Source: Paludisphaera soli
Lineage (GTDB): Bacteria; Planctomycetota; Planctomycetia; Isosphaerales; Isosphaeraceae
DNA length: 37,055 nucleotides
Assembly (NCBI RefSeq): GCF_011064595.1
Contig: NZ_JAALJI010000041.1
Span: 1-37,055, forward strand
Reading direction: 5' to 3'
Below, piece by piece: positions 1 to 37,055 of this stretch (positions are counted from its first letter, which is position 1; each line of letters begins with the position of its first letter). Under the pieces are notes generated by a model. It saw nothing but the letters and a program-made list of their open reading frames with translations, had not been told where the DNA came from and did no database searches. The position numbers and the translations under genes were made by a program.

Positions 1-93
1 GGGGTGCGCGAACGAAGCCAACCTCCGGCGGAATGGGCCGGCCCCCCCCCCGACGCCGGCGGGGGCGGGGGGGAGGGCCGAATTCGGGGTGGC

Positions 94-645
94 TCAGTGC
101 TTGTGGTGAAAGCCGCGGCGGCGCTGGGCGCTGTAGCGCTGGAGGGAGTCCTCGATGACGGGGCGGGCGGTGTCGGCGGACTGGATCTCGTCGACCTCGA
201 CGGACTTGCCCTCCAGGTACTTGTAGTCCTGGAAGAACCGGCGGAGCATCATCAGGCGGTGGGGGGGGAGTTCGGCGGCCTCGCGGAAGCTGTTGAACTC
301 GGGGTCGCCGACGGCGACGGCCAGGATCTTGTGGTCCTTCTTGCCGGCGTCGACCATCGTCATCAGGCCGATCGCGCGGGCCGTGACCAGGGTCATCGGC
401 GCGACGGCCTCCTGGCAGAGGACCAGGACGTCGAGCGGGTCGTCGTCCTCGGCGTAGGTCTGGGGGATGAACCCGTAGTTGGCCGGGTAGTAGACCGCCG
501 AGTAGAGGACGCGGTCGAGCCGGAGCATGCCGGTCTGCTTGTCCAGCTCGTACTTGACGCTGGATCCCATCGGGATCTCGATCAGCGCGTTGAACTCCAG
601 CGGCAGGTGCTCGCCGGGGGTGACGTCGTGCCAGGGGTGCATCAT
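94..645 (-). CDS. ppa: Inorganic pyrophosphatase, family I
   Basis: Soluble cytoplasmic enzyme that hydrolyses pyrophosphate to two phosphates, pulling biosynthetic reactions forward. The 183-residue product has the usual bacterial family I length. Seen directly: the signature DDDPLD at residues 67-72 supplies the metal-binding aspartates, and an upstream [11 protein letters not shown] stretch (residues 23-33) holds the conserved Glu/Lys active-site residues, followed by YPANYGFIP. Two adjacent ATGs (645 and 642) could start translation; neither has a strong Shine-Dalgarno, so the choice is arbitrary. The tail ends in a basic/His-rich stretch (RRRGFHHKH). It lies 108 bp downstream of the epimerase-like gene on the same strand and may be cotranscribed with it. 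Family assignment is secure. Confidence 0.95.
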
Positions 646-753
646 GGGACGGATCCGGGTCCGGAAGTGGGGGAAGGACGAGGCGTTCGGTCTGTCGGAC
701 GGGGACGCGGGCGGCGAGTCTACGCCAAACCCGGCGTCCCGTCCATCGCCCGG

Positions 754-1695
754 TCAGTGGCGTTCGTCGACGGCTTCGGCCTGGTGGCGGGGGGCGAAGG
801 CGTCGTCTTCGGGGAGATAGCCGAGGACCTCGGCCGCGTCGGTGAGATCCCAGACGCCGCCATGGTTGCGCGAGACGCCGTTGACGACCAGGACCAGGCG
901 GTCCTCGATCTCGGCCTCGACGGCCGCGTCGAACAGCCGGACGAGGTCGCCGTTGGAGAGCCAGCGCTTCTTGTCCCAGTCGTCCGCCAGGGCCTCGGGA
1001 CGGTTCGCGCCGGGCTGGACGACGCCCAACCGCAGCGCGATGAAGGTGACGTCGAAGGCGCGGGCCAGGCTCCTGCCGAACCGCTCGCCGGCGAACTTCA
1101 TGGCCCCGTAGGCGCCGCCCGGTTTCGGCGGCAGGTCGGTCGAGATCAGCTCGGGAGGGTCCTGGCGCCAACCGGCCATGACCTGCACCGAGCTGGCGAA
1201 GACCACCCGCTCGACCCCGGCCAGGGCGGCGGCGTTGAAGACGTTCGCCAGGACGTCCAGGTTGGGCCCGACGAGGTCGGCCAGCTCGGCCGATTCGTCC
1301 GTCTCGCCCGCCAGGTGGACCACGGTGTCGACGTCGTGGAAGTGGGTGGTCCAGTCCTCGTCGAAGGCGCCGAGATCGGCCTTGAAGACCTCGGGGTCGT
1401 CCTCGCCGGGGTCGGCGTCGAGCAGGATCAGGTCGTACACGTCCTCCCAGGCGACGCGCAGCTTGCGGCCGAGGTCGCCGCAGGCCCCGGTGATGAGCAC
1501 CGTCCGGGCCTCGTCGTCGACGTCGAAATCGTCGAGTTCCGCGTCCGGGTCGAAGCCTTCCTCGTCCTCGACGAAGGCGTCCTCCTGGTCGAGGATCGTC
1601 AGGCCCCCCTGGGGCGGGGCCTGGGGGCGCGGGTCCTCGGCCGGAACGTCGGGTTCGTCGTCGCCCGTCGGTTCGATCGTCGGGTCGGGCTGCAT
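754..1695 (-). CDS. NAD-dependent epimerase/dehydratase family protein (extended SDR) with acidic N-terminal extension
   Basis: Predicted NAD(P)-dependent oxidoreductase or epimerase acting on an unknown, probably sugar-nucleotide-like, substrate. With the ATG at 1695 the protein has 313 residues. The Rossmann glycine motif TGACGDLG is at about 69-76, a serine pair in FASSVQ at about 168-169, and the catalytic YGAMK (YxxxK) at about 196-200, the normal order for extended SDRs. The start is chosen because GAGAGG precedes it by 9 nt; an upstream in-frame extension to 1779 has no such support. Residues 1-63 form an Asp/Glu/Pro-rich extension not needed for the SDR fold. Substrate cannot be deduced. 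It sits just upstream of ppa on the same strand. Confidence 0.85.
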   Translation of the reverse strand: MQPDPTIEPTGDDEPDVPAEDPRPQAPPQGGLTILDQEDAFVEDEEGFDPDAELDDFDVDDEARTVLITGACGDLGRKLRVAWEDVYDLILLDADPGEDDPEVFKADLGAFDEDWTTHFHDVDTVVHLAGETDESAELADLVGPNLDVLANVFNAAALAGVERVVFASSVQVMAGWRQDPPELISTDLPPKPGGAYGAMKFAGERFGRSLARAFDVTFIALRLGVVQPGANRPEALADDWDKKRWLSNGDLVRLFDAAVEAEIEDRLVLVVNGVSRNHGGVWDLTDAAEVLGYLPEDDAFAPRHQAEAVDERH

Positions 1696-1857
1696 GATCC
1701 GGGTCCTCTCTCGGCTCGGAGCGGGCCTTTGCTGTCCGCGGCGCGGCCTGGTTCCGGGACGAAAACCCCAATCTACCACATCCCTCCCGCCCCCGCATCG
1801 GGCGCGCGGGGAAATGGGGGGTGCGCGGACCCTCGGCGGGGGGCTTTCGGAGCCGCG

Positions 1858-2091
1858 TCATTCGAGGACGACGCACTCGCTCCCCGCGTCGGGATCGCTC
1901 GCACGGCCGGGATCCAGGGAGTCCCGATCCAGCCGGAGCGAGCCGTCCTTCCAGGAGTAGGCCTCCACGTGGAAGTCCCGGACTGGGCCACCTCCCATCC
2001 CCCTCCCCGCCGGAGCGGGTTGCGGGGGACATGCCGCGAAATAATCCGAAAGTCGGCGGACGGCGGCCCCATCAATGGGCGGGTACGGCAT
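1858..2091 (-). CDS. Small hypothetical protein, possible degraded duplicate of the preceding ORF
   Basis: A 77-residue reading frame with an ATG at 2091. I do not recognise a family. Its C-terminal third (AYSWKDGSLRLDRDSLDPGR) resembles the C-terminal part of the neighbouring 80-residue frame at 2072-2314 (EYSFKDDRLTLERSYPDPDR), including the pattern YS-aromatic-KD..L.L.R...DP.R..DP. The two frames overlap by 20 bp. This could be a diverged second copy, or the tail of a longer gene broken by a frameshift. Confidence that it is translated as drawn is low. Confidence 0.3.
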   Translation of the reverse strand: MPYPPIDGAAVRRLSDYFAACPPQPAPAGRGMGGGPVRDFHVEAYSWKDGSLRLDRDSLDPGRASDPDAGSECVVLE

Positions 2092-2314
2092 ACACGCCCT
2101 TCGTAGGATCGCGTTTCCGATCGGGGTCCGGGTAGCTCCGCTCCAGCGTCAGCCGGTCGTCCTTGAACGAGTACTCCTCGATCAACTTGTCCCGCACGAT
2201 CATCGACTCGTAGTACTCGTTTCTGGCCGCGGGATTGACCTCGACGAGAGCCCACCAGCCGCTGGGGATCGGCCGGACTTGACGGATCCAGAGACTCCAA
2301 CCGCAACGGATCAA
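2072..2314 (-). CDS. Small hypothetical protein overlapping the secreted protein upstream
   Basis: An 80-residue frame whose TTG start overlaps the stop codon of the gene at 2311-2889 (TTGA), an arrangement typical of translational coupling. The sequence includes SGWWALVEVNPAARNEYYE and EYSFKDDRLTLERSYPDPDR and has no family I recognise. No signal peptide or membrane segment is visible. Its C-terminal pattern recurs in the next frame downstream (1858-2091). It may instead be a continuation of the upstream gene after a frameshift. Confidence 0.4.
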   Translation of the reverse strand: MIRCGWSLWIRQVRPIPSGWWALVEVNPAARNEYYESMIVRDKLIEEYSFKDDRLTLERSYPDPDRKRDPTKGVYAVPAH

Positions 2315-2889
2315 GGGGCCGATGGTTCATACTCCGTCGGATCAGTCCCCAGTTTCGGGATCGGGATCGACACCAGGCCCCTGGGGAACGTAGCGGCGCG
2401 ATCCGGGTTTTCCGGACGATCGGCTTTGATCGTCCGCTGGGCCTCCTTGACCAGCTCCCTCTCTTCGGGGGTGATCGTTTTCACGTCGTCGGCGTGGAAA
2501 CCCAAGACGACGTTGACATGGAACTGGTCCTCGTCGTAGGGCTTGATCGTGAACCCACTATCATAGAACGGACGCCCTTTCGGTCCTCGCCGAATGAACT
2601 TCTCCCCCGGCTCTTGATAAAGCCGCAAGCGTTCCGCGCGGGTGAGGTAGGATCGGTCCATCGGCAAGATGTATTTGTTCGGCTTGAGTGGACCCACGGG
2701 AACGAGCGGTCCGGCCCCTTCATCTCGCGGACGGGGCGGGGGCTCCTCGTCCGACGGACGACGCGACGGCTCTTCACGCGGGACCTCGCGCTGGGGTGCC
2801 GCGCCGACAGTTCGCCACCCCCACCCGGCGAGACCGATCGAGGCGGAGGCGGCCGCGACGACGGCGACCGATTTGAACGCCCAAGGCAT
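2311..2889 (-). CDS. Secreted hypothetical protein with Pro/Arg/Glu-rich linker
   Basis: A 192-residue protein starting at the ATG at 2889. That start is preceded by GGGAGGAC 6 nt upstream, a strong Shine-Dalgarno that rules out the longer in-frame extension to 2976. Residues 1-30 form a signal peptide or anchor (MPWAFKSVAVVAAASASIGL, then GWGW). A low-complexity Arg/Glu/Pro segment follows at about 32-58, then a mixed polar domain with motifs such as YILPMDRSYLTRAERLRLY. No catalytic motif or known family is recognised. Probably exported and anchored or periplasmic. It is first in a run of three overlapping minus-strand frames. Confidence 0.6.
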   Translation of the reverse strand: MPWAFKSVAVVAAASASIGLAGWGWRTVGAAPQREVPREEPSRRPSDEEPPPRPRDEGAGPLVPVGPLKPNKYILPMDRSYLTRAERLRLYQEPGEKFIRRGPKGRPFYDSGFTIKPYDEDQFHVNVVLGFHADDVKTITPEERELVKEAQRTIKADRPENPDRAATFPRGLVSIPIPKLGTDPTEYEPSAP

Positions 2890-2991
2890 CGCATGTCCTC
2901 CCTCAATCTCTCCGGAGTTCCCACTGGAACCACGAAGTCTTAACCATCGTCCAGGAAAGCGTGTTGAGAAGGACATCGAAATCCACCCGAA

Positions 2992-3921
2992 TCACGTCCC
3001 CTCCGACCAGAGCCGTGAGCGTCCATTTATCTCTTGTCCGTAGGTGACGAACGTGGTGCCGACGAGGATCGTGTTCCAGTTCACCCCCACGCCGCCGAGA
3101 TGGTCGTGGCCGACGGCGACCTGATCGAAAAGGGCACCGTTCGGCAGGCGGAATGACGTGGTCGGGCCATTGGCTGGGAACCAATCAGGATTGAAGACCT
3201 TGATTCCACCGTTGAAATCGATGAAAAACGGAATCCGCTCCTGGATCATCCCGCTGGCGTAGACTCCGAGCTTCCCGCTCGAGGAGGTCACGTCGCTCAT
3301 CACCTCGGTCGACGAACCGAGAAAAATCGGCGTGTCGAATCCGGCGAAGGGGGTCGCCGTGGTCGGGGGTGAGACGGTGGCCGTGGCCGTATAGGTCGTG
3401 GGCGGGGGAGGCGGAGCTGAGGGATTGGTCGAGGTGTAGGTCGTGACGGCTCTGATCTGGTAGACGCCGGGGACTGGGAGGTAGACAGTCGCGGATGTGT
3501 TCGTCTTGATGGGAGGGGTCGTGAGGGGCGACGTGAATCCGCCGTAGCTGATGGTATAAGTTCATGTCGTGCCGGCGATCATGAATCCGCCGAAATTGTC
3601 GACCGACAGGGTGGCCAACACCCCCCGGCCGAGGGTGGGTGTCGCGAACGACAGGGTGATGCCGGAGACCCACTGCATCGGTTGGACGATAGGTCCCAGT
3701 TCGTCTGGAGGGATCGGCCCGACGAAGTCGACGGGATAGAAAGACTGGGTCATTGCCGGGACGACGGACGATAGCTGAATGCGGGTCTCCAGCAGCTCGC
3801 ATCCGGGGATGCAGCGACGAGATCTCGACGTGATCATGGGCGAGATCGAGAAGAGGGTCGAGACGGCCCGAACGGGCCGGAGGCCTATCCACATGAGATC
3901 AAGATTTGAGCAATTGATCAC
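2992..3921 (-). pseudogene. Secreted planctomycete protein interrupted by one in-frame TGA
   Basis: Two frames, 3562-3921 and 2992-3303, are in the same phase, and the DNA between them translates without any other stop, so this is one frame of about 310 codons broken only by TGA at 3564-3562. Around the stop the reading is ...GFMIAGTT-stop-TYTISYGGFTSP..., followed by a Thr/Pro-rich linker (PPPPPTTYTATATV) and a C-terminal region ending ...FVTYGQEINGRSR. The N-terminus includes RRCIPGCELLETRIQLS, like a degenerate planctomycete LEPR-XLL sorting motif. The start is unclear: ATG at 3894, ATG at 3837 or GTG at 3921, none with a clear ribosome site. Function unknown; probably an envelope or extracellular protein. 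A sequencing error is the main alternative to a real nonsense mutation. Confidence 0.55.
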
Positions 3922-4174
3922 AAAGTATCGAGCGGTTCGGGCACCTGCAAGGGGGTGCCAGGATTCTTCTGAAAAATTAAGCGACCGACGAAGCTTCGCG
4001 AACGAGAGTCCGGCCGCGAGAGGCCCTTCCGCCCGTGGTGGTCAAACGTTATCTTCATGGTGGGATGGACGCGGACGGGGCGGCCGCCCCCGGGGCCGCG
4101 AGCGGGGAATCCGCGCGGTCCGGGGCCAATATCGGCGGGCGGCGGGCGAAAGGCATGTGGGAGGTATCCTGATC
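3922..4174. other. Intergenic region upstream of the ubiquitin-like operon
   Basis: No convincing gene is seen in this 253-bp divergent region. It has noticeably more A/T than its surroundings (for example GAAAAATTAAG near 3972). It carries a possible small hairpin, GGCACC with GGTGCC, near 3939-3958. A possible -10 element TATCTT is at 4050-4055, but the -35 at 17 bp spacing (TTCCGC) is poor. This is the likely location of the promoter for the four-gene operon. Confidence 0.4.
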
Positions 4175-4468
4175 ATGTCATACGGCGGAACGAGCGATCC
4201 TACGGGTGTGCAGGTGACGTTCTTGGACCAGACCGGCGCCAAGTCCGTGAAGGCGGTGATCGCGTTCACCGTCCCCGTCAGCCGAATCATCCCGAACATC
4301 ATCACCAAGATGAACCTGCCGGCCACGAGCCCCGACGGCCAGCCGATGAGCTACGCCCTCGACCACAAGGAAGGGGGGCGGCGGCTGCTGGAGAACTGGA
4401 ACCTCGTCGACGCCGGCATCCGCGACGGCGACCACCTGATCGTCTATCCCGAGGTCGTCGCCGGCTGA
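4175..4468 (+). CDS. Ubiquitin-like protein, YukD/EsaB-type beta-grasp fold
   Basis: Predicted protein modifier of a bacterial ubiquitin-like conjugation system. The 97-residue product starts at ATG 4175, 10 nt after GGGAGG; a longer in-frame extension to 3779 is not supported. The layout fits a YukD-like beta-grasp domain: an N-terminal strand pair (VQVTFLDQTG, then VIAFTVPVSR), a helix (IIPNIITKMNL), DGQPMSYALDH, and a terminal AGIRDGDHLIV strand, where the GxxDGD turn is typical of the family. The chain ends VVAG with no residues after the Gly, so a C-terminal glycine is already exposed for adenylation by the E1 two genes downstream. First gene of the Ubl-E2-E1-JAMM operon, with 61 bp to the next start. 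The beta-grasp assignment rests on motif pattern plus gene context. Confidence 0.85.
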   Translation: MSYGGTSDPTGVQVTFLDQTGAKSVKAVIAFTVPVSRIIPNIITKMNLPATSPDGQPMSYALDHKEGGRRLLENWNLVDAGIRDGDHLIVYPEVVAG

Positions 4469-4529
4469 ACCGGGGCGGTCGACGGGCGGGCGCGAGGGCG
4501 GTCGGGCGCGACGAGACGGATCCACGAAC

Positions 4530-5297
4530 ATGCATGAATCGCCAAGACTCCGGCGGCTCCGCAACGACCTGGCGGCCCTCGAGCGCCTCCGCGCCGAGAG
4601 CACCGTCTTCGACTTCCGCGCCCAGGGCGACCCCCCGCACCACTACCGGATCCACTTCCGGGGCCGGGGGCTCCAGCGCGACGACGGCAAGGTGAAGTTC
4701 GCCGCGGCGCACCAGGTCGAGATCAAGCTCGGCTCGTCGTACCCGCGGTCGATCCCCGAGATCCGCTGGCTGACGCCGGTGTACCATCCCAACATCTCCG
4801 AGATCGGGATGGTCTGCCTCGGCGGCTACGGGACGCACTGGGTCCCCAGCGTCCAGCTCGACGAGCTGTGCAACATGCTCTGGGACATGGCCCGCTACCA
4901 CAACTACGACGTCCGGAGCCCCTACAACCGCGACGCCGCCCTCTGGGCCGGCAACCAGACCGCCATCCCCTTCCCCACCGACCCGCGCCCGCTCCGGGAC
5001 GTCCGCGAGGCCCGGGGCCGCGTCGAGATCGAAGGCGACGCCCACCCCGCCCCCGCGCCGGCCCCGAGGGCCGACGCCGGCTCGGGGATCCGCGGCCTGC
5101 TGGGCGGCGCGAGCGACGCCGCGGCCGGGCGCGTCCGCCGGTTCCTCGACTGGCGCAACCGGCCGATCGACGAGCCCGCCCCCGGCCCGGCCCCGGACGA
5201 CGGGGTCGTGATCCTGGAGACGACGGTCGACGCCGCCGTCGCCGGCGACCCCCCGCCGGCCCCCCGCAACGAGGGCGACATCCTCTTCATCGACTGA
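4530..5297 (+). CDS. E2-like ubiquitin-conjugating enzyme (UBC fold) with low-complexity tail
   Basis: Predicted to accept the activated Ubl from the E1 as a thioester and pass it to a target. In the 255-residue product, residues 1-150 match the UBC fold: YPRSIPEIRW at 71-80, YHPNI with the HPN triad at 86-88, the likely catalytic Cys96 in MVCLGG, then W104-VPS and the helix LDELCNMLWDM, followed by SPYNRDAALW like the crossing-loop segment of eukaryotic E2s. Residues about 160-255 are Ala/Pro/Asp-rich and ordered-looking only at the end (VVILETT and GDILFID). The tail is unusual and could be a tether or docking peptide. The ATG at 4530 has only a weak purine-rich site. It lies 37 bp before the E1 gene. 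Confidence 0.9.
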   Translation: MHESPRLRRLRNDLAALERLRAESTVFDFRAQGDPPHHYRIHFRGRGLQRDDGKVKFAAAHQVEIKLGSSYPRSIPEIRWLTPVYHPNISEIGMVCLGGYGTHWVPSVQLDELCNMLWDMARYHNYDVRSPYNRDAALWAGNQTAIPFPTDPRPLRDVREARGRVEIEGDAHPAPAPAPRADAGSGIRGLLGGASDAAAGRVRRFLDWRNRPIDEPAPGPAPDDGVVILETTVDAAVAGDPPPAPRNEGDILFID

Positions 5298-5334
5298 GCG
5301 CGAGCCGAGCCGGCCCGGCCGGGACGAGAGGCCC

Positions 5335-6540
5335 ATGACCACGCAGCCGCCCCCCACGACCGACGAGCCCCCGCTGCGCATCGACGACGACGACCGCTAC
5401 GGACGGCTCCGCCTGATCTCGTGGTGGCGGCAGGAGCGGCTCGCCGCCGCCCGGATCCTCGTCGTCGGCGCCGGAGCGTTGGGGAACGAGGTCCTCAAGA
5501 ACCTCGCCCTGGTGGGCCTGGGGACCACCTACGTCGTCGACCTCGACGAGGTCGAACCCTCCAACCTCTCGCGATCGGTCCTCTTCCGGGCCGAGGACGG
5601 CGGCCGGCCCAAGGCCGAGGTCGCCGCCCGCCGCGCCGCCGAGCTGAACCCCGAGGTCGCCTTCATCCCGATCCACGGCGACGTGATCACCGACGTCGGC
5701 CTCGGGCTGTTCGCCCACGTCGACCTGGTGATCGGCTGCCTGGACAACCGCGAGGCCCGGCTCTGGGTCAACCGCCAGTGCTGGAAGGTGGGCGTCCCTT
5801 GGATCGACGCCGGCATCCAGGAGATCCAGGGGGTGGTGAAGGTCTTCACCCCGCCGGCCTCCGCCTGCTACGAATGCACGATGACCGAGCGCGACTACCA
5901 GCTCCTCAACCTGCGGTACAGCTGCCCGCTCCTGAAGCGGGACGAGATCCTGGCCGGCAAGGTCCCCACCGCGCCGACGATCGCCTCGATGATGGCGGCG
6001 CTGCAGGTCCAGGAGGCGCTCAAGCTGCTGCACGGCATGGCCGTCTCGGCGGGGACGGCCCTGGTCTTCAACGGCGTCGGCAACCAGTTCTACACGACCA
6101 AGCTGCCGTACCGCGAGGACTGCCTGAGCCACGAGACTTACCCCAAGCCGACCGGGATCGACCTGGGCCGATCGGCGACCGTCCGCGCCCTGTTCGACGC
6201 CGCCGCCCACGAGGGCCTGGAGGGGCCGATGTCGCTCGGGCTCGACCGCGAGCTGGTGGAGGCGGTGGAGTGCCCCCGCTGCGACGGCCGCCGCGAGGTG
6301 ATGCGGCCGAGGACCCGGGTCCGCCAGGCGGAGGCCCTCTGCCCCGACTGCCGCGAGGAAGGACGGCCGGTCGTCCTGAGCGCGATCGCCGAGGACTCGC
6401 CGCTGGCGGGGCGGACGCTGGCCGAGGTCGGCATCCCGCCGTTCGACGTGGTCCGGGTCGACGGCGGGGGCGAGTCCCGCTTCTTCCTCCTGGAAGCCGA
6501 CCGCGAGGGCCTCGCGGCCGGCGGGGGGGGCGTGCCGTGA
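5335..6540 (+). CDS. E1-like activating enzyme (ThiF/MoeB/HesA family) with C-terminal zinc ribbon
   Basis: Predicted to adenylate the C-terminal glycine of the Ubl and form a thioester with it. In the 401-residue product the ATP-binding Rossmann motif GAGALG is at 45-50, with VVDLDEVEPSNLSRS at 67-81, Lys93 and D137 in CLDNREAR completing the nucleotide-binding set at family-like spacing. C178 and C181 (CYEC) resemble one half of the structural zinc site. C197 in RYSCPLL lies before PTAPTIASMMAALQVQEALKLL and is the best candidate catalytic cysteine. After about residue 300 there is an extra module: a CPRC...CPDC zinc ribbon (313-339), then DSPLAGRTLAEVGI, which resembles a small alpha/beta TrkA_C-like motif. 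The ATG at 5335 follows GAGAGG. Its stop overlaps the next gene's start. Confidence 0.93.
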   Translation: MTTQPPPTTDEPPLRIDDDDRYGRLRLISWWRQERLAAARILVVGAGALGNEVLKNLALVGLGTTYVVDLDEVEPSNLSRSVLFRAEDGGRPKAEVAARRAAELNPEVAFIPIHGDVITDVGLGLFAHVDLVIGCLDNREARLWVNRQCWKVGVPWIDAGIQEIQGVVKVFTPPASACYECTMTERDYQLLNLRYSCPLLKRDEILAGKVPTAPTIASMMAALQVQEALKLLHGMAVSAGTALVFNGVGNQFYTTKLPYREDCLSHETYPKPTGIDLGRSATVRALFDAAAHEGLEGPMSLGLDRELVEAVECPRCDGRREVMRPRTRVRQAEALCPDCREEGRPVVLSAIAEDSPLAGRTLAEVGIPPFDVVRVDGGGESRFFLLEADREGLAAGGGGVP

Positions 6541-7937
6541 GCGGCGACGAGATGGTCTTCGGCGAGGTCCGGTTCCGCGAGCCGACCCGGGTCAGGCGGC
6601 CCGACCGCGACCCGAGGTTCGCCTGCGTCGCCTGCCAGTCCCCCGGCCCCGACGACCTCCCCATCTTCCTCGACCGCGCCCCGGCCGACCTGATCGAGCG
6701 GCACGCGCTGTCCGACACCTCCGTCGAGCTGGGGGGCGTGCTGCTGGGGAAGGAGTGCGTCGACCCGGACGGCGGCCGGCCGTTCGTCTGGATCACCCAG
6801 GCGCTGGAGGCCAAGCACTACGCCAACACCCAGGCCAGCTTCACCTACACCCACGACTCCTGGGAGGAGATCACCCGCGAGCGCGAGCGGCTCCACCCGG
6901 ACCTGGACGTGGTGGGCTGGTATCACACCCACCCGAGCTTCGGCATCTTCCTGTCCCATCACGACCTGTTCATCCATCAGAATTTCTTCTCGCAGCCGCT
7001 GCAGACCGCCTACGTCGTCGACCCGATCCAGGGGACGCGCGGATTCTTCCGGTGGCTCGACGGCCGGATGGTGCAGGTGGCCGGCTTCTGGCTCTGCGCG
7101 GAGCGATCCGAGCGGGTGGCCCTCTCGCGGCTGGTCGACCAGATGGAGAACCTCCCCGTCGCGGCCGGCGTCGGCTCCGGCGCGACCCTGTCCCCTCGCC
7201 TCGAGGCGGAGCTGCTCAAGATGATGAATCGACCCGCCCCCCCCCTCGGCGGCCCGGGCGACCGCCTGGCCCTCGCCGCGCTCGGCGGACTGCTCGGAGC
7301 CCTGCTCCTCGTCCTGGTCGCGGCGGCCGGCTTCTGGCTGGCCCGCGTCGACGCCCGGCTCGCGGAGCAAGGCGCGGCCCTCGCGGCCCTGAAGGGCGAC
7401 CTGGAGGACTCGGCGAACGCCCGCAAGGTCGCGGCCGACCTGCTGCTGGAGAAGGTCGGCGGCGAGACGCCGGAGCTGTTCGTGGCGCGGTACGAGACCC
7501 TCGCCCGGTCGCGCGACGACGCCCGCCGCCAGCTCGCCGCACAGCAGTCGGTGAACGAGGCCCTGGGCGTCCGCGTGAAGGACCTCGCGACCCTCTCCGC
7601 CTCGCTTCAGGGGGAGCTGGAGGCCGCGAGGAAGACCCTGACGAGCTACGAGGCCGACGCCAAGGAGGCCCCCAAGCTCCGCGAGCGGGTCGTCGAGCTG
7701 GAGCGATCCGCCGACGAGGACCGCCGCGAGATCCAGGACCAGCGCGCGATCCTCGCCACCGCCGAGGGAATCAAGGCGAACGAGGCCCACGTCGAGCTGG
7801 GCCGCTACCGCCTGCTGAGCTTCGCCGGGGCCCTGTCGAGCCTGCTGCTGGCGCTCGCGGCCGTCTTCTTCTACTACCGCGCCCTGCCGGCCCAGGCCAG
7901 CCGCGCCCCCGAGGCCGACGCCCGCCGGGGCGCCTGA
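6537..7937 (+). CDS. JAMM/MPN metalloprotease with two transmembrane segments and a coiled coil
   Basis: Predicted zinc isopeptidase that removes the Ubl from targets. Starting at GTG 6537, which overlaps the E1 stop (GTGA), the product has 466 residues; ATG 6552 is an alternative. The JAMM set is complete: Glu64 in VELGG, H130-T-H132-P, Ser140 and Asp143. Residues about 245-269 are a hydrophobic segment, residues 272-420 are rich in Ala/Leu/Glu/Arg and look like a long coiled coil, and a second hydrophobic segment covers about 427-447, followed by a short tail. The catalytic domain would be cytoplasmic and the coiled coil on the far side of the membrane. An N-terminal CVAC pair (30-33) is also present. 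This topology is unusual for a deubiquitinase-like enzyme. It ends 18 bp from a convergent gene. Confidence 0.9.
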   Translation: MSGDEMVFGEVRFREPTRVRRPDRDPRFACVACQSPGPDDLPIFLDRAPADLIERHALSDTSVELGGVLLGKECVDPDGGRPFVWITQALEAKHYANTQASFTYTHDSWEEITRERERLHPDLDVVGWYHTHPSFGIFLSHHDLFIHQNFFSQPLQTAYVVDPIQGTRGFFRWLDGRMVQVAGFWLCAERSERVALSRLVDQMENLPVAAGVGSGATLSPRLEAELLKMMNRPAPPLGGPGDRLALAALGGLLGALLLVLVAAAGFWLARVDARLAEQGAALAALKGDLEDSANARKVAADLLLEKVGGETPELFVARYETLARSRDDARRQLAAQQSVNEALGVRVKDLATLSASLQGELEAARKTLTSYEADAKEAPKLRERVVELERSADEDRREIQDQRAILATAEGIKANEAHVELGRYRLLSFAGALSSLLLALAAVFFYYRALPAQASRAPEADARRGA

Positions 7938-7955
7938 AGCGGGCGGTGGCGAGGC

Positions 7956-9881
7956 TCAGGCCAGCGCGGCCTGCGCCTCGGCGATCAGCTCGTCCAGGGT
8001 CGGGTCGAACCCGCCGCGATCCTCGTGCCAGCGGGCGGCCTCGACGACCCAGCGGGCGGCCTCCTCCTTGAGCCCCGCGCGGGCCTCGCCGATGGCGAGG
8101 ACGGCCATGTCGTAGCCGTTCCAGGCCGAGTCCAGCTCCATCGACCGTCGGGCCGAGGTCGCGGCCCCCGCGTGGTCGCCGGCCCGGCAGAGGGCCAGGG
8201 CCAGGGTGTTCCAGTAGGTCGGGTCGTCCGGCGAGGCCGCGACGGCCTCGCGGGCGAGCTCGGCGGCGAACCCGCGCTCGTCGATCCCGGGGTCCGGCCG
8301 GGTGGCCAGGAGCCAGGCCAGGTCGTTGAGGCAGTCGAGCCGGAGCCGGGCCGCCGACGCGTCGGAAGGATCCACCTCCAGTCGGCCGGCGAGAAGCTCC
8401 AGGGCGTGGCGACGGGCGGCGGCGGCCTCGTCGAGGTCGCCCGCGGCCCGCGAGGACCGCGCCATCGCGATGTATCGCGAGGCCAGCCGGACCTCGAGCG
8501 GGGCCTCGGGCGCGGGCCCCGAGGACGCGCCGGCGAGCGCGGCTCGGACCGCCGCCTCGTCCCCGGCGGACTCGACCGACCCCCCGTCTCCTGACCGCAG
8601 CCGTGCGACCAGGCCGCCGGCGGCCACCGCGTACGCCGCGTTCGGAAACGCGTTCAGCAGGCAGTCGATCGAGTAGATCCCGAGGAAGGCGGAGATCGCC
8701 GCCATCGTCCCCAGATCGGGCTCGGTCCAGCGACGCGCGGGGTATCGCAGGGTGAACATCAAGGCGGGCCCCAGAAGGAGCCCCTGAAAGGAGAGAAGGC
8801 CCACGAACCCCGACGTGCCGAAGAAGATGATCCAGAGCCCGTCGGTGATCGTGAGGTCCTTGCCGCTGTCGCTGTAGACGCGCGACCGCCCCCACCCTCC
8901 CCAGCCCAGGATTGGCCGCTCCATCGCCTTGCGGACCAGGAGGTCCTCGTTCTGGAACCGGAACTCCAGGGACTGCGCGCGGGCCCGGTCGAAGTTCTGG
9001 GAGAGGAACGAGATCAGGGGGCGGTAGTCCCAGGTGTTCATGCCCCGGACGCCGACGTAGACGAACGTCGCGGCGATCAGCGCGAGCATGGGCAGCCGGG
9101 TGTTGAAGCGGGTGGAGAGCCAGAGCACCGCCACCCCCACGCCCAGCAGCCCGATCGCGCCGCTGGCCCGGCAGAGGACCGTCGTGAGCAGCAGCAACGG
9201 CAGCCAGAACCGGCCGAAGGAGAGGCCCAGGAGGCGGTCGAGATTCCGCGAACGCCACAGCCAGAGGGCGCAAAGGCTCGTGACCGACATCCACATGCCC
9301 AGCTCGAGCCCTCGGGAGAGGAACACGCGAGGACGCGCACCGCCGAGCCTCACGTCCTCGTAGAACCGCAGGGCGTAGACCTTCGAGGCGATGATCGGCG
9401 AGATGGTCATCTCGATCCAGCAGAGCGGCATGTAGATCAGGCCGCCGACGACGATCCCGACCGTGAGGTCGCGCAGGCTCGCGGCGTCGCTGAAGTGGAT
9501 CCGGCCCACCAGGTAGGGCAGGCCCCAGTAGTTGAGGACCCCGATGCAGGTCGACAGCCCGTCATACGGCCCCAGGCCGTTCACGAGCGACGTCGCCATC
9601 GAGCTCGTGCAGAAGATCACCACCGGGATGTCCAGCGGCGAGAACCTCAGCGCGGCGAACCGATCCGGGCAGAAGATCAGGCTGGCGAGCAGGATGCCCC
9701 AGGTGAAGGCGGAGACCTTCGAGTAGTCGGGCAGGCCGCCGAGCGGGATGGACGACGGCGGCAGGAACAACCACGCGCCCACGATCGCGGTGACGACGGC
9801 GACGCGACGCGGGAAGACGATGAAGAGGATCAAGCAGACCGGTACCCAGGCGATCAGGGCGACGGGGACGAGAGCTTGCAC
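7956..9881 (-). CDS. O-antigen ligase/polymerase-like membrane protein with C-terminal TPR-like region
   Basis: Predicted inner-membrane protein of surface polysaccharide assembly (Wzy/WaaL type). With the GTG at 9881 (GAGG about 11 nt upstream) it has 641 residues; a longer frame reaches 10226 but its first 115 residues are Arg/Pro-rich and look non-coding. About ten hydrophobic segments fill the first 440 residues, with the characteristic periplasmic-loop signature RKAMERPILGWGGWGRSRV near 350. The last 190 residues are soluble and helical, with TPR-like repeats (AWLLATRPDPG, PDDPTYWNTLALALCRAGD, ALKEEAA-like helices). The fusion of polymerase and repeat domain suggests recruitment of partner proteins. 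Substrate unknown. It converges on the JAMM gene. Confidence 0.8.
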   Translation of the reverse strand: MQALVPVALIAWVPVCLILFIVFPRRVAVVTAIVGAWLFLPPSSIPLGGLPDYSKVSAFTWGILLASLIFCPDRFAALRFSPLDIPVVIFCTSSMATSLVNGLGPYDGLSTCIGVLNYWGLPYLVGRIHFSDAASLRDLTVGIVVGGLIYMPLCWIEMTISPIIASKVYALRFYEDVRLGGARPRVFLSRGLELGMWMSVTSLCALWLWRSRNLDRLLGLSFGRFWLPLLLLTTVLCRASGAIGLLGVGVAVLWLSTRFNTRLPMLALIAATFVYVGVRGMNTWDYRPLISFLSQNFDRARAQSLEFRFQNEDLLVRKAMERPILGWGGWGRSRVYSDSGKDLTITDGLWIIFFGTSGFVGLLSFQGLLLGPALMFTLRYPARRWTEPDLGTMAAISAFLGIYSIDCLLNAFPNAAYAVAAGGLVARLRSGDGGSVESAGDEAAVRAALAGASSGPAPEAPLEVRLASRYIAMARSSRAAGDLDEAAAARRHALELLAGRLEVDPSDASAARLRLDCLNDLAWLLATRPDPGIDERGFAAELAREAVAASPDDPTYWNTLALALCRAGDHAGAATSARRSMELDSAWNGYDMAVLAIGEARAGLKEEAARWVVEAARWHEDRGGFDPTLDELIAEAQAALA

Positions 9882-10274
9882 GTTCGGTCGATCCTCGATG
9901 GGGCGCCGCCGCGCGGCGAGGGGCCGTTGGATGCGAAGTCCGGCCACCGGGATGGATGGGCGGGCGGGCTCCGCGACGGACCCGTCGATGCCGCATCGCG
10001 GCCGACCTCGCCGACGGACACGCGACGGCCGGTCCATCCCACACAAGCCTAGTCCGTGCGCGGCCGGTTCGGAAGCCCTCTTGGCCCGACGAGCCCGGAG
10101 CCGCGCCGCCGGGGCGGTCGTCGTGGATCCGCGTGCGGTCGTCCCCAGCGACCCGAGGCGATGGCACGGCCGCCCGGCGCGCGGCGAATCGAAGGGACCG
10201 GGGGGGGCGGACCGGCTCGGCCTCACATTCGCTACAACCCGAAAAGTCGGCCTGGCTCCGACAACGCGGACTCC

Positions 10275-10302
10275 TTGGTCCGTATTGTAAACTTGTTATG
10301 AT
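10275..10302 (+). promoter_or_regulatory. Candidate sigma70-type promoter
   Basis: TTGGTC at 10275-10280 and TATGAT at 10297-10302 are separated by 16 bp, in an A/T-richer patch 75 bp before the ATG of the secreted repeat protein. The -10 matches the consensus at five of six positions and the -35 at three. Inferred by eye only. Confidence 0.45.
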
Positions 10303-10377
10303 GACGAGCGGCGGCCCTGGGCATGAAGCCGTGGTGGTTCACCGGGGCCCGCCGAGCATCCTTCGAGGGAACCTACG

Positions 10378-11610
10378 ATGCGCTCCCGTGGCTTTTGGTC
10401 GCCCGTCCTGGCGGCGACTCTCTTGGCGCTGGGCGCCGGGCGCGACGCCTCGGCGTACGACGTATGGGTCGAGACGGTGGATTGGGTTCCGACGACGAGC
10501 GTGGTGAGCAGCGTCCCGTCGTACCTCGCCACCTCCTACGTCGTGCCGACCTCCTACGTCGCCCCGACCGTCTACGCGACGGCCTACGCCACCGAAACCG
10601 TGGCGCTGGCGCCGTCGAGCTACGTCGTCCCCAGCAGCTACGTCGTGCCCACCTATTACGAGACCCGCTTCCGCCGCAGCCTGTTCGGCCGTCGCCTGAT
10701 CCCGACCGGCACCCGGGCCTACTACGGGACGAGCTACACCCCCAGCTACTTCCCGACCACCCTGTACTACCCGTCGTCGTACGTCGTGCCGACGACGTTC
10801 TCCAGCGTCGCCACGGTCGTCGACCGCGGCGTGGTGGCGACCGCCTACGTCCCGCCGGCCTCCTGCTGCGGCGACGCCGTGGTCGCGCCGACCTCGATCC
10901 GCGTGATCGCCCCCGAATCGTCCACGCGGTCGGTCGCCGAGCCGACCCGCCGGGCCCCGACCGTCCGCACCGACGACGAGCTGGACGAGGCCCCCGCGCT
11001 GCCGTCGAACGTCGACCCCGTGGCCCCCGCCGCGCGGCCCCGAACGGCCCCGAGGCCGGCCCCCGCCGACGCCGGAGCTTCGAGCCCGCCCGCCCCGCAG
11101 TCGGCCGAGCGCGAGCAGTCGACGGCCCGGCCGAACGGCGGCTCCAACGCCCCCGAGCCGATCCCGGCCCCGGCCGGCCCCGCCCCGAAGGCTCCCGCGG
11201 ACGGCACCCCGCCGCCGGCCGGCCCGGTCGACGACGGCCTGCTCCCCGCGCCGCAGGACACCCTGGGCTTCAACCGCCGCGAGTCGCTCCGCCCGGTCTA
11301 CGACCCGGCCCGAGCCGTCGACCCGGCCACCCGCAACGTCCTGTTCGGCCGCGTCCGCGAGCGGAACAGCAGCGAGCCCGAGGAAGGCGTCCGCGTCCTG
11401 CTCTCCAACCGCACCGGCATGTTCGACGACCGGGCCGCCATGACCGACGCCTTCGGCCGGTTCGCCGTCCGCGTCCCCGACGGCGACTGGACGGTCAAGG
11501 TCGCCATGCCCAGCGGCCGCGTCTACGCCGTCAGCGAGATCACCGTGAGCAACGGCCTGATCACCGACGACGAGGGCCGGGACGTCCCCAGCCTGACCAT
11601 CACCCGCTGA
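10378..11610 (+). CDS. Secreted Tyr/Val/Pro repeat protein with C-terminal carboxypeptidase-regulatory-like domain
   Basis: Predicted exported envelope protein of 410 residues. The ATG at 10378 follows GAGGGAA by 6 nt. Residues 1-26 form a signal peptide ending in DASA. Residues about 40-165 contain many imperfect copies of [S/T]SYVVP[T/S] (for example TSYVVPTS, SSYVVPSS, PSSYVVPTT). Residues about 195-300 are a disordered Ala/Pro linker. The last 90 residues look like a beta-sandwich regulatory-like domain: NVLFGRVRERN, GVRVLLSNRTGMFDDRAAMTD, then FGRFAVRVPDGDWTVKV, the pattern of CarboxypepD_reg domains. Function unknown; perhaps structural or a surface scaffold. A candidate promoter lies just upstream. 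Confidence 0.8.
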   Translation: MRSRGFWSPVLAATLLALGAGRDASAYDVWVETVDWVPTTSVVSSVPSYLATSYVVPTSYVAPTVYATAYATETVALAPSSYVVPSSYVVPTYYETRFRRSLFGRRLIPTGTRAYYGTSYTPSYFPTTLYYPSSYVVPTTFSSVATVVDRGVVATAYVPPASCCGDAVVAPTSIRVIAPESSTRSVAEPTRRAPTVRTDDELDEAPALPSNVDPVAPAARPRTAPRPAPADAGASSPPAPQSAEREQSTARPNGGSNAPEPIPAPAGPAPKAPADGTPPPAGPVDDGLLPAPQDTLGFNRRESLRPVYDPARAVDPATRNVLFGRVRERNSSEPEEGVRVLLSNRTGMFDDRAAMTDAFGRFAVRVPDGDWTVKVAMPSGRVYAVSEITVSNGLITDDEGRDVPSLTITR

Positions 11611-11711
11611 TCGATCCGATCGGCGGCCCAGGCGGGGCGGGCCCGGCCCCCCCGCCGCCACGAACCACGCCGACGCCCCGCCCGCGGGGCGTCGGTCGAG
11701 GGAGGAATCCG

Positions 11712-11981
11712 ATGAGCGACGATCTCCAGTTCGAAGAGGTCCGCCTCTGCGAGGTCGCCAACGAGGTGGAGGCGACCCTGGTCGTCAACCTCCTGAAGGA
11801 CGACGGCATCCCCGCCCGCAGCGACGCCACCCCGGCCGGCGGCGTCTTCGGGGGCCTGCCGTTCGAATCCGGACACGGCGTCTACGTCACCTCGAACAAC
11901 GCCCGGAGGGCCTTGCAGGTCCTCTCGAACTACCCGCACTTCCAGGACCTGAAGAACGTCCACGAACCGCTCAGCGACTGA
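11712..11981 (+). CDS. DUF2007-like small protein
   Basis: An 89-residue soluble protein. The start at 11712 is fixed by GAGGGAGGAATCCG directly before the ATG. The sequence follows the DUF2007 (putative signal-transducing) pattern: an N-terminal strand (RLCEVANEVEATLVVNLL), KDDGIPARSDATP, GGVFGGLPFE, then GVYVTSNNARRALQVL, the typical ferredoxin-like arrangement. Family members are of unknown biochemical role. It lies about 100 bp after the secreted repeat protein, and the glycosyltransferase reading frame begins around its stop codon. Confidence 0.8.
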   Translation: MSDDLQFEEVRLCEVANEVEATLVVNLLKDDGIPARSDATPAGGVFGGLPFESGHGVYVTSNNARRALQVLSNYPHFQDLKNVHEPLSD

Positions 11982-12093
11982 CCTTCCGCCGTCGCCTCCG
12001 CCCGGCCACCCCCTTCGCGTCGGCCTGGTCGTCAGCTACTTCCACCCCTTCGCCAGCGGCGCCGAGCGGCAGGCCCTGGCGCAAGGGGCCGAG

Positions 12094-13149
12094 TTGGCGC
12101 GGCGGGGGTTCTCGGTCCGCGTCCTCACGCGGTCGGTCCCCGGCTACCCGATCGACGACGAGGAGCATCGAGGCGTCCAGATCCATCGCTGGATCCGGAC
12201 GTCCGATCGCGGCCCGCTCTTCGGCGTCTCGTACGTCGCCAGCCTCGTCCGCGCCCTCCGGCGGCTCCGGGGCGAACTGGACGTGGTCCACACTCATCAG
12301 GCCCTGTGGGAAGCGGTCTCCGCCGGCCTGGCCCGGCCCTTCCTTCGGGGCGTCCAGACCCTCGTCCAGCCCGCCAGCTCGGGCTACTACGGCGAGGCCC
12401 GGGAGCTGTTGCGGACGCGCGGGGCCCCCCTGCTCCGCCGCGCGATCCTCCGCAACACCCACTTCGCCGCCATCTCGGACGACATCGCGAACGAGTGGCT
12501 CGCGCTCGGCGTCCCGCCCGACCGCCTGTCCCGGACGGCCAGCGGCGTCGACACCGAGGTCTTCCATCCCGGCCCGAGCGCCGTCGAGGCCGAACTGCTC
12601 CCGCGCCCTCGCGTCGTCTTCACCGGCCGGCTGCACCCGCAGAAGAACCTGCCGCTCCTGCTGAACGCCTGGGTCGAGGTCGCCCGCCGTTCGCCCGCGA
12701 ATCTGATCCTCGTCGGCCCCGGGAGCGACCGTCAGGCGCTGATGGACCTGACCGCCTCGCTGGGCCTGGGCGACCGCGTCCAGTTCGTCGGGGCCGTGCC
12801 GAGCCCGGCCGAGCACCTCCGCGCCGGCGACCTGTTCGTCCTCCCCAGCGTGGCCGAGGGGATGAGCAACTCGCTGCTAGAGGCGATGGCCTCGGGACTG
12901 CCGTGCGTCGTCTCCGGCGTCGGGGGCAACACCGATCTCGTCACGCCCGGCTCGAACGGCGCCCTGGTCCTCGAGCCGACCCCCGAGGCCTGGTCCGCCG
13001 CCCTGCTGTCGCTCCTCCGCGATCCCGCCGAGGCCCGCCGCCTGGGCCGCAACGCGCTCGCACGGGTCGAGGACGAGTTCTCGCTGCGGGCGGTGGTCGA
13101 TCGGTACGTCGGGCTCTATCGCGACCTCATCGCGGGGGCCCGAGCCTGA
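12094..13149 (+). CDS. Glycosyltransferase family 4 (GT-B fold); N-terminus extends upstream of this start
   Basis: Predicted retaining glycosyltransferase of surface polysaccharide synthesis. From TTG 12094 the product has 351 residues, but homology clearly begins earlier in the same frame: RVGLVVSYFHPFASGAERQA at 12016-12075 is the first strand and glycine-rich loop (GAE) of the GT-B fold. No ATG, GTG or TTG exists between the upstream stop (11950) and 12094, so the true start is non-canonical (for example CTG 12025) or a base is missing, possibly in the C-run near 12009-12013. Downstream, HTHQALW, the linker FTGRLHPQKNLPLLLNAW, LILVGPGSDR and the donor-site EGMSNSLLEAMASGLPCVVS (E-x7-E) are all intact. 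Substrates unknown. Confidence 0.85.
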   Translation: MARRGFSVRVLTRSVPGYPIDDEEHRGVQIHRWIRTSDRGPLFGVSYVASLVRALRRLRGELDVVHTHQALWEAVSAGLARPFLRGVQTLVQPASSGYYGEARELLRTRGAPLLRRAILRNTHFAAISDDIANEWLALGVPPDRLSRTASGVDTEVFHPGPSAVEAELLPRPRVVFTGRLHPQKNLPLLLNAWVEVARRSPANLILVGPGSDRQALMDLTASLGLGDRVQFVGAVPSPAEHLRAGDLFVLPSVAEGMSNSLLEAMASGLPCVVSGVGGNTDLVTPGSNGALVLEPTPEAWSAALLSLLRDPAEARRLGRNALARVEDEFSLRAVVDRYVGLYRDLIAGARA

Positions 13150-13538
13150 TGGACCGCGTCGTCGATCCACCCTGAATCTGGGGAGTGCATGTGCGATCGC
13201 GTCGCGGTCCGGGTCGGGGGATCGGCCGTTTCGGGGCCGGAAGGTCCTGGTTCGCCGCACCCTGGGGGGAGCCCGAACATCCCGACGCGGTCGATCGCGG
13301 CGGGCTCAGCCGGTTCGGTATGGCTTGATCGGATCGCTCGATCCTGTCATGATGAAATCGCTGGGAATCGCGGCGATCTCGCAAGATCCATCGGGGACGG
13401 GATTTCGATCCCCTCGCAGGGGAGGCGGTCCCGCGGCTCCCCTTCGCATGATGGACGAACGGGAATCACCGGCGATCACGGCTTCGAGGCCCGCTCGACA
13501 GGGCCTGGCCGCGGGAGCGATCGTCAGGAGGACTTGGG
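13150..13538. other. Intergenic region upstream of the beta-CASP nuclease
   Basis: No convincing gene in 389 bp; the frames crossing it lack start-site support and look compositional. It contains a weak candidate promoter (13325-13353), a small CCCCTCGCAGGGG hairpin near 13414, and a clear Shine-Dalgarno at its end. A long 5' untranslated leader for the nuclease gene is possible. Confidence 0.4.
13325..13353 (+). promoter_or_regulatory. Weak candidate promoter for the beta-CASP nuclease gene
   Basis: TTGATC at 13325-13330 and CATGAT at 13348-13353 are spaced by 17 bp. Each hexamer matches the sigma70 consensus at four of six positions. It lies about 190 bp before the start codon, implying a long leader if used. 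Confidence 0.25.
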
Positions 13539-14924
13539 TTGCGAATCACGTTTCACGGGGCGACCCGACAGGTCACGGGGAGTGCGCACCTCCTGGAGAT
13601 CGGCCGCTCGCGGATCCTGCTCGACTGCGGACTGTTCGACTCCGACCGGATCGACCCCGCGAGCCCCAACCGCCAGCTCCCCTTCGACCCCCAGTCGCTC
13701 GACGCCGTGGTGGTCTCGCACGCCCACAACGACCACATCGGCCGCCTCCCGTACCTGGTCAAGATGGGCTACTCCGGCCCCATCTACGTGACCCCGGCCA
13801 CCGGCGACATCTGCAGCATCATGCTCCGCGACAGCGCGCGGATCCAGCGCGAGGACGTCCGGATGGCCCACATCCGCCATCCCCACGTCGAGTCCCCCGG
13901 GCCCCTGTTCGAGCAGCATGACGTGGAGTGGATGGTCGAGCGGCTGGAGCGTCTCCCTTATGAGGAGCCCCGCGAGATCGCCCCGGGCGTCTACCTGACC
14001 TACCGGGACTCCGGCCACATCCTCGGCGCAGCCATCGTCCAGATCGACTACGAGGAGGAGGGCCGGGCCCGCCGCTTCGTCTTCACCGGCGACCTCGGCC
14101 GTCGCGACACCGGGCTCCATCCCAACCCGACCATCGTCAAGGACGTGGACGTCCTGGTCACCGAGAGCACCTACGGCGGCAAGGAGCTGGAGCCCTACGA
14201 ACGGCTGATGAAGCAGCTCCACGCCATCGTCGCGCGGGCGATCCGGCTCCAGGGCAAAATCGTCATCCCGGCGTTCAGCCTGGGCCGGACCCAGCGGATG
14301 GTCTACTGCCTCCAGGAGCTGTTCGCCACGACCAAGCTGCGGCCGATCCCCGTCTACGTCGACAGCCCCCTCGCCAACCGCCTGACCGAGATCCATCGCG
14401 ACTACCCCGACGCCTACACTCCCGAGGCGCGGGCCCTGATGGACAAGGACCCGCTCTACTTCGGCTCCAAGTACGTCGAATACTGCCAGTCGTTCGAGGA
14501 CTCCCGCCGCCTGAACTACTTGCGCGGGCCGGTGATCATCATCTCCTCCTCGGGGATGTGCGAGGCGGGCCGGATCCGCCACCACCTGCGGCACGTCGTC
14601 TCCGATCCCGAGAACGCCATCGTCATCGTCAGCTACCAGGCCGAGGGTACCCTGGGCCGGAAGTTCGCCGACGGCGTCGAGCGGGTCCAGATCCTCGACC
14701 AGTGGTACGACCTGAACGCCGCCGTCTACGTCCTCGACGGCTTCTCCGGCCACGCCGACCGCAACGACCTGGCCTGGTGGTACGAGCAGACCGGCGGCGG
14801 CATCGAGCACGGCTTCATCGTCCACGGCGAGCCTGAATCGATGGACGCCCTCGCCCCGGTCATGCAGCCGTTCGTCAAGAATCCCGTCCACATCCCCGAC
14901 CTCCACGAGAGCTTCGAAGTCTGA
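13539..14924 (+). CDS. Metallo-beta-lactamase-fold beta-CASP ribonuclease-like protein
   Basis: Predicted zinc-dependent RNA nuclease of the CPSF73/RNase J-like beta-CASP group. The 461-residue product starts at TTG 13539; AGGAGG at 13526-13531, 7 nt upstream, decides this start. Seen directly: SHAHNDHIG with H61, H63, D65 and H66 (HxHxDH), DSGHILGAA with the next metal histidine, FTGDLGR with the bridging aspartate, ESTYGG, the beta-CASP insertion (VIPAFSLGRTQ, then VYVDSPLA), the SSSGMCEAGRIRHHL motif, and DGFSGHADRNDL near the end. These are hallmarks of the bacterial YSH1/CPSF-like exonuclease family. Probably cytoplasmic RNA processing or decay. Stand-alone, with inverted repeats downstream. 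Confidence 0.93.
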   Translation: MRITFHGATRQVTGSAHLLEIGRSRILLDCGLFDSDRIDPASPNRQLPFDPQSLDAVVVSHAHNDHIGRLPYLVKMGYSGPIYVTPATGDICSIMLRDSARIQREDVRMAHIRHPHVESPGPLFEQHDVEWMVERLERLPYEEPREIAPGVYLTYRDSGHILGAAIVQIDYEEEGRARRFVFTGDLGRRDTGLHPNPTIVKDVDVLVTESTYGGKELEPYERLMKQLHAIVARAIRLQGKIVIPAFSLGRTQRMVYCLQELFATTKLRPIPVYVDSPLANRLTEIHRDYPDAYTPEARALMDKDPLYFGSKYVEYCQSFEDSRRLNYLRGPVIIISSSGMCEAGRIRHHLRHVVSDPENAIVIVSYQAEGTLGRKFADGVERVQILDQWYDLNAAVYVLDGFSGHADRNDLAWWYEQTGGGIEHGFIVHGEPESMDALAPVMQPFVKNPVHIPDLHESFEV

Positions 14925-15260
14925 GGCCTGCCCCCGGCCCCGGCCGGATTGGGTTCGTTCGCGCCGCCGGAAAACGAACCCATCGGCTGCAAAGTCTTTC
15001 TCGAAAAGTCTTTAAGATCGGTTTTCGTGCCCGGAAATTGGGTTCGTTCGGCGCGCTTCGCGGGTGTTTTTCGTCGCGGCCGCGGCGAGTACGCCGTATC
15101 GCCGCAGGGGCTCGCCGCGTCCCGCGCGTAGCGGTCCCTCCTGTTGACGATGGTCCGGATCGCCCGGTCCGAGAACGAATTCCTCGAATGGATCGGCGTT
15201 TGCAGGGCGAGGGTGGGAAGGCCCGACCCGCGACGGCGACCCCCACCGAGGACCCTGCTC
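14925..15260. other. Intergenic region with TTGGGTTCGTTCG repeats
   Basis: A 336-bp gap with no supportable gene. Its first half holds the paired repeat annotated at 14949-15050. The rest (15051-15260) has no feature I can support apart from the ribosome site of the DJ-1 gene. Confidence 0.5.
14949..15050. repeat. Intergenic repeat: two TTGGGTTCGTTCG copies, one forming a hairpin
   Basis: TTGGGTTCGTTCG occurs at 14949-14961 and again at 15038-15050. Between them AACGAACCCA (14973-14982) is the exact reverse complement of TGGGTTCGTT (14950-14959), giving a 10-bp stem with a 13-nt loop. The segment between is A/T-richer (AAAGTCTTT, GAAAAGTCTTTAAG). It looks like a dispersed intergenic element rather than a gene. 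No T-run follows the stem, so a classical terminator is not supported. Confidence 0.6.
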
Positions 15261-15962
15261 ATGGCCGCGACCAACCGAATCCTGGCAATCGTGACGAGCG
15301 CCGACGAGTATGAGAAGGCCGGCTACCGGACGGGCCTCTGGCTCGGCGAGCTGACCCACTTCACCGACGTGTTGGAGGAGGCCGGCTATACGGTCGACGT
15401 CGCCAGCCCGAAGGGGGGCAAGGTGCCGCTCGACCCGGAGAGCCTGGCCCAGGCAGTCCTGGCCCAGGGGGGGACGCTGGAGCGGTACCAGGACCGGGCC
15501 TACATGGACCGGCTCGACCGGTCGCTGAGCCTCGCCGAGGTCGACCCCGCGCGTTACGACGCGATCTACCTGACAGGCGGCCACGGCACCATGTTCGACT
15601 TCCCGGACTCGCCCGAGCTGCAAAGGCTCGTCGCCGCGTTCCACGAGGCCGGCAAGGTCGTCTCGGCCGTCTGCCACGGGCCGGGGGGCCTGCTCAACGT
15701 CAGGCTTGCCGACGGCTCGCTCCTCCTCGCCGGCCGCAAGGCGACGGGCTTCTCCTGGAACGAGGAGGCCAAGGTCCAGCGCCAGGAGGTCGTCCCGTTC
15801 AACCTCGAGGAAGAACTCCAGAGCCGGGGGGCGGAGTACTCCAAGGCCTGGTTCGCCCTCGCCAGCCACGTCGTCGAGGACGACCGCCTCATCACCGGCC
15901 AGAACCCCGCCAGCGCCGAGGGGGTCGGCCACGCCGTCCTGAAGCGGCTCCAGGCGGGCTGA
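15261..15962 (+). CDS. DJ-1/PfpI family protein (type 1 glutamine amidotransferase-like)
   Basis: Predicted member of the DJ-1/PfpI/Hsp31-like superfamily, whose members include glyoxalases, chaperones and deglycase-like proteins. The 233-residue product starts at ATG 15261 (GAGGA 9 nt upstream); the longer frame from 15144 crosses the repeat-containing leader and is rejected. Seen: Glu30 in LWLGELTHF, VDVASPKGGKVPLDP at about 45-59, GGHGTMFDF at 106-114, and the nucleophile elbow AVCHGPGG with Cys138 and His139. This Cys-His-Glu set is the normal catalytic arrangement. Role likely in carbonyl or redox stress; the exact reaction cannot be read from sequence. Confidence 0.9.
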   Translation: MAATNRILAIVTSADEYEKAGYRTGLWLGELTHFTDVLEEAGYTVDVASPKGGKVPLDPESLAQAVLAQGGTLERYQDRAYMDRLDRSLSLAEVDPARYDAIYLTGGHGTMFDFPDSPELQRLVAAFHEAGKVVSAVCHGPGGLLNVRLADGSLLLAGRKATGFSWNEEAKVQRQEVVPFNLEEELQSRGAEYSKAWFALASHVVEDDRLITGQNPASAEGVGHAVLKRLQAG

Positions 15963-15972
15963 GCCCGCGACG

Positions 15973-16884
15973 TCATTCCCGCACCAGGCGGCCTCGGAAA
16001 AAGTTCAGGGTCAGTCGGATCGCCTCGGGGACGGATGAAAAGTGATCGCCCGGCAGCTCGACCGCCTCGACGTCGAGCCCCGCCCGCGTCGCCAGGATCG
16101 CCGTACGTCGGGTCGCGCCCTGGACCCAGAACTCGTCCTCGCCGCAGTACAGGCGTACCGGATTCTGGAAGCTCGTGGCATAGGCGACGGCGGATCGGAG
16201 CCGCATCTCCGGCGGTGACGAAACGTCGAAGGGGGGCGACGTCCGGCTGACGGCGAGATAGACGCCCAGGTCCGGCGAGCCCGAGTACGACGCCGCGGCC
16301 CGGAACCGGGACGACGTCATCGCGGCGAGCAGGGCCAGGGTCCCGCCGACGCTGTGGCCGGCGAGGAACACGTTCTTCGGGTCGACGTCCGGTGCCGCGG
16401 CCAGGACCTCGGCCGCCGCCAAGACGTCGTCGACCTCGTCGTAAAACAGCGAGAAGTCCCCCGCCTGGCCGTTCTCCCCGCGCAGGACGGGCGTCATCAC
16501 GACGTAACCCGCCTCCCGGAAAGGGCGGCTCATCTCCCAGTGCCCCTCCCCAAACCGGAACCCGCCGTGGAGGAAGAGCACGGCCGGGCTCCTCGTCCCC
16601 GAGGGCGAGGGGAGGCTCCGAAAGGCCGTCAAGCGACGCCCGCCCGAGGCATATTCGACCGCCCGGGCGCCGGCCGGAGGAGCCAGCCCCTCTCCCGACG
16701 AGGACGGCGAGGGCCCGCGCCGGAGCAGCCGGGTCGCGAAGCCTGACCGAGCGCGGGCGTAGTCCTCGGCTTGGAGTTCGAGCCCCGGCGTCGCGCGGGG
16801 GACGTCGAGGGCGCCGTCGCCCGCCCCACCGCAACCGAGACCGAGCGACGCGACGAAGGCGAGGGCCAGGGCGTGATGACGCAT
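15973..16884 (-). CDS. Lipoprotein alpha/beta hydrolase (prolyl oligopeptidase/dienelactone hydrolase-like)
   Basis: Predicted exported, lipid-anchored serine hydrolase of 303 residues. The N-terminus is a lipoprotein signal peptide with the lipobox LGLGC, Cys18 being the lipidated residue. The alpha/beta hydrolase triad is visible: oxyanion motif LHGGFRFG at about 105-112, nucleophile Ser178 in AGHSVGG, Asp250 in YCGEDEFW, and His281 in PGDHFSS. The ATG at 16884 is preceded by GAGGAGAG about 11 nt upstream. A TACANNTGTA-like box lies 42 bp upstream (16926-16935). It follows the GH172 gene on the same strand with a 244-bp gap, so separate transcription is likely. Substrate unknown. Confidence 0.88.
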   Translation of the reverse strand: MRHHALALAFVASLGLGCGGAGDGALDVPRATPGLELQAEDYARARSGFATRLLRRGPSPSSSGEGLAPPAGARAVEYASGGRRLTAFRSLPSPSGTRSPAVLFLHGGFRFGEGHWEMSRPFREAGYVVMTPVLRGENGQAGDFSLFYDEVDDVLAAAEVLAAAPDVDPKNVFLAGHSVGGTLALLAAMTSSRFRAAASYSGSPDLGVYLAVSRTSPPFDVSSPPEMRLRSAVAYATSFQNPVRLYCGEDEFWVQGATRRTAILATRAGLDVEAVELPGDHFSSVPEAIRLTLNFFRGRLVRE

Positions 16885-16925
16885 GGTCGGCGATCTCTCC
16901 TCGGATCCGTCCCCGGACGCATCTT

Positions 16926-16935
16926 GACAAATGTA
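16926..16935 (-). promoter_or_regulatory. Candidate BlaI/CopY-type operator, one mismatch
   Basis: On the minus strand TACATTTGTC lies 42-51 bp upstream of the lipoprotein hydrolase start, matching the TACANNTGTA cop-box/BlaI-like pattern in 7 of 8 fixed positions (core ACA-TT-TGT). A perfect copy precedes the DUF1559 gene at 19497. The binding protein is not in this window. Confidence 0.4.
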
Positions 16936-17128
16936 AGATTGGGCCGCAATCCCGGCCAGGAGCCGAAGTCACGAACCGGGCGAGACCCGAGGAAGGCGGA
17001 CGAGGACCGTGCAAGGCTCTGTGTCGCTGGCGGCCTCGACCCGCCGTCGCGGCGCTTCTGGATGAGCCGGCACCGGCGGTCGCCCCGGAATGACCGTGGC
17101 ACGCGGGCGGGGGCGATCGCCCGCCTTG

Positions 17129-19318
17129 TCATCGCGGCGGCGTGAGCCTCGGCGTCACGACGCTGTAGGCCGTGTAACGGATCTCGCTCCAGGCGAGGTC
17201 CGGCAGCGGGCGGCCGGGGAGCAGCGGACGCGGGACGGGCGTGAAGCGGATGCGGACCCGGATCGCCGACCGGCCCTCGGTGAGGTCGCGGGGGATCGAA
17301 AACTCGTCGTCGCGGAAGCGCCGGTTGGAGGTCTGCACGAGGGGCTCGGGCGGGCCCAGCTCGGCCTTGGGGTTGGAGTAGTAGCAGGTGTTCGAGCCGG
17401 CCAGGTTCCAAACGCCGGCGCTTCGCCAGGGGCTGACCGCGCCGTCGGGGCCGACGTCGGCCACGTCGACCTCGGCTCGCTGATTCGGGTAGGCGTAGTC
17501 GAGCGTCCGGCGGAGCAGGACGCCGACGTTCGACGGATCGAGCTTGAGGGTGAATTCCGAAGTCCCCGTCGTCGTCCGGCCGCGCTCGGCGTGGGCGGGG
17601 AAGATCTCCCGTCCCCGGAGATGGTCGACGCCGCGCTCGTAGCGCGAGACGATCTCGACGGGGGCCGAGGCGTCGGGCGATCGGTAGTCGTGGGCCTGCT
17701 CGCTGACCTCGTCGCCGATCTCCAGCACGTCGGTCGGGATGAGCGACGGCGCGGGGAGGCCGTACCAGTAGGCGACGGTCTCGTAGTGCTGGGTCGACTC
17801 GTTCGTGCCGCCGTGTTCCAGGGTGATGCGGGCGTTCCGGCCGAAGGGCATGAGGTCGGCCAGCAGGAACCGGTAGGCCGATTCGATCCGGTCCTCGTCC
17901 GACACGGCGGATTTGGCGTCCTTCGCGCCGACGGGGTGGCCCGCGAACGGCAGAGTCATGTTGCGACCGCCCCAGTAATCGCCGCCGCCGCCCCACTCCT
18001 CGGTGCCCGTGCCGTAGGCCTGCGGCGACTTCGCGTCGTCGAAATAGAAGCGCGGATCGCCCTCCAGGGTCGTCAGGTCGGCTTCGTGCGAGAAGATGAA
18101 CGAGGTGCCGACGAACGAGCCCGACCAGTCGCCGCCGCCTTCGACCTTCGTGGTGTCCAGGAGCGACAGGTCCTCGCCGGGCGTCGGCGACGGGTGGTCG
18201 ACGTACGAGGCGTGGAAGTAGCCGACGTGGTTCGGCGGCCCGTCGTAAGGCTCGCGGCGGATCGACCAGCGGACGTCGACGGGTTCGGCGTCGTCCGTCC
18301 CGACCAGTTCGAACCGGGCCGACCGGAAGTAGGGCATCGGGAAGTAGCAGGCGAGGTGCACGCGGTCGGCGTCATACCGGACGTTCACCGGGAACGCCTT
18401 GACGAGGTGCTCCTTGCCCTCGCGGTTGAAGAGCGTCCCGGTGCCGAAGAAGAGGGCGACGGGCGCGTCGATCGAGGCGTCCGGCCGGCCGTCCCAGGTG
18501 ACGCGGAGCCGGGCCCGGCCGAACGCCGGGGCCGAGGCCTTCGGCGCCGAGAACTCCACCACGCGAATCGTCGCAGGGGCCGATTCGATCGTCGCGATCT
18601 CGACCGCCCGCCCCTCGACCCGGACCTCGCCCCGCTCCTCGGCCAGCTCCAGGCCGGCCGTGAGGTCGGTCCCGGCGCGGTCGATCAGGGCGAGGACGGC
18701 CGGGTCCGGCGCCGACGCGCCGTCCCAGGGCGCGAGAGTCCGCGACAGCCGCGAGCCTCGGGGATAAAGGTGGTAGATATAATAACCCGTCCCGTAGTGC
18801 GTCCGGCCGTACCCCATGCGGAACGATCGGTCGAACGCGATCGGCACCCACGAGAGGTCCGCCCCCTTGGTGTCGGGCCAGGTCCAGGCCAGGGGCTTCG
18901 GGAAGGCCGCCTCGGGGAGGAAGACCGAGCCCGGAGTGGGGTGGTCCGGGTCGGCCGTGCTGGTCTCGCGGACGACGTGCGGCTTGCCGTCGACCTCGAA
19001 CGTCCAGGGGCTGCCGTGCCAGTGGTTGAACCGCGCGAAATACAGGGCTCCCCGCCCCTCGACGTCGAGCGAGACGTTCAGGTCTTCCCGCTCCTGATAG
19101 AGGAAGTGCGAAGCGTCCGCCCCCTCGTTCCCGCCCGTCCGGTCGTACGTGCTCCGCATGTAAGCTCGGATACCGATGCGCTGCAACGGCCACTGGTCCC
19201 AGCGCAGGTAGGCGTCGGCCCCGACCGGGATCGTCGGCGGCTCGTCCGCTCGGCCGGTGCCGAGCGACCCGATTTCGACCGCGAGCACGAACGCAGCCAC
19301 GAGCCTGCAACCGCCCAT
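17129..19318 (-). CDS. DUF2961/GH172 family secreted glycoside hydrolase-like protein
   Basis: Predicted exported carbohydrate-active protein; GH172 members include difructose-anhydride and arabinofuranoside-active enzymes. The 729-residue product starts at ATG 19318, fixed by GGAGG 6 nt upstream. The first 24 residues form a signal peptide (GGCRLVAAFVLAVEIGSLGT, then GRADEPP). The family-type N-terminal motif RTGGNEGADASHFL and FARFNHWHGSPWTFEVDG are present, followed by GTGYYIYHLYPRG and a second jelly-roll half containing GTGTEEWGGGGDYWGG and RITLEHGGTNEST. A single-chain two-domain architecture is normal for the family. Substrate unknown; probably degrades environmental or surface polysaccharide. 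Located between the hydrolase and the divergent DUF1559 gene. Confidence 0.88.
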   Translation of the reverse strand: MGGCRLVAAFVLAVEIGSLGTGRADEPPTIPVGADAYLRWDQWPLQRIGIRAYMRSTYDRTGGNEGADASHFLYQEREDLNVSLDVEGRGALYFARFNHWHGSPWTFEVDGKPHVVRETSTADPDHPTPGSVFLPEAAFPKPLAWTWPDTKGADLSWVPIAFDRSFRMGYGRTHYGTGYYIYHLYPRGSRLSRTLAPWDGASAPDPAVLALIDRAGTDLTAGLELAEERGEVRVEGRAVEIATIESAPATIRVVEFSAPKASAPAFGRARLRVTWDGRPDASIDAPVALFFGTGTLFNREGKEHLVKAFPVNVRYDADRVHLACYFPMPYFRSARFELVGTDDAEPVDVRWSIRREPYDGPPNHVGYFHASYVDHPSPTPGEDLSLLDTTKVEGGGDWSGSFVGTSFIFSHEADLTTLEGDPRFYFDDAKSPQAYGTGTEEWGGGGDYWGGRNMTLPFAGHPVGAKDAKSAVSDEDRIESAYRFLLADLMPFGRNARITLEHGGTNESTQHYETVAYWYGLPAPSLIPTDVLEIGDEVSEQAHDYRSPDASAPVEIVSRYERGVDHLRGREIFPAHAERGRTTTGTSEFTLKLDPSNVGVLLRRTLDYAYPNQRAEVDVADVGPDGAVSPWRSAGVWNLAGSNTCYYSNPKAELGPPEPLVQTSNRRFRDDEFSIPRDLTEGRSAIRVRIRFTPVPRPLLPGRPLPDLAWSEIRYTAYSVVTPRLTPPR

Positions 19319-19496
19319 CGTCGACCTCCGCTTGCGCCTCGATCCCGGACCCCGGACCACCGTACTCGGCTCGCCGAGGCCTCGCAAGGCTCCCGACGGC
19401 TTCGAAGGCGAACGACCTGAAGAAGCATGACCGGCGGCGGACCGATGATGACCTGCGGGCGTTGCTCGGCGACGTCATCGGGTTGATCGCTCGTCT

Positions 19497-19506
19497 TACA
19501 TCTGTA
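19497..19506 (+). promoter_or_regulatory. TACANNTGTA box (BlaI/CopY-type operator candidate)
   Basis: TACATCTGTA is an exact match to TACANNTGTA and sits 49 bp before the DUF1559 start, in an A/T-rich patch followed by GAATAAACG. CopY and BlaI/MecI repressors bind sites of this form. The region is divergent, so it could also affect the GH172 gene. Confidence 0.5.
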
Positions 19507-19554
19507 GAATAAACGAACTGGCCCCTGGACCTGTGCCATGAATTGGAGGGGATG

Positions 19555-20505
19555 ATGGGCGACCTCGTCAGGGCCGACGGCGGCCGGCGTCGCGCGATCA
19601 CTCTGATCGAGATGATGGTCGTCGTCGCGATCCTCGCCCTGCTGATGGCGCTGGCGATGCCGGCGGTCCTGGCCGCGCGAGAGGCGGCTCGGCGGGCGCA
19701 ATGTCAGGGGCATCTCAAGCAGCTCGTGCTGGGCCAGCACCTTTATCATGATGCCTGGACCGCCTTCCCGCCGGGCTACCTGGGCCGGACGATCGAAGGG
19801 GCCGAGACCGGCCCCGGATGGGCCTGGGGGGCCTTGTCCTTGCCGTTCCTGGAGCAATCGGCCCTGTACGGCGGGTTGAACATGGAACATTCGGTGGAGG
19901 CGCCAGAGTCGCAAACCGTGAGGTCGACGACGCTCGCCGTCTTCCTCTGCCCGAGCGAATTCCGCACCGGCCCGGCGGCATATCACGCCGGCCGAGCGGT
20001 CCCGGGTTTGCCTGCGGACCTGGCCGCTGCGCAATACGTCGGCTGCGGCGGCTCGGGGCCGGAGGGGGGGCCGGCATCGGACGAAGTCGACGGCGTCTTC
20101 GCCCGCGACGCTTCGCGGCGGATGTTCGACGTCATCGACGGCACGTCCAACACGCTGATGATCGGCGAGCGGTCCCGAGGCCTCTCCGACGCGACCTGGG
20201 CCGGCGTCGTCCCGGACGGAGTCGTCACCGGAGCGCGACACGGGACGGACCCGTCCTGGCCGTCGCCGTCCGTCGGCGGCGTCTTCGGCATGGTGCTGGG
20301 CTTCGCCCGTCCGCCTCGGGGGGCGACGGCGCCGATCCTCGTCCTGGACTCGAATCAGGCCGGGCACGACGCGTTCCGCGGGATCCACCCCGGCGGCGTG
20401 AATTTCGCCCTCTGCGACGGCTCCGTGCGATTCCTCCGGAATACGACCCGTCCTGAACTCTTGCGTCGACTCGCGACGCACCGCGCCGGAGATTTCGCCT
20501 ACTGA
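19555..20505 (+). CDS. DUF1559 domain protein with type IV pilin-like N-terminus
   Basis: Planctomycete-specific pseudopilin-like protein, exported and probably surface or periplasmic. From ATG 19555 (GGAGGGG ending 4 nt upstream) it has 316 residues; the adjacent ATG 19552 is nearly as good. The N-terminal class III signal is RRAITLIEMMVVVAILALLM, with Ala instead of the usual Gly before the cleavage point and the conserved Glu five residues later. Then come AAREAARRAQCQGHLKQLVL and FPPGY, typical of the family, and FRGIHPGGVNFALCDGSVRF near the end, the H-X9-DG motif. Role unknown; these proteins occur in large paralogous sets in planctomycetes. A TACANNTGTA box lies just upstream. Confidence 0.92.
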   Translation: MGDLVRADGGRRRAITLIEMMVVVAILALLMALAMPAVLAAREAARRAQCQGHLKQLVLGQHLYHDAWTAFPPGYLGRTIEGAETGPGWAWGALSLPFLEQSALYGGLNMEHSVEAPESQTVRSTTLAVFLCPSEFRTGPAAYHAGRAVPGLPADLAAAQYVGCGGSGPEGGPASDEVDGVFARDASRRMFDVIDGTSNTLMIGERSRGLSDATWAGVVPDGVVTGARHGTDPSWPSPSVGGVFGMVLGFARPPRGATAPILVLDSNQAGHDAFRGIHPGGVNFALCDGSVRFLRNTTRPELLRRLATHRAGDFAY

Positions 20506-21073
20506 CGCCGGTCGCCTTCGGAGCATGGCGATCGCATGCGGGGCGCGTCGATCGAGAGCCTCGGCTCGCGCTCGGCCCTCGAAGCGGAAGGGACGAGGTC
20601 CCAGGATGGTCGCCTTCGGCCGGTCTCGTGGCGGGGGAGGATCGGTGACCGCCCCGTCCGATGAGGCACCATGAAGCACCCGTGCCGTCCCGCAGACGGA
20701 CTGCTGCAGGTCGTTGGGGTCGGCTCGAGCGCGGCGTCCCAGGGTGGGCGTCCCACCCCCGGGGATCGCTGGTGGACTCGTCACGCGCATAGAATCCTCT
20801 TGCATCCGGGGCGAGAGACCGGCGGGCCCGGTGGTCGAGGTCGAGACGGACGCGCCTTGGTACGACCTCGTCGTCGACAACCCGGATGTTCCCGAACAGG
20901 AGATCCCGCCCCGGATGCCGCAACTCCCTGACGGGCGCCTGAACAGCCGGGGCTGCGGTCGAGGGCGATCGCTCCGGCCCCGCCCCCGACCTGTCCACGG
21001 GAGCCCTCGTGCGGCCTCCGTTGCGAGAATTACCTCGGCGTGGACTTCCGACGAGACTGGGGAGGGGCGCCGC
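20506..21073. other. Intergenic region between DUF1559 gene and trpA
   Basis: A 568-bp gap between convergent genes. Several long frames cross it in both directions, but none has a convincing start or recognisable motif, so I call no gene. The only clear structure is a compact hairpin at 20742-20758. A degraded gene cannot be excluded. Confidence 0.4.
20742..20758. repeat. Small perfect hairpin GGGTGGG-CGT-CCCACCC
   Basis: A perfect 7-bp stem with a 3-nt loop, GGGTGGG CGT CCCACCC. It lies in the gap between two converging genes and could be a bidirectional transcription stop or a short dispersed repeat, but there is no T-run on either side. Confidence 0.45.
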
Positions 21074-21901
21074 TCAGTTCGCGGGGCCGCCCAACGCCTC
21101 GGACAGCGATCCGATGAAGTCGCCGACTTCCTTCACGACGTCGGCGCGGGGGCGGTTGGCGGCGTCGGCGAGGCGGCGGACGAGGGCGGAGCCGACGATG
21201 AGGCCGTCGGCGACCGAGGCCAGCTCGTGGACCTGCTCGGGCGAGCCGATGCCGAAGCCAATGCAGATCGGCAGGTCGGTCTGCGTCCGCAGCCAGGCGA
21301 CGTTCTCCTTCAGGTCCTCGGGCAGGGCCTTGCGCTCGCCGGTGATGCCGGCGACGGAGACGTAGTAGATGAAGCCCGTGGTCAGTCGGGCGATCTCGAC
21401 CGCCCGAGCGCGGGGAGTGGTCGGCGTGATGAGCTGGATCAGCTTGAGGTCGCGCTGGGTCGCCTTCTCCTGGAGCCGGGCCGATTCCTCGACGGGGAGG
21501 TCGGGGACGATCAGGCCGTCGAGGCCCGCCGTGGCGGCGTCGTTCAAGTAGCGCTCGACGCCCATGCGGTTGACGATCGAGTACGAGACCATCGAGATCA
21601 AGGGGGTCTCGCGGACCGCCTCGTCCCCCTCGGCCCGCAGGGTGCGGAGCGTCTGGAAGATGTGGCCTACCCGGACGCCCTGGGTGAGCGCGCGGTGGTA
21701 GCTCGCGGCGATGACCGGGCCGTCGGCGACGGGGTCGGAGTACGGGATGCCGATCTCCAGCAGGTCGGCCCCCCGGCGCACCAACTCCTGGATCAGGACG
21801 GCCGTCGTCGCCAGGTCGGGGTCGCCGGCGGTGAGGAACGGCATGAGGGCCCGCCGGTTCTCGGCTTTGAGGCGGGCGAAGAGGGCGTCGATGCGGTTCA
21901 T
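21074..21901 (-). CDS. trpA: Tryptophan synthase alpha subunit
   Basis: Cleaves indole-3-glycerol phosphate to indole and glyceraldehyde-3-phosphate, passing indole to the beta subunit. The 275-residue product has the normal length. Catalytic Glu49 and Asp60 fall at their canonical numbers in LLEIGIPYSDPVADGP; RALMPFLTAGDPD at the N-terminus, PDLPVEES, and YYVSVAGITG with the phosphate-binding GFGIGSPEQ are all present. Start ATG 21901. It lies downstream of trpB on the same strand, but 422 bp of repeat-rich DNA separates them, whereas trpB and trpA are usually adjacent or overlapping. Confidence 0.96.
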   Translation of the reverse strand: MNRIDALFARLKAENRRALMPFLTAGDPDLATTAVLIQELVRRGADLLEIGIPYSDPVADGPVIAASYHRALTQGVRVGHIFQTLRTLRAEGDEAVRETPLISMVSYSIVNRMGVERYLNDAATAGLDGLIVPDLPVEESARLQEKATQRDLKLIQLITPTTPRARAVEIARLTTGFIYYVSVAGITGERKALPEDLKENVAWLRTQTDLPICIGFGIGSPEQVHELASVADGLIVGSALVRRLADAANRPRADVVKEVGDFIGSLSEALGGPAN

Positions 21902-22065
21902 GATGGAGGGGCCGGCGGCAGCGCGAGGCGGCCCGTCTCGTTCCGATGGATCGCTCGCCTGGGGGGAAGACGGGCGAGTCCCCCCTCGCGAAGCCGGCCG
22001 ACGAACCGCGTCGGCGCGACGTTTCTTGGATGTACCTTATCACGAACCGGGCCGAGGTGGGCGGT

Positions 22066-22120
22066 CCTTCCTTCCCCCCCGGGTGGGGGAAGGTGGCCCG
22101 TCAGGGCCGGATGAGGGGGA
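22066..22120 (-). repeat. Palindromic intergenic repeat, copy 1 (inverted)
   Basis: CCTTCCTTCCCCCC followed by GGGTGGGGGAAGGTGGCCC and GGGCCGGATGAGGGGGA. Its reverse complement reads CCCTCATCCGGCCC...GGGCCACCTTCCCCC, matching copies 2 and 3. Confidence 0.65.
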
Positions 22121-22163
22121 CCATCAAGGAGGACTTCGCGGATGAGCGACGGCTTCTTGGAGC

Positions 22164-22211
22164 GCCCCCCTCATCCGGCCTTCGGCCACCTTCTCCCACG
22201 AGGGGAGAAGG
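22164..22211 (+). repeat. Palindromic intergenic repeat, copy 2
   Basis: CCCCTCATCCGGCCTTCGGCC then ACCTTCTCCC and GGGGAGAAGG. It contains two nested dyads, GGCC-TTC-GGCC and CTTCTCCC/GGGGAGAAG, and is inverted relative to copy 1, so copies 1 and 2 could pair with each other. Confidence 0.65.
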
Positions 22212-22265
22212 ACGATTCGCGACGGCCGCCCACCTGTTTCTCCGACGGCCTTCGTGCTGGTCTTC

Positions 22266-22312
22266 GCCCTCACCCGGCCCTTCGGGCCACCTTCCCCCGC
22301 CAGGGGGGAAGG
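22266..22312 (+). repeat. Palindromic intergenic repeat, copy 3
   Basis: GCCCTCACCCGGCCC-TTC-GGGCC then ACCTTCCCCC and GGGGGGAAGG. Same orientation and architecture as copy 2. It ends 11 bp from the trpB stop codon, so it may act as a trpB transcript end or stabilising structure. Confidence 0.65.
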
Positions 22313-22323
22313 CTGTCGAGGTC

Positions 22324-23562
22324 TCAGCCCAGGGGCTCGCCGCGGAGGCGGGCGACCTCGTAGGCGTCCTTGTCTCCCCGGCCGGAGAGGCAGGCGATGA
22401 GGACCTTGCCGGCACCGAGGCGGCGGGCCTCCTTGAAGGCCTGGGCGATGGCGTGGCTCGATTCGAGGGCGGGGAGGATGCCCTCCTGGCGGGCGGCCTC
22501 GCCGTAGGCGGCCAGGGCCTCGGCGTCGGTGACGCTCTCGTAGCGGACGCGGCCGCAGTCCTTCCAGAAGGCGTGCTCGGGGCCGACGCCGGGGTAGTCC
22601 AGGCCGGCGGAGATCGAGTGCACGTCCTGGGTCTGGCCGTCGTCGTCCTGGAGGACGTAGCTGAAGCTGCCGTGCAGCACCCCCGGCTTCCCCTGGGTCA
22701 GGCTCGACGCGTGGTCGCCGGCCTTGCCCCCCCGGCCGCCGGCCTCGGCGCCGACCAGCTCGACCTCGGCGTCGCCGATGAACGGGTAGAAGATCCCCGC
22801 CGCGTTGGACCCGCCGCCGACGCAGGCGACCACGGCGTCCGGCAGGCGGTCGACCTTCTCCAGGATCTGGGCGCGGGCCTCGCGGCCGATAACCGACTGG
22901 AAGTCGCGGACGATCATCGGGAACGGGTGCGGGCCGACGACGCTGCCGATCGTGTAGTGCGTCTCCTTCGACGAGCCCATCCAGTCGCGGAAGGCCTCGT
23001 TGGTGGCGTCGCGCAGGGTCTTCGACCCGCTGGCGACCGGCACGACGGTCGCGCCCATCGTCCGCATGTTGAAGACGTTGAGCTTCTGGCGGCGGATGTC
23101 CTCCTCGCCCATGTAGACCGTGCAGGAGATGCCGAACAGGGCGCACGCGGTGGCCGTGGCGACGCCGTGCTGCCCCGCGCCGGTCTCGGCGATGACCCGC
23201 TTCTTGCCCATCCGCCGGGCGATCATCACCTGGCCGATGGCGTTGTTGATCTTGTGCGCGCCGGTGTGGTTCAGGTCCTCGCGCTTGAGGTAGATGTCGG
23301 CCCCGCCGGCGAACTTCGAGAGCCGGTCGGCCCGGTAGAGCGGCGAGGGGCGGCCGACGTAGTCCTTCCAGTAGTACTCCAGCTCGCGGACGAACTCGGG
23401 GTCGGCCCTGGCCTCCTCGTACGCCTCGGAGAGCTGGTTGAGGGCGTCCATCAGCGTCTCGGGCACGAACCGCCCGCCGAACGCGCCGAAGCGGCCGAGG
23501 GTGTCGGGTGTCTGGGGGATCGTCGGGGTCGCGGACGATTCGGTCGATGCGGGCTGGGTCAT
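22324..23562 (-). CDS. trpB: Tryptophan synthase beta subunit
   Basis: PLP enzyme condensing indole with serine to give tryptophan. The 412-residue product has normal length plus a short Thr/Ser/Pro N-terminal extension. Lys104 in [12 protein letters not shown] binds [15 protein letters not shown] holds the catalytic glutamate; the phosphate-binding loop is [23 protein letters not shown] and LSGRGDKD near the C-terminus are typical of the TrpB1 class. ATG 23562 is preceded by AAGGAT 9 nt upstream. A 280-bp divergent region separates it from the AsmA-like gene. Confidence 0.97.
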
Positions 23563-23842
23563 CTGCTCGCGATCCTTGATCTATGATCGATGGCGACGAG
23601 GGCGATCGGCTCGCGGTCTCGCGGGGCGGCACGATGGACGGCGTCGGAAGGGCCGGTCCTTATTGTCGAAATCGACGGGCCCCATGGTCAAGGGGACATC
23701 CCGAGGCCGCCCCTCGGTTCGGCGACGGCCCCGCGAATGGGCGGGACGGATCGGGCGGGGGCCGGTTATAGTGATTCCATCGCCAGGGCCGGGCGCGTCG
23801 GCCGGCGGAATCCTCCAGCCTTCGGGATCGAGAGCGGACTTC

Positions 23843-26800
23843 ATGAGCACTTCGAGCGAGGTCCCGGCTCCGCGCCGGCCGAGGCGGCGGCGGTGGATCT
23901 GGGCGGGGCTGGCATTGCTCCTGGCGATCCCGGCCCTGGCGTTCGCGTCGCTCCCCTGGATCGCCAGCTCCGCCTGGGCGCGGCCGAAGATCCTGGCCGC
24001 CGCCAACCAGGTGCTCGCGCCCGGGGGCGTGTCGTTCGAGAGCGTGAGCCTGTCGTGGTTCCGCTCGACGCGGCTCGTCGCCCCGGCCTTGCTGGACGCG
24101 AGCGGCCGCAAGCTCGTCGCCGCGCCGACGGCGACGTTCTCGTGGAGCTTCTCGCAGATGCTGTTCGCCCGGCCGGTGGTCGGCACGCTCACGATGCCCA
24201 AAGGAGCGGTGGAGATCGGCCGGTCGACGGAGGGGGAAGTCGACCTGCTGGAGACGCTCAAGCCCATCCTCCAGGATCGGCCCGAGCACACGATCCAGAT
24301 CCGGATCGTCGACTCCACCCTCCAGTTCACCCAGGAAGGGGTCGCGGACCCGTTCTACGCCGACCACGCCGACATCGCGATCGACCTGACCCGCTACCCC
24401 GAGCCGATCGGCTGGGACCTGAAGCTCGCCCGCGACAAGGAGGGCGCTGAGCCCGGCCGGATGACCATCGCCGGCAGCCTCGGCAGGGTCGAGGAAGGGG
24501 TCAACCCGATGCGCAACGTGGCCCTGGCCGTCACGGGCGACCGCTGGCCCTGGCGGATCGCCCCCACGTTCGGCGAGCTGGAAGGGGTGCAGACTTCGGG
24601 CGAGTTCTCGGGCTCGCTGGGCGTCCAGGTCGTCGACGGCGCCGCGACGACCGAGGGGGACGCGCACATCCTCGACTTCCTGGCGAAGGGGCCGAAGCTC
24701 TCGGGCGACGAGTTCCGCCAGGGCGAGGTGAAGGTCGGCTGGAAGGCGCACGGCCGGGACGGCGTGTACGAGGTCGAGCGGTTCGCGTTCGACGCCCCGG
24801 CCGCCACGCTGGCGGCTTCGGGCCAGTTCCCCCCGGCGGCCGACGGTTCGGCGAAGCTGGAGGGCCGCGTCGACCTCGCCGCGATCGCCGGCCAGCTTCG
24901 TCACACTCTGCGGCTCCAGGACGACGTGACCGTCGAGAAGGGGGCGGTCCGGCTGCTCGCCGAGGCCCGGGCCCGACCGGCCGGCGGCGAGCCCGGCCAG
25001 AGCATCGAGGTCACCGCCAGCCTGGACGACCTGGCCGCGACCAAGGGCGACCGCCACCTCGCCTGGAACGACCCGACCACGCTCGTCGTCCGCCTCGACC
25101 GCACGCCCGACGCGATCGCCCTGGAGCAGCTGGACCTCCGGACGCCGTTCCTCACCGCGACCGGCAAGGGGAACCTGGACGACGGCATCGTCGCCGACGC
25201 GACCTACGACCTGGCCGAGGCCCACAAGCGGCTCCGCGAGTGGGTCGACCTGGGGGCCTTCGAGGCCTCGGGCTCGGGGACGCTCCACGCGAAGTACCTC
25301 CGCAAGGAAGGCCGCTTCCAGCTCGACGCCGACGCCGCGATCAAGAAGCTCGTGCTGGCGGGGCTGCCGGTCGTGGACGAGGTCTCCCGGGCCGAGATCC
25401 GCGGCGAACTGGCCGTGCGCGGCGACGCCCACCCGTCGGGCCTGCCGCGCGACTGGCGGTTCGGGTCGCTCCAGGCCCGCAGCGAGCAGGACGAGCTGAA
25501 GCTGGAGACGACCTCCGAGTCCGGCGTCCCCACCCCCTCGATGGTCAAGGCCCTCGCCCGCACGACGGTCGACCTGGGGGCCGGCAGGGCGAAGCGGGTC
25601 GTCGAGGTCTCCGGGACCGTCGTCGCGAGCCCCGAATCGGTCGACGCGAGCAACCTGAAGGTGTCGGCCTCGCCCGTCGTCGGCCCCGGAGACGCGTTCG
25701 CCCCCGGGGAAGGCTACGTCTGGCGAGGCGTGGCGCGGTACGACGTGAAGAAGGACGAGCTGAAGCTGACCCGGCGCGACGCGGCCCCGGGCGCCGACGA
25801 GAAGCCCGCGGCGTTCTCGGTCGACGAGGTGCTGGCCGGCGGCCTCCGCTCGCAAGGGGCGGCCTGGTTCCAGGTGGACCTCTCGGGGGACCTGGTCTCG
25901 ATCCAGGACGTCGCCGGCCTGCCGGAGCCCAAGGTGGCCGGCGTGCTCGCGGCCGAGGTCGACGGCAAGCAGTCCGGGGACGTTTGGGACCTCGACGCGG
26001 TCGTCCAGGGCCAGGACCTCGTCCAGCTGGAAGCCGGCGGGACGAAGCGCGAGATCGGCGCGGTCACGCTGTCGCTGGACTCCAAGGTCGCCGCGAACGA
26101 GCGTCGGCTCGACGTGACGGCGCTGAAGCTCGACACGCCGTACCTCCGGGCGAACGGCGAGGGGACGATCCAGGAGCTGGGCGCCGCGCCGGTGGTCGAC
26201 CTGAAGGGGATGCTCGCGCCGGACTGGGAACTCCTCACCCGCGAGCTGGCCGCGCGCGTCGAGCCCAACGCCTCGATCCAGGGCCGACCGCACGCCTGGA
26301 GCCTGGCCGGCCGGATCCCCCTGGACCAGTCGAGCGGGGAGGCCGCCGACCTGGAGGGCGCGGTGGGCGTCCAGCTCGACCTGGTCGACGTCTTCGGCAT
26401 GAGGCTGGAGCGGACCACGCTGGCCGTCCGCGCGGCCGACGGCGAGGTCGCGATTTCCCCGATCGATGCCATGCTCAACGGCGGCCGACTCCAGCTCGAC
26501 CCGACCATCGAGAAGGATGAGCAGGGCGGCCGCTGGCTCCGGCTGGGCCAGGGATCAAGCCTCGCCGGGGCGGTGGTGAACGACGAGGTCTCGCACCGCG
26601 TCCTCTCGTTCGTGGCGCCGGTGCTGGATCAGGCGACCCGCGTCGAGGGGAGCGTGTCGTTCGACCTGGTCGACGCCCAGTTCCCGCTCGACGGCGACAC
26701 GACCAAGACCCGCGTCGAGGGGGACGTGCAGTTCGACGACGTGCGGTTCATGCCCGGCCCGCTGGTCGATCAATTGATCAACACGTTCAACCTGGAGCGC

Positions 26801-27529
26801 AAGGCGATCTTCGTCCTGCGCGACCCGGTCTCGGTCCAGATCCTGGGCCGGAAGATCTACCAGGAGGGCCTGATCCTGCCCGTGGGCGAGGTCGCGGTGA
26901 TCGGGATCGAGGGCTGGATGGACTTCGACAAGCGGATCGACATGCTGGCGACGTTCGCCGTCGTGCCGCCGGAGAAGAACATCCCGGTCGTCTCGGTACT
27001 GCTGGAGAACGCCCGCATCCAGGTGCCGCTGACCGGGACGCTCGACAAGCCGAAGATCGACGGCGAGAAGATCAAGGAGCGGTTCAAGGACTTCGGCGAG
27101 TCGATCCTGGAGACGACGCTGGGCGTCGGCCAGGGGATCGGCCAGATGTTCCGCCGCGGCCCCGGCCGTGCCCGCCCCGCCCCCGCGCCCCCGATCCGGG
27201 TGCAGCCGCCGGTCGACGGCCCTCGGCTGGACGGCCCGGCCCTCGAAGGCCCTCGCGACGTCGTGCCGCGCCTTCGGGACGAGCCCGCCGCGCGGGAGCC
27301 CGGCGTCGTGCCCCGACTCCAGGACGAACCTGTCGACCGGGGCCGCGACGCGATCCCGCCGCCGCCGAAGCCGGGCGTCGCCCCGGGGGGCGAGATCCTC
27401 TTACCCGGCTTCCGCCTGCCGTTCTCGCGGACGCCCGAGGAGCGGCAGGTCCAGAAGGAGATCCGCCAGCAGCGCCGGGAGGACAAGCGGGCCGAACGCC
27501 GACTTCGCCAGGGGCGGCCCGTGGAATAG
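23843..27529 (+). CDS. AsmA-like large membrane-anchored protein
   Basis: Predicted inner-membrane-anchored periplasmic protein of 1228 residues, of the AsmA/YhdP/TamB-like class thought to move or organise lipids between membranes. The start is ATG 23843; the frame extends upstream to 23438 but overlaps trpB on the opposite strand. A cluster of Arg residues (10-17) and a hydrophobic segment (about 18-38) make a signal anchor. The body is a long beta-rich repeat-like region; the C-terminal third (LVDQLINTFNLERKAIFVLRD-type segment through VPLTGTLDKPKIDG at about 1065-1075) has the AsmA_2-like pattern. The last 140 residues are a Pro/Arg-rich, probably disordered tail (RPAPAPPIRVQPP, PRLRDEPA repeats) ending in basic residues. 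Confidence 0.75.
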   Translation: MSTSSEVPAPRRPRRRRWIWAGLALLLAIPALAFASLPWIASSAWARPKILAAANQVLAPGGVSFESVSLSWFRSTRLVAPALLDASGRKLVAAPTATFSWSFSQMLFARPVVGTLTMPKGAVEIGRSTEGEVDLLETLKPILQDRPEHTIQIRIVDSTLQFTQEGVADPFYADHADIAIDLTRYPEPIGWDLKLARDKEGAEPGRMTIAGSLGRVEEGVNPMRNVALAVTGDRWPWRIAPTFGELEGVQTSGEFSGSLGVQVVDGAATTEGDAHILDFLAKGPKLSGDEFRQGEVKVGWKAHGRDGVYEVERFAFDAPAATLAASGQFPPAADGSAKLEGRVDLAAIAGQLRHTLRLQDDVTVEKGAVRLLAEARARPAGGEPGQSIEVTASLDDLAATKGDRHLAWNDPTTLVVRLDRTPDAIALEQLDLRTPFLTATGKGNLDDGIVADATYDLAEAHKRLREWVDLGAFEASGSGTLHAKYLRKEGRFQLDADAAIKKLVLAGLPVVDEVSRAEIRGELAVRGDAHPSGLPRDWRFGSLQARSEQDELKLETTSESGVPTPSMVKALARTTVDLGAGRAKRVVEVSGTVVASPESVDASNLKVSASPVVGPGDAFAPGEGYVWRGVARYDVKKDELKLTRRDAAPGADEKPAAFSVDEVLAGGLRSQGAAWFQVDLSGDLVSIQDVAGLPEPKVAGVLAAEVDGKQSGDVWDLDAVVQGQDLVQLEAGGTKREIGAVTLSLDSKVAANERRLDVTALKLDTPYLRANGEGTIQELGAAPVVDLKGMLAPDWELLTRELAARVEPNASIQGRPHAWSLAGRIPLDQSSGEAADLEGAVGVQLDLVDVFGMRLERTTLAVRAADGEVAISPIDAMLNGGRLQLDPTIEKDEQGGRWLRLGQGSSLAGAVVNDEVSHRVLSFVAPVLDQATRVEGSVSFDLVDAQFPLDGDTTKTRVEGDVQFDDVRFMPGPLVDQLINTFNLERKAIFVLRDPVSVQILGRKIYQEGLILPVGEVAVIGIEGWMDFDKRIDMLATFAVVPPEKNIPVVSVLLENARIQVPLTGTLDKPKIDGEKIKERFKDFGESILETTLGVGQGIGQMFRRGPGRARPAPAPPIRVQPPVDGPRLDGPALEGPRDVVPRLRDEPAAREPGVVPRLQDEPVDRGRDAIPPPPKPGVAPGGEILLPGFRLPFSRTPEERQVQKEIRQQRREDKRAERRLRQGRPVE

Positions 27530-27536
27530 CCGCCGA

Positions 27537-28322
27537 TCAGGGCTTCCTCGCCAGGACATGCAGGAAATAGGAGACGACCTGGGCGTCTTGCAGGGCGGGG
27601 TGGGACCGGACCGTTGCGTCCTCCGGGCGAGGCTCCGCGAGGCGTTCCAGGCGGAATCCGGCGTCGATCAGCAGGTTGAGCCACTGGCTGATCGTCCGGG
27701 TGAACCTCGGGACGCGGAAGTTCGCGAGTCCGGCCCTCGCCTCGGCCGGCGCGGATCCGAAGGTCCACTCGGAGACCTCGCCCTCGAGGTTCCGGAAATA
27801 GTCCCCGACCTCGATCGCGTAGGTCCGACCCCGGGCGTCTCGCCGGTTGCGGCGATGCGGCGTGTCGAAGCAAGGATGGCAGATCGAGAACTGCAGGAAT
27901 CCGCCCGGCCGGAGCACGCGAGACGCCTCGGCCAGGACGCGGTCCGTCTCGGGCACGTCCATGAAGCTCATGAAGCCGGCGGCGAAGTCGAACGCGGCGT
28001 CGGAGTAAGGGAGGTCCACCGCCGAGGCGACCCGATAGTCGATGCCCAGCGGCTCCTCCACTTCGGCCCGTCTGGCATGTTGGATGAACCGTTCCGAGAC
28101 GTCGATGGCCGCGACCCGGGCCCCCCGACGCGCGAGGAGGCGTGTGTTGGCCCCCTCGCCGCAGCCGATGTCCAGCCCGAGGAGGCCGGCCACGTCCGGC
28201 AGGAGTTCGAAGAAGGCCGGCGTGTTGAGATGATCGCGGTAGACGTCGTATCCCGCCCTCGCCAGCCTCGTCCAGGCGTCGGCGTTGGCGTCCCAGAATC
28301 GTCCCGCCTCTTCGTGATCCAT
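27537..28322 (-). CDS. Class I SAM-dependent methyltransferase
   Basis: Predicted small-molecule or unknown-substrate methyltransferase of 261 residues. GGAGG 5 nt upstream supports ATG 28322 over the ATG at 28334. SAM-binding motif I is LGLDIGCGEGANTRLLA at about 48-64, motif II is VAAIDVSERFI, motif III lies near YRVASAVDLPYSDAAFD, and the post-motif SRVLRPGGFLQFSICHPCF is typical of Methyltransf_11-like enzymes. The C-terminal part (FRNLEGEVSEWTFG, FTRTISQWLNLLIDAGF) is like methyltransferases of the UbiE/ubiquinone-related class. It ends 8 bp from the convergent AsmA-like gene, and a GCGGCC tandem run precedes it. Confidence 0.9.
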   Translation of the reverse strand: MDHEEAGRFWDANADAWTRLARAGYDVYRDHLNTPAFFELLPDVAGLLGLDIGCGEGANTRLLARRGARVAAIDVSERFIQHARRAEVEEPLGIDYRVASAVDLPYSDAAFDFAAGFMSFMDVPETDRVLAEASRVLRPGGFLQFSICHPCFDTPHRRNRRDARGRTYAIEVGDYFRNLEGEVSEWTFGSAPAEARAGLANFRVPRFTRTISQWLNLLIDAGFRLERLAEPRPEDATVRSHPALQDAQVVSYFLHVLARKP

Positions 28323-28337
28323 CCCGGCCTCCATCCT

Positions 28338-28359
28338 GCGGCCGCGGCCGCGGCCGCGG
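28338..28359. repeat. Short GCGGCC tandem repeat
   Basis: About three and a half units of GCGGCC lie between the stop of the histidine kinase and the start of the methyltransferase gene. Self-complementary and pure G/C; possibly only compositional. Confidence 0.5.
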
Positions 28360-28369
28360 ACCTCGTCCG

Positions 28370-30364
28370 TCAGTTGCCGTCGACGAGGGCGGGCGCGGCG
28401 GCTTCGACGTCCGGCTTGCGGGGGGGCGTCAGGGGGAGGTGGACCGAGAACCGCGAGCCCACGCCGGGCGTCGAGTCGACCTCGATCCGGCCGCCGTGGT
28501 CCTGGACGATGCCGTAGCTGATGGAAAGCCCCAGGCCGGTCCCCTTGCCGACCGGCTTGGTGGTGAAGAACGGGTCGAAGATCTTGTCGCGGACGTCCGG
28601 CGGGATGCCGACGCCCCGGTCCGTCATCTCGATCACGACCCCTTCGCCCCCCTCGGGCCGCGTGGCGAGGGTCACCGTGGAGTCGCGGGGGCTGGCGTCG
28701 ACGGCGTTGATGAGGAGGTTGAGCACCACCTGGTTGATCTTGCCCGGCGAGCAGGTCACCTTGGGGAGCGGCGCGAGGTCCAGCTCGACGCGGACGTCGC
28801 GCTCGCGGGCGAGGCCGGCGATGATGTTGACGGTGGAGGCGAGCCCCGCGTTGAGGTCGGCCTCGTCCAGGTCCCCCTCGTCGAGGCGGGCGAAGTCGCG
28901 GAGATCCTTGACGATCCGGCGGATCCGGCCGAGCCCCTCGCGGGCCCGGTTGGTCAGGCTCTCCAGGCTCTCCAGCGAGTATTCCAGGTCCATGCGGTCG
29001 GCCAGCTCGTCGACCTCGGCCGCGAGCTCGGGGTGCCGCTCGGCGAGCGTCGCCGCCGCCTGCTGGTAGAGGCGGACGAGCTGGACCAGGCCCGCCACGT
29101 CGCGCTGGAGGATGGCCAGGTCGTTCCCCACGAAGGCGAGCGGGTTGTTGATCTCGTGGGCGACGCCGGCGATGAGCTGGCCCAGGGCCGAGAGCTTCTC
29201 GGCCTGCACGAGCCGGCTCTCCGCCAGCTTCAGCTCCTCGTAGGCCCCCTGCAGGGCGAGGTAGGCCTTCTCGCGCGATTGGCCGAGGGCTTCGAGCTGC
29301 GCGGCGTTGCGGCGGAGGGCGGCGTCGGTCTCCACGCGGTCGGTCACGTCGCGGACCATCTGGCTGGCGCCGATGAGGTCGCCGTGGTCGTCGCGGATCG
29401 GGCTGAAGGACAGCTCCAGGTGGGTGACCGTCCCGTCGCCGCCGGGATAGGGGGCGACGACCTGGAACCGCTCGCCGGCGAGCGCCCGGTCCCATCGCGA
29501 TCGCAGCCGCGCGAGGTCGTCGGGGCGGTCGGCCAGGGCTTCGTCGAGCCGCATCCCCTGTTCCACCGCCCGGCCGAAGAGGCCGGCGAACCGCGCCTTG
29601 TAGGCGGCGTTGAGGAGGATGAAGCGACGGTCGCGGTCGAGGGCCGCGATCTGGTCGTCGGTCCCCTCGACGACCCCCCTGAGCCGGTCGTTGGCGAACC
29701 GCAGGGCGCGATAGGCCTCGCGGAGCCGGGCCTCCTCGCGGACCCGATCGGAGAGGTCGTGGACGATCAGGGCGGCCATGGGCGCGTCGTGCATCTCGAC
29801 GATGCCGAGGCTGATCGCCACCGGCGTCGTGCCGCCCCCCTTGCGGCGGCCCTTCGTCTCCAGCCCCCGGATCACCCCCAGGTCGCGGCGGAGGACCGGC
29901 GGGGCCTCGGCGGCGGTGCGGCGGCAGAGGAACTCCGAAGCCTCGGGCAGCAGGATCTCGATAGACCGTCCCAGCAGCTCGCCGCGCGGGTATCCGAACA
30001 GCGACTCGATCCGCGCGTTGACCAGGATCATGCGGCACGAACCGTCGACCAGGGCCACGCCGTTGGGGGCGGCCTCGATGACGGCGCGCAGGGCGGCCTC
30101 GCCGGCCGCGGCCTCGTCGCGGCGGCGGAGGTGCCAGAGGGCCAGGCCGGCCAGGCAGACGACCGCCAGGATCAGGCCCTGGATGGCGATCAGGTGCCAG
30201 GCGTGGGCGATCGGCGGGCCGGCGTCGACCGGGGCCGACGCGATCCCGGCGATCCGCTCGATGGCGAATCCGCCGACGGCCGCGGCCGTCATGGCGACGG
30301 CGACCAGCACGATCGGGGCCGTCGATTTCCTCCGAGGCTCGCCCATGCGCGAAGGGGCCCCCAT
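28370..30364 (-). CDS. Membrane PAS-sensor histidine kinase
   Basis: Predicted two-component sensor kinase of 664 residues from ATG 30364 (ATG 30346 and TTG 30421 are alternatives; no start has a clear ribosome site). Order: two membrane segments at about 17-36 and 57-79, a first PAS domain ([26 protein letters not shown]), a second PAS ([21 protein letters not shown], then [22 protein letters not shown]), a coiled linker, HisKA with [14 protein letters not shown] (His at about 403), then HATPase with [17 protein letters not shown] and [13 protein letters not shown]. All boxes are intact. No receiver domain is attached, and no partner response regulator is adjacent. The N-terminal periplasmic loop is very short, so the PAS domains probably sense cytoplasmic or redox signals. 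Confidence 0.9.
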
Positions 30365-30493
30365 CTCACGAGACCCGACCCGCGGCGGCCGACCCGCGGC
30401 CGGGGCCCGGGCCTTCGCCAAGGCCCCGAGACGCCCGAGACGCGGCCCGGCCTTGCGGCTCGCCGCGTGCGGGTCGGGAAGGGAAGTTCGGGA

Positions 30494-30558
30494 TGCGAGA
30501 GGAGGGACTCGAACCCTCGCGCCTTGCGGCGCACGAACCTAGATCCCGGTCTTCTCGC
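30494..30558 (-). pseudogene. tRNA-Leu-like remnant lacking the D arm
   Basis: The minus strand reads as the 3' half of a class II tRNA-Leu: loop CTAGGTT (anticodon UAG), a variable-arm hairpin GCGCC-GCAA-GGCGC, T arm GAGGG-TTCGAGT-CCCTC, acceptor strand CTCTCGC and discriminator A. The segment before it begins GCGAGAA, which can pair with the acceptor strand at 6 of 7 positions, but only 64 nt separate the two ends instead of about 85: the D arm is missing and the anticodon stem cannot form (GGGA opposite TCGT). No CCA is encoded. It is therefore either a decayed tRNA with internal deletions or a tRNA-derived attachment-site fragment. Confidence 0.6.
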
Positions 30559-30636
30559 CCTGGCGTGGCATCGCTCTAACCTTGCGATAACACTTAAACT
30601 GCTTTTGGGCGAACAAGTTACGATGCTCACTCGTCC

Positions 30637-30795
30637 CTAGGGCATTTTACCCGCGTTGGGCTGACGCGGCCAGACCGTGTAGAAGAATTGCAAAAGATCA
30701 GCCGCCGGTAGGTTGATCGATGCGAAGTCGCCCCTGAGCCGGATGGCCACTTGGTCATACGCCAATGCGGCGGCCTCGGGCGTGGCTTGCCCCCT
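30637..30795 (-). pseudogene. C-terminal remnant of an AP2-domain protein
   Basis: Read on the minus strand up to the TAG at 30637-30639, this stretch translates as ...TPEAAALAYDQVAIRLRGDFASINLP..., matching the end of an AP2/ERF-type DNA-binding domain (AAxAYDxAAxxLxGxxAxxN[FL]P), then ADLLQFFYTVWPRQPNAGKMP. Bacterial AP2 domains usually occur in HNH homing endonucleases. The N-terminal part and any start are absent; the frame runs into unrelated transposase-like sequence on the opposite strand. A gene fragment, not functional. Confidence 0.5.
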
Positions 30796-30809
30796 ACGCT
30801 CGGAGACTG

Positions 30810-31022
30810 GCCGCCGAACGCGACGAGGCGACGACGGTCGACAAGCACGGCGACCGGATCGAACGCCGGCGGTTGATCGTTCCGAAGAAGCTCCAGGGCT
30901 ATCTGAACCGGCCGCGCGACGCCCAGGTCAGGCACTTTGGGCGGACGGTCACGGTGAGGGGCCGGATGACCGTCGAGATCCAGTGCATCGTCGACTGCAT
31001 CTCGCGATCGCGGGTCGGATGA
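30810..31022 (+). pseudogene. Internal fragment of an ISAs1-like transposase
   Basis: The plus-strand frame reads LAAERDEATTVDKHGDRIER, then RLIVPKKLQGYLNRPRDAQV and GRMTVEIQCIVDCIS before a TGA. This resembles the central part of planctomycete ISAs1-family DDE transposases (TxxKGHGRIExRxxxV...L..wpg......R.......T.EVxYxITSL), with the usual KGHGR reduced to KHGDR. Neither end of the transposase nor any terminal inverted repeat is visible. It marks an old insertion next to the truncated kinase. Confidence 0.5.
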
Positions 31023-31980
31023 TCCTGATGTTCACCCCCGACGACCCGGGAATTGTTGGGGCGCGATGCGAGCCCGTCCACCCGCCGAGGCCTCCGGATC
31101 GGTGGGACCCACGACTGCCGCAAGGTTGTCGTTCTTCGATGTCCTCATTGTCATCGACGACGAGCACTCGCAAGAGCTGATTCTTCGTCTTTTCCGGTTC
31201 CTTGTATGAGTGAGCTTGGGTCGCCGGGCTTGAGGTGGCCGGAATTCTCAGGACCAATTCACTCCCTCTCTCGGGTCCATCGCTCGTCGCGGTGATGGTG
31301 CCCCCATGCAGCGCGGCCAGCGACGGGACCAAGGCAAGGCCGATGCCCAGGCCGACCTCGGACCGCGCGAGCGAATGGTCGGCCTGGACGAAGAGGTCAA
31401 ACATCGTCTGCAGCAGCTCGGGGGAGATGCCCACCCCGTCGTCCCGCACGCGAAAGACCACCTCTTGTCGTTCCGTTCCGGCGATGAGCTGGATGCGACC
31501 CCCCGGGGGCGTGAATTTCGCGGCGTTCGTCAACAAGTAGACCAGGATCTGCTCAAGCCGAGCTGAATCGGACTCCAACTTCAAGGTCGCGGAGGTGAGC
31601 GAGACCGGAAGCTCGTGCTTCCGCTTTTCGACGATCGGCCGAACGGCCTCGGCGGCGTGGCTGAGGATGGTAGCGGCGGCGACGACCTCCTTCTGCAGCT
31701 GGATCTTGCCCTCGCTGACCCGGGAGACGTCGAGAAGGTCGTCGATGAGATGGCCGAAGTTCTTCACCCGGCGGGCGGTGACGTCCCGGCTCCACTCGAG
31801 GTTCTCCCTCGTGTCCGAACGGGTCGCGAGGGTGACCGCGTTGCGGACGGCGGCCAGCGGATTCCTCAGCTCGTGGCTCAGGACCGCGAGGAAGTGATCT
31901 CTCCTCTGGTCGTCGCCTGCCAGGTCGTCAGGTGCAGGGCAAGCCGCGGGACGAAGTCGTCCCCCGCGTCGATTTCGCAT
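30949..31980 (-). CDS. Histidine kinase core followed by a truncated receiver domain
   Basis: From ATG 31980 the frame has 343 residues; a GTG at 32019 is an alternative and no start has a good ribosome site. The kinase core is complete: HisKA FLAVLSHELRNPLAAV (His36), HATPase N-box YLLTNAAKFTPPGG, DDGVGISP and GLGIGLALV. A receiver domain then begins (LLRVLVVDDNEDI) but breaks off after its first strand at about 31138; the remaining 64 codons are Arg/Ser/Gly-rich without similarity and run into the transposase fragment. Only a 30-residue segment precedes HisKA, so a sensor domain is missing too. Kinase activity may survive; a hybrid relay cannot. Confidence 0.7.
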   Translation of the reverse strand: MRNRRGGRLRPAACPAPDDLAGDDQRRDHFLAVLSHELRNPLAAVRNAVTLATRSDTRENLEWSRDVTARRVKNFGHLIDDLLDVSRVSEGKIQLQKEVVAAATILSHAAEAVRPIVEKRKHELPVSLTSATLKLESDSARLEQILVYLLTNAAKFTPPGGRIQLIAGTERQEVVFRVRDDGVGISPELLQTMFDLFVQADHSLARSEVGLGIGLALVPSLAALHGGTITATSDGPERGSELVLRIPATSSPATQAHSYKEPEKTKNQLLRVLVVDDNEDIEERQPCGSRGSHRSGGLGGWTGSHRAPTIPGSSGVNIRIIRPAIARCSRRCTGSRRSSGPSP

Positions 31981-32272
31981 GCATGACCATTCGTCTCCCT
32001 GCCGCTCGAGAGTTGTCACGATCTGAGGCCGTCTTCTTCGGGTCGGGTAAAACCCGACGGCGCGTCAGGACCTTCAGACAAATCCACATCTCTCTTGGAT
32101 TCGCGATCGCCGCCGCACCGAGGTCGAGTTATCGTGTGCGGACTCAGGCGACTTCGCCCGCGCGACCGGTCCCTGAGCACGGGGAGCGCCGCCGCCGAAA
32201 TCCCGCGAGGCGGCGGCGCTCCCGTCTTCGCCGGGCGAGGGCGATGAATTCTACGTCGGAGGCACGTGGGGA
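31981..32272. other. Divergent region with two perfect hairpins
   Basis: About 290 bp between the kinase and a small plus-strand gene, with no gene seen. It contains a 7-bp hairpin GTCGGGT-AAA-ACCCGAC at 32042-32058 and the 15-bp hairpin at 32182-32223. Confidence 0.45.
32182..32223. repeat. Perfect 15-bp inverted repeat
   Basis: GGGAGCGCCGCCGCC (32182-32196) and GGCGGCGGCGCTCCC (32209-32223) are exact reverse complements around a 12-nt loop (GAAATCCCGCGA). No T-run follows on either strand. It could stop the minus-strand desaturase transcript before the kinase gene or be a dispersed repeat. Confidence 0.65.
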
Positions 32273-32533
32273 ATGTCGACGCCCCGGGGGCGCTGTTATC
32301 GGATGCTGGGCGGCGACGGGGAAAGGCCGGCGAACTGGCTCGTGCTTCGGAGCCTGGACGGCCGACGAGTCGGCACGTTCATGGACGTCGCGACTGTCGA
32401 GCGGTTCGCCGAGCTTCATCCCGGCGTGACGTTCAAGGTGGTCTCCTGGCTCTCCGGCCGGGTGAACGGACGCTTCCTGGTCCGGGGCAACTGGTCGCGA
32501 CAGGTGCGTTGGGCCGAGGAGAAGCGCCCGTGA
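32273..32533 (+). CDS. Small hypothetical protein
   Basis: An 86-residue soluble protein starting at ATG 32273 with GGAGG about 10 nt upstream. No family recognised. The sequence is compatible with a small beta-rich fold (NWLVLRSLDGRRVGTFMDVA, then VTFKVVSWLSGRVNGRFLV). It is encoded opposite to its neighbours and ends 43 bp before the desaturase stop. Coding status is likely but not certain. Confidence 0.45.
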   Translation: MSTPRGRCYRMLGGDGERPANWLVLRSLDGRRVGTFMDVATVERFAELHPGVTFKVVSWLSGRVNGRFLVRGNWSRQVRWAEEKRP

Positions 32534-32576
32534 TCGGCCGATCGAATGCGCCCGGGTTCTCGGCCCGAGGGCCGAC

Positions 32577-33590
32577 TCACGAGGGCCGATCGAACAGCCA
32601 GGAGAATCGGGCCGTCGGCGTCTCGCCGGTGCGCCCTTCGATCTCGTCGGCGAGTTCCGCGTACCGACCCGGTTGCCGACAGATGTAGTCCTGGGCCTTG
32701 GCCGCCTTGCCGACCAGTTGGAGCCCTTGAAGGTCCCAGGCCTCGTTCAGATGCTGAATGATGGCCGCGTAATCCCGTATCGTATAAACGCCGACGCGCG
32801 ACACCACGCCGGAGTAGTGAGCGAAGAGATCCGGGTCGCGGCCGTCGGCCATCCGGCCGCCCGGCATCGCGACGAGCTTCTTCAGCGCGCCGCGGTAGGC
32901 GAGGGCCGCCCCCGCGGGGTCGCGCCTGAAAAGCTCGCGGACGACCTTGGTGTAAAAAACCTCGTGCCGCGCCTCGTCGGCGGCGATCTTGCGGCAGATC
33001 GCGGCGAGGTTCGACTCGCCGCGACCGGAGGCGAGCCGGGCGAGGTTGCCATGGCTCAGCCGGGTCGCCCGCTCCTGGAATGCGGCGTAGATGAGCCCGG
33101 CGTACTCGTCGCTCTCGTTGCCGTAGGAGAAGCCGTTGTGGATGAGGTGGTGGACCGTCCGTTCCACGGCGAGCATGTCGACGCGGCCCGTGAGGCGGAG
33201 GTAGGCGTTGAGCAGGTCGCCATGACGGTTCTCCTCGGCCGTCCAGCCGCGCAGCCATAGCGCCCACGGCGTCTCGGTCGCGCCGGTCGGGTCCCTCGCG
33301 ACGCGTTCGAGCGCGATCGCGTAGTTCGGCAGCGCCTCCTCGGTGATCATATTGCCGACGAGGACCACCAGCAGATCATCGGGCAGCAGGCGGGCCTGCT
33401 CACGAAACCGCTGCATCTCCTCTCGCCAGCCTTCTGCGGTCAGGTTAGGGAGGAGGTCGGTCGGCTGCCAGCAACGCTCGACCGGGGCGAGGAGCGAGAG
33501 ATTTCCCTCGACGTAATCCTGCAGACTCTCGATCACGGCGATGGAAGGACTATTCGCGGGCGCAAGTGAATGGTCCTGAGCTGATTTCAT
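32577..33590 (-). CDS. Acyl-[acyl-carrier-protein] desaturase-like protein (ferritin-like diiron)
   Basis: Predicted soluble diiron enzyme introducing a double bond into an acyl-ACP chain. ATG 33590 with GAGAGG 8 nt upstream gives 337 residues; the longer start at 33629 is not supported. Diiron ligands of the stearoyl-ACP desaturase type are visible: ITEEALPNY at 82-90, WTAEENRHGDLLNAY at 116-130 (E120, H123), and KIAADEARHEVFY (ExxH) later, with the matching glutamate in the NESDEYAGLIYAAFQERAT helix. Length and motif order match plant and actinobacterial desaturases. The needed ferredoxin is not encoded nearby. It sits between a small gene and a sensor kinase. Confidence 0.88.
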   Translation of the reverse strand: MKSAQDHSLAPANSPSIAVIESLQDYVEGNLSLLAPVERCWQPTDLLPNLTAEGWREEMQRFREQARLLPDDLLVVLVGNMITEEALPNYAIALERVARDPTGATETPWALWLRGWTAEENRHGDLLNAYLRLTGRVDMLAVERTVHHLIHNGFSYGNESDEYAGLIYAAFQERATRLSHGNLARLASGRGESNLAAICRKIAADEARHEVFYTKVVRELFRRDPAGAALAYRGALKKLVAMPGGRMADGRDPDLFAHYSGVVSRVGVYTIRDYAAIIQHLNEAWDLQGLQLVGKAAKAQDYICRQPGRYAELADEIEGRTGETPTARFSWLFDRPS

Positions 33591-33686
33591 ATGTCCGGCC
33601 TCTCCAAATTGCGCATGGAGGCTCGTCAAGGCGGCCGCTCATGGGCGTGGCCCGTGCGCACGCGTCGAATCCCTGGCTGCCGACTG

Positions 33687-34448
33687 CTACGCCTGCGGCG
33701 ACTCGACGAAGGGCAGCCGGACAGTGAACTCGCTCCCGGCTTCGGGCCCGTCGCTGGCCGCGGTCACGCTCCCGCCGTGGAGCGCCGCCAGCCCGCTCGC
33801 CACCGAGAGCCCGATCCCCATCCGTCCCCACCCAGGGTCGCTGGAGCGCGTCTTCCGGTCATACGTCTCGAAGAGGAGTGGGACCATCTCGGGCGCGACG
33901 CCACGGCCTGTATCCCGAACCGCGACGGTGATCTCCGCCCCCTCGCGCCTCGCATCGATCGTGATCCGGCCGCCCTTGTCGGTGAACCAGGCCGCGTCCG
34001 CGAGCAGGTTCACGAAGACCTGGCGGAGGCGGATCGGGTCCCCGTTCACGGTCATCGGCTCGCGCTGCAGGACGACCTCCAGCGCGTGCCCGCGGCCGTC
34101 TACGAGGGGTCGGATGGCATTGACGGCGGCGACGACGACGTCGCAGAGATTGAGCGGATCCCTGGAAATCCGCTGGTCGCCGCGACCCAGGAGAAGGGCC
34201 TGCGTCAGATCGTCGACCATGCGGGTCATCTGAGAGCTTTGGCGGCGTATCACGCCGACGGCCAGCCGAAGATGCTCTTCCGATTCGGACGCGATGATCA
34301 ACGCGGCCGCGGTGCAGACGGCCGCTATCGAGTCGCCGAGTTCGTGCGCGAGCCTCGTGAGCAGTTCGTCCCTCCGCGTCGTCGCGTCGGAGCGACGGGG
34401 TCTTCCGCGATCCCAGCAATGCGGCAACGCGGGCGTTCCGTCGATCAT
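33687..34448 (-). CDS. Soluble histidine kinase with altered N-box
   Basis: A 253-residue kinase core from ATG 34448 (AAGGAC about 7 nt upstream), without membrane segments or sensor domain. HisKA-like motif RLAHELGDSIAAV has His35 but lacks the usual NP after the motif. In the ATPase domain the normal Asn of the N-box is replaced: VNLLADAAWFTDKGG has Asp151 where Asn normally coordinates magnesium. DTGRGVAPE and the lid GRMGIGLSVASGLAALHGG are intact. Activity may be reduced or absent. It lies between the desaturase and the NarL-type regulator on the same strand, with 210 bp before the regulator's stop. Confidence 0.8.
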   Translation of the reverse strand: MIDGTPALPHCWDRGRPRRSDATTRRDELLTRLAHELGDSIAAVCTAAALIIASESEEHLRLAVGVIRRQSSQMTRMVDDLTQALLLGRGDQRISRDPLNLCDVVVAAVNAIRPLVDGRGHALEVVLQREPMTVNGDPIRLRQVFVNLLADAAWFTDKGGRITIDARREGAEITVAVRDTGRGVAPEMVPLLFETYDRKTRSSDPGWGRMGIGLSVASGLAALHGGSVTAASDGPEAGSEFTVRLPFVESPQA

Positions 34449-34658
34449 ACGGTCGTCCTTTTCGGGTGCGAGACCTCCCTGGCTCGGCGCGCGACGAGGC
34501 CGTCCCCGTCGTGGAGACGCGTGATGAGAAATCGAGGCCATCCACCTCGGCATCCACCTCGATCATCGGGGCCGAGGAGGGATCCGCGGTATCAGGCTTC
34601 CGGGAAATCCCTCGTCGGAAGAACCCCTACGCGCCGGCTTCGAGATCGTCGCCGGGCG

Positions 34659-35309
34659 TCAGTCGTCGAGCCAACCATTGTGCAGGGCGTGGCGGACGAC
34701 CTCCGCCCGGCCCGACAGGCCGAGCTTCTCCATCGCTCGATGCTTGTGCGTCTCGACGGTCTTCACGCTGATCTCGAATCGGGCGGCGATCTCCTTGCCG
34801 GTCAGCCCCTTGGCGATGAGGCGCAGGACCTGCTCTTCGCGTCCACTCAGCGTCCGGCCGGTCTGGGCTTCGGGCCGCCCCGGCTCCTTGACGAAGTCGA
34901 CGAGGACCGTCTCGACGAGCGAAGGGTCGAGGTACACGCCGCCCGCGGCGACCGTCCTGATGGCCCGGATCAACTCCGCGGCGGCGGAACGCTTCAGGAC
35001 GTACCCGGACGCCCCGGCCGCGAGCAGCCGTCGGATGTACGCCTTGTTCTCGTGGACGGTGAGGGCCAGCAGCTTGACCGCCGGCCGCGCCAGCTTGATG
35101 TCCTCCGCGGCGCTCGCTCCGTCCCGTTCCGGCATCGAGACGTCCATCACCACGACGTCGGGCGCGAGCCGCGTCGCCTCTTCGACGGCGGTCGCGCCGT
35201 CGGCCGCCTGCCCCACGACCTCCATGTCATCCTGGGCGGAGATGAGCGAGCGCAGGCCCTCGCGCACGACTTCGTGATCGTCGGCCAAATAGATGCGAAG
35301 CCTGGTCAT
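34659..35309 (-). CDS. NarL/FixJ-type response regulator
   Basis: Predicted transcription regulator of 216 residues, activated by phosphorylation from the kinase encoded immediately upstream. The receiver domain has the acidic pair D10-D11, phospho-acceptor Asp56 in VVVMDVSMPE, Thr84 in ALTVHEN and Lys106 in GYVLK. The C-terminal LuxR-type HTH (TLSGREEQVLRLIAKGLTGK, then EIAARFEISVKTVETHKHRA) is complete. ATG 35309 overlaps the kinase stop (ATGA) and has AAGGAGGGG upstream. Target genes are unknown; the adjacent desaturase is a candidate. Confidence 0.94.
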   Translation of the reverse strand: MTRLRIYLADDHEVVREGLRSLISAQDDMEVVGQAADGATAVEEATRLAPDVVVMDVSMPERDGASAAEDIKLARPAVKLLALTVHENKAYIRRLLAAGASGYVLKRSAAAELIRAIRTVAAGGVYLDPSLVETVLVDFVKEPGRPEAQTGRTLSGREEQVLRLIAKGLTGKEIAARFEISVKTVETHKHRAMEKLGLSGRAEVVRHALHNGWLDD

Positions 35310-36583
35310 CGCCGATCCCCCCCTCCTTCTGTGTGGGCGGGGATCCGGACGTAGAGGGTCGTCGGCCCTCCCGGACGCGATTCGACGACGAGTGTCCCGC
35401 CCACCATGGACACCCTCTCCTCCATGCCGATCAGCCCCAGTCGGCGCCTCGCATCGGGCGAGCCCAGGACCGCCTCGAGGTCGAAGCCCCGCCCGTCGTC
35501 CTCGATGGTGAGCTGGAGCGAGCCGCCGCGATTCTCGAGCACGACGTAGACGTTCGCCGCACGCGCGTGTTTGGATATGTTGGTCAATGCTTCCTGAAAG
35601 ATGCGGTAGACCGTCGTCTCGACCTGGGTGCCGACACGCGCCCCGTTGAAGCCGGAGCCGCAGAAATCGAAGGCGACGCCGGAACGTCGAGACCATTCCT
35701 CGAGGTTGTCCCGCACGGCGGCCTCCAACCCCAGGTCGTCGAGCAAGGGAGGCCGGAGTTCGAAGGCAAGACGGTGGAGCGCGACGCCGACCTGGGCGGT
35801 CGTCTCCTGCAGGCGGCCTAGGCGTCCTACGGAGACGGCCGACTCGTCGAACGCGTCCCGCAGGATCTGCAGTTCCATCGCGAGGGCCGCGAGGTGCTGG
35901 CCCATCTGGTCGTGAAGCTCCCTCGAGATCCGGGCCCGCTCCTCCTCCTGGACGTCCACGACTCGTCGGAGCAGCTCCAACCTGGCCTGTTCGGTCCGCC
36001 GCCTCTCGGCCCCCTCTTGCTCCACCAGGGCCAGGGCTCGCGACAGATCGGCGGTTCGTTCGGCAACTCGCTCCTCGAGGTGGTCGCGGCCCTTCCTCGC
36101 CTCGTCCGCCAGCTCGTGCTGACTGGCCGCCGAGACGACGAGCGCCTCGTTCACTTCCGCCGCCTGGCGTCGGAAGAGGGCGATTTCCGTCGAGTCCGTC
36201 ACCTGGATCAACACGCCCGCCGGACGATCGTCCTCCCCGAGGACGGCCCAGACCGCGTACGACCAGAAGACGGGGTGGGAGTCGGGCTGGCGATGCTCCT
36301 GCTCAACCAGGTCTTCAGGCCGTCCGGTGTGGAAGACGCGGTCGAGGAGCGCGAGACAGCCGTTCCCCGTCCCCTCCGGCACGGCCTCGGCGAACGGCCG
36401 GCCCATGAGGCTTCCCTTCGCCTTACCGACGAGGAGGGCGAAGGCGGGGTTGAGATAGATCACGACGTGCGACTCCCCCTCGACGACGACCGTCGGCCGG
36501 GGCGACCATTCGGATAGGTAGCGGCAGATGCGCTGGACTTGGAAGGGCGATCCACCGGCTTCGGGCCCGAGTTTCCCGCCCAT
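35306..36583 (-). CDS. NarX-like sensor histidine kinase (PAS plus HisKA_3)
   Basis: Predicted soluble sensor kinase of 425 residues, cognate of the overlapping response regulator. ATG 36583 has GGAGG 6 nt upstream. Order: PAS domain about 24-140 (VVVEGESHVVIYLNPAFALL, then GVLIQVTDSTEIA), a long coiled-coil about 140-215, dimerisation/phosphoacceptor HisKA_3 with ARISRELHDQMGQHLAAL (His224), then HATPase with YRIFQEALTNISKHARA, DDGRGFDLE and RLGLIGMEERV. No membrane segment is visible, so the PAS domain probably senses an intracellular cue such as redox or a ligand. Confidence 0.93.
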   Translation of the reverse strand: MGGKLGPEAGGSPFQVQRICRYLSEWSPRPTVVVEGESHVVIYLNPAFALLVGKAKGSLMGRPFAEAVPEGTGNGCLALLDRVFHTGRPEDLVEQEHRQPDSHPVFWSYAVWAVLGEDDRPAGVLIQVTDSTEIALFRRQAAEVNEALVVSAASQHELADEARKGRDHLEERVAERTADLSRALALVEQEGAERRRTEQARLELLRRVVDVQEEERARISRELHDQMGQHLAALAMELQILRDAFDESAVSVGRLGRLQETTAQVGVALHRLAFELRPPLLDDLGLEAAVRDNLEEWSRRSGVAFDFCGSGFNGARVGTQVETTVYRIFQEALTNISKHARAANVYVVLENRGGSLQLTIEDDGRGFDLEAVLGSPDARRRLGLIGMEERVSMVGGTLVVESRPGGPTTLYVRIPAHTEGGGDRR

Positions 36584-37055
36584 AAGTCCTCCGATCTCCG
36601 GGCGTCCGCACGCCGTTCGCTCCGGCGCGATCCGAATGTTCGAGTCGACGAGGCATCAATCGCATCTACAACTTACGCAAGCGACACGGTGCGTGCAAAT
36701 CGGACGGCCCAGCCGAAGGTTCTCCCCAATGACTCGCCGCCGGTGTTCAGCACGCCCACTCGGGGTCCAATTCGCGCGGCCTCGGTCGGCGAGTCGCCGA
36801 TTTCCGCCCGCAGCCACGCGGCGACCGCCTTGACGACGGCCGAGGCGGTCGTCTAAGGGTTGGAGGATCGCCTTGGCGTGTCGTCAGCCAAGGCCTGAAC
36901 TCGCGCCCAGGCTGCGGACCCCGACCGCTGGCTGTACATTCACAACTGTCGAGCCTCAACGATACCCGGCTATCCGTACGCAAGCGGCAGCAGTCTCGCC
37001 GCATGAAGTACCGGAAAGTACAGATCCATGTGCCTCCGGTTTCAGTCTAGTACTC
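36584..37055. other. Upstream region of the kinase-regulator operon
   Basis: No gene supported in the last 472 bp. The frames present are short and Arg/Pro-rich without motifs. The region around 36640-36740 is A/T-richer than average and is the probable promoter area for the minus-strand kinase-regulator operon; a clear -35/-10 pair is not seen. Confidence 0.4.

Follow-up and report, generated by a model that had tools for sequence, protein, structure and literature searches.

Type II CBASS and 6A-MBL systems have E1-E2 fusions together with a nucleotidyltransferase or MBL partner. In 2011, Burroughs, Iyer and Aravind reportedly predicted bacterial RING E3s associated with E1, E2, JAB and Ubl proteins, and are also said to have described a UFD in E1 and the possible conjugation of YukD-like Ubls. 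The general kind of system considered below was thus reportedly predicted in that year. Part of a report on Bub operons links 219 of 544 of them to CapW or to CapH+CapP, and 59 to CapK+CapS (PMC13373217). Homologues of the human E2 catalytic domain are assigned, in the relevant section of a 2024 review, to only four bacterial phyla, Planctomycetota not being among them (PMC11354881). The YukD protein of B. subtilis is described as not conjugated in a portion of another paper (PMC1779556).

The locus described here lies in a window of 37,055 nucleotides, the whole stretch of Paludisphaera soli DNA that was analysed. Genes for a Ubl, an E2, an E1 and a JAMM protease follow one another in this order on the + strand at positions 4175-7937. 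The initial annotation described them as four genes of one strand with short or overlapping junctions, and both the coordinates and the gene calls are correct: the gaps are 61 bp between Ubl and E2, 37 bp between E2 and E1, and -4 bp between E1 and JAMM. The four identities that it had assigned are borne out by Pfam matches over the cut-off for all four proteins and by the catalytic motifs, and its view of the locus as a predicted ubiquitin-type system without experiments agrees with the open-licence literature searched, where no experiments were found. A Shine-Dalgarno-like GGAGG (4160..4164, +) is positioned 5' of the Ubl start. The Ubl of a congeneric genome (L034) differs in 11 codons, all of them synonymous, and of the 44 other family genomes searched, 36 encode an E2 with 56-81% identity, which argues that the operon is more than a chance arrangement. 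The gene content, the motifs and the predicted folds are shown here by computation, and a Ubl conjugation cascade is well supported.

The Ubl (4175..4468, +; ATG start; 97 aa) belongs to the YukD/beta-grasp family (Pfam YukD, 54.7 bits, E 1.7e-14, cut-off 27) and is the sole YukD match in the genome. Its beta-grasp fold is assigned from Pfam, because a search of solved structures with the Ubl sequence profile gave no significant match (best 0.024). The protein ends in PEVVAG without a tail; this Ala-Gly C-terminus is not mentioned in the initial annotation. The motif PExxAG, with Ala-Gly and not Gly-Gly, is present in 80 of 80 relatives and is followed by a tail of 0 to 68 residues, absent in 40 of the 80. 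A conserved motif with variable tails is as expected of a processed modifier. Hydropathy indicates no transmembrane (TM) segment in either the Ubl or the E2.

The E2 (4530..5297, +) is a UBC-family protein (Pfam UQ_con, 44.9 bits, E 1.2e-11, cut-off 27) with the active-site motifs His86-Pro-Asn (HPN, residues 86-88) and Cys96, and with a long low-complexity C-terminal tail. HPN and the Cys are kept in 76 of the 77 first-position E2 relatives; the second E2 of six-gene relatives is Cys-less and UEV-like. Yeast Ubc13 chains are the best solved relatives by phmmer (4.4e-10, among the 60 of 235 matches listed). An acidic-flanked hydrophobic motif inside the E2, GVVILE (5202..5219, +), found by alignment with the letters checked, may be SIM-like. 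The protein terminates in a further SIM-like motif, GDILFID (5274..5294, +), and a pattern of this kind, written after the sequences had been seen, matches at the C-terminus in 70 of 77 relatives and in 1 of 8534 other ORFs. Similar acidic-hydrophobic motifs are found at JAMM N-termini, here as DEMVFGE (6546..6566, +), located by pattern match. Of 63 long JAMMs, 62 match a relaxed pattern that was also chosen after the sequences had been seen and has a background rate of 0.145 per 100 aa; a stricter pattern matches only 31. The likeness of the E2 and JAMM motifs is absent from the initial annotation. The shared motif probably serves in docking, by binding either the Ubl or the UFD-like domain of the E1.

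The E1 (5335..6540, +; 401 aa) consists of a single ThiF-type adenylation domain (Pfam ThiF, 3.8e-55) and a C-terminal domain. Its motifs are GAGALGNE from residue 45, D137-N138, Cys178xxCys181, Cys197 and Cys263-x2-His266. Cys197 (5923..5925, +) is invariant in 49 of 49 aligned E1s (the window E1 and those of 48 of the 75 loci with an E1), and is a candidate for the catalytic residue. The AF2 model (pLDDT 89.5) aligns with MoeB and ThiF at VIA Z of 31.0 and 30.9. Structural alignment of the model suggests that residues of about 270-390 (6142..6504, +) form a UFD-like domain of the eukaryotic type, which the initial annotation had not noted. In 18 of the 50 alignments listed, the match extends as far as model residue 386-389 and takes in the C-terminal end of a eukaryotic E1 (UBA3, SAE2, UBA7, Uba1 and UBA6; rmsd 3.9-8.0 Å for the whole-E1 model). 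About 286-306 residues are aligned in these cases, versus about 210-240 in those limited to the adenylation domain, and most UBA3 and SAE2 alignments among the 50 listed end before the UFD-like domain. The zinc ribbon noted earlier, CxxC...CxxC, can be read in the sequence as Cys313, 316, 336 and 339 (6271..6351, +); cysteines of the ribbon are missing in four loci (L041, L043, L046 and L050). Hydropathy gives only a marginal TM segment, which lies inside the nucleotide-binding domain.

The JAMM protease (6537..7937, +; 466 aa) has a GTG start within a 4-nt overlap with the E1 gene and matches Pfam JAB (6.8e-9) and Prok-JAB (1.1e-6), both over the cut-off. The JAMM motif comprises Glu64, His130-x-His132, Ser140 and Asp143, and the pattern is present in 91 of 94 relatives, the other three being fragments in two loci (L100 and L107). 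The protein had been called a membrane JAMM, and hydropathy indeed gives two TM segments, at about residues 241-273 (7257..7355, +) and 425-450 (7809..7886, +).

The operon set recurs in Isosphaeraceae and Pirellulaceae, and gene order is largely kept across the two families. Planctomycetes with the system include cultured strains, for example Singulisphaera acidiphila, and 38 of the 45 family genomes (counting the present one) have one close copy each. Co-occurrence of the genes is confirmed by 80 loci found by the Ubl alone, 78 of which have the E2, 75 the E1 and 71 the JAMM; of the nine loci that lack a JAMM, six run out at or close to the end of a contig and three (L073, L086 and L089) do not. 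A strict rule places a gene for an M48 (Ste24/HtpX-type) protease next to the cluster in 10 of the 17 Isosphaeraceae-like loci that have context; the number rises to 15 of 17 when five near or overlapping genes are counted by eye. None of the 42 other loci with context has a linked M48 gene. The M48 and RING genes are both unlinked to the operon in this genus. Transglutaminase-like, Nudix, GNAT-like and P-II-like genes are also conserved as neighbours; these looked like general synteny, mainly of Pirellulaceae-type loci. The genome has two proteasome-type matches over the cut-off, the better of which is possibly HslV; neither adjoins the operon, and no link is claimed.

The initial annotation reported no adjacent E3. 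This holds inside the window, but not for the genome, which encodes an unlinked protein matching Pfam Prok-RING_1 over the cut-off, and not for most relatives: the gene for a Prok-RING_1 membrane protein, with TM segments by hydropathy, neighbours the operon at 55 of the 80 related loci, and at 55 of 63 once loci judged truncated are set aside. The RING gene is likewise encoded elsewhere in all six of the six genus genomes searched. Seven Cys residues are invariant in 50 of 50 aligned RING ORFs (from 65 clustered ones) and His275 is kept in 90% or more; one relative (L075) scores just under the Prok-RING_1 cut-off. Some loci (L118 and L126) have up to three tandem RING genes, and a divergent sister system has its Prok-RING domain in a fusion with a trypsin-like protease. 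Across 392 genomes of the phylum, matches to the Ubl and to the RING profile occur together in 29 of the 33 Ubl genomes (hypergeometric 3.9e-25, with the relatedness of the genomes uncontrolled). No Ubl match was obtained in 24 of 53 RING-positive genomes and no RING match in 4 of 33 Ubl genomes; many RING matches in this survey are short, and with 12 and 6 first-look candidates scored per genome some misses are possible. Two genomes (G048 and G071) have a RING protein of the same family in its usual gene setting and no Ubl was found in them, which indicates that the RING protein can occur in the absence of the Ubl core.

The factor CCDC47 associates with the translocon, and neither it nor TtfA is known to carry a RING. 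The middle domain of the RING protein is predicted to have the TtfA/CCDC47 fold. Its model aligns with TtfA at a VIA Z of 14.9 (159 residues, 3.7 Å) and with translocon chains at 12.6 (7.4 Å), 10.6 (6.7 Å) and 10.2 (3.5 Å); the match that follows these has a VIA Z of 7.9. The matched part of 9i78_4, residues 76-372, corresponds closely to the globular domain of CCDC47, placed at 76-370 in an excerpt of the published description (PMC12572126). The sequence profile of the RING protein found neither CCDC47 nor TtfA among solved structures, the match being by fold alone, and gave weak RING/PHD-type matches, the best at 0.0012 to the zinc domain of cellulose synthase. A common fold does not show a common function. 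The model of the zinc domain aligns with the ZZ domain of p62 (VIA Z 5.1), the BIRC7 RING (4.2) and the Prp19 U-box (4.0). The RING protein probably acts as the E3 of the Ubl pathway, a little less surely so in that ZZ structures fit its zinc domain slightly better than RING structures do.

These observations can be described, with somewhat better than even confidence, as a eukaryote-like cycle of Ubl conjugation and deconjugation on the cytoplasmic side of the inner membrane, most likely in membrane-protein biogenesis or quality control. The Ubl would be made in a form ending in Ala-Gly or, in relatives, trimmed to Ala-Gly by the JAMM. The E1 would adenylate this end and then take the Ubl on Cys197. 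Its UFD-like domain would present the E2, which would take the Ubl on Cys96. The membrane-anchored RING protein, with its TtfA/CCDC47-type domain, would bring the charged E2 to membrane proteins, and the two-TM JAMM would remove the tag. Covalent conjugation of the Ubl to proteins is very probable, whereas for a role in membrane-protein quality control, where we infer role, substrates and topology alike, the chances are about even. A more specific proposal is put forward tentatively and is rather unlikely to hold in full: a CCDC47-fold RING ligase at the Sec translocon or inner membrane, together with the UFD-bearing E1, the HPN E2 (joined in relatives by a UEV-like partner with which chains could be built) and the membrane JAMM, may tag faulty multipass proteins for M48 or another membrane protease.

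The initial annotation held that the function, phage defence included, cannot be told from sequence, which now appears too cautious. Several features make a membrane-protein role likelier than defence, although none of them proves it: the fold of the RING middle domain, the two membrane anchors, the M48 gene beside the cluster in one family, and a distribution that is both wide and regular. The tagging of phage or host proteins during infection, as by Bil and type II CBASS, would fit the view that characterised bacterial Ubl pathways appear mainly defensive, as stated in a part of PMC12687455. The E1 also matches PADLOC E1-E2 models (best 3.1e-15) and BilD (2.5e-8), and the JAMM matches PADLOC JAB models weakly (9.2e-4). 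A single close copy in most genomes of the family and a largely constant gene order speak against such a function, as do the ten flanking genes, which have no PADLOC match at 0.001 and whose named members are a pyrophosphatase, an epimerase and a glycosyltransferase. In a viral collection, 19 stretches match a pattern and none encodes a relative. The locus was thus not read as part of a defence island, and a defensive role is unlikely. Only slightly less unlikely is a dedicated regulatory pathway, in which Ubl attachment controls the activity of one or a few particular membrane or cytosolic proteins and does not serve general quality control. Reversal by the JAMM, membrane anchoring and tandem RING genes, as if for several ligases or targets, agree with it, but the flanking genes offered no obvious candidate for a substrate.

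Two other explanations are highly improbable. A non-covalent Ubl like YukD/EsaB, accessory to type VII (ESX/WXG100) secretion, is suggested by the name and score of the Pfam YukD family and by one WXG100 match over the cut-off in the genome (2.6e-7). That single match is on another contig (C126), however, no secretion family occurs among the ten window proteins scanned, the only YukD match of the genome sits with E1, E2 and JAMM, and the Ala-Gly terminus of the Ubl is conserved. The E1 adenylation domain, being structurally closest to MoeB and ThiF, would suit a sulfur carrier or cofactor pathway of the ThiS/MoaD-ThiF/MoeB type with an accessory E2-like protein, but the genome has a separate ThiF-family protein on contig C35 and no sulfur-pathway family is found among the ten window proteins scanned. 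The HPN/Cys E2, the UFD-like domain and the RING partner, which have no known role there, led to the rejection of this possibility.

Membrane-protein quality control by a CCDC47-fold RING ligase, if true, would represent a bacterial counterpart of the process carried out with ubiquitin, and would mean that planctomycetes follow an ERAD-like logic, which could be ancestor-like or the product of convergence. The system occurs commonly and is regularly retained among planctomycetes, and both the likely ligase and the protease are in the membrane. Through it one can test what part Ubl tagging plays in bacteria beyond immunity, and whether bacterial relatives of the eukaryotic cascade exist that have a RING and a UFD.

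The likeness to the YukD-Ubl/E1/E2/JAB/RING systems predicted in 2011 includes the Pfam Prok-RING_1 matches. Bil, as described in part of PMC11354881, has Ubl, E1, E2 and JAMM in one operon, as here. BilA has two Ubl domains, versus one here, BilB has a CEHH site, versus HPN and Cys96, and BilD has two adenylation domains, versus a single ThiF domain with a UFD-like end. The RING protein is an addition relative to Bil. Bub operons also combine Ubl, E1 and E2 with a protease, as outlined in a section of PMC12687455; no regulator of the CapW, CapH+CapP or CapK+CapS sort was noticed in passing at the planctomycete locus. Type II CBASS Cap2/Cap3 and 6A-MBL have, by family matches, the E1 adenylation domain and the JAMM in common with the planctomycete system, which differs from them in its separate E2 and free Ubl. 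The eukaryotic ubiquitin, NEDD8 and SUMO cascades share the UFD-like domain on E1, the HPN E2 and a RING-type protein; unlike them, the planctomycete system has a single E1 adenylation domain, a Ubl ending in Ala-Gly, and a likely E3 and a JAMM that are membrane proteins. In the six-gene relatives an E2 that looks active is accompanied by a Cys-less one, as in the Ubc13-Mms2 pair. With a UFD-like end on its E1, an HPN E2, a RING-type partner and, in relatives, a Cys-less E2, the planctomycete pathway looks closer to the eukaryotic layout.

The window carries a complete Ubl, E2, E1 and JAMM set on its plus strand, as the initial annotation had claimed. The genes for Ubl (4175-4468), E2 (4530-5297), E1 (5335-6540) and JAMM (6537-7937) match Pfam YukD, UQ_con, ThiF and JAB/Prok-JAB, respectively, each above cut-off. 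For these proteins NCBIfam returns only generic ThiF/MoeB-type names as well as matches below cut-off, and PADLOC finds E1-E2 (best 3.1e-15), BilD and JAB matches. The genome is 7.97 Mb long, and the window is its contig C134. The operon is surrounded by pyrophosphatase, epimerase and glycosyltransferase genes, with a large membrane/TPR-like protein on the opposite strand. At 11748-11981 of the plus strand there is a small protein with weak, below cut-off similarity (0.0017) to DUF2007, a putative signal-transducing family.

The linkage of the four genes is upheld by the neighbourhoods of their relatives. A Ubl profile scan of named genomes yields 185 encoding stretches, the best 80 of which form the locus set; among these, E2 is present in 78, E1 in 75 and at least one JAMM in 71. 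Of the nine loci lacking a JAMM, six run to a contig end or close to it, unlike the other three (L073, L086, L089). The commonest layout in the best 80 loci is Ubl-E2-E1-JAMM (39 loci, and 2 more differing merely by an over-long ORF), followed by the six-gene layout Ubl-E2-JAMM-E1-JAMM-E2 (20 loci). Three loci, L096, L116 and L120, have the order E1-Ubl-E2-JAMM; the metagenome-assembled genomes they come from are assigned to Wallbacteria, Planctomycetota and Riflebacteria, assignments that may be mistaken unless the operon has moved by transfer. In one family genome (L045), the JAMM gene is relocated and inverted. Upstream of the operon, a transglutaminase-like gene is kept in 19 loci (L111:7089-8753 and 18 similar ORFs; Pfam on L111 only). 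A search with E2 is positive in 44 of 99 relatives and in 38 of 45 family genomes, own genome counted. In one genus, none of the four sampled genomes has it; these belong to the seven negative family genomes, four of which are 64-85% complete. The Ubl codons of a congeneric genome (L034) differ from those of the window at 11 positions, every one synonymous, and those of a more distant congener (L035) by 27 synonymous and 8 non-synonymous changes.

The Ubl C-terminus reads PExxAG in all 80 relatives, and is followed by nothing in 40 of them and by 1 to 68 extra residues in the remainder, the pattern expected if the Ubl end is exposed by processing. The first-position E2 keeps HPN and the Cys in 76 of 77 relatives; among solved structures, a single-sequence search with it ranks Ubc13/UBE2N chains first (4.4e-10; best 60 of 235 matches). 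Where a second E2 is present, the catalytic Cys is missing from all 21 and HPN is kept in 18, so that this protein looks like a UEV partner. An acidic-hydrophobic motif, similar to SUMO-interaction motifs, lies at the C-terminal end of 70 of 77 first-position E2s by the pattern applied, and in 1 of 8534 other ORFs. The N-terminus of long JAMMs has a motif of this sort as well: a relaxed pattern (background 0.145 per 100 residues) recognises it in 62 of 63 and a stricter one in 31, all patterns having been composed after inspection of the sequences. The motif might be a binding element.

Cys197 of E1 is invariant in 49 of 49 aligned sequences. Residues 16-268 of the E1 AF2 model (mean pLDDT 89.5) match MoeB and ThiF with Z of 31.0 and 30.9. 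In 18 of the best 50 rows, the alignment runs on to residue 386-389 of the model and reaches the C-terminal end of eukaryotic E1 chains. One example is SAE2 (Z 28.6, 305 residues, 3.9 A); for the other 17 rows the deviation is 4.7 to 8.0 A, which would fit a different orientation of the two domains. Among the matches listed, most UBA3 and SAE2 rows end before the C-terminal domain. Because of this alignment, the extra domain of the model most likely corresponds to the UFD of eukaryotic E1s, with a zinc ribbon inserted, the Cys residues of which are lost in some relatives. Of 94 relatives, 91 retain the full JAMM pattern, and the remaining three are fragments. The JAMM protein has two hydrophobic segments, and the stretch between them looks coiled-coil-like (by eye; weak SMC-type matches).

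The ORF cluster adjoining the operon in related loci encodes a membrane protein with a C-terminal Prok-RING_1 domain, a likely E3. The absence of an adjacent E3, noted in the initial annotation, holds inside the window, but the own genome carries the gene on contig C1 (276818-277636; Prok-RING_1 above cut-off), and in the relatives it adjoins the operon in 55 of 80 loci (16 upstream, 39 downstream). Of the 25 other loci, 17 are judged truncated and 8 are not, including L066 from the window's own genus; the protein is found in 6 of 6 genomes of that genus, unlinked in every one. The Prok-RING_1 cut-off is passed by 0 of 14 control genomes. Among 392 genomes of the phylum (relatedness uncontrolled), Ubl is found in 33, a RING-profile match, many of them short, in 53 and both in 29. 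At most three RING genes stand in tandem, 3' of the operon (L118:13898-16723, L126:14057-16666), as if there were several ligases or targets.

The model of the S. acidiphila RING protein (pLDDT 89.7) consists of a long N-terminal helix, a middle domain and a zinc domain. For the middle domain, the top match is TtfA (Z 14.9, Foldseek 7.9e-7), followed by the translocon chains 7tm3_4 (Z 12.6), 9i78_4 (10.6) and 6w6l_7 (10.2), the next row being at 7.9. Judging from their complexes, 7tm3_4 and 6w6l_7 are presumably CCDC47. The matched residues 76-372 of 9i78 are the CCDC47 part, docked by its authors as 76-370 (PMC12572126). CCDC47 belongs to the PAT complex, which has been described as acting as an intramembrane chaperone for the multipass translocon. 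The zinc domain is closest to p62-type ZZ (Z 5.1), then to the RING of BIRC7 (4.2) and the U-box of Prp19 (4.0). As these scores are all low and ZZ is slightly ahead, it is chiefly Pfam and the pattern of ligands that support the name RING. Basic residues after the TM segment of the own-genome protein suggest that its zinc domain faces the cytosol.

By the strict rule, an M48 membrane protease gene lies 3' of JAMM in 10 of the 17 Isosphaeraceae-like loci that have context (within L066-L090), and near or overlapping, by eye, in five more (L067, L068, L069, L072, L080); it is absent beside the cluster in L066 and L087 and linked in 0 of 42 other loci with context. The own genome has an M48 gene on a contig different from that of the operon. 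A more diverged sister set (L053, L056-L058), with a Ubl about 40% identical, comprises Ubl, E1 and JAMM genes plus, some kb further on, an E2 with a zinc-ribbon tail; Pfam identifies FHA (L053) and a RING protein (L058) among the intervening genes. The same clusters contain three RING-trypsin fusions, L053:7734-9110 and, on the minus strand, L058:9871-11190 (both Prok-RING and Trypsin_2) and L056:9604-10911 (Trypsin_2; RING part slightly below cut-off), with Trypsin_2 scores of 1.4e-21 to 6.6e-18. This fusion, too, hints at proteolysis at the envelope.

The most economical account is a Ubl cycle in which Ubl, E1 and E2 would be soluble and the writer and eraser would reside in the membrane. 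What the computation establishes is which genes are present, with their motifs and predicted folds, and how far they are conserved and linked; the thioester chemistry, the conjugation, the E3 activity, the cytosolic facing, binding by the motif and the role of this cycle are inferred. Several observations count against this account. The RING protein, with its TM segment and middle domain, persists in two genomes (L167:8693-9508 and L168:9002-9817, both minus strand) with no Ubl, E2, E1 or JAMM near the gene and no Ubl match in either genome; in L167, the one compared, it is flanked by lipoprotein/transglutaminase-like and Nudix-like genes, which by eye resemble the surroundings in Pirellulaceae loci. 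A related protein in L169 (9066-9779, minus strand) has the TM segment and middle domain and lacks the RING, which suggests that the middle domain has a wider planctomycete family. Of the 53 RING-positive genomes of the phylum, 24 are without a Ubl match. The confinement of the M48 linkage to one group is a further point against the Ubl cycle.

Burroughs et al. (2011) reportedly predicted RING-containing systems with YukD-like Ubls and a UFD on E1, and the general kind of system is therefore treated as already predicted. A literature search covering few subscription journals turned up no experimental work on the system in planctomycetes. Ubl-JAB-E1-E2 operons are described in the part consulted of Iyer et al. 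2006, which places YukD with ESAT-6 export and cites work in which YukD is not conjugated; the words "planctomycete", "Rhodopirellula" and "Pirellula" are absent from its text (PMC1779556). Identity with Bil, as far as the consulted part of its description goes, is ruled out by the single-domain Ubl, the E2 with HPN and Cys96, and the one adenylation domain of E1 (PMC11354881). Within the literature searched, no description was found of a RING protein of the TtfA/CCDC47 type, of a second E2 lacking its Cys, of the motif common to E2 and JAMM, or of a linkage to M48.
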